64,000 nucleotides of DNA from Liquorilactobacillus hordei DSM 19519 (lineage in GTDB: Bacteria > Bacillota > Bacilli > Lactobacillales > Lactobacillaceae). The position numbers were made by a program, and so were the translations under genes. The notes below the pieces were generated by a model that was not told where the DNA came from, did not search any database, and saw only the letters and a list, made by a program, of their open reading frames with translations. Of the stretch, positions 1 to 64,000 are shown piece after piece. Within the stretch, counting starts at the first letter, position 1. Each line of letters starts with the position of its first letter. The stretch lies in the NCBI RefSeq assembly GCF_019443985.1, contig NZ_CP049303.1, forward strand, positions 930,001 to 994,000, read 5' to 3'.

Positions 1-506
1 TCACAGAGTCGATCAGAAGTTATGTTCAAAAGAAGTTGACTAAATTAGAAAAGTATTTTGAAGATACTTCTAACTCGACAGCTCATGTTAACTTAAAGGT
101 TTATTCCGATAAGACAGCCAAGGTTGAGGTTACAATTCCTTTACCATACCTTGTGTTAAGAGCTGAGGAGACGTCACCTGACATGTATGCCAGTGTCGAC
201 TTAGTGACAGATAAGCTAGAACGTCAAATTCGCAAACATAAAACTAAAATTAATCGTAAATCACGCGAAAAGGGTTTTGAAACTGTTCAAGATAAGAATA
301 ACAGTGAAGAAAATGAGAAAGAATTTGATATTGTTCGATCCAAACATTTCTCATTAAAACCAATGGATAGTGAAGAAGCAGTTCTTCAGATGAATATGCT
401 GGGTCATGATTTCTTTATCTATGAAGATGCAGAGACAGATGGAGTTAACATTGTTTACCGCAGAAAAGATGGTAGATATGGATTGATTGAGTCTACAGAA
501 GGTTAA
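1..506 (+). CDS. hpf: Long-form ribosome hibernation promoting factor, 5' truncated
   Basis: The reading frame is open from base 3 (TESIRSYVQKKLTKLEKYF...) to the stop at 506, so the true start lies before the window. The N-terminal part is the ribosome-binding S30AE/YfiA domain. The last ~60 residues (from FDIVRSKHFSLKPMDSEEA) form the C-terminal dimerisation domain that long HPF uses to join two 70S ribosomes into inactive 100S particles in stationary phase. The internal TTG at position 36 is not the start, because the conserved domain continues upstream of it. The gene lies directly before secA, as is usual in lactobacilli. Identity is secure. Confidence 0.95.
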   Translation, partial: TESIRSYVQKKLTKLEKYFEDTSNSTAHVNLKVYSDKTAKVEVTIPLPYLVLRAEETSPDMYASVDLVTDKLERQIRKHKTKINRKSREKGFETVQDKNNSEENEKEFDIVRSKHFSLKPMDSEEAVLQMNMLGHDFFIYEDAETDGVNIVYRRKDGRYGLIESTEG

Positions 507-593
507 TTAAAAAGACGGGCTTTTCTCTTTTAGAGACGGGCTCGTTTTTTATGAGAATTTAAAATCTACTGTAATTGTTTCAAATTAGTGTAA

Positions 594-621
594 TTGATGA
601 TAAAATACTGAGTGATATACT
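594..621 (+). promoter_or_regulatory. Probable secA promoter
   Basis: TTGATG (594-599), a 16-base spacer, and TATACT (616-621) preceded by TG at 613-614 (extended -10). It lies 57 bases before the secA start. Seen by eye only. Confidence 0.5.
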
Positions 622-677
622 GTTTTTTAATAACAGAATAAATTTTTATATGGAGTTTTTTGGAAAGGAAATATGAC

Positions 678-3041
678 ATGGCAAATGTCCTAAGAAAATG
701 GGTTGAGAGTGATAATAGAGAATTAAAACGCTTGGGAAAAATTGCTGATAAAGTTGAAGCATATGCTGACGACATGGCAGCCTTAAGCGATGAAGAATTA
801 CAAGCAAAGACACCAGAATTAAAGGCTAAATTTGCGGCAGGAACATCATTAGATGATTTACTGCCAGAAGCCTTTGCAGTTGTTCGTGAAGGTGCAAAAA
901 GGGTTCTGGGTTTGTATCCATTTAGAGTTCAAATCTTTGGTGGAGTGGTTTTACATGAAGGTAACATTGCTGAAATGAAAACTGGTGAAGGTAAAACTTT
1001 AACAGCTACTATGCCGGTTTATTTAAATGCGCTTGCGGGGAAAGGTGTTCATGTTGTAACTGTTAACGAATATCTTTCGGCTCGTGATGCAAAAGAGATG
1101 GGCGAATTGTATTCTTGGCTTGGCCTTTCGGTTGGTTTGAACATCTCAAATTTATCACCAGATGAAAAGCGTAATGCCTATAAGTGTGATATTACATATT
1201 CCACTAATAGTGAATTAGGTTTTGATTATCTTCGTGATAATATGGTTGTTTATCGTGAAGATATGGTTCAAAGGCCACTTAACTTTGTAATAGTTGATGA
1301 AGTTGATTCGATTTTGATTGATGAGGCTAGAACGCCTTTGATTATTTCAGGTCAGGCTGAAAAATCAACAACTTTATACACTAGAACTGATCGCTTTGCT
1401 AAGACATTAACCGAAGAGGCGGACTTCAAGATTGATCTCGAATCAAAGACTGTTTCGTTGAATGAAGAAGGTATTAAAAAGGCCGAAAAGTATTTTGGTC
1501 TTGAAAACTTATACGATCCAGATAATACTGCATTAACACATCATTTAGACAATGCTTTGCGTGCAAACTTTATTATGTTGCGCGATAAAGATTATGTTGT
1601 TTCTGATGGTGAAGTCCTAATTGTTGACCAATTTACTGGGCGTATTATGGAAGGTCGTCGCTATTCAGATGGTCTTCATCAAGCAATTGAAGCTAAGGAA
1701 CATGTTGAAATTCAACAAGAAACTAAAACAATGGCTAATATTACTTACCAGAATTTCTTTAGAATGTACAAAAAGATTGCAGGTATGACTGGTACTGCTA
1801 AGACTGAACAAGAGGAATTTCGTGAAATATATAATATGGAAGTTATTTCCATTCCTACAAATAAGCCAGTTTTACGTGAGGATCGTCCGGATTTATTGTA
1901 TCCAACACTAAAGAGTAAGTTTACAGCCGTTATTGATGATATTAAAGAACGCCATGAGAAAGGACAGCCAATTCTTGTCGGGACTGTCGCAGTTGAAACT
2001 TCTGAGTTGTTATCAGAACTTCTGGATAGAGCAGGAATTGTACATGCAGTTTTGAATGCTAAAAATCATGCCAAGGAAGCTGAAATTATCATGAATGCAG
2101 GTCAGCAAGGTGCAGTGACAATTGCTACTAATATGGCTGGTCGTGGAACTGATATCAAATTAGGACCTGGTGTTCGAGAAGTTGGTGGATTGGCAGTTAT
2201 TGGGACTGAGCGCCATGAATCTCGTCGTATTGATAATCAGTTGCGTGGTCGTTCTGGGCGTCAAGGAGATCCAGGCTTAACGCAATTCTATCTTTCATTA
2301 GAAGATGACTTGATGTTACGTTTTGGTTCTGAACGTGTAAAGGCAATTCTTGAACGTTTCAAAGTTGCGGACGAGAATGCTGTTATTCAAAGTAAAATGA
2401 TTTCACGCCAAGTTGAATCCGCACAAAAACGTGTAGAAGGTAATAACTATGATACACGTAAACAGGTATTACAATACGATGATGTAATGCGAGAACAACG
2501 TGAAGTTATTTACGCACAAAGACAACAAGTCATTATGGAAGAAAAGTCAATTAAACCGATTATTTTGGCGATGATTAAGCGTACTGTTGAACATTTTGTA
2601 CAGATGCATACGCAAGGTGAACAAAAAGATTGGAATTTACAGGCAATTCTTGATTTTGCAATTGGTGCAATGGTTAATGAAGAAAGTATTACAATTAAAG
2701 ATTTGCAGGGTAAAAAGCCTGAAGAGATTGTAAATTATTTAATGGATTGTGCTAATGCTAATTATTCAATGAAGGAAAAACAACTGTATGATGCTTCGCA
2801 AATGCTGGAATTTGAGAAAGTAGTTGTTTTGCGGGTAGTTGATTCGAAATGGACAAATCATATTGATGAAATGGATCAATTACGTCAATCTATTGGGCTA
2901 CGCGGTTATGGTCAGTTGAACCCACTAGTTGAATATCAAACTGATGGTTTCAGAATGTTTGAACAAATGATAGGGGACATTGAATATGATGTTACTCGCT
3001 TATTCTTAAAGGCTGAAATCAGGCAGGATATTAAGCGTTAA
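678..3041 (+). CDS. secA: Preprotein translocase ATPase SecA
   Basis: SecA is the cytosolic ATPase that drives secretory proteins through SecYEG. I start it at ATG 678 ([13 protein letters not shown]), behind AAAGGAAAT, rather than at an in-frame TTG at 660. The protein has 787 residues. The Walker A motif MKTGEGKT lies near residue 100, the [12 protein letters not shown] helicase motif near 210, and the second RecA-like domain carries [15 protein letters not shown] and [13 protein letters not shown]. The chain ends at [12 protein letters not shown], so the C-terminal Cys-rich zinc tail (CxCxSGx8CC type) found in many SecA proteins is absent. It sits between hpf and prfB, a conserved order. 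Confidence 0.98.
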
Positions 3042-3062
3042 TAATTTAGAGTGTGTTTTTAG

Positions 3063-3111
3063 GAGTCTTAACATCTTCGGTTTTGCTGAAATATGTTGAG
3101 ACTCTTTGTTT
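3063..3111 (+). terminator. Terminator after secA
   Basis: A 12-bp stem pairs GAGTCTTAACAT (3063-3074) with ATGTTGAGACTC (3093-3104). An inner CTTC/GAAG element is possible, and TTTGTTT follows. It separates secA from prfB. Confidence 0.7.
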
Positions 3112-3134
3112 AATAAATAAAAAGGAGTATACGG

Positions 3135-4251
3135 ATGGAAATAAGTGATTATAAGCGTATTATTGAAAAAATGAATGAACAAGTCGCAGACTTTAGGGGG
3201 TCTCTTTGACTTAGATGCATTGGATATCAGTATCTCGGAGAATGAGGCGCAAATGGCTAATCCGAATTTCTGGAATAATCAAAATAAGGCCCAAAAACTA
3301 ATTGAAGAAACAAATGAGTTAAAGGTTAAGCATGATAATTTTAAAGAATTGGCTGATGATCTTTCCGAACTTGAGGTTCTTCTAGAATTAGCTCAAATTG
3401 AACCGGATAAAGAGATAATTACTGAACTGGATGAAAAAATTGAAGTTGCACAGAAAAAAATGAATAGTTACCAGTTAACACTTTTATTGAGTGGTAAGTA
3501 TGATAAGAGCAATGCAATCTTAGAAATACATCCAGGGGCAGGTGGAACTGAATCACAGGATTGGGGTTCGATGCTGCTGCGTATGTATGATCGATGGGCA
3601 CAACAACACAATTTTTCAGTTGAGGTTTTAGATTATCAAGCTGGAGATGAGGCAGGAATCAAAAGTGTCTCATTAATGATTAAAGGAACAAATGCCTATG
3701 GGTATTTACGTAGTGAAAAAGGGGTTCACAGATTGGTGAGAATTTCACCTTTTGACGCGGCTGGAAGGCGTCATACTTCTTTTGCATCAATTAATGTGAT
3801 GCCTGAACTTGGGGATGATGTTGAAGTTGAACTCAGACCAGAAGATATCAAGATGGAAGTATTTCGTGCCAGTGGAGCGGGTGGACAGCACATTAACAAA
3901 ACTTCTTCGGCAGTGCGCTTAATTCACATTCCTACGGGAATTGTAGTCTCTAGTCAAGCGCAACGCTCGCAATTTCAAAACCGGGCAACTGCTGAGAGCA
4001 TGTTGAAATCTAAATTATATCAATTAAAACTAGAGGAACAGGAAAAGAAAAAAGCTGAAATTCAAGGAGAACAACTTGAGATAGGCTGGGGCTCACAGAT
4101 CAGGTCCTATGTTTTCCATCCTTATTCTTTGGTAAAAGATCATAGGACAAATTTTGAAACAGGAAATGCACAGAGTGTGATGGATGGAGACTTAGATGGA
4201 TTTATAAATGCATTTTTACAGTATGAATTGCAGCTGAAGAATCCACAATAA
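3135..4251 (+). CDS. prfB: Peptide chain release factor 2 (programmed +1 frameshift)
   Basis: RF2 reads UGA and UAA stops. Translation begins at ATG 3135 behind AAGGAG. After 24 codons the zero frame meets an in-frame TGA (3207-3209). The ribosome must shift +1 at CTT-T (3204-3207) and continue from GAC at 3208 to the stop at 4251, giving 371 residues. The main frame alone, without the first 24 codons, would lack its natural N-terminus. The stop-recognition tripeptide SPF lies near residue 202 (RISPFDAAGRRHTSF), and the catalytic GGQ near 247 (SGAGGQHINKTSSAVR). Low RF2 raises frameshifting, so the protein limits its own synthesis. Confidence 0.97.
3195..3210 (+). promoter_or_regulatory. prfB programmed +1 frameshift site
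   Basis: The site reads AGGGGGTCTCTTTGAC. The internal Shine-Dalgarno-like AGGGGG lies three bases before the CTT-TGA slip site, with C after the stop. This is the classical bacterial RF2 autoregulation signal. Confidence 0.97.
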
Positions 4252-4302
4252 ACTAATTGAAATTAAAATGTAACGTTATTGAAATATTGCCTTTTGTATT
4301 AA

Positions 4303-4311
4303 TGATATAAT
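4303..4311 (+). promoter_or_regulatory. Extended -10 promoter of ftsEX
   Basis: TGATATAAT is a perfect -10 with the TG extension, 38 bases before the ftsE start. No good -35 hexamer is spaced correctly, which extended -10 promoters do not need. Confidence 0.55.
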
Positions 4312-4348
4312 ATTTGGGGTGTATCAAAATACGAGGAGGAAAATCCTT

Positions 4349-5038
4349 TTGATTGAATTTAAACATGTGTTTAAAAAATATCCAAACGATGTCTTAGCGG
4401 CAAATGATTTCAACGTTAAGATTCGACAAGGTGAATTTGTATATGTAATTGGTCCTAGTGGAGCTGGAAAGTCGACATTTATCAAGATGATGTATCGAGA
4501 AGAACGTCCAACCTCTGGTGAGATCAAAGTTAATGATTATGAATTGCAAAAGATTAAAAATAGTGAAATCCCGTTTTTAAGGCGTGAATTAGGGATTGTT
4601 TTCCAGGATTTTAAGTTACTACCGAAACTTACAATCTTTGAAAATATTGCTTATGCACTGCAAGTTATTGAAAAAGATTCAGAAACAGTTACAGCACGGG
4701 TAAATTATGTGTTGGATTTGGTTGGGCTAAAAGATAAAGTAAACGCATTTCCAAATGAGCTTTCTGGTGGTGAACAGCAAAGAATTTCTATCGCACGTGC
4801 TATTGCTAATAAACCTGAAGTTGTAATTGCTGATGAACCTACTGGTAATCTAGATCCAGATACTGCAGCTGGAATAATGGAAATCCTTGAGCGCATTAAT
4901 GGTGAAGGAACAACTGTGGTAATGGCTACTCATAATAGTCAAATTGTCGATCAATACAAGCACCGTGTGTTGGAAATAGAAGGTGGAAAAATTGTTCGTG
5001 ATCAGACCGAAGGAGGATTTTTCCAAGATGAAGATTAG
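4349..5038 (+). CDS. ftsE: Cell division ATP-binding protein FtsE
   Basis: This is the ABC ATPase of the FtsEX complex, which transmits ATP hydrolysis through FtsX to extracellular peptidoglycan hydrolases at the septum or side wall. The start is TTG 4349, nine bases after AGGAGG (4334-4339); an upstream in-frame GTG at 4319 precedes that site and is not used. The protein has 229 residues: Walker A GPSGAGKS near 36, Q-loop VFQDFKLL, signature LSGGEQQR near 137 and Walker B VVIADEPTGNL near 157. It overlaps ftsX by 11 bases, so the two are translationally coupled. Confidence 0.97.
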   Translation: MIEFKHVFKKYPNDVLAANDFNVKIRQGEFVYVIGPSGAGKSTFIKMMYREERPTSGEIKVNDYELQKIKNSEIPFLRRELGIVFQDFKLLPKLTIFENIAYALQVIEKDSETVTARVNYVLDLVGLKDKVNAFPNELSGGEQQRISIARAIANKPEVVIADEPTGNLDPDTAAGIMEILERINGEGTTVVMATHNSQIVDQYKHRVLEIEGGKIVRDQTEGGFFQDED

Positions 5039-5915
5039 TACGTTTAAAAGACATGTGGTTGAAAGTTTAAAGAGCTTAAAACGTAATGGTTGGATGTCTG
5101 TTGCTGCTCTTAGTGCGGTTACAGTAACCCTTCTTTTGGTTGGTATTTTGCTTTCAATCTTGATGAACGTCAATAAGGTTGCTTCTGATATTGAAAATGA
5201 TGTTCAAGTTAGAGTTCTAATTAACCGAGGTACAACTAAGGAACAAGAAACAAAGCTCAAGCAAAAATTATCAAGTCTCGATTCTGTTAGCAAAATTAAA
5301 TTTTCTAGTAAAGAACGAGAACTTAAAAACGTAATTGGCAGTTACGGAAAAGAGTTTAAACTTTTTGGTGGCGATGACAATCCCTTAAATGATGTTTTTG
5401 TTGTAAGTGCGAAGAAACCAGAGCAAACAGTCAAGATTGCAAAAGAAGCAAAAAAAATGAAGCATGTCTATGATGCAAAATATGGTGGAGCTTCCGCAAA
5501 AAAATTATTTAATATCGTTGATAATGTTCAAAAATGGGGAATTGCTATAAGTTTGTTATTGCTTTTTGTTGCTGTCTTCTTAATTTCCAACACGATTAGG
5601 ATTACAATTCTTTCACGGAAAAATGAAATTGCAATTATGCGCTTAGTAGGGGCAACAAATGGCTTTATCAGGTGGCCATTTATTCTTGAAGGTGCTTGGA
5701 CTGGATTAATTGGTGCAATTATTCCAATAATTATTGTTGATTTTGGGTATGTATGGCTTTATGGAATTATTTCGTCATCACTTGCTAGTACCGGATATAG
5801 TTTATTAACCCCAGGTGTCTTCTTATTCCAAATTGATACTTTGTTAATTGTAATTGGTATTGTAATTGGTGCAATTGGTTCTGGAATTTCAATGAGACGT
5901 TTCCTTAGAATTTAA
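5028..5915 (+). CDS. ftsX: Cell division protein FtsX (permease-like)
   Basis: FtsX is the membrane partner of FtsE. It starts at ATG 5028, which lies inside the end of ftsE behind AGGAGG (5011-5016), and has 295 residues. One membrane segment near the N-terminus (about 25-47) is followed by an extracellular domain of ~120 residues and three C-terminal membrane segments (about 175-290), the usual FtsX plan. The extracellular domain would bind a coiled-coil hydrolase partner; none is encoded next door, but a coiled-coil wall protein occurs at 43634. Confidence 0.96.
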   Translation: MKISTFKRHVVESLKSLKRNGWMSVAALSAVTVTLLLVGILLSILMNVNKVASDIENDVQVRVLINRGTTKEQETKLKQKLSSLDSVSKIKFSSKERELKNVIGSYGKEFKLFGGDDNPLNDVFVVSAKKPEQTVKIAKEAKKMKHVYDAKYGGASAKKLFNIVDNVQKWGIAISLLLLFVAVFLISNTIRITILSRKNEIAIMRLVGATNGFIRWPFILEGAWTGLIGAIIPIIIVDFGYVWLYGIISSSLASTGYSLLTPGVFLFQIDTLLIVIGIVIGAIGSGISMRRFLRI

Positions 5916-5949
5916 GTGAATAACTTTGAAGAAAATTCAGGGTTAATAA

Positions 5950-6031
5950 GGAACTTTGACTTACGGAACACGTTTATACGAAATAAATAGAGAGGGTGAG
6001 TCAAAATTAAACTTTTGACCATCCTCTTTTT
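5950..6031 (+). repeat. Interspersed repeat copy R1 with terminator hairpin
   Basis: Plus-strand copy of the repeat family in this window: an AACACGTTTATACGAAATAA block, then a hairpin pairing GAGGGTGAGTCAAAA (5992-6006) with TTTTGACCATCCTC (6013-6026), followed by TTTTT. It serves as the ftsEX terminator. Confidence 0.8.
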
Positions 6032-6058
6032 GTACTAATTAAAATATATTGCTATACT
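6030..6058 (+). promoter_or_regulatory. Promoter before the PDZ protein gene
   Basis: TTGTAC (6030-6035), 17-base spacer, TATACT (6053-6058) with TG at 6050-6051. It begins immediately after the ftsEX terminator. Confidence 0.6.
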
Positions 6059-6098
6059 ATAAGCTGTGGATATTAAGTAGCTTGGGAGGATGATTAAG

Positions 6099-7247
6099 AT
6101 GGAGTTTTTGCTTTTTTTAGTGCTGCTTATTATAAATCCAGTTGTTTTATGTGGTTTACTGGTACTTTTTTTTAGCTATTTAAGAAGAATAAAAAATGAG
6201 CGAAAATATTTTAGAACGGCGATAAATAATGATTTTTTTGAGGGCCGCTACTATATTAAAAATGCACTTAAATTTGGTTTCTTGAATTCAATTATTACCA
6301 TGTTGTTAGGAGTAGAACTGACAAAACAATGGATCTTTGTTTATATGGGGATTATGGCTGTTGGAATTATTTTATCGTTCTACGTAGACTTGAATTCTAT
6401 CTTGTTATTAGTTTTTACTGGAGGCACTATAGGAATTGCTAGTTTGTCATTATTTGATGAAAAGATGGTTATTCCAGCGAGCTTACAGTCTTTTGCTGAA
6501 ATTAAACCCGGTATCATTTTTTTAATTTTGACAGTTTTTTATTTGAACAAGTTATTCATGTTAAAGAGTTATAAACAAGATTTTTTTCAGCCTAAAATAT
6601 ATAATGGAAAACGTGGTAGGAGACTGATAAGATATTCTTTGAGGGACCAAACTGTTTTGCCATTAATTGTCCTTGTACCAGGAAATCTTATACACAGTCT
6701 TATTCCTGTTTGGCCGATTCTTAGTCTCGGAGGACAGTCGTTTACCTTATTTGTTTTGCCATTATGGATTTCTTGGACCCTAAAACTGTGGCGTAATTCG
6801 GTCGAAATGGAGTTACAAAAAGCCAAGGCAGATACACAACAGAAGCTGGTTATTACTATAATTGGTACCATATTAGGGTTATGGTTTCCAATCACTGGCA
6901 TCTTTGTATTTATCATATTACTTTTGTTAGTTGGCTTGCGCTTTGTACAAAGGTATGCAAAGATGAAGCGAAAAGGAAAATGGTATGCTGAGACACATGA
7001 TGGAATTAGAGTGGTTGCAGTTCGGCCTGAAACGCCTGCTGCGAAGATGAACCTAGAAATAGGTGACGTGATAATTATGTGTAATGGGATTCATGTTACT
7101 ACAGAGTCAGAGTTCTATGAGGCTTTGCAAAAAAACTCAGCTTATTGTAAATTAAAAATAAGAACCTATGAAGGTCAGTTGAAATTGGCTGAAAGTGCAA
7201 TTTTTGCAGATTCCCCTCATGAAATAGGGGTAGTATTGTTTCGTTAA
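6099..7247 (+). CDS. Polytopic membrane protein with C-terminal PDZ domain (MinJ-like)
   Basis: The protein has 382 residues. I choose ATG 6099, nine bases after GGGAGG, rather than ATG 6090, which overlaps that ribosome-binding site. The first ~285 residues hold several hydrophobic segments (near 1-25, 50-70, 85-110, 135-150, 195-215 and 240-280). The last ~85 residues read as a PDZ domain (GIRVVAVRPETPAAKMNLEIGDVIIMCNG). B. subtilis has the PDZ membrane protein MinJ, which organises division-site proteins, downstream of ftsEX. The same layout and position suggest a MinJ-type division scaffold, but this is inference. It lacks the serine protease domain of CtpB. Confidence 0.75.
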   Translation: MEFLLFLVLLIINPVVLCGLLVLFFSYLRRIKNERKYFRTAINNDFFEGRYYIKNALKFGFLNSIITMLLGVELTKQWIFVYMGIMAVGIILSFYVDLNSILLLVFTGGTIGIASLSLFDEKMVIPASLQSFAEIKPGIIFLILTVFYLNKLFMLKSYKQDFFQPKIYNGKRGRRLIRYSLRDQTVLPLIVLVPGNLIHSLIPVWPILSLGGQSFTLFVLPLWISWTLKLWRNSVEMELQKAKADTQQKLVITIIGTILGLWFPITGIFVFIILLLLVGLRFVQRYAKMKRKGKWYAETHDGIRVVAVRPETPAAKMNLEIGDVIIMCNGIHVTTESEFYEALQKNSAYCKLKIRTYEGQLKLAESAIFADSPHEIGVVLFR

Positions 7248-7265
7248 TTATTTGGAGGAAATGTA

Positions 7266-7997
7266 GTGAAAAAAATACTTGTAGTTGATGATGAAATGTC
7301 CATAGTGACACTATTGAAATATAATCTAGAGCAAGCTGGTTATGAGGTTGATACTGCACTTGACGGACAAACTGGTTTTGACAAAGGCCGTAATTTCGAA
7401 TTCGATTTTATTTTGCTGGATTTGATGTTGCCAAAGATGGATGGCTTAGAAATCACAAAGAGACTGAGACAAGAAAAAGTGAAAACACCTATTATGATTT
7501 TAACGGCAAAAGGCGAAGAATATGACAAGGTCATTGGGCTTGAACTTGGAGCTGATGACTATCTAACTAAGCCATTTTCGCCAAGAGAGGTAATAGCGCG
7601 TATAAAAGCTATTGTTAGAAGAACAGATGAGGTTTCAACCAATAATCCAATTGCAAAGAATACTCCAGAAAACGAAAATGAGATAGAAGAGGTTTATCAT
7701 TTTCCAGATTTTTCAGTCGATTTGGTAAATTATTCGGTCACGAAGAATGGAGAAAAAGTTAAATTAACACCTAAGGAATTTGAGTTGCTTGCATATTTTA
7801 TTAAAAGAAAGCACCGTGTGTTAAGTCGCGACAAACTTTTAAATGGTGTTTGGGGATTTGATTACGTTGGTCAAACTAGGATGGTAGATATGCATGTTAG
7901 TCATTTGAGAGAAAAAATTGAGCGTGATTCAAAAAATCCATGTTATATAGAAACTGTCAGAGGATTCGGATATCGATTTGAAGGTGAAAGCGATTAA
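7266..7997 (+). CDS. phoP: OmpR/PhoB-type response regulator (PhoP-like)
   Basis: A 243-residue two-component regulator starting at GTG 7266 behind GGAGGAAAT. The receiver domain has acidic residues D8 and D9, phospho-acceptor D52 (ILLDLMLPKMDG) and the conserved Lys in TKPFSPREV. A winged-helix DNA-binding domain follows (LTPKEFELLAYF... MVDMHVSHLREKIERD... VRGFGYRFE). It overlaps the kinase gene, so the two form one operon. The pairing with a PAS/HisKA kinase and phoU downstream supports phosphate response (PhoP), although WalR-like regulators look similar. Confidence 0.9.
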   Translation: MKKILVVDDEMSIVTLLKYNLEQAGYEVDTALDGQTGFDKGRNFEFDFILLDLMLPKMDGLEITKRLRQEKVKTPIMILTAKGEEYDKVIGLELGADDYLTKPFSPREVIARIKAIVRRTDEVSTNNPIAKNTPENENEIEEVYHFPDFSVDLVNYSVTKNGEKVKLTPKEFELLAYFIKRKHRVLSRDKLLNGVWGFDYVGQTRMVDMHVSHLREKIERDSKNPCYIETVRGFGYRFEGESD

Positions 7998-9393
7998 GGT
8001 AGCTAGAGCATTTATTATTGATTTTATAACAATAGTTGCAGTTATATATATATTGTTATCTCTTCTCACAACAGAGAATGGAACAAGTTTAAAAGAAATT
8101 CTAGGTGCTGGTGAAGGTGTCTTAATTATTATTTCTGCAGCTTTATTGGCAGGAACTGAGGTTGGTTTTAGATATATTAGGTATAGACGTGGAAAGCAAG
8201 AACTAGATTTACTCTCGCAGAAGCTAAATGATATTACTGAAGGTAAAAAGCCTGGTCATATTTTACTTGAGCCCAATGATCCATTATATGGAATTTCAAG
8301 AACAATTAATAGACTTGAGAATCGACAGCATGATTTTACTAAAGATTTTACGATCCAGCAAAGAGGGTACTTTTCCTTAATTGAGTACCTCACGATTGGT
8401 GTGATGATTCTTGATCAAGATAGAAAAATTTATATGAGTAATCATGCAATGAGTGATCTGATGGGTCGTGAGATGAATCTGCAGGGCCAAATTTATATCA
8501 ATGAAATTAGAACATATGATTTAAGCCGCATGATTGAGGCTGCATTTTCTTCACAAGAAGATCAACATAGCGAAATTAGACTTGACTTGACTGGCAAAAT
8601 TGTTGACGCTCATGTAGTTTATGTTCCTGTCAGCAAGCATCGTTTGTTGGTGATGGTATTGTTATATGATATTACTGAGCTAAAGGAAATTGAAAGAATG
8701 CAGTTGGACTTTGTAAGTAATGTCAGTCATGAGTTAAAGACACCGATTACGGCAATTACTGGTTTCAGTGAGACACTGTTACAAGGTGCAATGGAAGATA
8801 AGAAAGCTTTGGCTGAGTTTTTAGCAATCATTCATAAGGAAAGCCTAAAATTAACAGATTTAGTTGAGGATATTTTGTCTTTGGCAAGGATTGATGCTAA
8901 TACAGAATTGAATTTGAAAGAAATAAATTTAAGAGAGTATCTAACCGAACTTTTAAAAACATTTAAACCACAATTGGAGAAAAAGAAAATTAAGGTTTTT
9001 TTAGAAATTACTGAGACAGCTGTGGTTAGCATGGATCAAAATAAGTTGAGACATGTTATTGATAATCTGATTCAGAATGCTATTAAATATAATAACTTTC
9101 AAGGGAAAGTCTGGGTTAGTGGAACTCTTACTGAGACTAGTTGGAGTATTAGCGTTAGAGATAACGGCTATGGAATTTCACAAGACAAGCAAGAGCGGAT
9201 TTTTGAACGCTTTTACCGGATTGATACTTCGCGTTCGCGTGATAATGGAGGAACTGGATTAGGACTATCTGTTGTTAAGGAATATGTTGCAGCAATGAAC
9301 GGAGAAATTTCGTTAGAGAGCCAAGTTGGTGTTGGTTCAAAATTTACGGTAAAGTTTCCGATAGGATTAAATGCACAGAAAAAAATTCTATAG
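7978..9393 (+). CDS. phoR: Sensor histidine kinase (PhoR-like)
   Basis: A membrane sensor kinase of about 471 residues. Two hydrophobic segments (about 8-28 and 44-62) are followed by a linker, a PAS-like domain (LIEYLTIGVMILDQDRKIYMSN), a HisKA dimerisation helix with the phosphorylated His near residue 251 (FVSNVSHELKTPITAITGF), and an ATPase domain with N-box LRHVIDNLIQNAIKYN, G1 VRDNGYGI and G2 GGTGLGLSVVKEY. The start is uncertain: TTG 7978 and GTG 7984 both lie within the end of phoP, implying translational coupling. The extracytoplasmic loop between the membrane segments is short. Confidence 0.9.
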   Translation: MKVKAIKVARAFIIDFITIVAVIYILLSLLTTENGTSLKEILGAGEGVLIIISAALLAGTEVGFRYIRYRRGKQELDLLSQKLNDITEGKKPGHILLEPNDPLYGISRTINRLENRQHDFTKDFTIQQRGYFSLIEYLTIGVMILDQDRKIYMSNHAMSDLMGREMNLQGQIYINEIRTYDLSRMIEAAFSSQEDQHSEIRLDLTGKIVDAHVVYVPVSKHRLLVMVLLYDITELKEIERMQLDFVSNVSHELKTPITAITGFSETLLQGAMEDKKALAEFLAIIHKESLKLTDLVEDILSLARIDANTELNLKEINLREYLTELLKTFKPQLEKKKIKVFLEITETAVVSMDQNKLRHVIDNLIQNAIKYNNFQGKVWVSGTLTETSWSISVRDNGYGISQDKQERIFERFYRIDTSRSRDNGGTGLGLSVVKEYVAAMNGEISLESQVGVGSKFTVKFPIGLNAQKKIL

Positions 9394-9418
9394 GGTGATT
9401 AAGGCTGTCATTAATCCA

Positions 9419-9462
9419 GAGACTGTCACAAAATTATTTTTTTGTCGCAGCCTTTTTTTGTA
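9419..9462 (+). terminator. Terminator after phoR
   Basis: An imperfect stem pairs GACTGTCACAAAA with TTTTGTCGCAGCC, followed by TTTTTTT. It separates phoR from phoU. Confidence 0.6.
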
Positions 9463-9573
9463 GAATAAATTATTGGTAAGGATTGCGTATGTTTTGATAA
9501 AAGTATAGAATCTAACCTAATAATAATTAGAATATTTTCTCTGATAAGAATTATCAAGGAAAGGAGGGGCGGT

Positions 9574-10245
9574 ATGCGTAAAACCTTTAATGATGAGTTA
9601 AAGAGATTGCATGTCAGATTTGCAGAATTGGGCATGATGGTCAATGAAGCAGTACTTCGTTCAACCAAGGCTTTTGTGAATCATGATAGAGAACTTGCAG
9701 AATCTGTGATTAAAAAAGATCTTGTAATAAATAATTGTGAGAATGATTTAGAAAAAATGACACTTGAGCTAATTGCATTATATCAACCTGTAACTGAAGA
9801 CTTGAGGGATGTGATTACTATATTAAAGGCAAGTTCTGATATAGAGCGGATTGGCGATCATGCTGTGAGTATCAGCCAGGCTACCGTGAGTATGAAGGGC
9901 AGCCAAAGAATTGCTGAAATAGAGGTAGAGACTGCAAAAATGAGTGAGTATGTATGCCAAATGTTTCAGAGCGTGCTAGATGCGTATATGAAAAAAAGTG
10001 TAGAGAGAGCCCTAAAAATTGCAAGAGATGATTTATTTTTGGATGAAGAGCTTAGGAAAATCAGGAAGAGATGTGTTACGATAATGCAAGGGGATTCGGA
10101 GTTAGTTGTTAGTGGGTCCTACTATACTTCGGTTGCTACTTACTTGGAACGAATTGGTGATTACGTGACAAATGTTTGCGAATGGATTATTTTTCTCAAA
10201 AAAGGAGAGATAGTTGAATTAAATCCAAATGCTAGACAATATTAA
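9574..10245 (+). CDS. phoU: Phosphate-specific transport accessory protein PhoU
   Basis: A 223-residue all-helical protein made of two PhoU repeats: N-terminal MRKTFNDELKRLHVRFAELG, first metal motif SSDIERIGDHAVSI near residue 90, second TYLERIGDYVTNVCEW near 193. PhoU restrains Pst phosphate uptake and the PhoR kinase when phosphate is plentiful. The start follows AAAGGAGGGGCGGT. The pstSCAB genes that normally lie between phoR and phoU are absent; only 180 bases and a terminator separate the two genes. The ABC transporter must be elsewhere in the genome, or missing. Confidence 0.95.
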   Translation: MRKTFNDELKRLHVRFAELGMMVNEAVLRSTKAFVNHDRELAESVIKKDLVINNCENDLEKMTLELIALYQPVTEDLRDVITILKASSDIERIGDHAVSISQATVSMKGSQRIAEIEVETAKMSEYVCQMFQSVLDAYMKKSVERALKIARDDLFLDEELRKIRKRCVTIMQGDSELVVSGSYYTSVATYLERIGDYVTNVCEWIIFLKKGEIVELNPNARQY

Positions 10246-10359
10246 AATTTATTTTTTATTAAATTTACGATCCTCTTTTTTACATAATTTGCTAAACATC
10301 TTGTGACACTGTAAAATTTTGTTAAAGGGTATGTTTATTTTTTCAGGAGGGAAGTAGCT

Positions 10360-10665
10360 ATGAAATCTAATAAAAAAATGAAACGTTCAAATAATCGAAT
10401 GATTTTTGGTGTATGTGGAGGAATAGCTGAATATTTCGGTATTAATTCATGGATTATCAGGGGAATTTTTATCATTCTAGCTGTTATTCCACATAGTACA
10501 TTTTTGATTATAGGTATTTATTTAATGTGTACTGTCTTAATCCCGTCAGAGGAAAGCAGTTTGTTTTCAACGTTATTTAAAAAAACAACTCAAGAGTACA
10601 CACAAGAAAAAAGGAAAAGTTCACGTAAGATTCTTAAGGATGTCCACGAAAAGGATATTCGCTAA
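10360..10665 (+). CDS. PspC-domain membrane protein
   Basis: A 101-residue protein with an N-terminal PspC domain (MKRSNNRMIFGVCGGIAEYFGINSWIIRGIFIILAVI). Two closely spaced hydrophobic stretches (about 40-62) are followed by a charged tail. PspC-like proteins act in envelope stress or membrane homeostasis. It has a strong AGGAGGGAAG site, and the order pspC-yvlD-hprK matches B. subtilis yvlC-yvlD-hprK. The exact role is unknown. Confidence 0.85.
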   Translation: MKSNKKMKRSNNRMIFGVCGGIAEYFGINSWIIRGIFIILAVIPHSTFLIIGIYLMCTVLIPSEESSLFSTLFKKTTQEYTQEKRKSSRKILKDVHEKDIR

Positions 10666-10689
10666 ATTAAAATTATGGAGGAATTATAG

Positions 10690-11034
10690 ATGTCTTTTTG
10701 GCGCAGAGCCTTGGTTAATGCAGTAGTATTTGTTTCAGCAGCGGGTTTTTTCCCACAAGCATTTCATGTATCCAGCATTTGGATATCACTTTTGGCGGCG
10801 GTTATATTGGGGTTGCTTAACATGTTTGTGAAACCGATACTATTACTTTTTTCACTGCCAATTACTTTTATGACTCTGGGGCTGTTTTACTTTGTTATTA
10901 ACGGATTTATGCTTGAACTGACTTCTTATTTAGTGGGCAGTTCGTTTGCATTTGCGAACTTTGGGGCTGCTTTTTTGTTAGCTTTGGTTCTTAGTCTAGT
11001 AAATATTGTAATAACGAATTATTTAAAACGTTAG
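10690..11034 (+). CDS. YvlD-family four-helix membrane protein
   Basis: A 114-residue, very hydrophobic protein with about four membrane segments (near 5-20, 28-50, 55-78 and 88-110) and the family core LGLLNMFVKPILLLFSLPITFMTLG. It belongs to the holin superfamily IV/YvlD family, although nothing suggests lysis. It lies 24 bases after the PspC gene with its own GGAGG site, so it is probably co-transcribed. Function unknown. Confidence 0.85.
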   Translation: MSFWRRALVNAVVFVSAAGFFPQAFHVSSIWISLLAAVILGLLNMFVKPILLLFSLPITFMTLGLFYFVINGFMLELTSYLVGSSFAFANFGAAFLLALVLSLVNIVITNYLKR

Positions 11035-11081
11035 AGAAAGCTTTTTGATTAGAAGGATTAAATTTTGGGAGGGCTTTTCAA

Positions 11082-12020
11082 GTGAGTGATATGGTAAGTG
11101 TTGAAAGTTTGGTCAGAGCGACAGGGATGAAGGTATTTTCAGGCGGTAAGTATCTAAGTACTAAAATGGTAACTACGAGTGATATCTCAAGACCAGGTCT
11201 TGAACTCACGGGGTATTTTGATTATTATCCAGCAGAACGAATTCAACTTTTTGGGATGACAGAAGTTTCATTTGCTAGAAAGATGGACAAGCAAAAACGT
11301 AGAGATATTATGGAACAATTGTGTGTAGAAGATGTTACACCTTGCTTTATTATCTCTCGTTATTTGCCTGTGCCAGAAGAATTGGATGAGGCTGCAAAAG
11401 CACATAATATACCAGTCTTACGTTCGAAACTACCAACAACACGTTTATCCTCTAAAGTTACAGATTTTTTAGAGACACAGTTAGCAGAGAGAAAATCATT
11501 ACATGGTGTTTTAGTTGATATTTATGGCTTAGGTGTCCTAATTACAGGTGATTCTGGTGTTGGTAAGTCTGAAACTGCTTTGGATTTAATTAAGAGAGGA
11601 CATCGCTTGATTGCTGACGATCGTGTGGATGTTTATCAAAAAGATGAGCAGACCATTATTGGTGAGGCTCCCAAAATCCTTAGACATTTATTAGAAATCC
11701 GTGGAATTGGAATTATTGATGTCATGAATCTCTTTGGTGCGGGCGCAGTTCGATCTGAGACAGATATTTCATTGATTGTTCATTTAGAAAATTGGGGACC
11801 AAATAAACAATTTGATCGTCTAGGAACAGGTGAGCAGAAACTAAAAGTCTTTGATGTCGATATTCCACAGATTTCAATACCAGTAAAGATTGGTCGTAAC
11901 TTAGCAATTATAATTGAAGCAGCGGCAATGAATTATCGTGCAAAGACAATGGGTTATGATGCAACAAAGCTGTTTGAGAAAAATTTGAATAGTCTGATTC
12001 AAGAGAATTCAGATAAGTAA
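11082..12020 (+). CDS. hprK: HPr kinase/phosphorylase
   Basis: HprK phosphorylates HPr of the phosphotransferase system on Ser46 when glycolytic intermediates are high, which with CcpA drives carbon catabolite control. It also removes that phosphate. GTG 11082 follows GGGAGG; ATG 11091 is a possible alternative. It has 312 residues, with Walker A GDSGVGKS near 156, RLIADDRVDVY, and the HprK signature EIRGIGIIDVMNLFG. It begins the hprK-lgt-gpsA cluster, with almost no space between genes. Confidence 0.97.
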   Translation: MSDMVSVESLVRATGMKVFSGGKYLSTKMVTTSDISRPGLELTGYFDYYPAERIQLFGMTEVSFARKMDKQKRRDIMEQLCVEDVTPCFIISRYLPVPEELDEAAKAHNIPVLRSKLPTTRLSSKVTDFLETQLAERKSLHGVLVDIYGLGVLITGDSGVGKSETALDLIKRGHRLIADDRVDVYQKDEQTIIGEAPKILRHLLEIRGIGIIDVMNLFGAGAVRSETDISLIVHLENWGPNKQFDRLGTGEQKLKVFDVDIPQISIPVKIGRNLAIIIEAAAMNYRAKTMGYDATKLFEKNLNSLIQENSDK

Positions 12021-12033
12021 GGATGTGTCTTTT

Positions 12034-12873
12034 TTGTTTATTCCAGTTTTTGGGGCGTTAAATCCAGTTGCTTTTTCTCTAGGCTCACTTGAAGTTAGAT
12101 GGTATGGGATTATTATTGCCAGTGCGGTAGTGATTGCAACATATCTTTCGGTGAGAGAAGGAAAAAGAAGGGGGATTGCTGAAGATAATATTTATGATTT
12201 AATTCTTTGGGGGTTACCCGTAGCAATAATCTGTGCACGAATTTACTATGTTATCTTTGAGTGGGGATATTATTCACAGAATTTAAATCAAGTCTATCGC
12301 ATCTGGGATGGTGGAATTGCAATATATGGAGGCTTGATTGGTGCTGTAATAGTTTTGGTTACATTGTGCAAAAAAAGAGGTATTTCTCCATGGTTAATGC
12401 TTGATGTGGCTGCCCCCACTGTGATTATGTCACAAGGAATAGGGCGTTGGGGTAATTTTATGAATCAAGAGGCACATGGACGAGCAACAACCTTGTCTTT
12501 TTTGCAAGAACTACATTTACCAAGTTTTATAATCAGGCAGATGAATATTGCTGGGACATACTACCAACCAACTTTTTTATATGAATCCATTTGGGATTTA
12601 ACAGGTTTTTTGCTGCTAATGTTATTACGGCATCAGAAACATCTGTTTAAGCGTGGAGAGGTCTTCTTTACTTATGTTATCTGGTATTCTTTTGGTAGAT
12701 TCTTTATTGAAGGAATGCGCACAGACAGTTTAATGTTGGGCCCATTGAGAGTTTCACAATGGTTGTCAGTTATATTATTCTTTGGTGCTATAATTTGGTT
12801 AGCAATGCGCCGTTATTGGAGACCACTAGATTCATGGTATCTGGATGGCACAGATGAGACTTATCATAAATAG
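12034..12873 (+). CDS. lgt: Prolipoprotein diacylglyceryl transferase
   Basis: Lgt is the membrane enzyme that adds diacylglycerol to the lipobox Cys of prelipoproteins. I prefer TTG 12034, ten bases after AAGGA (12019-12023); GTG 12025 is in frame but too close to that site. The protein has ~279 residues, seven membrane segments, and the signature GRWGNFMNQEAHG around residue 140. YESIWDLTGF and RFFIEGMRTDSL are also typical. It starts 13 bases after hprK. Confidence 0.95.
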   Translation: MFIPVFGALNPVAFSLGSLEVRWYGIIIASAVVIATYLSVREGKRRGIAEDNIYDLILWGLPVAIICARIYYVIFEWGYYSQNLNQVYRIWDGGIAIYGGLIGAVIVLVTLCKKRGISPWLMLDVAAPTVIMSQGIGRWGNFMNQEAHGRATTLSFLQELHLPSFIIRQMNIAGTYYQPTFLYESIWDLTGFLLLMLLRHQKHLFKRGEVFFTYVIWYSFGRFFIEGMRTDSLMLGPLRVSQWLSVILFFGAIIWLAMRRYWRPLDSWYLDGTDETYHK

Positions 12874-12884
12874 GAGTGGTTTTT

Positions 12885-13907
12885 TTGTGTAAAAAAGTTG
12901 CAGTCGTTGGAGCAGGTTCTTGGGGTAGTGTTCTTGCGAATATTTTAGTTATGAATGGAAAAGAAGTAAAAATTTGGTCGAGAAGACAAGCGCAAGTTGA
13001 TGAACTCAATCAAGAACATACTAATAAGGCTTATCTCTCGAATGTTAGATTGTCAAAAAAATTGATCGCATCTAGCAATCTAGAGGAAGTTTTGCACGAT
13101 GCCGAGTTGGTGTTGCTTGCAGTTCCAACAAAAGCCATGAGAGAAATTGCTCATAGAGTTGGTCTGTTAATTGAAGCCATGGACCTTCATCCAATTATTG
13201 TTCATGCTAGTAAGGGCTTGGAACTAGATACCCATAAACGTATTTCTGAAATTATCTCAGAAGAAATACCACAAGAATATGCTGCTGGGATTGTTGCTTT
13301 GTCTGGTCCTAGTCATGCTGAAGAAGTGGCACAACATGACTTGACATTGATTACTGCTGCATCATCCAATTTGGAAGCTGCAAAAAGTGTGCAGAGAATA
13401 TTTATGAACAGTTATTTTCGTGTGTATACCAACCGTGATATTATTGGGGTAGAGCTTGGTGCTGCATTCAAGAATATTATTGCATTGGGAGCAGGGGCCT
13501 TGAATGGGCTCGGTTATGGTGATGATGCGAAAGCTGCTTTAATGACAAGAGGATTAGCTGAAATTGCTCGTTTAGGAATTGCTTTGGGTGCTGACCCTTT
13601 AACATTTATTGGTTTATCAGGTGTAGGAGATCTAATTGTTACTTGTACGAGTGTGCATTCAAGAAATTGGCGTGCTGGCAATCAGTTAGGTAAAGGAATG
13701 AAGGTCGAAGATGTTGTCAATAACATGGGAATGGTCATAGAAGGATTAACGACTGTTAAAGCAGCATATGAATTGGCAAAGGATCGGAAAATTGAAATGC
13801 CAATTACTGAAGCCATCTATCAGGTTGTTTATCAAGGAGAAGAAATTAAAACTGCGATTGCAGATTTGATGATGCGAGAGGGAAAATCTGAAGAAGAAAC
13901 ATTTTGA
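12885..13907 (+). CDS. gpsA: NAD(P)-dependent glycerol-3-phosphate dehydrogenase
   Basis: GpsA reduces dihydroxyacetone phosphate to sn-glycerol-3-phosphate for phospholipid synthesis. The start is TTG 12885 (MCKKVAVVGAGSWGSV), eight bases after AGGAG (12872-12876); GTG 12876 overlaps that site. The protein has 340 residues. The Rossmann motif VGAGSWG is at the N-terminus, followed by SKGLE, ALSGPSHAEE, the catalytic Lys region ELGAAFKNIIALGAG, and SGVGDLIVTCTS. It lies 11 bases after lgt. Confidence 0.97.
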   Translation: MCKKVAVVGAGSWGSVLANILVMNGKEVKIWSRRQAQVDELNQEHTNKAYLSNVRLSKKLIASSNLEEVLHDAELVLLAVPTKAMREIAHRVGLLIEAMDLHPIIVHASKGLELDTHKRISEIISEEIPQEYAAGIVALSGPSHAEEVAQHDLTLITAASSNLEAAKSVQRIFMNSYFRVYTNRDIIGVELGAAFKNIIALGAGALNGLGYGDDAKAALMTRGLAEIARLGIALGADPLTFIGLSGVGDLIVTCTSVHSRNWRAGNQLGKGMKVEDVVNNMGMVIEGLTTVKAAYELAKDRKIEMPITEAIYQVVYQGEEIKTAIADLMMREGKSEEETF

Positions 13908-13936
13908 TTGAATGCTTATTAAAAGTAAGCTATAAT
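13908..13936 (+). promoter_or_regulatory. trxB promoter
   Basis: TTGAAT (13908-13913), exact 17-base spacer, TATAAT (13931-13936), 36 bases before the trxB start. The -35 directly follows the gpsA stop codon. Confidence 0.7.
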
Positions 13937-13972
13937 GTGAATACAATTTTGAGTGAGAGAAGGTAAAAAACT

Positions 13973-14902
13973 TTGACAAAAAAATATGATGTGGTTGTGA
14001 TAGGTGCCGGTCCTGGAGGTATGACCGCAGCCTTATATGCTTCTCGGGCTAATTTGTCAGTATTAATGCTTGATCGTGGAATATACGGTGGACAAATGAA
14101 CAACACAGCAGAAGTTGAGAATTATCCTGGTTTTAAGTCAATTTTGGGTCCAGATTTAGCCAAGGAAATGTATGAAAGTTCAACTCAATTTAATGCTGAA
14201 TATGCTTATGGAACAGTTGAAAATGTTTCAGTTGCAACAGATGGACTGAAAATAATTAAAACAGATAGTGAAACATTCGAGACATATGCGTTAATAATAG
14301 CAACAGGTTCACAATATAAAAAACTGGGTGTTCCAGGAGAGCAAGAATATGGTGGACGTGGGGTTTCTTATTGCGCGGTTTGTGATGGTGCATTCTTCCG
14401 TGATCGTGATGTTGTAGTAGTTGGAGGAGGAGATTCTGCAATTGAGGAAAGCTCATATCTTTCACAGATGGTTAAAGAGGTTAATGTAGTTCATCGACGT
14501 AATGAATTACGTGCACAGAAAATTTTGCAGGATCGTGCCTTTGAGAATTCTAAGATAAAGTTTACATGGGATACAGTCTTAACAGGTATTGAAGGTGACG
14601 GCAAGAAAGTTACTGGAGTTAAGACATTAAATAAAAAAACTGGTGATGAAGCGGTTGTTTCTGTCGATGGGGTCTTTATCTACGTTGGTTTACTTCCAAT
14701 GACAGAGCCCTTCGAAAATCTTGGAATAACAGATGAGCAAGGTTGGATTGTTACTAATGAGAAGATGGAAACAAAAATTCCTGGTGTATTTGCAATTGGT
14801 GATGTAAGGAAAAAGGAATTGCGTCAGATAACAACAGCTGTTGGTGATGGTGGAATTGCTGGACAAGGTGCGTATAGCTATCTAGAGACGTTAAAAGATT
14901 AG
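13973..14902 (+). CDS. trxB: Thioredoxin reductase
   Basis: A flavoenzyme that passes electrons from NADPH through FAD to thioredoxin. TTG 13973 follows GAGAAGG; 309 residues. FAD motif VVIGAGPGGMTAALYASRA at the N-terminus, redox pair CAVC (residues ~135-138), NADPH motif VVVGGGDSAIEE near 150, and the C-terminal FAD motif GVFAIGDVR. Length and motifs are typical of the low-molecular-weight bacterial enzyme. Confidence 0.97.
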   Translation: MTKKYDVVVIGAGPGGMTAALYASRANLSVLMLDRGIYGGQMNNTAEVENYPGFKSILGPDLAKEMYESSTQFNAEYAYGTVENVSVATDGLKIIKTDSETFETYALIIATGSQYKKLGVPGEQEYGGRGVSYCAVCDGAFFRDRDVVVVGGGDSAIEESSYLSQMVKEVNVVHRRNELRAQKILQDRAFENSKIKFTWDTVLTGIEGDGKKVTGVKTLNKKTGDEAVVSVDGVFIYVGLLPMTEPFENLGITDEQGWIVTNEKMETKIPGVFAIGDVRKKELRQITTAVGDGGIAGQGAYSYLETLKD

Positions 14903-14937
14903 AATTCAAATAACGATTGTTAAGTTAATAATTATAG

Positions 14938-14979
14938 AAAAACTGTGGTAAATTTAGATAAGAAACCACAGTTTTTTTG
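14938..14979 (+). terminator. Terminator after trxB
   Basis: AAAAACTGTGGT pairs with ACCACAGTTTTT around a 14-base loop, and the T-run continues. Strong rho-independent form. Confidence 0.9.
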
Positions 14980-15117
14980 TATTTAGATTGAATTTAGAGG
15001 TAAAATGATAAGTAGTTGTTAAAAAACGGGAAAAATAATTGAATTTTTTTGTCGTTTTTGGGAAAAAGTACTGTTAATATAGTATACTGTTTTTAGAAAA
15101 ACAATGGGAGTGATTTT

Positions 15118-16845
15118 GTGAGTTGGAAAGAAACTTATCAAGCATGGATTAACTATCCTGAGTTAGACAAAGAGTTAGAAAAAGAACTTAAGAAAAATAA
15201 GGATAACGCTGAATTGCTTGAAGATGCATTTTACGCACCTCTAGAATTTGGTACTGCGGGAATGCGTGGAATAATCGGAGCAGGTATAAATAGAATGAAT
15301 ATCTATACCGTTCGTCAAGCTACTGAAGGACTTGCTTTGTTAATGGATACACTTGATGAAGCAACTAAGAAACGTGGAGTTGCGATAAGTTTTGATTCAC
15401 GTCATCATTCAGAAGATTTTGCGCATGAAGCTGCACGTGTTTTAGGAGCACATGGAATTGCTAGTTTTGTTTTTGAAAGCTTACGTCCAACTCCAGAATT
15501 GTCATTCACAGTAAGACATTTAAACACCTATGCAGGAATTATGATTACAGCCAGCCATAATCCTAAGGAATACAATGGATATAAGATTTATGGTGAAGAT
15601 GGTGGACAAATGCCACCAAAGGAATCAGATATGATTACAGAGTTTGTTCGTCAAGCAAAGGATTTGTTTGCGATTAAAGTGGCAGCTGAATCTGAGATTC
15701 TTGAAAACGGTTTAATGAAGATTATTGGTAGTGAAGTTGATAATGCTTATCTAGCAGAAGTGAAAAAGGTTACTATTAATCCTGAATTAGTTAAAGAAGA
15801 AGGAAAAACTCTTAAATTAATTTTTTCACCACTTCATGGAACAGGAGCAGTATTGGGTGAAAAGGCCTTGAAAGGAGCAGGTTTTTCAAACTTTACAATG
15901 GTTGCTGAACAAGCAACCCCAGATCCTGAATTTTCAACTGTCAAGAAACCTAATCCTGAGGATGCAGCGGCTTTTGATTTGGCTATTAAGCATGGTAAAA
16001 AAGAGGATGCTGATCTTTTAATTGCTGTTGATCCTGATGCAGACCGCTTAGGAGCAGCTGTTCGCCAACCATCAGGGGAGTATCAGCTGTTGACGGGTAA
16101 TCAAATCGCTGCGATTATGCTTGATTATATCTTAACGGCACGGAAAAATGCAGGAACATTACCTGTAAATGCAGCTGCAGTTAAGTCTATTGTATCAAGT
16201 GAATTTGCAACAGCAATTGCTAAGAGTTATAACGTTGAGATGATTAATGTTTTGACAGGATTCAAGTTTATTGCAGAACAGATTAAACTTTTTGAAGAGA
16301 CAAATAAGCATACGTTTATGTTTGGATTTGAAGAAAGTTATGGTTATTTAATTCGTCCATTTGTGAGAGATAAAGATGCAATTCAATCACTTGTAATGTT
16401 GGCTGAAGTTGCTGCTTATTATAAGAGTGAGGGCAAGAATCTTTATGATGGTTTGCAAGAACTCTTTACGAAATTTGGTTATTTTGCAGAAAAGACAGTC
16501 TCATTAACATTTGATGGTGTAGAGGGTGCAGATCAGATTAAGAGTTTGATGACTAAGTTTAGAGAAACTGCACCTGCTGATTTTGCAGGTGTTAAAGTTG
16601 CAACGATGGAAGATTTTGCTAACTCGAAAAAGACAACGGCTGCCGGTGATGTCGAAACAATTGATTTACCTAAGTCAAATGTCTTAAAGTACTTGTTGGA
16701 AGATGGATCGTGGATTGCTGTTAGACCATCAGGGACAGAACCAAAGATTAAGTTCTACATTGGAACACAGGGCACTACGCAAGAAAAATCAATACAAAAA
16801 CGCCAGGCCTTTGAGAATGATATTAAGAAATTCATAGAAGAATAA
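15118..16845 (+). CDS. pgm: Phosphoglucomutase/phosphomannomutase, alpha-D-phosphohexomutase family
   Basis: This enzyme interconverts glucose-1-phosphate and glucose-6-phosphate, linking glycolysis to cell-wall and exopolysaccharide precursors. GTG 15118 follows GGGAGTG; 575 residues, the PgcA-type length. The active-site serine loop is GIMITASHNPKEYNGYK (near residue 145), the metal loop DPDADRLG (near 303), the sugar-binding loop GFEESYGYL and the phosphate-binding loop RPSGTEPKIKFY. Flanked by terminators, so probably monocistronic. Confidence 0.95.
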   Translation: MSWKETYQAWINYPELDKELEKELKKNKDNAELLEDAFYAPLEFGTAGMRGIIGAGINRMNIYTVRQATEGLALLMDTLDEATKKRGVAISFDSRHHSEDFAHEAARVLGAHGIASFVFESLRPTPELSFTVRHLNTYAGIMITASHNPKEYNGYKIYGEDGGQMPPKESDMITEFVRQAKDLFAIKVAAESEILENGLMKIIGSEVDNAYLAEVKKVTINPELVKEEGKTLKLIFSPLHGTGAVLGEKALKGAGFSNFTMVAEQATPDPEFSTVKKPNPEDAAAFDLAIKHGKKEDADLLIAVDPDADRLGAAVRQPSGEYQLLTGNQIAAIMLDYILTARKNAGTLPVNAAAVKSIVSSEFATAIAKSYNVEMINVLTGFKFIAEQIKLFEETNKHTFMFGFEESYGYLIRPFVRDKDAIQSLVMLAEVAAYYKSEGKNLYDGLQELFTKFGYFAEKTVSLTFDGVEGADQIKSLMTKFRETAPADFAGVKVATMEDFANSKKTTAAGDVETIDLPKSNVLKYLLEDGSWIAVRPSGTEPKIKFYIGTQGTTQEKSIQKRQAFENDIKKFIEE

Positions 16846-16862
16846 TTATTTAGTTTTAAACA

Positions 16863-16912
16863 AAAGGCTGCTGCAAAACAATTGTTTTGTTACAGCTTTT
16901 TGTTTTTTCAAA
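16863..16912 (+). terminator. Terminator after pgm
   Basis: A stem pairs the GCTGCTGCAAAAC side with GTTTTGTTACAGC, followed by TTTTTG. The niaR start lies soon after, so niaR may partly depend on read-through. Confidence 0.7.
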
Positions 16913-16929
16913 CAAAAAAGCAGGTGATT

Positions 16930-17448
16930 ATGTTGAAGAATGGTAATGTAAAAAGACGTGCTGGCGTGAGAGATGATGTATTAAATTCTGATTTGATAAG
17001 TGCAACAACTTTGGCTAAGAAATATAAGGTATCACGGCAAACAATTGTCGGAGACATTGCTTTACTCAGGGCAAAAGGTGAGCCGATCATTGCAACCGTC
17101 GGTGGTTATAAATATCAGAAAAAAGAGTCCCAGTATCATGGGTTACTGGTCTGTCAGCATACAAGTGAAGAAACGCGATTGGAGCTTGAAACGATAGTTA
17201 GTATGGGTGGAGAGATTGAAGATGTTATTGTGGATCATAAATTATATGGTCAACTAGTAGGAACACTTGGAATTTCGACATTACATGATGTTAATGATTT
17301 TATGAGTCGTGCTGAGAAAGGTGATCACCAACTGCTTTCAAGTCTGACAATGGGAATTCATTTACACAACGTCGCATGTAATAATGAAGAGCACTTTCTT
17401 GAAATTAAACAAAAGCTATCTGAATTAGGATTGCTTTATTTAGATTGA
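16930..17448 (+). CDS. niaR: Niacin-responsive transcriptional repressor NiaR (YrxA family)
   Basis: A 172-residue regulator; ATG 16930 follows CAGGTGA. An N-terminal winged helix (SDLISATTLAKKYKVSRQTIVGDIALLRAKG) precedes a 3H domain named for three conserved His, seen in DVIVDHKLYGQL, MSRAEKGDHQLLSSLTMGIHLHNV and nearby. NiaR binds nicotinic acid and represses NAD salvage and niacin uptake genes. The next gene is pncB, a known type of target, which supports the assignment. Confidence 0.92.
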   Translation: MLKNGNVKRRAGVRDDVLNSDLISATTLAKKYKVSRQTIVGDIALLRAKGEPIIATVGGYKYQKKESQYHGLLVCQHTSEETRLELETIVSMGGEIEDVIVDHKLYGQLVGTLGISTLHDVNDFMSRAEKGDHQLLSSLTMGIHLHNVACNNEEHFLEIKQKLSELGLLYLD

Positions 17449-17455
17449 AACGGGG

Positions 17456-17465
17456 TGTCTTGACA
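17456..17465 (+). promoter_or_regulatory. Candidate NiaR operator before pncB
   Basis: TGTCTTGACA (TGTC-2-GACA) directly follows niaR, 250 bases before pncB. A separate 9-base inverted pair, GATAAGACA (17533-17541) and TGTCTTATC (17688-17696), lies closer. TGTC/GACA-type symmetry fits what I recall of NiaR boxes, but the consensus was not checked. Confidence 0.3.
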
Positions 17466-17713
17466 TCAAACTGAAAAAGAGTTATTTTTTAAATATTAAC
17501 TCTGTAAGTGAAGACAAATGTAGTTAGAATAAGATAAGACAGTGAAATATAGCTAAATCTAAAGATTAATTAAATCATAAATGCAGTAAATTAATGTTAT
17601 ATTATGATTTGAAATTAAATAAATAGTTATTTGTGAAGCACAGTGAAATGCAGATTGAAGTCTAATAACTCTTGCTCTAATTCTGTTTGTCTTATCAAGT
17701 TGGGAGAAAAATG

Positions 17714-19156
17714 ATGGAACAGCGAAATTTAACGTTGTTAATGGACTTATACGAATTAACAATGGCTAATGGTTTTTTTAAGGAAGCACCGGATAAGGTT
17801 GGATATTTTGATTTGTATTTCAGAAAGGTCCCAGATGAGGGGGGTCTTGTTATATATGCTGGACTTACACAAGTTATCAAATATTTACGAGAATTAAAAT
17901 TTACGGATTCAGATATAAAATATTTAAAAACTCTCGGAATTTTTGCACCATCATTCTTAGAATACTTAAGTGTATTTGATTTTAAGTGTGATGTTTGGTC
18001 TGTAAAAGAAGGAACGCCAGTTTTTCCTAATGAACCATTAATAACAGTTAGAGGTCCACTTATCCAAACACAATTATTGGAAACAATGTTACTGAATATT
18101 ATCAATCATGAGTCCTTAATTGCTACTAAGGCTCGTCGAATATGTATGGTTGCTAAAGGAAGACCGGTGATGGAATTTGGTTCTCGCCGTGCTCAAGGAG
18201 CTGATGCAGCCACTTTTGGAGCTCGTGCCGCTGTTATTGGGGGTTGTATTGGAACAGCAAACGTATTAAGTGCAAAGCTTTTTGGATTAACACCGCTAGG
18301 GACAATGGCACACAGTTGGATACAGTCGTTTGAGTCTGAAGAAGCCGCTTTTGAGGCATGGTATCGAATTTATCCAAATAATTGTCTATTATTGGTAGAT
18401 ACTTATGATGTATTGAGTTCTGGAGTACCACATGCAATTGAAATTTTTAAAAAGTTAAAAGACAAAGGGATCAATGATCACATTGGGATTAGAATTGATT
18501 CTGGAGATATTACTTTTTTGACAAAAGCTGCTAGGGAGATGTTGGATCGAGCAGGATTTGCGAATGCAACGATCACTGTTTCAAACGCGTTAGATGAAGA
18601 TGTTATTCAAAATGTTTTAGAGGAAGGTGCTGCAATTGATAGTTTTGGAGTTGGAGAAAAGTTAATAACAGCTTCTTCAGATCCAGTACTAAGTGGTGTA
18701 TATAAGTTAGTTGCTACACAAGTTGAAGGCAAGATTACACCGAAAATAAAATTGAGTAATACGATTGAAAAAACGACCATTCCTGGCTTTAAGAAACTTT
18801 ATCGATTATATGATAGCAAGGGTAAAGCTGTAGGGGATTTAATGGGCCTGTTTGATGAAGTTAAGTTAAATGATGGTCATGTGTATAATTCAGATCCAAA
18901 CAAGACACAGCAAAAAAAGAAAATTAGTAATTTTAAGTTGGAACCGTTGAGAAAAAAGATTTTTGACAATGGTAAGTTGATTTATCATGAGCCAACGACA
19001 AATGAAGTTAAGGATTTTTCAAAAACAATGATAAGAGCTTTACCAGAATCTTGTTTACGATTAAAAAATCCAGATTTATATAATGTTTTTTGGACAAAAA
19101 CATTAAAAAATATGAGAACTGATATGATAGAAAAATATTCAGAAATGAATTCTTAA
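17714..19156 (+). CDS. pncB: Nicotinate phosphoribosyltransferase
   Basis: PncB makes nicotinate mononucleotide from nicotinate and PRPP, the first step of niacin salvage to NAD. ATG 17714 lies seven bases after GGGAG; ATG 17711 would be too close. 480 residues. Motifs include MDLYELTMANGFF at the N-terminus, RGPLIQTQLLET, MEFGSRRAQGADAA (PRPP and substrate site), LLVDTYDVL and IRIDSGD. The preceding niaR gene is its likely regulator. Lactobacilli usually cannot make NAD de novo, so this salvage gene is probably important. Confidence 0.96.
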   Translation: MEQRNLTLLMDLYELTMANGFFKEAPDKVGYFDLYFRKVPDEGGLVIYAGLTQVIKYLRELKFTDSDIKYLKTLGIFAPSFLEYLSVFDFKCDVWSVKEGTPVFPNEPLITVRGPLIQTQLLETMLLNIINHESLIATKARRICMVAKGRPVMEFGSRRAQGADAATFGARAAVIGGCIGTANVLSAKLFGLTPLGTMAHSWIQSFESEEAAFEAWYRIYPNNCLLLVDTYDVLSSGVPHAIEIFKKLKDKGINDHIGIRIDSGDITFLTKAAREMLDRAGFANATITVSNALDEDVIQNVLEEGAAIDSFGVGEKLITASSDPVLSGVYKLVATQVEGKITPKIKLSNTIEKTTIPGFKKLYRLYDSKGKAVGDLMGLFDEVKLNDGHVYNSDPNKTQQKKKISNFKLEPLRKKIFDNGKLIYHEPTTNEVKDFSKTMIRALPESCLRLKNPDLYNVFWTKTLKNMRTDMIEKYSEMNS

Positions 19157-19163
19157 AAGTGTA

Positions 19164-19177
19164 CGAAAGTATGTTCG
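19164..19177 (+). promoter_or_regulatory. LexA-type SOS box before uvrB
   Basis: CGAAAGTATGTTCG fits the Gram-positive SOS consensus CGAACRNRYGTTYG at 13 of 14 positions (A instead of C at position 5). It lies directly upstream of the -10, where a repressor would block RNA polymerase. Confidence 0.8.
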
Positions 19178-19180
19178 GTG

Positions 19181-19189
19181 TGGTAGAAT
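19181..19189 (+). promoter_or_regulatory. Extended -10 promoter of uvrBA
   Basis: TGGTAGAAT is a TGn extension plus TAGAAT, four bases after the SOS box. The predicted start site, about 19195-19197, falls at the first base of the hairpin that follows. Confidence 0.5.
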
Positions 19190-19194
19190 GAATG

Positions 19195-19236
19195 GGCGTG
19201 ATGGTGGATAATGAAGACCACTATCTACGCCTTTTT
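19195..19236 (+). terminator. Terminator-like hairpin between pncB and uvrB
   Basis: GGCGTGATGGTGG pairs with CCACTATCTACGCC (one bulge), then TTTTT. It can end pncB transcripts. It also lies at the very 5' end of any transcript made from the SOS-boxed promoter. Confidence 0.75.
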
Positions 19237-19262
19237 CATTTATTAATTAGGGGGTAGGATGA

Positions 19263-21266
19263 ATGATTGAACGACAAGACAATCATCAATTTGAACTAGT
19301 TTCTGCATATGAGCCCACAGGAGATCAGCCGAAAGCGATTGAAGAGCTTTCTTCGGGAATACTAGAAGGAGAAAAGGCCCAGATCCTTTTGGGAGCAACA
19401 GGAACAGGTAAAACATTCACAATATCGAATGTAATAAAAAATGTTAATAAACCTACCCTTGTTTTGGCACATAACAAGACATTAGCTGGGCAATTATATA
19501 GTGAATTCAAGGAGTTTTTTCCTAATAATGCTGTTGAATATTTCGTCAGTTATTATGATTACTATCAACCTGAAGCATATGTACCTTCAAGTGATACTTA
19601 TATTGAAAAAGATTCAAGTATTAATGACGAAATTGATAAATTACGACATTCAGCAACTAGTTCTTTGTTAGAAAGAAATGATGTAATCGTTGTTGCGTCT
19701 GTTTCTTCTATTTTTGGATTAGGAGATCCCAATGAGTATCAAAAACACACACTATCTTTACGAGTAGGGCAAGAATTAGAACGTGATAGGTTATTACGAC
19801 AATTAATTGATATCCAATTTGAAAGAAACGATATTGATTTTCAACGTGGCAGGTTTCGTGTTCACGGTGATATTGTAGAAATTTTTCCTGCTTCACGGGA
19901 TGAGCGAGCACTGCGCATTGAGTTCTTTGGAGATGAGATTGATCGTATTCGCGAAGTTGATGCACTTACAGGCGAGATTGTTGCGGAAAGAGAACATGTC
20001 TCAATCTTCCCGGCTACTCACTTTATGACAAATGAAGATATTATGGAAAAGGCTATTGATGGAATTCAAGAAGAACTACAAATCCGTCTGGCTGAATTAA
20101 AAGATCAGAACAAATTATTAGAAGCACAGCGATTGGAACAAAGAACAACATACGATATTGAAATGTTGCGTGAGATGGGGTATTGCTCTGGAATTGAGAA
20201 TTATTCGCGACACATGGATGGAAGAAAAACTGGTGAACCACCATATACTCTACTGGATTTCTTTCCAAAAGACTTTCTATTGGTAGTAGATGAATCACAC
20301 GTTACAATGCCACAGGTTCGAGGAATGTATAATGGCGATCGTGCACGCAAACAGATGTTGGTTGATTATGGATTTAGACTACCTAGTGCAATTGATAATC
20401 GGCCGTTGACACTGCATGAATTTGAGCAACATGTAAATCAGATTGTTTATATGTCGGCCACACCAGGGCCTTACGAGCAAGAACAGACAAATAAAATAGT
20501 ACAGCAAATCATCAGACCTACTGGACTGTTGGATCCTATAATTGAAGTCAGGCCAATTATGGGACAGATGGATGACCTGGTTGGTGAGATAAACAAGCGA
20601 ATTGAACGTAATGAAAGGGTCTTTGTAACCACACTGACTAAAAAAATGGCCGAAGATTTATCGGATTATCTTAAGGAATTGCAAATTAAAGGTAAATACC
20701 TGCATTCAGATATTAAGACCTTGGAGCGGACAAAAATTGTTAGGGATTTGCGATTAGGCGTTTTTGATGTTTTGGTTGGTATTAATCTGTTAAGAGAAGG
20801 AATTGATGTTCCCGAAGTTTCACTAGTTGCGATACTTGATGCCGACAAAGAAGGCTTCTTGAGAAGCGAGCGTTCATTGGTTCAAACAATTGGACGTGCT
20901 GCACGAAATGAGAATGGCCGAGTTATCATGTATGCCGATAAGATTACAGATTCGATGCAAGCTGCGATTGATGAAACAAAAAGAAGGCGCACAATCCAAC
21001 AGGAATATAATGAAGAACATCATATTACTCCGAGAACAATCAAGAAAAAGGTCCGTGATCTGATTTCCATTACTAAACCTGCAGAAGGTGGGAAGAAGAA
21101 ACAATCATTTACGGAACTTGAGTTTTATGATATGGAAAAGGACGATCAAAAAGAGATGTTGCTTAAATTAGAAGAACAGATGAGAGCTGCGGCTAAGCAA
21201 CTTGATTTTGAACAGGCAGCAACGTTGAGAGATACTATTATTGAATTGAAGGCGCGCATAAAATAG
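19263..21266 (+). CDS. uvrB: Excinuclease ABC subunit B
   Basis: UvrB is the helicase-like damage-verification subunit of nucleotide excision repair; it is loaded by UvrA and then recruits UvrC. 667 residues, ATG 19263. Walker [13 protein letters not shown] near residue 40, the beta-hairpin region [21 protein letters not shown] near 97-115, DESHVTMPQ, helicase motif [23 protein letters not shown], and a C-terminal UVR motif ([21 protein letters not shown]) that contacts UvrC. SOS control is indicated by the upstream box. uvrA follows 16 bases later. Confidence 0.98.
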
Positions 21267-21282
21267 AAAAGAGGAAGATAGT

Positions 21283-24114
21283 TTGGCACAAAATAAGATT
21301 GTTATTCATGGTGCAAGAGCCCACAATCTGAAGAATATTAATGTAACGATTCCTAAGGATAAGCTAGTTGTAATCACAGGATTATCCGGCTCAGGGAAAA
21401 GTTCACTTGCATTTGATACATTGTACGCGGAAGGACAAAGACGATATGTTGAGAGTTTGTCTGCCTATGCACGTCAGTTTTTAGGACAAATGGATAAACC
21501 AGATGTTGACTCTATTGATGGTTTATCACCTGCAATTTCAATTGATCAAAAAACAACTTCAAAAAATCCGCGCTCAACGGTAGGAACTGTAACAGAAATT
21601 AATGATTATCTCCGTCTCTTATGGGCACGTGTAGGAACCCCTTATTGTCCAAATGATGGGCATGAGATTACAAGTCAATCTCCAGAACAGATGGTAGACA
21701 GAATATTATCCTTACCGGAGAGGACAAAAGTACAAATTTTATCACCAATTATTCGTGAAAAAAAAGGACAACATAAAAAAATTTTTGAGAAAATTAAGCG
21801 TGATGGTTTTGTCAGGGTCCGTGTTGATGGCGAAGTTTTAGATATTGGTGATGAATTTGATTTAGATAAAAACAAAAAACATACTATTGAGGTTGTTGTA
21901 GATCGTGTAGTCATCAAAGATGGAATCAGATCACGCTTATTTGATTCTTTTGAAGCGGCACTTCGTTTATCGGATGGCTATGCAAGTGCTGATATTGGTA
22001 GTGAAAAATTATTACAATTTTCTGAAAACTTTGCGTGTCCTTATTGTGGTTTTACGATTGGTGAATTAGAACCAAGATTATTTTCATTTAATGCTCCTTT
22101 TGGTGCTTGCCCAGAATGTGATGGACTGGGAATGAAACTTGAAGTGGACCTTGATTTAGTGATTCCTGATAGTTCCAAGACTCTTAGAGAAGGTGCAATT
22201 GAGCCTTGGAATCCAATAAGTTCACAATATTATCCAATGATGCTAGAACAAATGTGTCAGGCGTTTGACATTGCGATGGATGTGCCCTTTGATAAGTTAC
22301 CTAAAAAAGATCAGGAAGTTGTGTTATATGGTGCAGGTGAAAAAACATTCCACTTTCATTACGAGAATGATTTCGGAGGAGTTAGGGATGTTGATGCTAA
22401 GTTTGAGGGTGTGATTCCAAATATTGAACGACGGTATCACGAAACAAACAGCGATTTTACCAGGGATGTCATGCGTAAGTATATGACAAGTTTAACCTGT
22501 CAGGCATGTCAAGGATATCGTTTGAATCGTAAGGCACTTGCCGTCCAAATTAACGGAAGACATATCGGACAAGTCTCTGAAGAAAATATTGAAGCTGCGT
22601 TGAAATTCTTTGAAAAGCTAGAGTTTAATGAGCAAGATACTGCAATTGCACAGCCGATTTTAAAGGAAATTAAGGATCGGTTAACTTTCTTAATTAATGT
22701 TGGTCTTGCATACTTAACACTTAGCCGTTCAGCTCGGACCCTTTCTGGGGGGGAAGCTCAACGAATTAGGTTAGCAACACAGATTGGTTCGAACTTATCT
22801 GGGGTATTGTATATTCTTGATGAACCTTCAATTGGACTACACCAAAGGGATAACGATCGCTTAATTGATTCCTTGAAGAAAATGAGAGATCTTGGAAATA
22901 CTTTGATAGTTGTTGAACACGATGAAGATACAATGAGAGCTGCTGATTATTTAATTGATATTGGTCCAGGTGCAGGTAATGACGGGGGACAGGTAATGGC
23001 AGCAGGAACACCCAAACAAGTTGCTAGAACTACTAAGTCATTGACAGGTCAATATTTAGCAGGTAAAAAACATATTCCGATACCTGAGGAAAGACGTAAT
23101 GGAAATGGGAAGAAAATTACAATAAAAGGTGCAAGTGAGAATAATTTAAAGAACATTGATGTCGATTTTCCTCTAGGTACATTTATTGCCGTTACAGGTG
23201 TGTCTGGTTCGGGCAAATCCACACTAGTTAATATGATCTTGAAGCGTGCTTTGGCACAAAAATTAAATAATAATTCTGAAAAACCTGGTAAATATAGAGA
23301 GATTCTCGGAGTTGAAGCACTTGAAAAAGTCATTAATATTGATCAAAGTCCGATTGGGAGAACTCCGCGTAGTAATCCTGCTACTTATACGAGTGTTTTT
23401 GACGATGTGCGTGATTTGTTTGCACAAACAAATGCTGCAAAAATGCATGGCTATAGCAAGGGTCGTTTCAGTTTTAACGTTAAGGGCGGTCGCTGTGAAG
23501 CATGTAAGGGTGACGGAATTATCAAAATTGAGATGAATTTTTTACCAGATGTATACGTTCCATGTGAAGTCTGTCATGGTGCGCGCTATAACTCTGAAAC
23601 ATTGGAAGTTGAATACAAGGGTAAAAATATTGCACAAGTATTAGATATGACAGTCGAGGAAGCATTAGAATTTTTTGGTGCAATCCCTAAAATTAAACGG
23701 AAGCTACAGACGATTGTTGATGTAGGACTCGGGTATGTTCAATTAGGACAGCCTGCAACAACATTATCTGGTGGTGAGGCACAAAGAATGAAGCTTGCAT
23801 CGGAGCTGCATCGTAAGTCAGATGGGAAAACTTTCTATATTTTAGATGAACCGACCACTGGGTTGCATACGGATGATATTAAGAACCTATTGCGTGTTCT
23901 GGTGAGATTGGTTGATTCAGGAAATACTGTTTTAGTAATTGAGCATAATTTAGATGTTATAAAAACAGCAGACTATCTGATCGATCTTGGACCAGAAGGT
24001 GGCGAAGGTGGTGGAACAATTATTGGTACCGGTACACCAGAAGAACTTTCTAAAAATCCGGCAAGTTATACAGGCAAATATCTTAAAATTGTATTAGATA
24101 GGTTTAAAGATTAG
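21283..24114 (+). CDS. uvrA: Excinuclease ABC subunit A
   Basis: The DNA-damage-recognition ATPase of nucleotide excision repair. TTG 21283 follows GAGGAAGA; 943 residues. It contains two ABC ATPase modules: Walker [14 protein letters not shown] near residue 33 and [12 protein letters not shown] near 643, signatures [14 protein letters not shown] and [14 protein letters not shown]. Zinc fingers are CPYCGF...CPECDG, and CEACKGDG...CEVCHG in the second half. Length and motifs are canonical. Co-transcribed with uvrB. Confidence 0.98.
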
Positions 24115-24184
24115 TGGGTATTGCTTTTTGTTAGCAAAATGCTAGAGTTAAGAAGTAATCACAATTAGATTGGAGTGTTTAATG

Positions 24185-24655
24185 ATGGCAGAAGTTGAAA
24201 GTTTTACGCTAGATCATACAGCTGTTAAAGCACCTTATGTGCGATTAATTACAGTTGAAGAAGGAAAAAAAGGTGACAAGATTTCAAATTATGATTTGCG
24301 ATTGGTACAGCCAAATGAGAATGCTATTCCAACTGCGGGTCTGCATACGATTGAGCATATGCTAGCAGGATATTTACGTGACCGGATGGATGGTGTGATT
24401 GACTGTTCTCCATTTGGATGCCGGACAGGTTTTCATCTTATTGTTTGGGGTGAACAAGATACAACAGATGTTGCAAAAGCACTGAAAGGTTCACTGGAAC
24501 AAATTGTCAATTCTACTTGGGATGATGTTCAAGGAACAGATATTACTAGTTGTGGAAATTACCGCGATCATTCACTTTTTTCTGCTAAGGAATGGTGCAA
24601 GAAGATTCTTGCGGAAGGAATTTCAGCAGACGCCTTTGAACGTAAGGTAGTTTAA
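24185..24655 (+). CDS. luxS: S-ribosylhomocysteine lyase LuxS
   Basis: LuxS cleaves S-ribosylhomocysteine to homocysteine and DPD, the AI-2 precursor, as part of the activated methyl cycle. I choose ATG 24185 ([20 protein letters not shown]), nine bases after GGAG; ATG 24182 is an alternative. 156 residues. Metal ligands appear in HTIEHML and [11 protein letters not shown], and the catalytic Cys in [10 protein letters not shown]. It stands alone between uvrA and rapZ, with no methyl-cycle partner gene (such as pfs) nearby. Confidence 0.97.
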
Positions 24656-24669
24656 AAAAATATTATTGA

Positions 24670-24714
24670 GAGGAGCTGGGTCAAAAGTTAAATTTTGATT
24701 TAGCTCCTTCTTGA
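24670..24714 (+). repeat. Repeat copy R2 (terminator hairpin only)
   Basis: AGGAGCTGGGTCAAAA (24671-24686) pairs with TTTTGATTTAGCTCCT (24693-24708). This is the terminal hairpin of the repeat family; the upstream AACACGTTTATAC block is missing here. It terminates luxS. Confidence 0.75.
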
Positions 24715-24853
24715 TATTTTCCAGCTAATCTGCGAATTACTCGTTGTAAACTAATGCAGACATAATCTTTACATTAATATTCGAATTTTATGACGTATAG
24801 TTAGCGTGGTTGTTCGGTAATGCTGGTAAAAAGTCGCTATGACATGCGTGGTA

Positions 24854-24862
24854 TGTTATAAT
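24854..24862 (+). promoter_or_regulatory. Extended -10 promoter of rapZ operon
   Basis: TGTTATAAT is a perfect -10 with TGn extension, 33 bases before the rapZ start. No convincing -35. Confidence 0.5.
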
Positions 24863-24895
24863 GGCGAAAGGTTAATTAATGGAGGTTTGAATAAA

Positions 24896-25780
24896 ATGAA
24901 AGAGCCATTAAAACTTGTTGTAGTAACTGGGATGAGTGGTGCAGGAAAGACTGTAGCAGTGCAGAGTTTTGAAGATTTGGGATATTTTTGCATTGATAAT
25001 ATGCCGCCATCTTTATTACCTAAATTTTGGGAGCTAGTTCGTGAATCGGGTAAAATCAATAAGGTTGCACTTGTAATTGATTTGCGATCACGTGCATTTT
25101 ATGACGAAATAATTGAACTAATAAGAAACTTAGGCAGTGATAATGTTATAGATACAAAGATTCTTTTTTTAGATGCCTCTGATGAAGAGTTAGTTGCGCG
25201 TTATAAAGAAACCAGACGTTCCCATCCGCTTGCCATGGAAGGTAGATTAATGGATGGAATCAATCTGGAAAGAGATTTATTGAAGGATATGCGGATGAAG
25301 GCTCAATTTGTGGTAGATACCAGTAAATTGACACCGAGACAGTTACGCGAGGAAATTTTTAGAAATTTTGAAACTAGCGCAGAGACAGCATTTCATATCG
25401 AGGTCATGTCATTTGGGTTCAAGTATGGAGTACCTATTGATGCAGATATCGTGATGGATGTGCGTTTTTTGCCAAATCCATATTACATTGATGATTTGAA
25501 AAAGAAGACAGGGCTTGATAAGGCTGTCTATGATTATGTAATGAATTCTGACAAAACCGAAGAATTTTATACACATTTTATTACACTACTTCAGACCATT
25601 ATTCCTGGATATAAAGATGAAGGAAAAACAAGTCTGACAATCGCAATTGGATGTACAGGAGGGCAACATCGCTCGGTGGCTTTATCTAAGAGAATTGGTG
25701 AAGCCTTGAAGAAAGATTATCCTGTAAGAATTTCACATCGCGATATTGAACGACGGAAGGAGACAGTCAATCGCTCATGA
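24896..25780 (+). CDS. rapZ: RapZ/YvcJ nucleotide-binding protein
   Basis: A 294-residue P-loop protein. The start is ATG 24896 after GGAGG, not the longer in-frame extension. Walker A GMSGAGKT at residues 12-19, then [22 protein letters not shown] and the C-terminal [20 protein letters not shown] typical of the family. E. coli RapZ controls decay of the GlmZ sRNA; B. subtilis YvcJ hydrolyses nucleotides and affects competence. The role in lactobacilli is not settled. It overlaps yvcK by ATGA. Confidence 0.95.
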
Positions 25781-26796
25781 CGAAGCACTTATTAAGGAAA
25801 CAGCGTCCAAATATTGTTGTTATTGGTGGTGGGACCGGGCTTCCAGTAATTTTAAAAGCTTTAAGAAGAAAAAATGCAGATATCACAGCGGTTGTAACTG
25901 TGGCGGATGATGGTGGTTCATCTGGAATAATCAGAGATTATATTAATGTAGTTCCACCTGGTGATATTCGTAATGTTTTGGTAGCACTATCCGATTTACC
26001 TGAAATTTATAAAAATATTTTTCAGTATAGATTTGATTCGAAGGACCAATTTTTTTCAGGTCATGCAATTGGAAATTTGATAATTGCTGCGCTATCAGAA
26101 ATGAATGATAGTGGAATTTTTAATGCAGTTCAAGAACTAACCGCTATGATGAAAGTAGAGGGGCATGTATATCCAGCATCAAATTATCCATTAGTTTTAA
26201 ATGCAAGATTTAAAGATGGTTCTGTGACATCTGGTGAATCAGAAATTTCGGCTGCAGGAAAAACAATTGATAAAGTTTGGGTTTCTAGATCAAATAATGA
26301 AGCTCCTGAGGCAGTTCCCGAAGTAATCGATGCCATAATGGATGCAGACCAAATCGTTTTGGGACCTGGTAGTTTATTTACCAGTATTTTACCAAATTTA
26401 ATGATTTCAAATGTTGGTAAAGCTGTTTGTAAAACAAATGCAGAAGTAATATATATTTGTAATATCATGACACAAAAGGGTGAAACAGAACATTTTACAG
26501 ATGCAGATCATGTGCGTGTTTTGCATCAACATTTAGGAATGAACTTTATTGATACTGTTCTTGTTAATACTGAACCTGTGCCAAATGATTATATGGATCA
26601 GCAAAAGTATGATGAATACTTGTATCAGGTTAAACATGACTTCAATGGGTTACGAAGTTTAGGATGCAGAGTTGTTTCCAATAATTTTTTGGAGCTTAGA
26701 AATCATGGTGTATTTCATAACGGTAGCCAAGTTGTAGATGAGTTACTTGGGTTAACAAGTCGACCACTATCATGGATGGATAGTGAATTGAATTAG
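25777..26796 (+). CDS. yvcK: YvcK-family protein (gluconeogenesis factor)
   Basis: A 339-residue protein of the CofD/YvcK fold: [16 protein letters not shown] near the N-terminus, [39 protein letters not shown] and [15 protein letters not shown]. In B. subtilis YvcK binds UDP-sugars, is needed for growth on gluconeogenic carbon and affects cell shape and PBP1 localisation. The start ATG overlaps the rapZ stop (ATGA), so the two are coupled. Confidence 0.95.
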
Positions 26797-26818
26797 AATA
26801 TTTTAAGGGGGTGGTTGC

Positions 26819-27763
26819 ATGTCTTATGCAAGTGATGTTAAGAAAGAATTGACAACGCTTGAGGTTCACTTTGGAAATGCAAAAGCTGAATTGATGGCAC
26901 TCATTCGAATGAATGGTTCACTAAGTCTTGTAAACCATCATTTTGTGTTAAATATTCAGACTGAGAATCCAGCGATTGCGCGCAGGATATATCAGCTTCT
27001 AAAAAAGTTTTATGATGTTGAGAGTGAATTGTTAGTAAGACGAAAAATGAAATTAAAGAAAAATAATTTGTACATTGTTCGTTTGAAGACTGGTAGCGAA
27101 CAAGTCTTGAAAGATCTTGACATACTTGATGGCTTTCAGTTAAAGACAGGTGTTCCACTTGACTTTTTAGAAGATGATGCAAAAATTAGATCATATTTAA
27201 GAGGGGCCTTTTTAGCAGCAGGTTCGGTTAATAACCCCGAAACAAGTCGATATCATTTAGAAATTTATTCCTTGTATGAGGAACAAAATGATGTGATTTG
27301 TGATTTAATAAATAAATATGGATTGAATGCACGAAAAACGGAAAGACGTAGTGGATATATTACTTATCTAAAAGAAGCAGAAAAAATTGCTGACTTTTTA
27401 TCATTAATTGGTGCTACGAGTTCAATGCTTAAGTTTGAAGATATTAGAATTGTGCGTGATATGCGCAACTCAGTTAATCGAATTGTTAACTGCGAGAATG
27501 CGAATATGAATAAAGTTGCTGACGCAGCCAAGCATCAAATTGAAAATATTGAATTTATTGATAATAATTATGGAATTAATAAGTTACCACCTAAGATTCA
27601 AGATATTGCGCGTGCAAGGCTCACACATCCCGAAGTTAGTTTAAAAGAATTGGGTGATTTAGTTGAAAATGGACCAATTTCTAAATCGGGAGTTAATCAC
27701 CGTTTACGGAAGATAAATGAATTAGCGGAGCAGTTAAGAAATGGTAATGAAATATTAAATTAG
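26819..27763 (+). CDS. whiA: WhiA sporulation/division regulator homolog
   Basis: A 314-residue WhiA with an N-terminal LAGLIDADG-like domain ([16 protein letters not shown]...[40 protein letters not shown]) and a C-terminal helix-turn-helix ([28 protein letters not shown]... [20 protein letters not shown]). It controls sporulation in Streptomyces and supports division and chromosome segregation in Firmicutes. Third gene of the rapZ-yvcK-whiA operon, with GGGGGTGG before the start. Confidence 0.97.
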
Positions 27764-27776
27764 AGAAGCGTTAAAC

Positions 27777-27858
27777 AAAAAAAGATGCTGAATCAAATTC
27801 AATTTTTGATTCAGCATCTTTTTTATTACATATAAAAGTATTCCATAATTCAAAATTC
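27777..27858 (-). repeat. Repeat copy R3, split by the ISL3 element
   Basis: A near-perfect hairpin (AAAAGATGCTGAATCAAA with TTTGATTCAGCATCTTTT) ends whiA. The sequence after it, through CATAATTCAAAATTC, is the minus-oriented repeat body. The remainder (TTTGTCTAACTTTGAATT) resumes at 29305 beyond the IS, matching the uninterrupted order in copy R6. Confidence 0.75.
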
Positions 27859-29296
27859 GGCTCTAAAATATTGGGTGTTGATGAACTTCCATCAACACCC
27901 AATTTTCATGTACAATAAAAGGACAAGTTCCCAAATGCACCACCACATACCAACCAAAGTAAAAGTAAAGGCAAGTGAGAAAACATGTCCCAAGACTATT
28001 CTATCGAAAATATACTTCAAATCCAAGACCCAAATATTAAATGTATCAGTATTGACAATTCTGATCCCAAGAAACAAGTCATTCATGCCAAATTAACTTA
28101 TTCGATAAAGCGCTGTCCACTTTGTGGCCAATCCCAAGTAGTCCGTTTTGGAACTAATTTGATCAACGTCAGGATGCCACCTATCAAAGAACGACCAGTT
28201 ATCTTAAAACTGCTTAAACAACGTTATCTGTGCAAAAGAGGGCAACATACTTTTAGTGCTGAAACGTCGCTAGTTAAACCACACTGTCAAATCTCAGAAG
28301 ATACCAAACAGATGATTATTCTACAGCTTACTAAAGATCGTAGTATTACTGATATTGCAGAGGAATTAAATGTTTCACCAGTGGCAGTTAATCGAGTACT
28401 TGATTCATTAGCGATTCAGACTAAGACCGCCTTGCTTACCTTACCAACTACGTTGTGTTTTGATGAATTTCGCTCCACTGGTCATCAGATGAGTTTTATT
28501 GCCATTGATGGTGATACACATCGGCTAGTTTCTGTTTTACCTAATCGCCTTAATCGAAGTATCCAAAATCACTTTGAAAGTAACTATTCCTTAGCTGAAC
28601 GTAGGAAAGTTAAACAAGTAGTTATTGATTTCAATGCACAGTATCAATCCGTAATTCACATAATTTTTCCAGAAGCAAAAGTTATCGCCGATAACTTTCA
28701 TCTAGTTCAAATGGGACTCCAAGCACTGAACCAGACACGCGTACAGTTAATGCATCGATTCACTCAAAATTCACGAGAATATCGAGTTCTCAAACATCAC
28801 TGGCGTTTATTTTTAAAAACTTATTCTGGCTTAAATCAACGTAAACCACAATGGTTTGCGCATTTAAAGAACTGGTTCACCCAAGAACAATTAGTCTGGC
28901 AAGGTCTTGAGTTAGATTCAACCTACCAACACACTTACTTCGTTGCGCATTCCCTAGTTGATGCCTTAAGAAAGCGTGATTATTTAAAGTTCATTAAAAC
29001 ACTAAATCGAGCTGACAAAGTCAGCCCACAGCTTGAAACTACAATAAAGACCTATCGCAAATATCTACCATTAATTAAAAACATGATGGCAAGCAACTAT
29101 TCAAATGGCCCACTAGAAGGTGTTAATCGCAAAATCAAACAAATTAAACGCACGGCATACGGCTATAGAAACTGGTCACATTTTTACACCCGGATTAGAA
29201 TTGAATTTACGATTCGAATAAAAAAAAGAAAACCAATTCGAAAATGAATTGATTTTCTTTTAAAAATTTCCCATCAACAGCGGTTGACAAAGAGCC
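27859..29296 (+). mobile_element. ISL3-family insertion sequence with 8-bp target duplication
   Basis: The element begins GGCTCT (27859) and ends AGAGCC (29296), 1438 bases. The imperfect terminal repeats of ~25 bases share GGCTCT and TGTTGATG at matching positions. The flanks carry an identical direct repeat CAAAATTC (27851-27858 and 29297-29304), the 8-bp duplication expected of ISL3. A perfect hairpin just inside the left end (GGGTGTTGATG with CATCAACACCC) may block transcription entering from outside. The transposase appears intact. Confidence 0.93.
27985..29247 (+). CDS. ISL3-family transposase
   Basis: A 420-residue DDE transposase. The N-terminal zinc-finger-like region (RCPLCGQ...YLCKRGQHTF) and an HTH (ITDIAEELNVSPVAVNRVLDSL) are followed by the catalytic core with DEFRSTGHQMSFIAIDGDT, VIDFNAQY, VIADNFHLVQMGLQALNQTR and the C-terminal Glu in SNGPLEGVNRKIKQIKRTAYGYRNW. 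No frameshift or internal stop, so it may be active. It lies between whiA and clpP and replaces nothing essential. Confidence 0.95.
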   Translation: MSQDYSIENILQIQDPNIKCISIDNSDPKKQVIHAKLTYSIKRCPLCGQSQVVRFGTNLINVRMPPIKERPVILKLLKQRYLCKRGQHTFSAETSLVKPHCQISEDTKQMIILQLTKDRSITDIAEELNVSPVAVNRVLDSLAIQTKTALLTLPTTLCFDEFRSTGHQMSFIAIDGDTHRLVSVLPNRLNRSIQNHFESNYSLAERRKVKQVVIDFNAQYQSVIHIIFPEAKVIADNFHLVQMGLQALNQTRVQLMHRFTQNSREYRVLKHHWRLFLKTYSGLNQRKPQWFAHLKNWFTQEQLVWQGLELDSTYQHTYFVAHSLVDALRKRDYLKFIKTLNRADKVSPQLETTIKTYRKYLPLIKNMMASNYSNGPLEGVNRKIKQIKRTAYGYRNWSHFYTRIRIEFTIRIKKRKPIRK

Positions 29297-29335
29297 CAAA
29301 ATTCTTTGTCTAACTTTGAATTTTTTGACTTTATA

Positions 29336-29929
29336 CTATTTAAGATTCTTTTTGTTTTCCATGATTCCATCAATTAAACCATAATCAACAGCTTGTTGAG
29401 CAGTCATGAAATTATCACGTTCAGTATCACGATTAATTGTCTTAATATCTTGACCAGAACCATCTGCCAAAATCTTGTTAATTAACTTACGTGTCTTCAA
29501 GATATGTTCAGCGGCAATATTAATATCAGTTGCCTGCCCTTGTGCACCACCAAGTGGTTGATGGATCATAATTTCTGAGTTAGGCAATGCAAAACGTTTG
29601 CCCTTTGTACCAGCAGTTGAAAGGACACTTGCCATAGAAGCAGCCATTCCCATAACGATAGTCTGAACGTCTGCTTTAACAAAGTTCATCGTATCATAAA
29701 TCGCTAACCCGGCAGATACACTCCCACCTGGTGAATTGATATAAATATAAATATCTTTTTCTGAATCTTGCGCATCCAAGAATAGCAATTGTGCAATGAT
29801 AGCGTTAGCCATATCATCATTAACTTCTCCAGAAAGCATAATAATACGATCTTTTAAAAGTCTGGAGTAAATATCATATGCACGTTCGCCTTGTGCTGAT
29901 TGTTCAATAACAGTAGGTACTAAATTCAT
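29336..29929 (-). CDS. clpP: ATP-dependent Clp protease proteolytic subunit
   Basis: ClpP forms the tetradecameric serine protease that degrades substrates unfolded by ClpC, ClpE or ClpX. 197 residues. Catalytic triad S98 (GMAASMAS), H123 (MIHQPLGG) and D172 (RDTERDNF) are all in place. The start ATG (29929) follows GAGGGGGTCG. It is transcribed against whiA, and a CtsR box overlaps its promoter. Adaptors MecA and an SpxH-like protein, and the substrate Spx, are encoded near the end of the window. Confidence 0.98.
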
Positions 29930-30008
29930 TGAACGACGACCCCCTCAAACTATAATTTAACATTCTAAGTGTAGCACTCAAATGTTTGTATTGCTAGTTT
30001 AACTTAAT

Positions 30009-30025
30009 GGTCAATAAAGGTCAAA
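30009..30025 (+). promoter_or_regulatory. CtsR operator over the clpP promoter
   Basis: GGTCAATAAAGGTCAAA is a direct heptad repeat one base off the CtsR consensus RGTCAAANANRGTCAAA. On the minus strand it contains two TTGACC; the one at 30014-30009 can act as the clpP -35, with TACAAA at 29990-29985 as a weak -10. CtsR would repress clpP until heat or protein stress. Confidence 0.85.
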
Positions 30026-30484
30026 TAAAAAAGACGGAGCCTAAATAATTATCGCTAATTTTTAAAATATCTTCAATATAATATGAATTATTGTCAAAAA
30101 ATTGGAGCATACATAAAAAATGAAAAGTTGCTGTTTATTATGGATAATTCAGGAGTAGTTGAAAAATTTTGATTTATAGAAAGCAATTATTCAAAACAAA
30201 AAGAGGCTGTGCCAAAAAGTTGAATTTTGACCTAGCCTCGTTAATTATTCCGGATAAACATGTTCCATACGTCAAATTTTTCCAACCTATGTCACATTTT
30301 ATTTTGTGTTTATTGAATTTATAATTGGTATTGCTATTACCTATATGAACAAGGAATTATTAGCAATTAATTGATACATGATAAATTAAATTAGTTCATA
30401 GAACCTAGACTAATTAAATTATGTACATGGTCAAATAGTTGTTTTGTAAGCGGTAAACACTTATAATCACTAGTAGATAAAATA
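30026..30484. other. Intergenic region between clpP and tRNA-Arg
   Basis: About 460 bases with no supported gene. It contains repeat copy R4 (30194-30295). The rest is AT-rich with no clear structure that I can see. Confidence 0.6.
30194..30295 (-). repeat. Repeat copy R4 (minus orientation)
   Basis: On the minus strand it reads a GTGACATA end, GGAACATGTTTATCCGGAAT, then the hairpin with GAGGCT/AGCCTC outer stem (30204-30240) and a T-tract. It is placed to end the minus-strand tRNA-Arg transcript. Confidence 0.75.
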
Positions 30485-30556
30485 TGCGCCACGTGGGAGT
30501 CGAACCCACATTACAAGAACCGGAATCTTGCGTGCGATCCATTACACTAGCGGCGC
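30485..30556 (-). tRNA. tRNA-Arg (anticodon CCG)
   Basis: The minus strand folds as a 72-nt cloverleaf. The acceptor GCGCCGC pairs with GTGGCGC (one G-U) plus discriminator A. The anticodon stem CAAGA/TCTTG encloses TTCCGGT (anticodon CCG). The T-arm is GTGGG TTCGACT CCCAC. The CCA end is not encoded. It decodes CGG Arg codons. Confidence 0.95.
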
Positions 30557-30621
30557 AATTACTCATACTATTCTACAAGAAAGAATTCAAATTTACAAGT
30601 TGAAAAGATAGGTGAAACTTT

Positions 30622-31938
30622 ATGCCCCACAAACAAAGTTATGGGTATGGACAAATTCAAAAACAAATTCAAAAATTTGCACTGACACAGCAGATGCAGC
30701 AGTCGATTCAAATACTGCGATATAGTACTGAAGATCTTGCGAAGTATTTAAAACAAAAACAGCTGGATAATCCTTTTATCTCTATTAAGGGGACAATGAG
30801 TTATACTGGTAAATCGACGGATATGTCAAATTTCAAAGTTGGTCAGTTTGATATGGTTACAGATAACAAGAGTCAATCGCTGTATGATTATCTGCTGTCA
30901 CAGGTGCATTTAACGATGAGGAAAACAAATCTTAGGAGTTGGGTTATTTATTTAATTGGTCAACTTGATGAGAATGGTTACCTAAAAATTGATTTAAGGA
31001 AACTAATCAGAAAAACTGGCGTCGATTATATTACAATGATGGATGCCTTGACCTTATTGCAGCAACTCGATCCACCGGGTGTAGGGGCACGTTCCTTACA
31101 AGAATGTTTACTTTTGCAAATTCAAAATATTGAAGATGCCCCAATTGAGGCACAGTTAATTGTTGAAAACGAGTTTGTGAGTTTGGTTGAACAAAATTGG
31201 GAGAAAATTGCAGCTAATCTGGCTATAGATGGCAAACAGATTGAAAATGCGGTTGAATTTATTCAAAGATTGACACCGGCACCAGGAGCAGCTTTTGAAC
31301 AAGAAAATATAGGATATGTTTACCCTGACTTAATAATAAAAAAAATTTCGGGAACAGCAGATTTTAGTATCAAAACGACCAAGAAGACAAAGCCACTAGT
31401 TGTCTTCAAAAAAGACTACTACGATAAGTTTTTAAGAGAAAATGAAGATGAAGTAAAAAAATTTTTGAAAGAAAAGCAAAGAGACTTTCAAGAACTTATC
31501 AGAGATATCGAATTGCGTGCAGAGACGATTGTGAGGGTGGCAGAAGTTATAATTGAGCGGCAACATGATTTTTTTGAGGATGGTAACGAGAAATTGAAGC
31601 CATTGCTATTAAGAGATGTTGCACAAAAATTGAATTTGCATGAATCTACTATTAGTCGAGCAGTTAATGGAAAATACTTACAGTGTGATTTTGGAGTGTA
31701 TGAACTAAAATATTTCTTCAAGCGACCTGTGAACAGTATAGGACAAGATATTTCTGTTGATACAATCAAAGAACATATAAATGTAATTATAGCCGCTGAA
31801 AACCAGCAAAAACCTTTGTCAGACAGCAAAATAGCAACAAAATTGGAAAAAGTTGGAATAAGAATATCACGGCGGACCGTTGCAAAATATCGTGAAGAAC
31901 TAAAAATAGGTAGCTCAACACAAAGAAAAAGAATTTAA
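30622..31938 (+). CDS. rpoN: RNA polymerase sigma-54 factor
   Basis: A 438-residue SigL/RpoN. The Gln-rich activator-interacting region I is at the N-terminus (QKFALTQQMQQSIQILRYSTEDL), the core-binding domain includes LDENGYL and LQQLDPPGVGARSLQECL, and the DNA-binding part has the HTH LRDVAQKLNLHESTISRAVNGKYLQ. The RpoN box reads ISRRTVAKYREEL near the C-terminus. Sigma-54 needs an AAA+ activator; in lactobacilli this is usually a LevR/ManR-type PTS regulator, and none is in the window. The gene is divergent from tRNA-Arg and lies upstream of cggR. Confidence 0.96.
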   Translation: MPHKQSYGYGQIQKQIQKFALTQQMQQSIQILRYSTEDLAKYLKQKQLDNPFISIKGTMSYTGKSTDMSNFKVGQFDMVTDNKSQSLYDYLLSQVHLTMRKTNLRSWVIYLIGQLDENGYLKIDLRKLIRKTGVDYITMMDALTLLQQLDPPGVGARSLQECLLLQIQNIEDAPIEAQLIVENEFVSLVEQNWEKIAANLAIDGKQIENAVEFIQRLTPAPGAAFEQENIGYVYPDLIIKKISGTADFSIKTTKKTKPLVVFKKDYYDKFLRENEDEVKKFLKEKQRDFQELIRDIELRAETIVRVAEVIIERQHDFFEDGNEKLKPLLLRDVAQKLNLHESTISRAVNGKYLQCDFGVYELKYFFKRPVNSIGQDISVDTIKEHINVIIAAENQQKPLSDSKIATKLEKVGIRISRRTVAKYREELKIGSSTQRKRI

Positions 31939-32104
31939 ATCTAAGGTTATCTTTTTTGAGAATCAAACAAAGGATTTTATTGTTCGCTACTTGGGACATA
32001 TTTTTAGTTATTCGTGATTAAAATTCGGAATAACGCAATATTTAATTGAATTATTAAGGCATAAATGAGCTATTAACGACTATTATAAATAAGAACTTAC
32101 TGAC

Positions 32105-32133
32105 TTGCATTAGGCATGAAATATTGCTATAAT
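32105..32133 (+). promoter_or_regulatory. Promoter of the cggR-gap operon
   Basis: TTGCAT (32105-32110), 17-base spacer, TATAAT (32128-32133) with TG extension (TGCTATAAT). The best -35/-10 pair in this part of the window. It leaves ~120 bases of leader before cggR. Confidence 0.8.
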
Positions 32134-32202
32134 GCAGTTGTTGATAAGGTATGAGAACAATTAAAGAGAAATTGTTGTTGTACTTTTGTTTTTTTACTTA
32201 CT

Positions 32203-32239
32203 GGGTCGTTTAATGACACTATTGGACAATATTAGTCCC
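32203..32239 (+). promoter_or_regulatory. CggR operator
   Basis: Two half-sites, GGGTCGTTTAATGAC and TTGGACAATATTAGTCCC, resemble in order and spacing the B. subtilis CggR operator as I recall it (GGGACGTTTTTTGTC and GGGACATATAATGTCC). It lies downstream of the promoter, so CggR would act as a roadblock released by fructose-1,6-bisphosphate. Confidence 0.8.
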
Positions 32240-32257
32240 ATTAGGAAGGTAACTATG

Positions 32258-33286
32258 ATGCATCAGGAGTTTGAATGGATTGAAAAAATTGCTCCCGACA
32301 TGGTTGAAACTATGGTGCAGCGGTTCCTGATCTTACGTTATATTTCTTGGATGGGACCGATTGGTAGGAGAGTTCTTTCGCAGGAGTTTGGGTTGACTGA
32401 ACGAGTGCTTAGAACTGAGACTGATTTCTTGCGAGGACAAGCGCTGATTGCTTCGACTAGGTCTGGTATGATTATTACTGGAAAAGGTCAGGATGTTATT
32501 CAGGGCCTGAGAGAGTTGATGGATCAATTTGCAGACATACGGCATCAAGAAGTTGAACTTTCAAAAAGATTAGGTATTGAAAAATGCTTGATTGTAGCAG
32601 GTGATTCTGATAAGCAGCCAAGTGTTATAGAAGAGATGGGTAAACTAGTCGATGAATCCTTAGTTGATATCTTGCCAAGTGGAAGAAATGTGATTGCAGT
32701 TATGGGTGGAATTACTATGGCGGTGATTGCAAAGGCTCTCACGAAAAGAGTTGGAGAGAATCGTGATTTACTTTTTGTTCCTGCAAGAGGTGGCGTAGGC
32801 GAAGCAGTAGATATTCAAGCTAACACGGTTAGTTCGCAAATGGCAATACATACTGGCGGACAGCATCGTGCCTTGTATGTCCCTGAGCAGTTGAGTGAGG
32901 AAGCGTTTGAGCCTTTACTCAAAGAACCAGCAATTCAAAAAGTAATAGGGCTGATTCGCAATAGTGATGCTGTTATTCATAGTGTCGGTGATGCTATTCG
33001 AATGGCTGAGAGAAGAGATATGCCTACTTCTGTAATTGAGATGCTTAAAAAAAAGCATGCGGTTGGAGAGGCGTTCGGGTATTTCTTTGATGAATTAGGT
33101 AGTGTGGTGTATAAGATCCCAAGGGTTGGTTTACAATTAGAGGATCTCACCGATATGGAATGTGTGCTCGCAGTTGCTGGCGGTGCTTCAAAGGCGAAAG
33201 CAATTATTGCATACATGAAACATGCTCCTCAACAAACTTGTCTGATAACAGATGAGGGAGCAGCAAACTTGATTTTAAAAAAGTAG
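32258..33286 (+). CDS. cggR: Central glycolytic genes regulator
   Basis: A SorC/DeoR-family repressor that senses fructose-1,6-bisphosphate and controls lower glycolysis. I take ATG 32258 (MHQEFEWIEKIAPDM), eight bases after AGGAAGG; ATG 32255 is a close alternative, and the longer in-frame extension runs through the operator. 342 residues: an N-terminal winged helix (GPIGRRVLSQEFGLTERVLRTETDFLRGQ) and a sugar-phosphate domain (VAVMGG-like IAVMGGITMAVIAK, VPARGGVGEAVDIQANTV). First gene of the glycolytic operon. Confidence 0.96.
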   Translation: MHQEFEWIEKIAPDMVETMVQRFLILRYISWMGPIGRRVLSQEFGLTERVLRTETDFLRGQALIASTRSGMIITGKGQDVIQGLRELMDQFADIRHQEVELSKRLGIEKCLIVAGDSDKQPSVIEEMGKLVDESLVDILPSGRNVIAVMGGITMAVIAKALTKRVGENRDLLFVPARGGVGEAVDIQANTVSSQMAIHTGGQHRALYVPEQLSEEAFEPLLKEPAIQKVIGLIRNSDAVIHSVGDAIRMAERRDMPTSVIEMLKKKHAVGEAFGYFFDELGSVVYKIPRVGLQLEDLTDMECVLAVAGGASKAKAIIAYMKHAPQQTCLITDEGAANLILKK

Positions 33287-33346
33287 TGTTTAACCAACAC
33301 ACTTTTTAAAATAAATTTTTTATTTCCTAAAGGAGGAAATTTTAGT

Positions 33347-34360
33347 ATGACTACTAAAGTAGGTATTAATGGTTTTGGCCGTATTGGCCGTTTGGCATTC
33401 CGCCGTATTGCTGAGACTTCAGAAAGCTTGGAAGTTGTTGCTATCAACGATTTGACATCTCCAGCTATGTTGGCACATTTATTGAAGTATGATACAGCTC
33501 ATGGTCAATTCGATGCTGAAATCTCTGCTACAGACAATGCACTTGTTGTTAATGGCAAAGAAATTCCTGTATACGCAGAAGCAGACGCACGTAACATTCC
33601 TTGGGTTAAGAATGATGGTGTTGATTTAGTTCTTGAATCAACAGGTTTCTACACATCAGAAGAAAAGGCATCTGCACATATCGAAGCAGGCGCAAAACGT
33701 GTTCTTATCTCAGCACCAGCTGGTAAGATGAAGACAATCGTTTACAGTGTTAACGATGACACATTGACAAACGATGACAAGATTGTTTCTGCTGCTTCAT
33801 GTACTACAAACTGTTTAGCTCCTTTAGCAAAAGCTATGAATGATGCTTTTGGTATTAAAGCTGGTACTATGACAACAATCCATGCTTACACAGCTACACA
33901 AAAATTACAAGATGGTCCAGATCGTGGTGGTAACGTTCGTAACGCTCGTGCTGCTGCTGCTAACACAATTCCTCATTCAACTGGTGCTGCTAAAGCTCTT
34001 GGCTTAGTTGTTCCTGAAGTGAACGGTAAGTTAGACGGACATGCACAACGTGTTCCAGTTATCACAGGTTCATTAACAGAATTAGTTACAACTCTTAACA
34101 AAGAAGTAACTGCTGACGAAGTTAATGCAGCTGTTAAGAAAGTTACAGAAGGTAACGAATCATTCGGTTATAATGGTGACGGAATCGTTTCATCAGATAT
34201 CATCGGTACAACATTTGGTTCAGTATTTGACCCAACTCAAACACAAGTTGTTGGTTCAGGTGAAGGCCAAGTTGTTAAGACTGTTGCATGGTATGATAAC
34301 GAATCTGGTTTTACAGCACAAATGATCCGTACTTTGGAAAAATTTGCTAGCATGCTTTAA
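33347..34360 (+). CDS. gap: Glyceraldehyde-3-phosphate dehydrogenase
   Basis: GapA oxidises glyceraldehyde-3-phosphate with NAD and phosphate to 1,3-bisphosphoglycerate. 337 residues: NAD motif [16 protein letters not shown], catalytic Cys in [16 protein letters not shown] near residue 152, and [13 protein letters not shown]. Codon choice is strongly biased (AAC, GGT, GCT, TTC), as expected of a very abundant enzyme. A consensus GGAGGAAA site precedes it. A terminator-like hairpin follows, which may make gap more abundant than the genes downstream. Confidence 0.98.
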
Positions 34361-34403
34361 GATTTAGCTGACGCTAAGTTTTTAAATGATTTAGTTCATT
34401 GAG

Positions 34404-34434
34404 GCGGGGGGAGGCATAACTCTCTTCGCTTTTT
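34404..34434 (+). terminator. Terminator-like hairpin between gap and pgk
   Basis: GCGGGGGGAG pairs fully with CTCTCTTCGC (including several G-U) around GCATAA, then TTTTT. It lies inside the operon and probably causes partial termination. Confidence 0.7.
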
Positions 34435-34462
34435 ATTTTAAAAAAATGGAGGATTACAATTC

Positions 34463-35653
34463 ATGGCTAAACTAACTGTTTCTGATTTAGATGTTACGGG
34501 TAAAAAAGTTTTAATTCGTGTAGACTTTAATGTTCCTATTAAAAATGGTGTTATTGGTAATGATAATCGTATCGTTGCTGCACTTCCAACAATTAAATAT
34601 ATTGTTGAAAATGGTGGTAAAGCTATTCTATTCTCACATCTTGGTCGTATCAAGACTGAAGAAGATAAGAAAGAATTGTCACTTCGTCCAGTTGCTGAAA
34701 AATTAGCTGATTTGGTTAAAAAACCAGTTACTTTTGTTCCAACAACTCGCGGTGCACAACTTGAAGAAGCAATTAACAAGATGAACAATGGTGACATTTT
34801 GTTAGTTGAAAATACACGTTTTGAAGACTTAGATGGTAAAAAAGAATCTAAGAATGATCCTGAATTAGGCAAGTACTGGGCATCACTCGGTGACTTGTTT
34901 GTAAACGATGCTTTTGGTACTGCTCATCGTTCACATGCTTCTAATGTAGGAATTGCAAGCAATATGGAAAAAGCTGCTGCAGGTTTCTTGCTTGAAAAAG
35001 AAATTAAATTCTTAGGTAATGCTGTTGATACTCCAGTTCATCCATTTGTTGCCATCTTAGGTGGAGCAAAGGTTTCAGATAAGATTGGTGTTATTGATCA
35101 TCTTCTATCAAAAGCTGATAAGGTTATTATCGGTGGTGGTATGACTTATACATTTTATGCTGCTAAGGGTATGAGCATTGGTAACTCATTAGTTGAAGCT
35201 GATAAGATTGAACTTGCTAAAGAAATTATTGATAAAGCTGGAGACAAATTAGTATTACCAGTTGATTCAGTAGTTGCTGAAAAATTCGATAATGATGTTC
35301 CTAGCAAAGTTGTTGATGGCGATATTCCTGATGGTTACATGGCACTTGATATTGGACCTAAGTCAGTTGCTTTATTCAAGGATGTTCTTAAAGATGCTAA
35401 GACGGTTGTTTGGAATGGACCTATGGGTGTGTTCGAAATGAGTAATTATGCTGAAGGAACTCTTGAAGTTGGTAAGTTCTTAGGTACACTTAGTGATGCT
35501 ACAACAATTGTTGGTGGTGGTGATTCAACAGCTGCTGTTCAACAATTAGGTGTTGCTGATCAATTGACACATATTTCAACAGGTGGTGGTGCTTCCCTTG
35601 AATATCTTGAAGGTAAGACACTTCCAGGGATTGCTGCTGTTTCAGATAAATAG
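34463..35653 (+). CDS. pgk: Phosphoglycerate kinase
   Basis: Pgk transfers phosphate from 1,3-bisphosphoglycerate to ADP. 396 residues: RVDFNVP at the N-terminus, [49 protein letters not shown], and the nucleotide-binding [13 protein letters not shown] near the end. Strong GGAGG site. Biased codon use, but less extreme than gap. Confidence 0.98.
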
Positions 35654-35689
35654 TCTAAATATATAGACAAAATTGAAAGGATGATATAA

Positions 35690-36445
35690 TTGCGTACTCC
35701 TATTATTGCAGGTAACTGGAAAATGAACATGAATCCAGAACAAACTGCTGAATTTGTTAAAGCTGTAAAAAATGACTTACCAGCTGCAAGTAAAGTTGAA
35801 TCAGTTATTGCCGCACCAGCTGTTGATCTTCCAGCACTTTTGGAAGCTGCAAAAGGTTCAGAATTAAAAGTTGCTGCTGAAAATTGCTACTTTGAAGACG
35901 AAGGTGCATTCACTGGTGAAACTTCTCCAAAAGTTCTTAAGGAAATGGGCGTTGATTATGTAGTTATTGGTCATTCAGAACGTCGTGATTATTTCCATGA
36001 GACTGATGAAGATATCAATAAAAAAGCTCATGCAATCTTTAAAAATGGTCTTTTACCAATTATTTGTTGTGGTGAATCTCTTGAAACTCGTGAAGCTGGT
36101 AAAGCAGAAGAATGGGTTGAAGGACAAGTAACTGCTGCATTAAAAGATCTTTCTGCTGAACAAGTTGCAAGTTCTGTAATTGCATATGAACCAATTTGGG
36201 CTATTGGAACTGGTAAGACAGCTTCATCTGATCAAGCTGAAGAAATCTGTGCAGTTGTTCGTAAGACTGTTGCAAAGCTTTACAACGAAACAGTTGCTGA
36301 TAAGGTACGTATTCAGTATGGTGGTTCTGTAAAGCCAGCAAACGTTAAGGAACTTATGAGCAAAGAAAATATTGATGGTGGACTTGTTGGCGGAGCGTCA
36401 TTAGTTCCTGAATCATATCTTGCATTGGTTAACTTTAACAAATAA
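35690..36445 (+). CDS. tpiA: Triosephosphate isomerase
   Basis: TpiA interconverts dihydroxyacetone phosphate and glyceraldehyde-3-phosphate. TTG 35690 follows GAAAGGATG; 251 residues. Substrate Lys in AGNWKMNMN, catalytic His in [11 protein letters not shown], catalytic Glu in [15 protein letters not shown], and phosphate loop GGSVKPANV...GGLVGGASL. It lies 36 bases after pgk in the operon. Confidence 0.98.
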
Positions 36446-36494
36446 TTGATGTTTTTTGCGGCTAACAATTGAAAGTCGTTGAAAAAACCTTTAA

Positions 36495-37874
<1,380 letters not shown>

Positions 37875-37961
37875 TTAATAACGTTATAATTTAAGTTAGC
37901 TAATTTTGAACTAGTAATGGTAAATTAGCATAAGGAATTTGAATATAATAACTAAATAATG

Positions 37962-38001
37962 TGGCTGTATTAAAAGATAACTTTTAATACAGCTTTTTTT
38001 A
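37962..38001 (+). terminator. Terminator of the glycolytic operon
   Basis: GGCTGTATTAAAAG pairs with CTTTTAATACAGCT around ATAA, followed by TTTTTTTATTT. Strong. Confidence 0.92.
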
Positions 38002-38007
38002 TTTGGG

Positions 38008-38128
38008 AGTGTGACATAAATCAGAAAAATTTGAAGTTAGACGGATAATTTTAACTTATGGAACACGTTTATACAGAATAATTAGCGAGGCTGAGTCAAA
38101 ATTTAACTTTTGGAACAGCCCTTTTTTT
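38008..38128 (+). repeat. Repeat copy R5 (plus orientation, near full length)
   Basis: Contains, in order, GTGACATAAATCAGAAAAATTTGAAG-like start, TTAGACG, ACTTATGGAACACGTTTATAC, and the hairpin GAGGCTGAGTCAAAA/TTTTGGAACAGCCC with seven Ts. It follows the eno terminator as a second stop signal. Confidence 0.8.
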
Positions 38129-38439
38129 ATTATTGGATAAACAATTTTTATGAATTAAGATAACCTATCTGACTATAAGCCTTTAAGTTGAATAATAAAT
38201 AGCATCTTATACTTGTAATTTTGCCGATATTTAAATTTCCTTGATTTTAATTTTCTCTAAACGTATTAAAAAGTTGACTTTTGATTGATCTCATTATTTA
38301 ATCTGTATAAGATAGTTGCCAAGTTGGTAATTTTTTATTGGCAAAAAAACTTGATTTATAAGTGATAAAACTGACTGGAAATAAAAGATTATTTATGCTA
38401 CATTATAATAGATGTAGATTACCTATGGAGTAAGGGGGT
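38129..38439. other. AT-rich intergenic region before secG
   Basis: About 310 bases without a supported gene. The only recognisable element is the -10 at 38404-38409. No riboswitch, tRNA or clear hairpin seen. Confidence 0.6.
38404..38409 (+). promoter_or_regulatory. Likely secG promoter -10
   Basis: A perfect TATAAT 31 bases before secG, but with no recognisable -35 or TG extension. Low support beyond position. Confidence 0.35.
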
Positions 38440-38682
38440 ATGAGCTTGTATAATTTAATTTTAACTATTTTGATGATTGTTTCTGTATTGATTATTATTG
38501 CTGTAATGATGCAACCTGCTAAGAATGATAATGCAGCTTCTGCTTTATCAGGTGGAGCAGCGGATTTATTTAGCAAGCAAAAACCTCGTGGATTTGAGGC
38601 ATTTATGCAGAAGGTAACGGCCGTATTAGGAGTAATCTTCTTTATACTTTCATTGGCTTTGGTTTATATTTCATCGCATTGA
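38440..38682 (+). CDS. secG: Preprotein translocase subunit SecG
   Basis: The small SecYEG subunit that assists SecA-driven export. 80 residues with two membrane helices (about 4-24 and 56-77). The cytosolic loop between them carries the family motif MMQPAKNDNAASALSGGAADLF. It has a GGGGG-containing ribosome-binding site. The order secG-rnr-smpB is conserved in Firmicutes. Confidence 0.95.
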   Translation: MSLYNLILTILMIVSVLIIIAVMMQPAKNDNAASALSGGAADLFSKQKPRGFEAFMQKVTAVLGVIFFILSLALVYISSH

Positions 38683-38689
38683 TAAAAAG

Positions 38690-38737
38690 TAAGATCTTCT
38701 GCTTAACTCTGTGCAGGGGGGTTTTACTTTTTTTTTG
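38690..38737 (+). terminator. Terminator after secG
   Basis: AGTAAGATCTTCTGC pairs (with G-U pairs) with GCAGGGGGGTTTTACT, followed by TTTTTTT. It may reduce read-through into rnr. Confidence 0.7.
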
Positions 38738-38787
38738 GATTAAGAATAGCTCGTAATAGATAATTAATTAAGTAAACGAGGAAATTA

Positions 38788-41133
38788 ATGGAAAATAATA
38801 TTATTAAAGAAAAGATACTAAGAAAATTAAGAGAATCACCAGATCGTGATTTTCAAGTTCAAGAGTTAGCTGAGGCTATTGCAATGACAACAGCAGTTCA
38901 GTTTAAATTTGTAGTGCAAGCATTAGCACAACTAGAGCATGATAAAGAAGTAACACTTAACCAAAATGGAGCATTTACAATTGCTAAGGATGATTCTCTT
39001 CCAAAGTTTGTTGGTGTTTTTCATGCAAATGATCGTGGCTTTGGTTTTGTAACAGTAGATGTCGACACACCTGATTTTTTTATTAACCCAACACAAACAA
39101 TGGCGGCTTTGAATGGTGATGAAGTTGAAGTTATTGAGCTTAGAAAAGCTGATGAGAAAACTGGTAGAGGACCCGAGGGAAAAGTCGTTGGGATTGTTAA
39201 ACATGCTATTGAGCAAGTCGTTGGTGAGTTTGTTATAGATAGTGAAGAGGAATATCCAGAAGGTATTATTGGGACAGTGAAATTAAAAGATCGTAAATTA
39301 TCTCATTATACTTTTTTGGTTGAAGATCAGGGGTTAAACCCGGTTCCAGGCGAAGTAATTTTAGCGGATATCACTGCCTACCCTGATGCACACCTTCCAG
39401 GAATACTCAAAGGTATTGCGATAAAGGTAATTGGAAATGTCAATGATCCTGGAATTGATATTTTACAGGTTGTTTATCAACATGATATTCCAACCCATTT
39501 TCCAGAAGAAGTGATGGCAGAGGTTGAGCAGATTCCTGACCATGTAACTGATGAGGAACGTAAGGGTAGGGTGGATTTGACTGAGCAAGATTTGGTCACA
39601 ATTGATAGCATTGAATCTAAGGACCTTGATGATGCGGTTACAGCATGGAAGTTAGATAATGGCAATTATCATTTAGGTGTGCATATTGCGGATGTCTCTC
39701 ATTATGTAAGAGTTGGTACAGCGTTGAACGATGAAGCCTTCAGTCGAGGTACTTCAGTTTATTTGACAGATCGTGTGATTCCAATGTTGCCACATAAATT
39801 ATCAAATGGAATTTGTTCGTTAAATCCCAAGGTTGAACGATTAGCAATGAGTTGTGAAATGGAGATTGATTCAGAAGGTAATGTATTGAATCATAAAATT
39901 TTCCCAAGTGTTATTAAAACAACGGAAAGAATGACTTATGTTGCGATTAATAAAATTCTTGAGTCGCGTGATGAAAAAACAATGGCACGATATGAGAATT
40001 TAGTTCCGATGTTTGAAACAATGAATGAACTCCATAAAATTTTGCTTAAAATGAGAAAAAGACGCGGAGCAATTGAATTTGAGGATACAGAGGCAAAGAT
40101 TATTGTTGATGAAAAAGGGCATCCAGTTGATATTCAGTTGCGAGAGCGCGGAACTAGTGAAAGAATAGTTGAATCATTTATGCTTGCTGCTAATGAAACA
40201 GTTGCTGAACATTTCAACCATTTACGCGTTCCTTTTATTTATCGTATTCATGAAACTCCAAAAGCAGAAAAAATGCTATCATTTTTTGAAGCATTGTCTA
40301 GTTTAGGAATTGAAGCATCTGGTAGCAGTAATGATGTAAAACCTAAGATGTTACAAACAATTTTGAAGAAAGTAGCGGGTAAACCAGAGGAAGCAATGGT
40401 TTCAACGATGTTACTACGTTCAATGCAGCAAGCAAAATATTCTGACCAACCATTAGGACATTTTGGTCTTGGGGCACAAGATTACACACATTTCACATCT
40501 CCAATTAGAAGATATCCAGATCTTCTAGTTCATCGTTTAATTCGTTTTTATGAACAAAATGGGATTAATGATGAAACAAAGGAAGAATATAAGCAAGAAA
40601 TCCCTGAAATAGCTCTCCATAGTTCACAAATGGAGCGGCGTGCAATTGATGCAGAACGTGATACTGATGCGATGAAGAAAGCTGAATATATGGCTGATCA
40701 TGTCGGTGAAGAGTTTGATGCAGTTGTTAGTTCTGTAACAAAATTCGGGATGTTTGTTGGGCTACCTAATACGGTTGAAGGTCTTATTCACATTAGTGAA
40801 ATGAAAGATGATTACTATGAGTACTTGGATAAACATATGGTTCTAGTTGGTCGTCATACCAAGAGAACTTACCGAATTGGACAACCAATAAGGGTCAAGT
40901 TAGTTAATGTTAATGTTGATCAAAAGGAAGTTGACTTCACTCTTTTAAATCCTGAAGATGCTCCTAAGACTGATTTGTTGGTCAAAGCTGGAGGAAATGA
41001 TTCAAGGAGAGGCAATGGCGATAAAAAATATCAGGGAAATCGTAAGTATGATAGTAAAAAGGGTAATTCAAAAAACAGAGATAAGCAGCATGGTTATCGT
41101 CCCTTTAAAGATAAGTTAAAAAAGAGACACTGA
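38788..41133 (+). CDS. rnr: Ribonuclease R
   Basis: A 3'-5' exoribonuclease that digests structured RNA and takes part in trans-translation with SmpB. 781 residues. An N-terminal winged helix (VQELAEAIAMTTAVQFKFVVQAL), two cold-shock domains, and the RNB catalytic domain from ~250 (TIDSIESKDLDDAVTAWKLDNGNYHLGVHIADVSHYV, with its conserved Asp cluster) are followed by an S1 domain (VTKFGMFVGLPNTVEGLIHISEM). The C-terminal tail is rich in Lys, Asn and Gly. Confidence 0.97.
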   Translation: MENNIIKEKILRKLRESPDRDFQVQELAEAIAMTTAVQFKFVVQALAQLEHDKEVTLNQNGAFTIAKDDSLPKFVGVFHANDRGFGFVTVDVDTPDFFINPTQTMAALNGDEVEVIELRKADEKTGRGPEGKVVGIVKHAIEQVVGEFVIDSEEEYPEGIIGTVKLKDRKLSHYTFLVEDQGLNPVPGEVILADITAYPDAHLPGILKGIAIKVIGNVNDPGIDILQVVYQHDIPTHFPEEVMAEVEQIPDHVTDEERKGRVDLTEQDLVTIDSIESKDLDDAVTAWKLDNGNYHLGVHIADVSHYVRVGTALNDEAFSRGTSVYLTDRVIPMLPHKLSNGICSLNPKVERLAMSCEMEIDSEGNVLNHKIFPSVIKTTERMTYVAINKILESRDEKTMARYENLVPMFETMNELHKILLKMRKRRGAIEFEDTEAKIIVDEKGHPVDIQLRERGTSERIVESFMLAANETVAEHFNHLRVPFIYRIHETPKAEKMLSFFEALSSLGIEASGSSNDVKPKMLQTILKKVAGKPEEAMVSTMLLRSMQQAKYSDQPLGHFGLGAQDYTHFTSPIRRYPDLLVHRLIRFYEQNGINDETKEEYKQEIPEIALHSSQMERRAIDAERDTDAMKKAEYMADHVGEEFDAVVSSVTKFGMFVGLPNTVEGLIHISEMKDDYYEYLDKHMVLVGRHTKRTYRIGQPIRVKLVNVNVDQKEVDFTLLNPEDAPKTDLLVKAGGNDSRRGNGDKKYQGNRKYDSKKGNSKNRDKQHGYRPFKDKLKKRH

Positions 41134-41156
41134 TAATTTTTTAGGAGGTGTTTATG

Positions 41157-41624
41157 ATGGTAAAAAAGAAACATGAGAATCCTCCTTTGGCCCAAAACAA
41201 AAAAGCGAGCCATGATTATGCGATAATTGATACGGTTGAAGCTGGAATTGTTTTAACTGGAACAGAAATTAAATCAGTACGTGCACGTCGAATAAACCTT
41301 AAGGATGGTTTTGCACAAATTCGTAATAGTGAAGTCTGGCTGATGAATGTTCATATTTCGCCATATGAACAAGGAAATCAGTTTAATCACGATCCACTTA
41401 GAAATCGTAAATTATTACTTCATAAAAAACAAATTGCTGATTTAGGTAAGATGACTTCTGACAAGGGAATCACTTTAGTCCCACTAAAGGTTTATATTAA
41501 AAGTGGATTTGCTAAAGTTTTGCTTGGAGTAGGTAAAGGTAAACGTGACTATGACAAGAGGGAATCTATCAAACGTAAAGATCAAGAACGACAAATCCAG
41601 CGAACATTGAAAAACTATAGTTAG
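41157..41624 (+). CDS. smpB: SsrA-binding protein SmpB
   Basis: SmpB binds tmRNA and delivers it to stalled ribosomes for trans-translation. I take ATG 41157 ([21 protein letters not shown]), eight bases after AGGAGG; ATG 41154 is closer to that site. 155 residues: [46 protein letters not shown]-like [17 protein letters not shown], and the basic tail [20 protein letters not shown]. The tmRNA gene itself is not seen nearby. Confidence 0.97.
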
Positions 41625-41659
41625 AAAATAAAATACGATGAATATTCAACAATGAATCA

Positions 41660-41827
41660 GCGAGAGGAGCTGGATCAAAAGTAAAATTTTGATTCAGTTC
41701 CTCTATTTATTCCGTATAAACGTGTTTTATAAGTCAAAATTCTTCGTCTAACTTCGAATTACTCATAGCAAATTACTCGCTATATTCGTAATTTCGAGTT
41801 AGTACTCAAATTTTCCCGACTTTGTAC
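41660..41827 (-). repeat. Repeat copy R6 (minus orientation, long form)
   Basis: The hairpin GAGGAGCTGGATCAAAA/TTTTGATTCAGTTCCTC (41664-41703) ends smpB. The body follows (CCGTATAAACGTGTTTTATAAG), then an inner palindrome with arms 41750-41762 and 41788-41800. The most complete copy in the window; it is cut off by the IS3 element at 41828. Confidence 0.8.
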
Positions 41828-41855
41828 TGCCTTAAAAAAGTTGGACATGTTTGTT

Positions 41856-42698
41856 TTAATTATTAGTTAGATACTGTTTACGATATTCGACTGGAGTTAA
41901 TCCGTGACGCTTAAGTGAAATTCGCTGGTTATTATACCAAGCAACATAATGTTCCACTAATGTACTTAGTTCACTGAGCGAAGTAACCTTAATGCGCCTT
42001 AAACATTCACGTTTAAGCATACTGAAAAAGCTCTCAACTGGGGCATTGTCTAAACAATTTCCCTTACGAGACATGCTTTGAATGAAATGATGATGTCTTA
42101 GTTTAGCTTGATAATTGGTCATTTGATATTGCCATCCTTGATCAGAGTGTAGAATTGGTTTAGTGGTTGCGGGAATTTTTTTAATGACTGTTTCAAGGGT
42201 TTGATCGATCAAAACACGATTGGGTGTTGAACTAACTTTAGCGGCTAAAACTTCATTACTAGCCTCATCAATAACTGTCGAAATATAACCCCATTTTCCA
42301 CACGTAAGTTTAAACTGACTGACGTCAGTATGCAAAACAGTATATGGTTTATGGGCCTTGAATTGTTGCTTGAGCAAGTTAGGTACCACCTGTCCAACAT
42401 GACCATGATATGAGTTGTACCGACCAGAATGTTTTGAAAAAAGAGTAACTTTCAGACCCATAGAAAACATAATTTTACGAACAGTTTCTAGACAAAGTTT
42501 AACATGATGCTGTTTTAAAACAAATCTCATGCGACGATAACCATAAGTTTGATGAGAGCGGGCAAATTCTTGCCGAATAATTTGTTTAACCTGACGATAT
42601 TTATCAGGCCGGTTTAGACAAGCTAAATGATAGTAATACGTCGAACGCGCAAGTCCCGCAACTTTTAAGAGCGTAATAAAGGGATAATCACGCTGCAA
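41856..42698 (-). CDS. IS3-family transposase OrfB (integrase core)
   Basis: 280 residues with the rve DDE core: HTDVSQFKLTCGKWGYISTVIDEASNEVLA (first Asp), ILHSDQGWQYQ (second Asp) and NAPVESFFSMLKRECL (Glu), plus the HTH_21 region CLNRPDKYRQVKQIIRQEF... TYGYRRM. It is one frame back from OrfA; an A-rich stretch at the end of OrfA (near 42726-42732) would allow a -1 shift producing the fused OrfAB transposase, as in other IS3 elements. A separate TTG start at 42698 is also possible. Confidence 0.93.
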   Translation of the reverse strand: MQRDYPFITLLKVAGLARSTYYYHLACLNRPDKYRQVKQIIRQEFARSHQTYGYRRMRFVLKQHHVKLCLETVRKIMFSMGLKVTLFSKHSGRYNSYHGHVGQVVPNLLKQQFKAHKPYTVLHTDVSQFKLTCGKWGYISTVIDEASNEVLAAKVSSTPNRVLIDQTLETVIKKIPATTKPILHSDQGWQYQMTNYQAKLRHHHFIQSMSRKGNCLDNAPVESFFSMLKRECLRRIKVTSLSELSTLVEHYVAWYNNQRISLKRHGLTPVEYRKQYLTNN

Positions 42699-42718
42699 TT
42701 CGTTAATTGTTTTAACTT

Positions 42719-43243
42719 TTAGTGCTGTTTTTTGTTTCGAATTACGGCATCCAATTTTTTTAGATAAACATTCTCAATTTTAGTATAGGAAAGTTCCTGT
42801 TCTAAATGTCTGATTTGTTTTTGTTGTCTCTCTATTAACTGTTGTTCGGTCTTTTTCTTGGATGTTTCTTTCTTTTTCTTAACCATCTTGGGTCGTCCTA
42901 TCTTAGATGAAATTACGGCTTTAATTCCAAATTGCCGCATTAATTTAAGCCAATTATAAACGACTGTGTGGCTGATATTAAAGTGGATGGCTGTTTTTTG
43001 AATACTGGTAGAATGGTTCAAGTAATATGTAATAACCGCTACCTTGAAATCATTAGAATAGTGCCGGCGTTTAAGCTGTTTAAGTCCGGTAGGACCAAAA
43101 GCTTTATAACGCGACACCCAAATTACTAATGGAGTATCACTCGGCATCTTATATTTCAGACACAGTGTGTGGAGTGAATTTTCACCATTTAAATATTCTT
43201 TAACTACTTTCAACTTAAAGCTGTAGGTATAATTACGTGTCAA
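42719..43243 (-). CDS. IS3-family OrfA (DNA-binding)
   Basis: I start it at TTG 43243 (LTRNYTYSFKLKVVKEYLNGE), seven bases after GGAGG, because the longer frame begins inside the inverted repeat; 174 residues. Two helix-turn-helix segments are visible (LKVVKEYLNGENSLHTLCLKYKMPS and FKVAVITYYLNHSTSIQKTAIHFNISHTVVYNWLKLM). A basic stretch and a Leu-zipper-like coiled coil (EQQLIERQQKQIRHLEQEL) follow, typical for OrfA multimerisation. Confidence 0.92.
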   Translation of the reverse strand: MTRNYTYSFKLKVVKEYLNGENSLHTLCLKYKMPSDTPLVIWVSRYKAFGPTGLKQLKRRHYSNDFKVAVITYYLNHSTSIQKTAIHFNISHTVVYNWLKLMRQFGIKAVISSKIGRPKMVKKKKETSKKKTEQQLIERQQKQIRHLEQELSYTKIENVYLKKLDAVIRNKKQH

Positions 43244-43291
43244 AAAAGCACCTCCAAAACTTGATTTACATGTCCAAGTTTTGTAAGGCAC

Positions 43292-43440
43292 TTCACTTAT
43301 GTCACACTTCCTTATTTATTACAAATAAATGAGTTTTATAATTCAAAGCACTTCGACTAAATTTGAATTGCGTAGCAGAGCTCACGGTATGTTCGTAATT
43401 TCAAGTTAGTAATCAAGTCTTCCTGGCTTATAGTACAAGC
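43292..43440 (-). repeat. Repeat copy R7 (minus orientation, degenerate)
   Basis: Begins with TTATGTCACAC, the far end of the copy interrupted by IS3. A second, diverged body follows (TGAGTTTTATAATTCAAAG, CTTCGACTAAATTTGAATT, GTAATTTCAAGTTAG) without a clear terminal hairpin. The IS thus sits in a tandem pair of repeats. Downstream to 43633 the DNA is AT-rich with a TATAAT at 43602-43607. Confidence 0.65.
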
Positions 43441-43633
43441 TTCTTTTTATTTTTAGAAAAAATATTTTTCATACACATATATTGTATAAACTCATAACAA
43501 AAGTGTATTTTTTTATTACAATTCTTAAGAAAAAAGTAATAATGAAACAAATAAGTAATATTTTGTAAGATACCTGCAACCAATGGAATTAGCTGATTGC
43601 GTATAATATTCAGTGGTAAAGGGGTTAATTCTT

Positions 43634-44785
43634 ATGAAAATAATTGGGGTCGTCACAAAATACATATTACTAATAGCATTTGTAATGACAACCATGACAA
43701 GTGGGGTTTCTGCAGATACTGTAAGTAGCTTACAAGGGCAGCAAAGTAGTGCCCAGAAAAAATTAGATACCAATAATGATCAATTATCTAAAAAGATTAC
43801 GGCTGTTAATCAAGTGTACCAAGAGATACAACAGTTGAATGAAAAGAAAAAGGATACAGCCGCTAACATTACAGCTGTTAAGGAAAAACTCGAAGCTGCC
43901 AAGTCGGAAAAACAAAAGCGTGTTGCAGATGCTAAAGCTAGATTAAGAGAACTTCAATTAAGAGAAGGAACAAATGATACGCTTCAGGTTCTTGAAAATT
44001 CTAGTAATTTATCTCAATGGTTAGGTAATGTTATTGCATTAACTCGTTTACAAGCTGTTTACAATGATAGCTTAGCTGCTGTTAAACAGAGTGTTAATAA
44101 AATTTCAACCGATCGCAAGCAACTGGTAACATATCAAGCAAGTCTTGATAGTCAGGCGAAAGACTTAGCTTTGAAGAAGGATCAGATGAGTGCTTCGTTG
44201 AGTTCTCTAAAGCAGCTGGTGAAAAATAATCAAGCGGCAGTGGCAACTCTTGCTAATAAGGTTTCATGGGCAAAGGAAAGTGCAGCAAAAGAAGCAGCAG
44301 CACAGGCAAGTGCTAGTTCACTTGCTGTACAACAACAAGCACAAGCAGCAACAAGTAGTAGTTCAGCACAGTCATCAACAACAAGTTCTTCTGCAGCAGT
44401 ATCTAGTCAAAGTTCCAGCTCTACAACGGCTAGTAGCAGTAGTTCTGCAAATTCTGCAATAACTACAACAGCGACCAATGTTGTATCAACAGGTAGTAGC
44501 TCAAAAACGCTTACTATGCAATCAACCGGATATTCGACTGCTCAGAGTGGTTTGAGCTCTTATAGTGCAACAGGAATTAATTTAAGTCAACACCCAAGTT
44601 GTATAGCGGTTGATCCCAGTGTCATCCCATTAGGAAGTATTGTCTGGGTTTCAGGTTATGGAGTTACAGTAGCCGGAGATACAGGTGGCGCAATAAAGGG
44701 AAACATTATTGATGTGCATTTTTCAACTGTTGCACAGGCGCAGAGTTGGGGAAGAAGATCAGTTACAGTTAAGATATTGAGTTAA
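43634..44785 (+). CDS. Secreted coiled-coil protein with C-terminal 3D domain (putative wall lytic enzyme)
   Basis: 383 residues; ATG 43634. A signal peptide (~1-27, cleavage near VSA-DT) is followed by a coiled-coil domain of ~170 residues like that of PcsB-type proteins (SSLQGQQSSAQKKLDTNNDQL...). A low-complexity Ser/Ala/Thr/Gln linker (about 205-290) leads to a C-terminal 3D domain with its three Asp in IAVDPSVIPLGS, VAGDTGGAIKG and NIIDVHF. 3D domains resemble the MltA catalytic barrel and occur in wall lytic transglycosylase-like proteins. Probably a peptidoglycan-remodelling enzyme; substrate unproven. Confidence 0.85.
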   Translation: MKIIGVVTKYILLIAFVMTTMTSGVSADTVSSLQGQQSSAQKKLDTNNDQLSKKITAVNQVYQEIQQLNEKKKDTAANITAVKEKLEAAKSEKQKRVADAKARLRELQLREGTNDTLQVLENSSNLSQWLGNVIALTRLQAVYNDSLAAVKQSVNKISTDRKQLVTYQASLDSQAKDLALKKDQMSASLSSLKQLVKNNQAAVATLANKVSWAKESAAKEAAAQASASSLAVQQQAQAATSSSSAQSSTTSSSAAVSSQSSSSTTASSSSSANSAITTTATNVVSTGSSSKTLTMQSTGYSTAQSGLSSYSATGINLSQHPSCIAVDPSVIPLGSIVWVSGYGVTVAGDTGGAIKGNIIDVHFSTVAQAQSWGRRSVTVKILS

Positions 44786-44882
44786 TCTAATAAATAACTT
44801 AAAAACTCTGCATTTTTAAATAGCTTAGAAATTGAAATTTAAACAAATTTTTGGTTAATTGATGCTGATAAATCTAAATATT

Positions 44883-44919
44883 AAAGTTCTAGTTACTTTG
44901 TGACCAGAGCTTTTTTAAT
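44883..44919 (+). terminator. Terminator after the 3D-domain gene
   Basis: AGTTCTAGTTA pairs with TGACCAGAGCT (one mismatch) around CTTTG, then TTTTTT. Confidence 0.75.
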
Positions 44920-44992
44920 TTGAAATTAAATAATCAATTTGAATTTGATGAGTAGAGTGAAGTATTTTTTTAAATTAAAATCCAATTAATAG

Positions 44993-45021
44993 TTGACCTT
45001 TTAATTAAAATAGTCTAAACT
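44993..45021 (+). promoter_or_regulatory. Promoter of the leuA leader
   Basis: TTGACC (44993-44998), exact 17-base spacer, TAAACT (45016-45021). A start near 45028 gives a leader of about 205 bases before leuA. Confidence 0.7.
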
Positions 45022-45038
45022 ATATCTAATAAATGAAA

Positions 45039-45196
45039 GGAGTCCTTCATATGAGCATTCAATCAAATAATCGTGTAATTGAATTTGCCCTACTACTATG
45101 ATGAAGGACTCTGACAATATGTCGAGTCCTATTTGTAGTTAGAATGGGGCTTGAGCGGCGAATGAACGTCCCATTCTTGATGAATGGGGCGTTTTT
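45039..45196 (+). promoter_or_regulatory. Leucine attenuator (leader region of leuA)
   Basis: Alternative pairings are visible. Segment 1 (45039-45050, holding the leader's ribosome-binding site) is complementary to segment 2 (45101-45112). Segment 2 can instead pair with segment 3 (GAGTCCT, 45124-45130). Further on, GAATGGGGC (45142-45150) can pair with GTCCCATTC (45168-45176) as an antiterminator. CGTCCCATTC (45167-45176) can also pair with GAATGGGGCG (45182-45191), forming a terminator followed by TTTTT. With the Leu-rich leader peptide this is a transcription attenuator. How ribosome position selects between structures is not resolved by eye. Confidence 0.85.
45051..45101 (+). CDS. leuA leader peptide
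   Basis: A 16-codon open frame, MSIQSNNRVIEFALLL, behind AAAGGAG. It ends in three consecutive CTA leucine codons directly before the TGA stop. Position, size and Leu codons fit a sensor of charged tRNA-Leu. The peptide itself is not expected to have a function. Confidence 0.85.
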   Translation: MSIQSNNRVIEFALLL

Positions 45197-45233
45197 ATTT
45201 ACAAATATTTTTATAAATTAGGAGGATATAAGT

Positions 45234-46400
45234 ATGAAACAAATACAATTTTTTGATACAACATTACGTGATGGCGAACAGACAATTGGTGTTAATTTTT
45301 CGATTGAGGATAAAATAAGAATAGCTAAACAATTAGTTAACTGGGGTGTAGATGTAATTGAAGCAGGTTTCCCTGTTGCATCAAAGAATGATTTTAAATC
45401 AGTTAGAAAAATTGGACAGGAAATAACAGGATGTAAGGTAACAGGACTGGCACGTTGTGTAAAAAAAGATATTGATGCAGTGAGTGCTGCCTTAGGAGAC
45501 ACTCCAAATGGTCAAATTCATGTGTTTATTGCAACGAGTCCTATCCATCGTGAAGCAAAGTTACATATGACCAAAGATGAAGTAATCGAAACAATTGAGA
45601 ATTGTGTTAGTTATGCTCATCAAAAATTTGAGCATGTTGAATTTTCCCCAGAGGATGCAACTAGAACGGAATGGAATTTTTTGGTTAAAGCAATTCGCAC
45701 AGCAATTTTTGCAGGAGCAGACGTGATTAATATTCCTGATACTACAGGCTACACTAATCCAGAAGAAATTAGTGAGTTATTTGATTATTTAAAAGACAAT
45801 ATTCCTGAATTTGATGAAGTAGTATTTTCGATACATTGTCATAATGACTTAGGAATGGCAACAGCCAATGCATTAGCCGCAATTCAACATGGCGCAACTA
45901 GGGTAGAAGGAACAATTAACGGTATAGGTGAACGTGCAGGGAATACAGCACTTGAAGAAATTGCAACGACATTAATGGTGCGGAAGGACTTTTATCAAGT
46001 TGAGACTAATATCTGTTTAACCAAGACTTTCGAAATAGCTAAAATGGTTAGTCAAAAATCAAAAATGCAGATTCCTAATAATAAACCTATTACAGGAACT
46101 AATGCATTTTCACATGAATCAGGAATTCATCAAGACGGCTTTTTGAAGAATCATGCAACGTATGAGATTTTAACTCCGCAAAGTGTGGGAGTTGCACATT
46201 CATCGATCCCTTTGGGAAAATTGTCGGGTTCACATGCAGTGATAGTAAAGTTAGAAGAGATGGGATATAAAATTGATAAAGAGACAACTAAGGATATTTT
46301 CATTAAATTCAAAGCGATTGCTGATAATCAGCCAATTGTTTCCGATGATGATTTAGTTCAGATAATGAACGAAATACAAGGAGTTGCAAGTAAAAAATAG
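45234..46400 (+). CDS. leuA: 2-isopropylmalate synthase-like enzyme lacking the C-terminal regulatory domain
   Basis: LeuA condenses acetyl-CoA with 2-oxoisovalerate as the first committed step of leucine synthesis. ATG 45234 follows TAGGAGGATA; 388 residues. The TIM barrel has FFDTTLRDGEQTIGVNFS, SPEDATRTEW, the metal-binding HCHNDLGMA and GTINGIGERAGNTALEE; the linker subdomain contains GTNAFSHESGIHQDGFLK. The allosteric leucine-binding domain (~120 residues in typical ~510-residue LeuA) is absent. The stop lies 10 bases before the IS1182 repeat, so either this is a natural short form or the 3' end was lost. No leuB, leuC or leuD follows. Homocitrate or citramalate synthase are alternatives; the Leu leader favours LeuA. 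Confidence 0.88.
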   Translation: MKQIQFFDTTLRDGEQTIGVNFSIEDKIRIAKQLVNWGVDVIEAGFPVASKNDFKSVRKIGQEITGCKVTGLARCVKKDIDAVSAALGDTPNGQIHVFIATSPIHREAKLHMTKDEVIETIENCVSYAHQKFEHVEFSPEDATRTEWNFLVKAIRTAIFAGADVINIPDTTGYTNPEEISELFDYLKDNIPEFDEVVFSIHCHNDLGMATANALAAIQHGATRVEGTINGIGERAGNTALEEIATTLMVRKDFYQVETNICLTKTFEIAKMVSQKSKMQIPNNKPITGTNAFSHESGIHQDGFLKNHATYEILTPQSVGVAHSSIPLGKLSGSHAVIVKLEEMGYKIDKETTKDIFIKFKAIADNQPIVSDDDLVQIMNEIQGVASKK

Positions 46401-46404
46401 GTAT

Positions 46405-48211
46405 AAAAAAGGGGCTGTGCCATAAGTCCTAAGTGAAAGAGCTTCACCAGAGAAAGTAATGATTTTTCTGGTGAAGCTCTTTTGGTATAATTAAAAATAA
46501 AAAAGCACCGGTTGCAGCCAGTACTTTCAAAAACAATACCCCTATAGAAAGGATAAACAAAATGTATAATAATTATAACATAAATCAGACTGTACTTAGT
46601 ATCAAAACTGACTGGGAACCAAAAGAAAATCATCCTGCACGGATGATTAATCAAATAGTTGAAGACCTTAAAATTAAAGATCCCTACATCTTTGGACGTC
46701 CGCGTAAGTATGATCTGCGTGTACTTTTAAAATTAATTTTGTTTGCGTACACAAAAGGTATCTTCAGTAGTCGTCGTATTAATACCTTGGCAGAAGAGAA
46801 TTTGGCAGCCCGCTGGCTGACGCAAGAACAAGTTCCAGCCTACCGAACAATTTGTCGTTTTAGAATTTCAGATGAAGTTGAGAACTTGATCAATCAATGC
46901 ATTCAAAAACTAACCAAATATCTAAAGCAAAATAACTTTATTGATGAGGTTACTTTTATTGATGGAACTAAAATTTTGGCTGATGCCAATAAGTATAGTT
47001 TTGTTTGGCGTAAAAATACTGTTCGTTTTGACAAGCTTAATCGCTCTGCGATTATATCCCTTCTGGAAGAATTAAATGAAGCTAAATTTAAGTGTCAGCT
47101 CCCTGCAGAGACAGATCTTACTTTAGAAATGCTTGATGAAATTATCTTGCGGTTAGAAAATGACTTGAAAGATTTGAATAAAAAGATTGAAAAAGAACAC
47201 ATCTCTCCCAATCCAGACAAGTCAAGGCGTCGAAAACTAAAATCTTTAAAACGAAAACTTAAGTTACGGCAAGCTAAATTATTAGATCATAAAATGCAAA
47301 CCAAAATTTATGGTAAAAGAAATAGTTATTCGAAAACAGATCATGATGCAACTTTCATGCGTATTAAGGAAGATCCAATGCTCAACGGACAGCTAAAACC
47401 GGCTTATAATCTACAAATCGCCACAAGTAAACAATTTGTAACTGCCTTTGGCATTTTTCAAAATCCAGGAGATACCAAAACATTAATTCCCTTTTTACAG
47501 CAACAGAAAGCAGCTGGAACTTTAGGTAAGTATATTGTGGCTGATGCAGGATACGGTTCAGAATCAAATTATCAATATCTTGAAGATGAACTACCTGAAC
47601 ATACGGCATTAATTCCATATGGTACGATGCTGAAAGAAAATAGTCGCAAATGGGAAAGTGACGACCGTAAGGTCATGAATTGGGCATATCATCCTAAAGA
47701 CGATTATTTTATTGATCTGCAAGGAGTTAGATTTAGTTTTTATGCTTTCCGTAAGCGCAAAGACAAGTATGGGTTTATACGTGAATTTAAAGAGTATAAG
47801 GCAAACAAATACGATAACGATTTTCAGGTTGATAACCGAGCATTCACTAAAAGCGGAAAACCTCGTAAAATAAGTATTAATGGCACATGGGAATATTTCA
47901 AAGCTAAAGAACGCAAATTGCTTTCAAATCACCAAACTGGTTCAATTTACGGACGACGTAAAATAGACGTTGAATCAGTTTTTGGTGGATTGAAGGCTTG
48001 TTTAGGTTTTAGAAGATTTTCAGTTAGGGGGCTTGAAAAGGTAAAAAGGGAGGCTGGAATTGCCTTGATGGCAATGAATATTAGAAAATTGGTGGCGAAG
48101 AACACCAATTATAATTATTTTATAACACAAAAGAAGAGATTAGTGAAAATCAAAGAACGATTTTCACTAATCTCTTCTATTTTGAAGGACTTATGGCACA
48201 GCCCCTTTTTT
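46405..48211 (+). mobile_element. IS1182-family insertion sequence
   Basis: Perfect terminal inverted repeats, GGGGCTGTGCCATAAGTCCT (46411-46430) and AGGACTTATGGCACAGCCCC (48186-48205), are bordered by A6 on the left and T7 on the right. Strong internal hairpins sit just inside both ends (arms AGAGCTTCACCAG/CTGGTGAAGCTCT near 46437-46480; and GAGATTAGTGAAAATC/GATTTTCACTAATCTC near 48135-48175). These may stop outside transcription. No clear target duplication seen. It carries one intact transposase. Confidence 0.9.
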
Positions 48212-48223
48212 TACTTTACATAA
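46562..48223 (+). CDS. IS1182-family transposase
   Basis: 553 residues. An N-terminal DUF772-type domain (RPRKYDLRVLLKLILFAYTKGIFSSRRINTLAEENLAARWLT... PAYRTICRFR) precedes the DDE core with FIDGTKILADANKYSFVWRK, IVADAGYGSESNYQYLE and the C-terminal Glu region KIDVESVFGGLKACLGFRRFSVRGLEKVKREAGIALMAMNIRKL. The reading frame runs through the right inverted repeat, and its TAA stop (48221-48223) lies in flanking DNA. No internal lesions. Confidence 0.93.
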   Translation: MYNNYNINQTVLSIKTDWEPKENHPARMINQIVEDLKIKDPYIFGRPRKYDLRVLLKLILFAYTKGIFSSRRINTLAEENLAARWLTQEQVPAYRTICRFRISDEVENLINQCIQKLTKYLKQNNFIDEVTFIDGTKILADANKYSFVWRKNTVRFDKLNRSAIISLLEELNEAKFKCQLPAETDLTLEMLDEIILRLENDLKDLNKKIEKEHISPNPDKSRRRKLKSLKRKLKLRQAKLLDHKMQTKIYGKRNSYSKTDHDATFMRIKEDPMLNGQLKPAYNLQIATSKQFVTAFGIFQNPGDTKTLIPFLQQQKAAGTLGKYIVADAGYGSESNYQYLEDELPEHTALIPYGTMLKENSRKWESDDRKVMNWAYHPKDDYFIDLQGVRFSFYAFRKRKDKYGFIREFKEYKANKYDNDFQVDNRAFTKSGKPRKISINGTWEYFKAKERKLLSNHQTGSIYGRRKIDVESVFGGLKACLGFRRFSVRGLEKVKREAGIALMAMNIRKLVAKNTNYNYFITQKKRLVKIKERFSLISSILKDLWHSPFFYFT

Positions 48224-48261
48224 GTTAGATAAGTAGTTATAGATTAATCAAATGTATTTTT

Positions 48262-48828
48262 TCATATACTTTTTTGCAAGTGATTATAGTTATGATCGCC
48301 TAATTTTGTTTGACCGACATTCTTAAAACCATAATTATGGTATAAAGCCTCTGCTCGTGGATTTTCCCAATCTACATTCAAACCAATCTTATTCTTATTT
48401 TGATTTGCCGCTAGATCATCAGTAGCCGTTAGTAGTTTACTCCCAATTCCATGCCCTTGATACTTAGGATTGACAGCAATTGAATTTAAATACCATTCAT
48501 CTGGGTATGCCTCGGGATCAGAAAATATTACAATTGAGGGAGAGAGACCAGCATCTTGCAAGAAGGAGTGCATTAATTTGTTGATTTTCTTCTCATTTTC
48601 AAAGGGGTATCCATATAGGAATCCTACAACTTTATCATTTTCAACGGCAACGATCGTTTGAGCCCATTGTGATAAAAACTCTGGGGTTTCAAATGATTTT
48701 TGAAAGACAATATCCAATTTAGAACAATCTAATGTCCTGACAATCTCCAAATCCATCTCATCAATAATTATATTGAATAAAGAAACAATTGCCTTGGAAT
48801 CTTGGTCTGTAGCTTTTCTAATTAACAA
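48262..48828 (-). CDS. GNAT-family N-acetyltransferase
   Basis: 188 residues from TTG 48828 (MLIRKATDQDSKAIVSLFN), behind AAAAGGAG; the longer frame upstream would overlap the preceding gene. The acetyl-CoA-binding signature is WYLNSIAVNPKYQGHGIGSKLL, followed by KIGLNVDWENPRAEALYHNYGFKNVG. The substrate is unknown. It is the last gene of a minus-strand trio (HAD, LURP-like, GNAT). Confidence 0.88.
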   Translation of the reverse strand: MLIRKATDQDSKAIVSLFNIIIDEMDLEIVRTLDCSKLDIVFQKSFETPEFLSQWAQTIVAVENDKVVGFLYGYPFENEKKINKLMHSFLQDAGLSPSIVIFSDPEAYPDEWYLNSIAVNPKYQGHGIGSKLLTATDDLAANQNKNKIGLNVDWENPRAEALYHNYGFKNVGQTKLGDHNYNHLQKSI

Positions 48829-48847
48829 TTTTGTTCTCCTTTTAAGT

Positions 48848-49363
48848 TTAATCATATTTAACCTGTAATTGGTAACGTGAATTTCGTTTTCTTTGGGACG
48901 AACTTGCAAAATAATCTAAAATTGCAACAATGGCTAAACAGAGCGGCTCATCATCTTTATTGTTGACAGTCAATTCTAAAAATTTACCAGAAGACAGCAT
49001 CACCTCTTGTAATGACATTATCAATGTTTGCTTATGATAAATCTTATAAGTAAAATTAACGATATTGCCCACTACCATCCAATTTAGACCTTTTATGAGA
49101 ATGAGATCCCTATTGCCAAAATTAATTCGTCGAAGGGAACCGACTTTTTCAGTATTAAGAAAAAGTTCAAATTTGGGGAATATTCCAAAGCCTCGCTGCT
49201 TGATTTGTGCTAATAGCTCGCCAGAGATTGCATATACTGATAAAACATCTTGATGCCTGCCCCAATTGCCAACAACAAGGTAGATTGCTTTTGAATTTTG
49301 ATCTACGATTTTAGTTGCACCCTGGGTACTGAGACGATGTCGGTGGGCATACAAGTTACGCAA
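48848..49363 (-). CDS. LURP-one-related/YxjI-family protein
   Basis: 171 residues starting at TTG 49363 after AAAGGAGG (MRNLYAHRHRLSTQGATKIVDQN). The pattern VGNWGRHQDVLSVYAISGELLAQIKQRGFGIFPKFELFLNTEKVGSLRR suggests the beta-barrel of the LURP-one/tubby-like superfamily. Function is unknown in bacteria. It is 19 bases upstream of the acetyltransferase gene and 33 bases downstream of the HAD phosphatase gene, so all three likely share a transcript. Confidence 0.65.
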   Translation of the reverse strand: MRNLYAHRHRLSTQGATKIVDQNSKAIYLVVGNWGRHQDVLSVYAISGELLAQIKQRGFGIFPKFELFLNTEKVGSLRRINFGNRDLILIKGLNWMVVGNIVNFTYKIYHKQTLIMSLQEVMLSSGKFLELTVNNKDDEPLCLAIVAILDYFASSSQRKRNSRYQLQVKYD

Positions 49364-49396
49364 TTTAATACCTCCTTTGAGTTCAAACCAACAAAA

Positions 49397-50263
49397 TTAT
49401 TTTTCTTTTAACACTTCTTCAATGGCTAAACCAACACCATCTTCAGTATTACTTTTAGTCAAACGCTTAGCAGTCTGCTTTACTTCAGTGATGGCGTTAC
49501 CCATTGCATAACTAACACCTGCAACTTTCAACATCGACATATCATTATTGTTGTCACCAATAGCCATAACATTGTCCATAGGAATATTCATTAAATCAGC
49601 GAAAGCTTGAAGAGCCGCTCCCTTTTGTGCATTTACATGATTGATTTCAATATTAGAACTTGAGGATGAAGTAACTACAAGAGAGGCAAATTGTTTTAAT
49701 TCTTCTCTGATAGGATTAAGTTTTTTGGGACCTTCGTTACTAAAGGTAACAAATTTATAAACCTTTATTGAGGGATCTTCGATTATTTTCAAATAATCAT
49801 CAATATAATTAACATTCATCAGTTCAAAACGTGCAGCAGCCATAGAAACTGCTAATTTGTATGGTGTTTCTGGGCTGACTTTTGTTAATAACTCAGCAAA
49901 ATTCTCAATTCGATTTGTCTTACTGTCTGAGTAAATTCCCGCAGAAGTAACAATTTCAAAATACAAACCTGTTTTCTTCAATAGATATAAAACATTGCTT
50001 GCAAGTGTGTCATTAATTGCAGCAGAACTTAGAAGGTTACCATTTTTATCAAATACTTGAGCACCATTTAAAGTAATCATTGGGCAATTAAATCCCGCTT
50101 CTTCGATAAGTGGCTTGATTTCTGTATACCCACGACCAGTCGAAACGACGAAATGGACACCTGCTTTTTGTGCAGCCTTAATGGCATCGGAATTTCTTTT
50201 TGAAATAACCATATGATCGTTTAGTAGAGTGCCATCCATATCAGAAGCAATAATTTGTATCAT
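49397..50263 (-). CDS. Cof-type HAD-superfamily phosphatase
   Basis: 288 residues from ATG 50263 behind GGAGGAAA. HAD motif I is IIASDMDGTLLND, motif II VVSTGRG, motif III Lys in NAQKGAALQAFAD, and motif IV AIGDNNNDMSML. The large cap domain places it in the Cof/YidA subfamily, which hydrolyses sugar phosphates and similar metabolites. The exact substrate is unknown. Confidence 0.93.
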   Translation of the reverse strand: MIQIIASDMDGTLLNDHMVISKRNSDAIKAAQKAGVHFVVSTGRGYTEIKPLIEEAGFNCPMITLNGAQVFDKNGNLLSSAAINDTLASNVLYLLKKTGLYFEIVTSAGIYSDSKTNRIENFAELLTKVSPETPYKLAVSMAAARFELMNVNYIDDYLKIIEDPSIKVYKFVTFSNEGPKKLNPIREELKQFASLVVTSSSSSNIEINHVNAQKGAALQAFADLMNIPMDNVMAIGDNNNDMSMLKVAGVSYAMGNAITEVKQTAKRLTKSNTEDGVGLAIEEVLKEK

Positions 50264-50427
50264 ACTTTTTTCCTCCATTAACTTCAATTCGATTTTACAC
50301 TCATTCTACCATGAATAACGATTTTTTTTTAGTGAGTTAGTTCTTCAGAAAATATAATCATTAAAAAACCAAGAAAAGTCATTATTTTTAAGAGTAAATA
50401 TGATAAAATAAATGCGAGGTGTCGCAA

Positions 50428-51111
50428 ATGAAAACGCTTATTAATAATGACTGGCAAGAAATTTTAGGACCCGAATTTGAAAAAGAATATTATTTGAATT
50501 TACATAGTTTTTTAAAAACAGAATATGCAAATCAAGAAATTCATCCAGATATGTATCATATTTTCCAAGCATTTGAATGGACTCCGTTTTCGAAAGTTAA
50601 GGTCTGTATATTAGGACAGGATCCATATCATGGACCTAAGCAGGCTCACGGTTGCAGTTTCTCAGTTCTACCTGGAGTCAAAGTTCCACCATCTCTTCAA
50701 AATATTTATAAGGAACTTGAAAGTGATTTGGGAATTAAACCGGTTGATCATGGATATCTTGAAAAATGGGCCAAACAAGGAGTCTTACTGTTGAATACAG
50801 TTTTGACTGTGAGAGATGGACAGGCTTTTTCTCATCAAGGTAAGGGATGGGAGTTATTAACTGATAAGGCTATTCGAAGTTTATCCGAAAGAAAACAACC
50901 GGTTGTTTTTATACTTTGGGGAAAAGCAGCACAAGATAAAATTCAGTTAATTGATCAGAAGAAGAATATTATTTTGGCTTCGGCTCATCCAAGTCCATTT
51001 TCTGCATATCGAGGTTTTTTTGGATCAAGGCCTTTTTCTAAAACCAATGCAGCACTTGTTGCTATGGGAGAAGATCCAATCGATTGGCAGTTACCAGAAA
51101 AAATAAATTAA
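50428..51111 (+). CDS. ung: Uracil-DNA glycosylase
   Basis: Ung removes uracil from DNA at the start of base excision repair. ATG 50428 follows GAGGTG; 227 residues. The catalytic motif [18 protein letters not shown] lies near residue 65, [23 protein letters not shown] follows, and the DNA-intercalating Leu-loop motif appears as [23 protein letters not shown]. Family 1. It begins the conserved ung-pta-tsaE group. Confidence 0.98.
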
Positions 51112-51129
51112 CAAAGTGGAGGGTTAATC

Positions 51130-52104
51130 ATGGAATTATTTGAAAGTTTAGTCAAGAAAATCAAAGGTAAGAATAAAAAAATTGTTTTTCCTGAAGGAAA
51201 TGATGTTAGGGTAGTCAAAGCAGCGGTTAGATTAGCTGAAGACAAATTAGTCAGTAGTTTAGTTTTGGGTACTGAAGATGATGTTAAACGTTTAGCTGGT
51301 ATTAGCGAACTACCAGAAGGAATGTCGGTCATAGATGTGCCATCTTACCCAAAGGATAAGTTTGAAGAGATGGTGGCAGCTTTTGTTGATAGAAGAAAAG
51401 GAAAGAATACAGCAGAACAAGCAAGAAGTATGTTAAAAGATGTTAATTATTTTGGGACAATGCTTGTTTATCTTGGGGTTGCAGATGGACTTGTGTCGGG
51501 TGCTGTTCATCCAACCGGTGATACGGTTCGACCTGCCTTACAGATTATTAAGACAAAGCCAGGAACTACAAGAACAAGTGGTGCTTTTGTGATGACAAGA
51601 AATGATGAGAAATACTTATTTGCTGATTGTGCAATCAATATTAATCCAAGTGAACAGGAATTAGCAGAAATTGCAGTTGAAAGTATTCAAACTGCTAGAC
51701 TCTTTGATATTGATCCCAAAGTTGCTTTATTGAGCTTTTCAACAAAAGGTTCAGCTAAATCTGATGAGGTAACAAAGGTAGCAAAAGCAACAGCCTTGGC
51801 AAAAGAGTTGGCACCAAATGAACAAATTGATGGTGAATTGCAATTTGATGCAGCATTTGTGGAATCTGTTGCGGCAAAGAAAGCACCAGACTCTAAAGTT
51901 GCAGGAAAAGCAAATGTATTTGTATTTCCAGAATTGCAGTCTGGAAATATTGGATACAAGATAGCTCAGCGTTTTGGTGGCTTTGAAGCAGTTGGTCCAA
52001 TCTTACAAGGATTAAATAAGCCAATCTCTGATTTGTCACGTGGTGCGAATGAAGATGATGTATACAAGGTCGCAATTATTACTGCATTGCAAGCAACTTT
52101 ATAA
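51130..52104 (+). CDS. pta: Phosphate acetyltransferase
   Basis: Pta interconverts acetyl-CoA and acetyl phosphate, feeding ATP formation through acetate kinase or supplying acetyl-CoA. 324 residues: VFPEGNDVRVVKAAVRLAED at the N-terminus, LVSGAVHPTGDTVRPALQIIKT, ADCAININPSEQELAEIA, LLSFSTKGSA and VFPELQSGNIGYKIAQRFGGFEAVGPILQGL. GGAGG precedes the ATG, 18 bases after ung. Confidence 0.98.
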   Translation: MELFESLVKKIKGKNKKIVFPEGNDVRVVKAAVRLAEDKLVSSLVLGTEDDVKRLAGISELPEGMSVIDVPSYPKDKFEEMVAAFVDRRKGKNTAEQARSMLKDVNYFGTMLVYLGVADGLVSGAVHPTGDTVRPALQIIKTKPGTTRTSGAFVMTRNDEKYLFADCAININPSEQELAEIAVESIQTARLFDIDPKVALLSFSTKGSAKSDEVTKVAKATALAKELAPNEQIDGELQFDAAFVESVAAKKAPDSKVAGKANVFVFPELQSGNIGYKIAQRFGGFEAVGPILQGLNKPISDLSRGANEDDVYKVAIITALQATL

Positions 52105-52135
52105 GAATATAAGAAGTGAGTAGAGGTAAATTCTT

Positions 52136-52603
52136 ATGAAAATTAGTGTTAGATGCGCAGAAGAAACAATTAGATATGCTCAGCTTTTAAGCAGTCTGTT
52201 GACATCTGGAGATATTATTTTGCTAAATGGCGATTTAGGGGCAGGCAAAACAACTTTTACAAAAGGATTAGCTGCTGGGCTAGGAATTACTAAGAATGTG
52301 AAGAGCCCAACTTTTAATTTAGTTAAGGAATATCGTGATGGACAATTACCTTTGTTTCATATGGACTTATATCGTCTTGAAGGAGTTGGTGCGGGTGACT
52401 TAGGCCTTGAAGAATACTTTAACCAAAGTGGTGTAAGTGTGCTTGAATGGTCACAATTTGTTGCTGAAGACATTCCATCCGCTCACTTGGTAATTAACCT
52501 AGAAAAAGACGATGAACATGATGACTGGCGAAAAATTGAATTCGTTGCAAGTGGACAGCGCTATGAACAGTTGGTTAGCGAATTTGCTGAACTAATCAAA
52601 TAA
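52136..52603 (+). CDS. tsaE: tRNA threonylcarbamoyladenosine biosynthesis ATPase TsaE
   Basis: TsaE is the ATPase that works with TsaB and TsaD to put t6A on ANN-decoding tRNAs. 155 residues: Walker [16 protein letters not shown] at residues 32-46, then [27 protein letters not shown] and [15 protein letters not shown]. It lies 31 bases after pta. tsaB and tsaD are not in the window. Confidence 0.96.
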
Positions 52604-52656
52604 GGCTAAGATGTAATAATTTTTAAGTAGTTTCATCTAAAGATATATATATGAGT

Positions 52657-52790
52657 AATATGGGGCTAGGTCAAAAAATTTTGACTTGGCTCTTTTGTGT
52701 ATTCTAGATAGATGCATTTCATAATTTTAAAATCTTCTTTTAACTTTGAATTGCTTACAGGAGAGGATTTGCTATATTTTAAGCTGATTG
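52657..52790 (-). repeat. Repeat copy R8 (minus orientation, degenerate) with tsaE terminator
   Basis: GGGGCTAGGTCAAAA (52662-52676) pairs with TTTTGACTTGGCTC (52679-52692), then TTTT. The diverged body follows (TTTCATAATTTTAAAATC, CTTTTAACTTTGAATTGC), matching the order in R6. It occupies nearly half of the tsaE-nrdD gap. Confidence 0.7.
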
Positions 52791-52820
52791 ATTTATAGTA
52801 ACAAGAATCACAAAGTTAAA

Positions 52821-52867
52821 AAACAATATGTAGTGTGCGTTCATTTCGATAACACTATTAGTTGTAT
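52821..52867 (+). promoter_or_regulatory. Tandem NrdR boxes before nrdDG
   Basis: AAACAATATGTAGTGT (52821-52836) and ACACTATTAGTTGTAT (52852-52867) match the NrdR consensus ACACWATATWTWGTGT at 14 and 12 of 16 positions. Their start-to-start distance is 31 bases, the three-helical-turn spacing expected for NrdR. The second box overlaps the -35 hexamer. Confidence 0.78.
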
Positions 52868-52890
52868 TACATGTCCTATGAGGATACAAT
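52862..52890 (+). promoter_or_regulatory. nrdDG promoter
   Basis: TTGTAT (52862-52867), exact 17-base spacer, TACAAT (52885-52890), 36 bases before the GTG start. Confidence 0.65.
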
Positions 52891-52925
52891 ATATATATTG
52901 AATTAACCGTAGGGAGGAAAAATTT

Positions 52926-55085
52926 GTGAGTGTAGATGTAGAAGAAAAAAAGAACGTGAAAAAACCAACATATTTTATTAAGCGCGATGGTAGTAAGATG
53001 AGGTTTGCTTCCTACAAACTTGAAATAATATTTGACGAGATGGGTCTGCAGAAGCATAAAAAAACATTAATTAAAGAAATTTTAAAGGTGATTGGTAGGA
53101 CAGATGAAGTTGATGCACATGAAGTTCATCGTGCAGTGATTAGTGCGCTCAATGAAGCTGGTTACCAAACCAAAGCTCTTGATTACATAAATGTTTATAA
53201 AAAAAATGAAGAGTATTGGCAAGATCAGACTAATCCTGCTAGTAGGTTGGAGAGACTACAAGTTAAAGATCCAGAATTAGTCCATGAAAATGCGAATAAG
53301 GATAGTAATGTTTTTAATACGCAGAGAGATTTAACTGCTGGTGCGGTTGGTAAGACACTGGGATTAAAGATGATGCCGATGCATATTGCAAAGGCACATT
53401 TACGTGGAGACATTCACTATCATGACTTAGATTATACCCCTTGGAGTCCAATGACTAACTGCTGTTTGATTGATTTTAAAGAAATGCTTACTAATGGGTT
53501 TAAAATTGGAAATGCAGAAGTTGAGAGCCCACATTCAATTCAAACAGCAACAGCTCAAATGGCTCAAATCATTGCTAATGTTGCTTCAAGTCAATACGGT
53601 GGCTGCTCAGCAAATCGAGTGGATGAATTATTAGCACCTTTTGCTAAAAGAAATTTTGAGAAGCATGTAGTTGATGCTAAGGATTACATTGATGATGAAG
53701 ATAAGTTGCATGAATTTGCTAAGAAAAAGACTAAAAAAGATATTTACGATGCAATGCAGGGACTTGAATACGAAATAAATACATTATTCTCTTCGCAGGG
53801 CCAAACACCTTTTACAACGCTAGGATTTGGTTTAGGAACTTCTTGGATTGAGCGAGAGATTCAAAGGGCTATTTTACAGATTAGAATAAAAGGACTAGGG
53901 AGAGAGAAGAGAACTGCAATCTTTCCTAAACTTGTTTTTACTTTGAAGAGAGATTTGAATTTAAAACCTGAAGATCCTAATTATGATATTAAAGAATTAG
54001 CTGTAGAATGTGCGACTAAAAGAATGTATCCCGATATTTTGATGTATGACAAGATAAGGGAGCTAACGGGAAGTTTTAAAGTTCCAATGGGATGCCGTAG
54101 TTTCTTACAAGGTTGGAAAGATGAGAACGGAAAAGAAGTTAACTCTGGCAGAATGAACCTAGGAGTCGTAACACTCAATCTTCCAAGAATTGCAATTGAG
54201 TCTCGTGGTGATAAGGAATTATTTTGGAAGATTTTTAATGAAAAAATGGGAATTTGCAAAGAAGCACTTGTTTTTAAAGCGAAGAGAGTAGAGCAAGCAA
54301 TTCCAGAAAATGCACCGATCCTTTATCAATATGGTGCATTTGGTAAGAGACTTAAGCCAGGTGAAAATGTTTCAACTCTTTTCAAAAATAGACGAGCAAC
54401 GATTTCTCTTGGATATATAGGATTATATGAAGTTGGCACGGCATTTTATGGTCCTGATTGGGAAAAGAATAAGGAAGCACATGACTTTACAGTTGAGATT
54501 GTGAGACAATTGAAAAATAATTGTGTGGCATGGTCTGATGAATATGACTATCATTTCAGTGTGTATTCAACTCCAAGTGAATCATTGACTGACCGCTTTT
54601 GCGTACTTGATACGAAACGCTTTGGAAAAATTAAGGATATTACGGATAAGGAGTACTATACAAATAGTTTTCATTATGACGTAAGAAAACATCCATCTCC
54701 TTTTGAAAAGCTAACATTTGAGGAAGATTATCCGAAATATGCTTCTGGTGGGTTCATTCATTATTGTGAATATCCAAATTTAAGACAAAATCCTAAAGCA
54801 TTGGAAGCAGTCTGGGATTGGGCATATGATAAGGTTGGTTATTTGGGGACCAATACACCAATTGATCATTGTTTTAAGTGTGGCTTTGAGGGTGAATTTA
54901 AACCTACTGCTAGAGGTTTTGAATGTCCTGACTGTGGTAATCATGATCCCAAAACATGTGATTGTGTAAAAAGAACTTGTGGGTATTTAGGAAATCCACT
55001 GCAGCGCCCGATGGTTCATGGCAGACATGCTGAAATTGCATCACGAGAGAAAAATCTTTTCGATGGGACGGGATACAATGGCTGA
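52926..55085 (+). CDS. nrdD: Anaerobic ribonucleoside-triphosphate reductase
   Basis: The class III glycyl-radical enzyme that makes dNTPs without oxygen. GTG 52926 follows GGGAGGAAAA; 719 residues. It has an N-terminal ATP-cone (TYFIKRDGSKMRFASYKLEII), a radical barrel with the paired Cys of SPMTNCCLIDFKEML and the later MGCRSFLQG, a zinc site CFKC...CPDC, and the glycyl radical loop KRTCGYLGNP near the C-terminus. It overlaps nrdG by 8 bases. Regulation by NrdR is indicated by the upstream boxes. Confidence 0.97.
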   Translation: MSVDVEEKKNVKKPTYFIKRDGSKMRFASYKLEIIFDEMGLQKHKKTLIKEILKVIGRTDEVDAHEVHRAVISALNEAGYQTKALDYINVYKKNEEYWQDQTNPASRLERLQVKDPELVHENANKDSNVFNTQRDLTAGAVGKTLGLKMMPMHIAKAHLRGDIHYHDLDYTPWSPMTNCCLIDFKEMLTNGFKIGNAEVESPHSIQTATAQMAQIIANVASSQYGGCSANRVDELLAPFAKRNFEKHVVDAKDYIDDEDKLHEFAKKKTKKDIYDAMQGLEYEINTLFSSQGQTPFTTLGFGLGTSWIEREIQRAILQIRIKGLGREKRTAIFPKLVFTLKRDLNLKPEDPNYDIKELAVECATKRMYPDILMYDKIRELTGSFKVPMGCRSFLQGWKDENGKEVNSGRMNLGVVTLNLPRIAIESRGDKELFWKIFNEKMGICKEALVFKAKRVEQAIPENAPILYQYGAFGKRLKPGENVSTLFKNRRATISLGYIGLYEVGTAFYGPDWEKNKEAHDFTVEIVRQLKNNCVAWSDEYDYHFSVYSTPSESLTDRFCVLDTKRFGKIKDITDKEYYTNSFHYDVRKHPSPFEKLTFEEDYPKYASGGFIHYCEYPNLRQNPKALEAVWDWAYDKVGYLGTNTPIDHCFKCGFEGEFKPTARGFECPDCGNHDPKTCDCVKRTCGYLGNPLQRPMVHGRHAEIASREKNLFDGTGYNG

Positions 55086-55668
55086 AAAAATAAAAAGGGA
55101 ACGTCGACCTAAGAATCCTAAACCAAAAGAATGGTTAGCAAGTGATTTAAGTCAGGAATTTATTGCTGACTATAAGGCCTTTAATTTTGTTGATGGTGAA
55201 GGTGTACGTTGTAGTATATATGTGAGTGGCTGTAAGTTTGCGTGCCCAGGATGTTATAATAAAGTCGCCCAAAATTTTCATTATGGGACACGTTACACCC
55301 AAGAATTAGAAGATTTAATTATGACTGATATTGGAGCTGAATATTGTCAAGGATTGACTTTGTTAGGTGGAGAGCCCTTTGTAAATACTCAAGTTTGTTT
55401 AAAATTAGTTAAACGTCTTCGTAAGGAATATGGTAATACAAAGGATGTGTGGTCGTGGACAGGCTATACATGGGACGAGTTAATGCAAGAATCTGAGGAT
55501 AAATTAGAGCTGCTATCGTTGATTGATATATTAGTTGACGGTCGTTTTGAACTTGCAAAAAAAGATTTAACACTACAATTTAGAGGTAGCTCTAATCAAC
55601 GAATAATAGATGTACAAAAAAGTTTGAAAAGTAACAAAGTAGTTTTGTGGGATAAGTTACTGCGCTGA
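55078..55668 (+). CDS. nrdG: Anaerobic ribonucleotide reductase activating protein
   Basis: A radical SAM enzyme that installs the glycyl radical on NrdD. I start it at ATG 55078 inside the end of nrdD; 196 residues. The iron-sulfur motif CKFACPGC (Cx3Cx2C) lies near residue 53, then GLTLLGGEPF (SAM-binding GGE) and WSWTGYTWDEL. The longer in-frame start at 55018 lies deep within nrdD and is unlikely. Confidence 0.96.
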   Translation: MAEKIKRERRPKNPKPKEWLASDLSQEFIADYKAFNFVDGEGVRCSIYVSGCKFACPGCYNKVAQNFHYGTRYTQELEDLIMTDIGAEYCQGLTLLGGEPFVNTQVCLKLVKRLRKEYGNTKDVWSWTGYTWDELMQESEDKLELLSLIDILVDGRFELAKKDLTLQFRGSSNQRIIDVQKSLKSNKVVLWDKLLR

Positions 55669-55739
55669 TTTTTTAATGTAATTAATCCAGAATAGACGAA
55701 ATGGATTGATTTAAGTAACATCTGAGAGTGAAAATAATA

Positions 55740-55783
55740 AAAGTGCTAGGACAAAAATTAAAATTTGTCTTGGCACTTTTATT
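55740..55783 (+). terminator. Terminator after nrdDG
   Basis: AAAGTGCTAGGACAAA pairs with TTTGTCTTGGCACTTT (G-U pairs included), then TTATTG. Works on the plus strand. Confidence 0.85.
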
Positions 55784-55796
55784 GTTTTCGAATAAA

Positions 55797-55842
55797 TGGA
55801 GAGTTGGGTCAAAATTTAACTTTTGATCCAACGCCTTTTTAA
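55797..55842 (+). repeat. Repeat copy R9 (short) with terminator hairpin
   Basis: A TAAATGGAGAGTTGGGTCAA-type start; GTTGGGTCAAAA pairs with TTTTGATCCAAC, then TTTTT. It lies between the convergent nrdG and the VanX-like gene. Confidence 0.75.
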
Positions 55843-55877
55843 AATACTTATTTAGTAAGGAAAATATTATGCTTAAA

Positions 55878-56435
55878 TTAAAAATAATCTTTTGGGTTAG
55901 CTGCTAGTGGTTGGTAATCATCCATTTCAGAATCTCGATAATCCCACCATTCTTCTGGATATCCAATAAAACCAGCTTTAATCATTGCATCATTCAAAAT
56001 TTGATAATACTTTTCTTCATCAACATTTCGTTTGAAGTTACGGTGAGCCCGTTTTGAAAAGTCGTCAAAAGCACTCTGCATTTTAACCTCTTTTTTATTT
56101 GCATCGACTAGTGTTAAGTCAAAGGTTACTCCTTTTTGATGGCTAAAGTTGGGATTAGGTTCAGCCACAAAATGAGGATCAGGGTAAACTTCAAATAATT
56201 TTTTCTGTGCACTAACTGGTCGGTAAGCATCCCAAACCTTTATGAAATACCCTTTTTCTTTTACTAACTCACTTGCGATAGCTAACTTTTGTGCAGTTCC
56301 TGTACGTGCAATTGCAGTTGTGAAATCATAGACGACTTTGTTAGTGAAATTATCAGTTGTTGCATACTTTAAATCAACAATAATATCTGGGTCTAGTTTC
56401 TGAATATTTGTAAATCCCTGCTTAAATGAATTCAT
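55878..56435 (-). CDS. D-alanyl-D-alanine dipeptidase-like protein (VanX/peptidase M15D)
   Basis: 185 residues; ATG 56435 follows AGGAAG. VanX-like enzymes cleave free D-Ala-D-Ala, which favours D-Ala-D-Lac cell walls. The fold markers are IIVDLKYATTDNFTN, VWDAYRPVSAQKKLF, the zinc motif SHQKGVTFDLTL (His and Asp ligands, for SHxxGxAxD) and PEEWWDYRDSE. The last corresponds to EWWH in VanX, where the His is the third zinc ligand; here it is Asp. It may still bind zinc or have altered activity. No vanH or vanA genes are adjacent. Confidence 0.85.
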   Translation of the reverse strand: MNSFKQGFTNIQKLDPDIIVDLKYATTDNFTNKVVYDFTTAIARTGTAQKLAIASELVKEKGYFIKVWDAYRPVSAQKKLFEVYPDPHFVAEPNPNFSHQKGVTFDLTLVDANKKEVKMQSAFDDFSKRAHRNFKRNVDEEKYYQILNDAMIKAGFIGYPEEWWDYRDSEMDDYQPLAANPKDYF

Positions 56436-56496
56436 TTGATATCACACTTCCTTTTTAAATTTAAATGTTATGAAAAAAAAGAAAAATAGAGGTGAG

Positions 56497-56958
56497 CTAT
56501 AAATCAATGTGCATTTTTTTGGAATAGAAACTGTTAGAGGAATCATAAGGAGTAGAAACGAAATTATGATTCGATAACCATTCTCTGTAATAAGAAATAT
56601 TTGTCCAACAAGAGATAATCAGAAAATCAAAGTCATACTTGAGTGATTGACAAAGTATGAATGAACATGCTTTGTTAGGAAACTGCTGCAAGGAAGTTAA
56701 ATGCATTTTTTGCTGTTTTTCATCTAAAGAAAAATGATTAAAGAAATAAGATTTCTCTTTAATTATATCAAGATTACCACTCAAAATAGAGTAATTTAAG
56801 TTAGATTTAAAAAATTTTTGTTCATTGTCGATTGTGATTAAAGCATGCTGCTGTGGATTTATTTCATCGGAGAATTGGAGAAATTTTTTTGTACTATTTT
56901 GTTTTTTAATATCTTCAACAACATAAGATGATCCGAAAGTTAAATGAAGTTTTTCCAT
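56497..56958 (-). CDS. Uncharacterised protein, possibly TRAP/antibiotic-monooxygenase-like fold
   Basis: 153 residues; ATG 56958 behind AAGGAGGACC. I do not recognise it firmly. The layout resembles small proteins with a duplicated ABM (IsdG-like) fold such as staphylococcal TRAP: an N-terminal MEKLHLTFGSSYVVEDI, FLQFSDEINPQQHALITIDNE in the middle, and a C-terminal half ending in an aromatic region ISCWTNISYYREWLSNHNF. No signal peptide or membrane segment. It is divergent from the MBL hydrolase gene. Confidence 0.5.
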   Translation of the reverse strand: MEKLHLTFGSSYVVEDIKKQNSTKKFLQFSDEINPQQHALITIDNEQKFFKSNLNYSILSGNLDIIKEKSYFFNHFSLDEKQQKMHLTSLQQFPNKACSFILCQSLKYDFDFLIISCWTNISYYREWLSNHNFVSTPYDSSNSFYSKKMHIDL

Positions 56959-57023
56959 GATAGGTCCTCCTTATAGGTAAAGTAAATATGTTATAATCAA
57001 GGCTAAAGAAAGGATGATTAGTA

Positions 57024-57764
57024 ATGAAAGTTACGGTTTTAGGGATGTACGGGGGCTACCCATATGCAGGTAAGGGAACAAGCAGTTATTTGATTCAAAC
57101 CGATGATTATAACTTGCTTTTAGATTGTGGCAGCGGAGCTTTGCTGAGCTTAGAGCAACATCTTGATCCACTAAAACTTGATGGGGTATTGCTCTCTCAC
57201 TATCACAACGATCATATCGCGGATGTCGGTGTTTTACAATATTATTGGCAATTGAATAATGCAGATATCGCTGGAAAAATTTTACCAATTTACGGACATA
57301 CCGAAGATGAGCAACATTTTACTGATCTTACATGGTCAGGTGCAACGACTGGAATTGCATATAATCCAGCTACTGAACTTGATTTGAAGTCATTAAAAAT
57401 AACATTTCTAAAAACTAAACATCCTGTTATTGCTTATGCTATTAGAGTCGAAGAAACTAAGACAAAAAAGGTTCTCACTTATACAGCAGATACAGCAGAA
57501 ATACCAGAGATGATACCTTTTGCCGAAAACTCTGATTTACTGATTACTGATACTAATTTTAGTGCGGCTAAAAAGGGAGAAAAGTGGCATATGACATCTG
57601 TTGAATCTGCAAATCTTGCGCTGAAGTCAGGGTCAAAAAAATTAATGCTCTCACATTTGCCACAAAAGATTGCAGCAAGTCAACTTGTTGAGGAGGCTGG
57701 GAAAATTATTGATGGAAAAATTGAAGTCTTTCCTGCTAAAGTTGGATTAGTGGTCAAAGTATAA
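57024..57764 (+). CDS. MBL-fold metal-dependent hydrolase (YhfI/RNase Z-like)
   Basis: 246 residues; the ATG follows AAAGGATG. The metallo-beta-lactamase motif HxHxDH appears as SHYHNDHIAD near residue 58. Further ligands are in TKHPVIAYAI, YTADTAE and LSHLP. The architecture is close to tRNase Z and to B. subtilis YhfI, but the substrate is unknown. True RNase Z usually has a longer exosite arm, which I do not see. Confidence 0.85.
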   Translation: MKVTVLGMYGGYPYAGKGTSSYLIQTDDYNLLLDCGSGALLSLEQHLDPLKLDGVLLSHYHNDHIADVGVLQYYWQLNNADIAGKILPIYGHTEDEQHFTDLTWSGATTGIAYNPATELDLKSLKITFLKTKHPVIAYAIRVEETKTKKVLTYTADTAEIPEMIPFAENSDLLITDTNFSAAKKGEKWHMTSVESANLALKSGSKKLMLSHLPQKIAASQLVEEAGKIIDGKIEVFPAKVGLVVKV

Positions 57765-58132
57765 AAACGATTCAAAAATTAATCATTTTAATTAAAAAAT
57801 TAAAATGTAATTAGGACACTTGTTTACTATAATTCCCTGAAAAGCCCTAATAAATAATAAAACTAAACTTATCCCCACTTGTTTTTCTGAATATATTTAT
57901 AATAATAATAATATTTATCTAATCGATAATAATTTGCCTATGAAAAAATTAAATATCAAAGGGCATCATATCTCTTGATGATAAGGTAACCTCACTAAAA
58001 AAATTGTTTTTGGGAATAATTTTAGAAAACTTTTTTTGAAATAAGGTATTAATTTTTTGATACAAGTGTTATAATAGCATTGTAAGCGATATTAATTTGT
58101 AAGTTGTTTTTCATGTAAAGGAGCGAAAGAAT
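57765..58132. other. Intergenic region before spxA with promoter-like TGTTATAAT
   Basis: 368 very AT-rich bases with no supported gene. TGTTATAAT (58067-58075) is an extended -10 about 57 bases before spxA. Another TATAAT at 57828-57833 has no companion -35. An unannotated small RNA cannot be excluded, but nothing shows one. Confidence 0.5.
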
Positions 58133-58531
58133 ATGGTTACTTTATACACATCACCTAGTTGCACTTCTTGTCGTAAGGCACGCACATGGTTAAGGAAACA
58201 CGACATTCCTTTTAAAGAACGAAATATTTTTTCTGAGCCATTGAACATCAATGAGATTAAACAAATTCTACAAATGACAGAGAATGGGACAGAAGAAATT
58301 ATTTCTAAACGTTCAAAGGCTTATCAGAAGTTGAATATTGATTTGGATGAAATACCACTGAAACAGTTGTTTACTTTGATCCAGGAAAATCCTGGTCTTT
58401 TAAGAAGACCAATTATTCTTGACGAGAAACGTCTGCAAGTAGGGTACAATGAAGACGAAATTCGTAGATTCTTGCCTCGTGAGGTTCGTGCATTAGAATT
58501 AAGAAAAGCACAGGAACTTGCTGGTTTTTAA
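58133..58531 (+). CDS. spxA: Spx-family transcriptional regulator
   Basis: Spx binds the RNA polymerase alpha C-terminal domain and redirects transcription during thiol or oxidative stress. 132 residues, behind AAAGGAG. The ArsC-like fold carries the redox switch C10-x-x-C13 ([16 protein letters not shown]) and the RPII segment ([28 protein letters not shown]). Spx is normally degraded by ClpXP with the SpxH/YjbH adaptor; clpP and an SpxH-like gene are both in this window. Confidence 0.96.
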
Positions 58532-58557
58532 AATTTAATAAAGTTATTTAATTACTT

Positions 58558-58602
58558 AAGGATCTCAGCACAAGTTTATTGCTTTCGCTAAGGTCCTTTT
58601 GT
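58558..58602 (+). terminator. Terminator after spxA
   Basis: AAGGATCTCAGC pairs with GCTAAGGTCCTT (one mismatch, one G-U), then TTTG. Confidence 0.75.
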
Positions 58603-58771
58603 ACACTTATAGTATGTTTATATTATGTATTCTATTGTCGTATTTCGGAATCGAGATTTCTATATAAATTTTTTCCCACTAGTCCCATTTTTTTGTATAA
58701 AGTTCTTTACAATTCTGTTTTTTTAGTTATCATTAAGCGAGAGGATAATATCGGAAAGGTGGGTGATCTCG

Positions 58772-59584
58772 ATGGAGATGGAGAAAATCAATGATAATAC
58801 TATTAGGGTGTTACTTGAAACTGACGATTTAACCGAACGTGGAATTACGGTGCTTGATTTATTAGGTAATCGTAAAGAAATCGAGAGTTTCTTCTATAGT
58901 ATTTTAGATGAAGTTGATATCGATAATGAGTTCCGTGAAAATGATGCTGTGACATTTCAGTTGTTGCCAAACAGAAATGGACTCGAGTTATTTATTAGTA
59001 AGGTAAATCCAAAAGATTTAGAAGACTATGACTATGATGATGATCAAGATGATTCAAAAGATGATGATGATGAAATCGAGAATGAAAAAAATTCAAAAGA
59101 TGATGAGAAAAAAGAAAGAAATTTCACAGATGATGTTCGTTTCACTTTCTTAGAGCCTGATGGAAGTGAAGGCAGAGATATAACAGAAATGATACATGAT
59201 GAATTGGTTAGAAACAGCGCTAAGGATAGAGAGCGGCAATATTTGGAAAATGATGGAGATGGAGTTTCTGAATATTTGAACAATAAAAATATAGAACGTA
59301 AGCATTACGTAATTGAATTTACCGATTTTGAAGATTTTATCAATTTGGCAAAACTTTTAAAGAGTGAAAGCCTAGCATCTAGCTTATATTTATTAGACGA
59401 TAAATATTATTTGGATTTAATTTTCTTTGTAGATCAGATGAGTGACAGTCATATCAAAGATGTTTTATCCTTGGCTGTTGAATATGGTAAGCATATCAGT
59501 TTATCGCATGATATTTTAGAAGAACGTGGAAAAGGTATACTTGTATCTTCAGCTTTTGAATTAGCAAGATATTACTTTAAGTAA
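58772..59584 (+). CDS. mecA: Adaptor protein MecA
   Basis: MecA binds substrates such as ComK and hands them to ClpC-ClpP, and it assists ClpC assembly. I take ATG 58772, nine bases after AAAGGTGG; 270 residues. An N-terminal substrate-binding domain (MEMEKINDNTIRVLLETDDLTERGITVLDLLGNRKEIESFF) is followed by a very acidic linker (about 95-125, DYDYDDDQDDSKDDDDEIEN). The C-terminal ClpC-binding domain has VIEFTDFEDFINLAK and SLYLLDDKYYL. Its transcript ends at the hairpin that overlaps coiA. Confidence 0.95.
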   Translation: MEMEKINDNTIRVLLETDDLTERGITVLDLLGNRKEIESFFYSILDEVDIDNEFRENDAVTFQLLPNRNGLELFISKVNPKDLEDYDYDDDQDDSKDDDDEIENEKNSKDDEKKERNFTDDVRFTFLEPDGSEGRDITEMIHDELVRNSAKDRERQYLENDGDGVSEYLNNKNIERKHYVIEFTDFEDFINLAKLLKSESLASSLYLLDDKYYLDLIFFVDQMSDSHIKDVLSLAVEYGKHISLSHDILEERGKGILVSSAFELARYYFK

Positions 59585-59608
59585 AATAAATTTTAATAGC
59601 AATAAGTG

Positions 59609-59653
59609 CCCCTAGTAGTTAGTGCGTATTTAACTACTAGGGGTGTTTTTTTG
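59609..59653 (+). terminator. Hairpin terminator of mecA overlapping the coiA start
   Basis: CCCCTAGTAGTT (59609-59620) pairs perfectly with AACTACTAGGGG (59632-59643). The 3' arm contains AGGGG, the apparent coiA ribosome-binding site. The T-run 59646-59652 includes the first two bases of the TTG start codon. Confidence 0.88.
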
Positions 59654-60649
59654 TTAAAAGCATTAGACGATGCAGGAAGATGGGTATGGGCTAACGATGC
59701 GGTAAGTATCGATAATTACTTTTGTCCAGTTTGTCATGCCAAGCTCATTATCCGAAGTGGAACACTGAAAAGAAACCATTTTGCACATCCAAAAAAAGAA
59801 TGTAATAGCTTTTCTGAGGGCGAAACGCCAGAACATTTACAAGGAAAAGAAGCACTTGCAAGACTTTTTGAAAGTGCTGGATATAGGGTGGAGGTGGAGA
59901 GTTATTTTTCGAAGCTCAAACAAAGACCTGATATTGTAATTGAGAAGAATTTTCAAAAAGGTATAATTGAATTTCAATGCGCACCTTTGACAGTTTCAAA
60001 AATGAAGACCAGAAGTGCTGGATATAGGAATGAAAAATTAAATTTTTTGTGGATATTGGGACAGAAATATCTGTTAAAAAAGAAAATGACACAGCAAATT
60101 GCAAAGTTTCTCAAATGGAATAAATCACAAGGGTATTATCTGATTTATTATCTAGTGGTTAAACAAAGATTTAGAGTAATTTATAATATTCAACAAACTG
60201 ATTATTTACCATTAAAATACAAAATAATTGAATTTAGCAATGTAACAGATCTAAAAAATTTTCTAACAATGAAGAAGAGGTTTGAATTTAATAAAATTTC
60301 CAAAAAAGAGCGAATAATCCAATTTAATTCATTAGAATTAGATATTTTAAGAAGTCAAGGAAAATTCAGGGATCTCCAACTTAGATGCTATTTGAGGAGA
60401 CAAAAACTTACAGACTGTAAAGCATTATTATTTGCTAGCAAGTATTCACCGCCTATCTATTCTGCTATGGAACTGTATTGGAAAATTGACTTCATATATA
60501 TTAAAACATTAGCTACAACTAGTGAAATGTCTTTGTATCGTCAAGCAATTTTGGAACATAGGAATTATTTATTTGCAGTACCTTTGCTGAATGTAAACGA
60601 CTTAATTGATATACAAATAAAAGAAATGATTGGAATTATTAATAATTAA
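59651..60649 (+). CDS. coiA: Competence protein CoiA
   Basis: CoiA is a late competence protein needed for recombination of incoming DNA. TTG 59651 is the most likely start (MLKALDDAGRWVWANDAVS); 332 residues. A zinc-finger-like N-terminus (YFCPVCHAKLIIRSGTLKRNHFAH) and a nuclease-like core follow (TPEHLQGKEALARLFESAGYRVEVE... RPDIVIEKNFQKGIIEFQCAPLTV, with the D...E.Q arrangement of PD-(D/E)xK folds). The C-terminal half is diverged. No competence CIN box was seen upstream. Confidence 0.9.
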   Translation: MLKALDDAGRWVWANDAVSIDNYFCPVCHAKLIIRSGTLKRNHFAHPKKECNSFSEGETPEHLQGKEALARLFESAGYRVEVESYFSKLKQRPDIVIEKNFQKGIIEFQCAPLTVSKMKTRSAGYRNEKLNFLWILGQKYLLKKKMTQQIAKFLKWNKSQGYYLIYYLVVKQRFRVIYNIQQTDYLPLKYKIIEFSNVTDLKNFLTMKKRFEFNKISKKERIIQFNSLELDILRSQGKFRDLQLRCYLRRQKLTDCKALLFASKYSPPIYSAMELYWKIDFIYIKTLATTSEMSLYRQAILEHRNYLFAVPLLNVNDLIDIQIKEMIGIINN

Positions 60650-60749
60650 AATAGTTAATTGGTGATGAACCGCTCTCTTTGTGATAGTATTGCATTCCAG
60701 CTTTAACTATGTTTTGATTAATAAAGAAATATTGTTGGGAGGGAATGCA

Positions 60750-62561
60750 ATGTCAAATGAGATTACAAAACTAAGAAACAGAAGCGAAGTACCTGAAGAG
60801 TTAAAATGGGATTTAACAAAGGTATATCAAAATGAAAATGAATTTACTGAAGATATTAACAAAATACAAGAAGAAATTAAAATAGTAGGTAAATTAAAAG
60901 GCACGCTTTTTGACAGCAGTACTGCTTTAAAAAAGATTTTGAAAACTTACTTTGCAGTTGAGAGAATGACAGTTAAAGCATATGTTTACGCTAGTATGTT
61001 GAGTGATCAGGATACAAATAATAAGAAAAATCAAGGATTATTCTCGCAAGTACAACAATTATATGCGAAAGTTGCTGCGGCTTTTGCTTGGTTTGAACCA
61101 GAACTTTTGACATTGGGACAAACAAAGTTGGATGAATATTATAGTGAAGATTCTGAATTAGTGGGATACAAGAAGTATATAGACGAAATTATGGCCAAGA
61201 AAGATCATCTATTATCTGAAAAAGAAGAAAAGCTTCTTGCAGGAGCATCCGATATCTTTGCAACTCCAGAAAATATTTTCGGGATATTGAATAATGCTGA
61301 TCTTAAGTTTCCAACTGTAACGGATGAAAAGGGAAATCAGGTTGAGTTATCACACGGATTGTATGGAAAGTTATTGGAATCTGGGAATCGTGAAGTTCGA
61401 AAAAATGCATTTCAAGGATTATATAAAACGTATAAACAATTTGAAAATACTTTTGCAACTTCTCTTGCAGCACATGTGCATACACATAACTTTCAAGCAA
61501 CTACCAGAAATTATCCAGATGCGATTTCAGCAGCACTAGGAGCTAATGATATTCCTGTTTCCGTTTATGATACGCTAGTTGAGCGTGTGAATAAACATCT
61601 GGATTTATTACACCGTTATGTAAAAATTCGAAAGAAATTATTGCAATTGAATTCGGTTCATATGTATGATTTGTATACACCAATTACAAAATTACCTGAA
61701 GAAGAATACACTTACCAAAATTCTAAGAAAATAGCTCTGGAATCATTAAGCGTATTTGGAGCAGATTATATTCAGATTGTAGAAGAAGCATTTAAGAGTC
61801 GCTGGATAGATGTTGTGGAGAATACTGGTAAACGTAGTGGAGCTTATTCTTCTGGAATGTTTGATACGCCACCATATATTTTACTTAACTGGCAGGATAA
61901 TTTGGAGAGCCTTTTCACATTAGTGCATGAAATGGGCCACAGTATGCATTCATATTTAAGTAATCATAATCAACCATATCATTATAGTGATTATTCAATT
62001 TTTGTTGCAGAAATTGCATCGACAACTAATGAAAATATTTTGACACAATACTTACTTGATCATAGTGATGACTTGCAATTTAAGGCATATGTATTGAATC
62101 ACTATTTAGATGGATTTAAAGGAACGGTGTATCGACAGACTCAATTTGCCGAGTTCGAGCGTTGGTTACATGATCAGGATAAAAAAGGATTACCTTTGAC
62201 CTCACAAGAACTTAATAATAAATATGCTGATTTAAACAAGCATTATTATGGACCTGCAATTACTAATGATCCAGAGATTGCTTTAGAATGGTCAAGAATT
62301 CCTCATTTTTACTACAATTTCTATGTATATCAGTACGCAACTGGTTTTGCAGCAGCAAGTGCACTTGCAAGTAAGATCATAAAAGAAGGTCCAGATAGTT
62401 ATCTTAGGTTTTTGAAATCAGGTAGCTCAGCACTTCCAATAGATGTTGTTAAAGAAGCTGGAGTTGACATGACGAAACCAGATTATTTAGATGATGCATT
62501 TGTGGTATTTGAACAGCGTCTAAATGAACTTGAAAATATTTTGGAGAAACTAAAACGATAA
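60750..62561 (+). CDS. pepF: Oligoendopeptidase F
   Basis: A cytosolic zinc peptidase of family M3B that trims medium-length peptides. ATG 60750 follows GGGAGGGA; 603 residues. The zinc motif is LVHEMGHSMHSYLS near residue 390, and the third ligand Glu is in FVAEIASTTNENIL. The N-terminal WDLTKVY and C-terminal HFYYNFYVYQYATGFAAASAL are family marks. The coiA-pepF-spxH order is conserved in lactobacilli. Confidence 0.96.
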   Translation: MSNEITKLRNRSEVPEELKWDLTKVYQNENEFTEDINKIQEEIKIVGKLKGTLFDSSTALKKILKTYFAVERMTVKAYVYASMLSDQDTNNKKNQGLFSQVQQLYAKVAAAFAWFEPELLTLGQTKLDEYYSEDSELVGYKKYIDEIMAKKDHLLSEKEEKLLAGASDIFATPENIFGILNNADLKFPTVTDEKGNQVELSHGLYGKLLESGNREVRKNAFQGLYKTYKQFENTFATSLAAHVHTHNFQATTRNYPDAISAALGANDIPVSVYDTLVERVNKHLDLLHRYVKIRKKLLQLNSVHMYDLYTPITKLPEEEYTYQNSKKIALESLSVFGADYIQIVEEAFKSRWIDVVENTGKRSGAYSSGMFDTPPYILLNWQDNLESLFTLVHEMGHSMHSYLSNHNQPYHYSDYSIFVAEIASTTNENILTQYLLDHSDDLQFKAYVLNHYLDGFKGTVYRQTQFAEFERWLHDQDKKGLPLTSQELNNKYADLNKHYYGPAITNDPEIALEWSRIPHFYYNFYVYQYATGFAAASALASKIIKEGPDSYLRFLKSGSSALPIDVVKEAGVDMTKPDYLDDAFVVFEQRLNELENILEKLKR

Positions 62562-62611
62562 TCTAAAAAGAAGCAATTTTAATTGTGAAAGATGATTGAA
62601 TTGTTACATTA

Positions 62612-62686
62612 AGCTATGGAACACGTCTATACAAAATAAATAGAGAGGTTGAATCAAAAGATATCTTTTGATTCAACCTCTTCTTA
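62612..62686 (+). repeat. Repeat copy R10 with perfect terminator hairpin
   Basis: TATGGAACACGTCTATACAA, then a perfect 17-bp stem GAGGTTGAATCAAAAGA (62644-62660) and TCTTTTGATTCAACCTC (62664-62680) around TAT. It ends pepF and, on the other strand, the SpxH-like gene. Confidence 0.85.
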
Positions 62687-62718
62687 TTCCATTAAAATAA
62701 AACATTGCAATACAGTTT

Positions 62719-63351
62719 CTAAAGTGTATGGAGTGAAGTAATTGAGCCCTTATGGACTTTACTATTCTTGCACAACATTATTTCATCGTTTAATTTGCCT
62801 AAACACAATTCTTCAAGCATATCATAAGAAGAACAGTCTGTGAGAGAGACGCCAAAATCGATATTTGCAAGATTATATAAAACCATCGTTGAATGCATAG
62901 TAACGTTCATTTCAGCAGCCATCTGCTGATCTCTTTTAAATGATTCGATTGTAAATTTAGAATGACGATCACTTTCAAACATCTCACTATCAAGTCCGAT
63001 GGATGTAATAATATCATGAACAACTTTGTTTGAATATTCTCTATTACTATTAAAAACCTCGTTTTGAAGGTTTAGAAGGAAACTACGGCCGTGTTTCTTA
63101 CCTTGGAAAAGGGCAGCCTTGTAGTCAAGTGATGCTTGATAAATGTTGTTGAAAGTTTTGTTCCTTATATCAAGATTGTTTAGAGGCAAGTTATGCTCAC
63201 TTAATACATTGGTAACGGTATTGAGATTTAAAAAAGGGATAAATCTAAAACGAATATCAGTATCAAGATTGTTTACAAGTTTTATGATATTTTTCTCTGA
63301 TTGATAAGACTTTCTTCCAACCGGATTAATGAATAAATACATTTCTAACAC
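62719..63351 (-). CDS. DsbA-family protein, likely Spx-degradation adaptor (SpxH/YjbH-like)
   Basis: 210 residues; GTG 63351 follows GGGGGAAAAATT. The thioredoxin-like start MYLFINPVGRKSYQSEKNI stands where DsbA relatives have a CxxC; here neither Cys is present. A long helical insertion precedes the C-terminal half. B. subtilis YjbH/SpxH brings Spx to ClpXP, and its gene also lies close to the small RelQ synthetase. Divergence from relQ and proximity to spxA, mecA and pepF support the assignment, but redox activity looks unlikely. Confidence 0.75.
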   Translation of the reverse strand: MLEMYLFINPVGRKSYQSEKNIIKLVNNLDTDIRFRFIPFLNLNTVTNVLSEHNLPLNNLDIRNKTFNNIYQASLDYKAALFQGKKHGRSFLLNLQNEVFNSNREYSNKVVHDIITSIGLDSEMFESDRHSKFTIESFKRDQQMAAEMNVTMHSTMVLYNLANIDFGVSLTDCSSYDMLEELCLGKLNDEIMLCKNSKVHKGSITSLHTL

Positions 63352-63554
63352 AATTTTTCCCCCATATAAATATACGTAATCACTCTTATGATTATTGCTA
63401 TCTATACTTTAACAAAAAAAAAAAATAATTCAATAATTGTGCTTGCTTTTAATTGAAAATAAGTAAGAATTTAGTCTTACTTACAATTATTACGTTTACT
63501 ATGAAGATATGGTAAACTGGGAGAGATAATTTAATCTAGTTAGAGGGGATTATT

Positions 63555-64000
63555 TTGAAAGAAGATTGGACAGGTTTTTTATTACCTTATAAACAAACTA
63601 CATCTGAGTTAAAGGCGAAATTTACAGCGTTGCGGGAGCAATTTAAATTGTCGCAGCAACATGTTCCAATCGAATTTGTAACTGCCCGAGTAAAGCCGGT
63701 AGATAGTATACTTGAAAAGATGCAGCGCCGTAATATTCTTGAAGCAAATTTAGAGAATGAAATGGAGGATATTGCGGGTGTCAGAATTATGTGCCAATTT
63801 GTTGATGATATTTATCAATTAGTAAAATTAATCAGAAAACGAAACGATTTGAGTGTTATTGAAGAAAGAGACTATATTGCAAATGAAAAAGAGAGTGGCT
63901 ATCGTTCATATCATCTGATTATAAAATATCCAGTACAGTTATTAGATGGACAAAGAGATATCTTGGCTGAAATTCAAATCAGAACACTTGCAATGAATTT
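63555..64000 (+). CDS. relQ: Small alarmone synthetase RelQ, 3' truncated by window end
   Basis: An open frame from TTG 63555 (KEDWTGFLLPYKQTTSELKAK), behind AGAGGGGA, runs to the window edge without a stop (about 148 residues). The (p)ppGpp synthetase core is clear: IEFVTARVKPVDSILEKMQRR, EDIAGVRIMCQFVDDIYQLV, ESGYRSYHLIIKYPV and AEIQIRTLAMN. It has no N-terminal hydrolase domain, so this is the RelQ/YjbM type. nadK and rluD would be expected after it. Confidence 0.93.
   Translation, partial: MKEDWTGFLLPYKQTTSELKAKFTALREQFKLSQQHVPIEFVTARVKPVDSILEKMQRRNILEANLENEMEDIAGVRIMCQFVDDIYQLVKLIRKRNDLSVIEERDYIANEKESGYRSYHLIIKYPVQLLDGQRDILAEIQIRTLAMN

Follow-up and report, generated by a model that had tools for sequence, protein, structure and literature searches.

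A probable leucine-sensing leader-peptide attenuator before leuA in Liquorilactobacillus hordei and its relatives in the Lactobacillaceae

Introduction

The leu leader of E. coli and Salmonella carries a peptide with consecutive Leu codons, located inside the frame, before leuA, together with competing hairpins. In the E. coli trp leader, the hairpin that forms depends on whether the ribosome stands at the control codons or at the stop, and the leader ribosome-binding site (RBS) is said to be blocked by pairing. The enteric leu leader peptide is given as 28 amino acids in PMC6123439, where branched-chain amino acid (BCAA) attenuators are also predicted in Lactococcus lactis and streptococci. 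Rli60 of Listeria responds to BCAA and its RBS and ATG mutants super-attenuate (Brenner 2018; PMC5864092), a ribosome-mediated BCAA attenuator is described in Staphylococcus aureus (Kaiser 2018; PMC5794164), and a Leu/phe leader (RF01743) is listed for Lactococcus lactis in a table of PMC2864571. Rfam files rli60 as an sRNA; the literature shows a cis-acting ilv attenuator. A search of the open-licence literature returned no paper describing a leucine leader before leuA or leuB in Lactobacillaceae.

Here, we describe a leader in Liquorilactobacillus hordei DSM 19519 that very probably acts as a ribosome-mediated transcription attenuator, reading the supply of Leu-tRNA and controlling leuA. The leader lies in a 64,000-nucleotide stretch of DNA, analysed as a whole and called the window below, from a host genome of 2.44 Mb in three contigs. 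Its mechanism is of a generally known kind; the family has no Rfam match, and its own features are a tight ribosome ruler and a foldable Shine-Dalgarno (SD) sequence. The leader resembles the Rli60/ilv-leu leader of Listeria and Staphylococcus (RF02414), a ribosome-mediated BCAA attenuator in the papers cited above, and shares with rli60 leaders the order of a BCAA-codon run, an AGGACT-like R1, a AGTCCTATTT-like R2, a GAATGGG-like R3 and a terminator. Unlike rli60 leaders, the window family precedes leuA or leuB, uses Leu codons only, places the stop directly before R1 and occludes its SD. Compared with the enteric leu leader, the Leu codons of the window leader abut the stop; compared with the E. 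coli trp leader, the amino acid and the sequence are different and the window family has an extra competing arm. With the Leu/phe leader, it shares being a leader-peptide candidate in a lactic acid bacterium.

Results

Layout of the leader

The leader (45036-45233) comprises an SD, a 16-codon frame, a stop, a self-complementary spacer and a terminator, followed by leuA. Its parts, and those directly around it, are as follows.

44993..45021, + strand: promoter-like sequence, -35 TTGACC and -10 TAAACT with a 17-nt spacer (weak motif match)
45036..45050, + strand: leader SD and following stretch; the SD itself is 45036-45042, and 45040-45050 is complementary to 45101-45111
45051..45101, + strand: leader frame MSIQSNNRVIEFALLL, with ATG at 45051, coding part 45051-45098 and stop TGA 45099-45101 (from sequence and alignment)
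45087..45098, + strand: control codons GCC CTA CTA CTA (Ala-Leu-Leu-Leu), with the CTA run at 45090-45098; R3 is a further possible partner (conserved pairing, no covariation shown)
45106..45111, + strand: R1, GGACTC, ending 12 nt beyond the first stop base; partner R2 or SD
45124..45134, + strand: R2, GAGTCCTATTT; partner R1 or R3
45142..45153, + strand: R3, GAATGGGGCTTG, antiterminator arm; partner R2, the Ala-Leu codons or R4
45164..45176, + strand: R4, 5' arm of the terminator; its part 45169-45176 forms the antiterminator with R3
45182..45198, + strand: R5, terminator 3' arm (R4:R5 pairing) and T-rich tail
45234..46400, + strand: leuA, 2-isopropylmalate synthase (by HMM), 388 amino acids, with no Pfam match to the C-terminal LeuA dimer domain

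The SD, the 16-codon frame, the three CTA codons, the stop, the arms and the terminator all lie where the original prediction, made from the letters of the window, had placed them. That prediction also named a promoter: TTGACC-17-TAAACT is indeed in the sequence, and it is plausible rather than shown, since 44500-45700 holds two promoter-like sites, below the shuffle mean of 5.8. The complementary segments that it saw on both sides of the frame are present, but there are more competing arms than it named. The terminator (45164-45194) has 13 pairs and a T-run, one site being found against a shuffle average of 0.5. The leader as a whole folds at -61.2 kcal/mol, whereas shuffles average -41.1 kcal/mol (z -5.5) and none of 200 did as well.

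Copies in relatives

A 206-nt stretch of leader DNA matched 45 of 397 Lactobacillaceae genomes, in 13 of 40 genera, with the weakest matches covering the terminator only. From the fetched loci, a pattern search gave an alignment (A2) of 37 distinct copies, located before leuA (25), leuB (11) or an MFS transporter (1); these genes were named by eye from their N-termini, and among them the window's LeuA was the one tested by HMM. One of these copies, L124 (C3:2070109-2070233, MNNSMRNSFTIEFALLL), is a second leader in the same genome and precedes leuB. By eye, a trpB-like frame lies upstream of L124, and leuC- and leuD-like frames follow leuB. The leader pattern was not found at the loci L002-L004, from a LeuA scan of named genomes that kept 80 of 595 relatives, mostly distant organisms.

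A covariance model built from the 37 aligned leaders (M1) matched 106 of 397 genomes of the family and 90 of 246 of the order (E 0.01), and 27 of 250 of the class at E 0.05, a threshold at which the weak tail includes chance matches. Forty further places in the family were fetched, and lie before leuA (25), a Liv-type substrate-binding protein (9), an MFS protein (2), a family-3 solute-binding protein (2), an oligopeptide-binding protein (1) or another gene (1). The names are backed by HMMs at L263 and L267 (BCAA-binding type), L237 and L271 (MFS), L254 (solute-binding family 3) and L273 (Opp4A-like), and the remaining seven Liv-type cases were named by eye from similar sequence. Fourteen of the 40, with another frame build or a non-leu gene, were dropped from the SD and spacing tests (L254, L259, L261, L263, L264, L266, L267 and L270-L276; the MFS locus L237 was kept), and the 26 others join the 37 aligned copies in a set of 63. 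L254/L261, L259 and L271 are uncertain members of the family. Of the ten class-wide matches above E 0.003, all but L230 were inspected: L226, L228, L229 and L231-L234 had neither a leader frame nor a BCAA gene and were rejected; the weak class-wide matches L227 (before ilvD) and L236 (before leuA) look real.

Leucine codons

The frame and an SD-like stretch are present in all 37 aligned copies, with a weak SD in L104. Three consecutive Leu codons occur in 36 of the 37, the remaining copy (L121) reading VLLV, and 33 end in ALLL followed by the stop. Over the 63 copies the peptide ends in ALLL (58), VLLL (3), ALLLC (1) or VLLV (1). In the 37 copies, the codons after Ala or Val encode Leu at 110 of 111 positions (CTA 63, TTA 31, CTC 8, TTG 7, CTG 1; the other is GTC), the stops are TGA (28), TAA (6) and TAG (3), and the peptide outside the Leu run varies between genera. 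Thus, as read from the alignment, the conserved feature is amino-acid identity, and neither a fixed codon nor a fixed peptide. Among ilvD leaders of other families, 27 of 29 peptides hold Ile, Leu and Val, and two hold Ile and Leu without Val (residues were counted over the whole peptide, in the I/L/V-richest frame as chosen by a script). The leader codons therefore follow the pathway, since ilvD leaders mix Ile, Leu and Val while leu leaders hold Leu.

Pairing and covariation of the competing arms

In the alignment, R1 (45106-45111) pairs with R2 (45124-45129), a helix extended by GACA:TGTC in many copies, and a longer R2, reaching 45134, pairs with R3 (45142-45153). RNAalifold selects the R2:R3 hairpin together with the terminator. 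Across the 37 rows, R1:R2 is paired in 96.5% of cells, R2:R3 in 98.0% and R4:R5 in 98.3%; 1 of the 12 R2:R3 pairs and 8 of the 11 R4:R5 pairs show two-sided changes. The prediction that the 5' arm of the terminator pairs with an upstream antiterminator is borne out: R3:R4 is paired in 100% of cells (296 of 296), with compensatory two-sided changes at 2 of 8 pairs. Taken as one structure, R1:R2 and R3:R4 show 13 two-sided cells over 4 pairs, and 0 of 500 shuffles scored as high on any of five measures. R2:R3 and R4:R5 as one structure show 55 two-sided cells over 9 pairs; on four measures none of 500 shuffles scored as high, and on the fifth 230 did. Shifting the partner by 1-3 columns reduced pairing to 29-53%. 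R1-R3 are near-constant, and few of their pairs can therefore testify by covariation; R1 reads GGATTT in place of GGACTC in 7 of the 63 copies, all among the 26 further ones. The helix between the Ala-Leu codons and R3 is paired in 93.9% of cells, with 40, 191, 40, 426 and 40 of 500 shuffles as high on the five measures; it is thus pairing-compatible rather than proven, as none of the measures separates it from shuffles at the 5% level.

Readout of ribosome position

R1 ends 12 nt from the first base of the stop in 32 of the 37 aligned copies, 11 nt from it in three, 13 in one and 9 in one; among the 26 further copies the distance is 12 nt in 13 and 11 in 13, giving 11-12 nt in 61 of 63. Toeprinting places the leading edge of the ribosome at P-site +15, a value that we used in folding rather than computed. 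With this edge, R1 lies wholly under a ribosome at the stop and wholly clear of one waiting for the first or second Leu codon.

We folded each copy from the ribosome edge to just past the end of R4, at equilibrium rather than co-transcriptionally. The mean probability of R3:R4 over the 37 copies was 0.87 with the ribosome waiting at Leu1, 0.76 at Leu2, 0.21 at Leu3, 0.11 at the stop and 0.30 untranslated, and exceeded 0.5 in 34, 28, 8, 4 and 12 of the 37 copies, respectively. The window copy gave 1.00, 1.00, 0.19, 0.02 and 0.22. Scanning the edge of the window copy in 2-nt steps showed a read-through plateau that begins at 45088, within the Ala codon, and lasts to 45106, where R1 starts; the values then drop to 0.19 at 45108 and 0.02 at 45110. 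Averaged over the 37 copies, the probability fell from 0.86 just before R1 to 0.51 at its first base and 0.21 at its third. In this folding model the off-edge is sharp, and the on-range also appears to include stalls on codons just before the Leu run: since the plateau is wider than the Leu codons, stalls at a few pre-Leu codons would read through too. Specificity for leucine would therefore rest on codon conservation, because the plateau exceeds the Leu run.

Overall, the predicted hairpins switch with the footprint of the ribosome in the way originally proposed, with the choice between R1:R2 and R2:R3 adding a layer, and the Leu codons, stop, arms and spacing are kept in the alignment of relatives, a conservation that rules out a chance origin of the leader. 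Codon conservation, covarying arms and footprint-dependent folding together support the central proposal of Leu-specific leader-peptide attenuation.

Occlusion of the leader Shine-Dalgarno sequence

The original prediction further held that the leader's own ribosome-binding site can pair with the sequence just after its stop codon. In the window copy this helix has 11 bp (45040-45050 with 45101-45111), and 0 of 300 shuffles of the partner region were as good, but by pairing counts the constant partner of the post-stop segment is 45124-45129. SD occlusion itself is found through the family, although it is built differently in the window's genus and in other genera. Over the 63 copies, pairing of the SD with downstream sequence averaged -14.4 kcal/mol, compared with -9.7 with SD and leader swapped between copies, and reached p<0.05 in 42 of 63 copies with 200 shuffles and in 41 of 63 with 300. 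In 43 of the 63, the partner of the SD lies within the frame, before the Leu codons ("in-frame build"): 32 of these 43 pass shuffling, and their own partners scored -16.06 compared with -10.92 for permuted ones (none of 5000 permutations did as well, and the own partner ranked first in 10 of 38 distinct copies). In the other 20 the partner is R1 ("post-stop build"); they include 19 of the 20 copies of the window's genus, the exception (L093) being in-frame, plus L106 from another genus.

What the helix does in the window's genus carries moderate weight only. Without translation, the window copy has a probability of SD:R1 of 0.68, and its read-through fold is at 0.22 with the SD and 0.86 without; the mean over the 20 post-stop copies is 0.20 with the SD and 0.56 without, compared with 0.43 and 0.39, hardly a change, in 17 in-frame copies tested. 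SD:R1 stands at 0.68-1.00 in 12 of the 20 post-stop copies and at 0.00 in 8, including L083-L085 and L124. Our weighting follows from these eight copies, from the close relatives L083-L085, which favour R3:R4 read-through when untranslated (0.84-0.99), and from L089, which favours it (0.72) despite SD:R1 at 0.99. There is a substantial chance, if somewhat short of even, that within the genus the pairing is a by-product, with R1 fixed by R2 and GGAGTCC simply a good SD that has no further role. Such a by-product would fit the copies with SD:R1 at 0.00, the 9 of 20 post-stop copies that pass shuffling at p<0.05 (the window copy included), and post-stop partners that are no better than permuted ones (-12.33 compared with -12.04 kcal/mol over 14 distinct copies; 1234 of 5000 as good; own best in 2 of 14). 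It fits less well with the 12 copies in which SD:R1 predominates, with the shift in window read-through on removing the SD, and with the covariation of SD occlusion in the in-frame class.

Matches to known leader families

No Rfam family reaches its cut-off in the leader region; the best matches in a permissive search are with PyrR, 26 bits against a cut-off of 54, and with rli60 (RF02414), 25.2 bits (E 0.46) against a cut-off of 60. The rli60 model has no match in the window's own genome at E 0.01, the Rfam T-box model has none in the window, and Leu_leader has none to the window leader up to E 10; the Leu/phe leader (RF01743) is not among the eight Rfam matches up to E 10. By comparison, a model built from 25 ilvD leaders detects the window leader at 52.8 bits (E 4.2e-8), with the next best match in the window at 0.058. 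Applied to 30 Lactobacillaceae loci, it finds the 25 leu-type ones at E 1.6e-4 or better (counting L121, before the MFS gene). Of five transporter loci, four score 0.0012-0.038 and L263 scores 0.085, and these are not clearly above background because antisense terminator matches reach 0.0014. The rli60 model itself matches 6 of 101 genomes of the class, five of them above cut-off, and M1 overlaps all six places; five of the six were inspected, and all five lie before ilvD. This cross-detection between models supports, and does not prove, common descent, since the ilvD leaders were found with M1. The rli60 model also matches ilvD leaders in Staphylococcus-like genomes. Genomes with ilvD leaders are labelled Listeria-, Staphylococcus- or enterococcus-like here from kinship and rli60 matches, and the labels are probable assignments.

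Discussion

In the mechanism that we propose, a ribosome would load on the leader while RNA polymerase moves on. When leucine is short, the ribosome would wait with Leu codon 1 or 2 in its A site and its leading edge at about 45102-45105, covering the Ala-Leu codons and leaving R1 free. Free R1 would pair with R2, leaving R3 free to pair with R4, so that no terminator forms and leuA is transcribed. With ample leucine, the ribosome would reach the stop and, with its edge at about 45111, cover R1; R2:R3 and then R4:R5 would form, and transcription would end. Without a ribosome, most copies would keep R3 paired with R2 or with the Ala-Leu codons and favour termination, in the window copy with help from the SD, which would take R1. 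Counter to this scheme, the folding favours R3:R4 in 12 of 37 copies untranslated and in 4 of 37 with the ribosome at the stop.

Two other readings of the leader bear on this assignment. TnaC undergoes nascent-peptide arrest at its stop in response to tryptophan, and by analogy the ALLL-stop end could stall the ribosome on leucine or another ligand and so set the fold, with no part for codon hunger. The Leu run does abut the stop in 61 of 63 copies, with ALLL or VLLL ends, but this adjacency is equally explained by the spacing that ribosome reach demands; the remaining peptide differs between genera, and the ilvD leaders, of the same build, finish in I/L/V strings that vary, and in some of them the stop lies beyond R1. 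We consider arrest of this kind improbable. Less probable still, and very unlikely in our estimate, is that the leader is a riboswitch, a T-box or a protein-binding, PyrR-like element in which the short frame is incidental: the weak similarity to PyrR is what speaks for it, set against the searches that yield neither a family at cut-off in the region nor a T-box in the window, and against Leu residues and a stop spacing that are conserved while codons change. Attenuation by a ribosome waiting for Leu-tRNA is thus the reading that we carry forward.

More tentatively, and with rather less than an even chance of being right, the leaders may descend from one ancient BCAA leader (R1-R2-R3), seen before ilvD in Listeria, Staphylococcus and enterococcus-like genomes and in a Lactobacillaceae Leu regulon of leuA, leuBCD, Liv-type and peptide transporters and MFS proteins. 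In such a leader the ribosome edge would be read to about one codon and the SD would be part of the switch: in the window's genus the SD would mimic R2 and take R1 when unloaded, causing termination, and in other genera it would be held in an in-frame helix. Our data suggest a link between Lactobacillaceae leu leaders and rli60 ilv leaders, and point to many Lactobacillaceae using leader-peptide attenuation to put their leu genes under leucine control. The near-constant stop-to-R1 distance is a natural ruler of the ribosome edge, and offers a clean test of position-coded attenuation.

From the leader family, several transporters are also predicted to be under leucine control; the leaders before their genes are more divergent than those before leuA and leuB. 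Leaders that hold an ALLL run precede Liv-type BCAA-binding genes at nine loci (L263, L264, L266, L267, L270, L272, L274, L275 and L276; the gene was tested by HMM at L263 and L267), with the stop further downstream than in leu leaders. Related leaders lie before an oligopeptide-binding protein (L273), family-3 solute-binding proteins (L254 and L261) and MFS proteins (L121, L237 and L271), two of which, at L237 and L271, are similar to the aromatic acid/H+ symport type. From sequence, it is possible that these transporters are under leucine or BCAA control.

The window's genome has leuA and leuB and no match to ilvD, a gene present in 14 of 14 control genomes; leucine is therefore presumably made from valine-derived 2-oxoisovalerate. 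The window's LeuA matches the Pfam HMGL-like and HCS_D2 families, and as it has no match to the C-terminal regulatory domain, most of the leucine feedback may fall to attenuation. In 11 other genomes of the genus, the relatives of LeuA have open frames of 389-403 amino acids, so the short LeuA does not look like a truncation by the downstream insertion sequence. Transposase-like genes flank leuA and its upstream neighbour (41856-43291 and 46562-48223); the downstream one is of the IS1182 family by HMM, and the upstream pair was judged by eye. For the IS1182 transposase region after leuA, the best two of seven plasmid records come from Liquorilactobacillus hordei and L. nagelii, at 93.2% identity over 94%.
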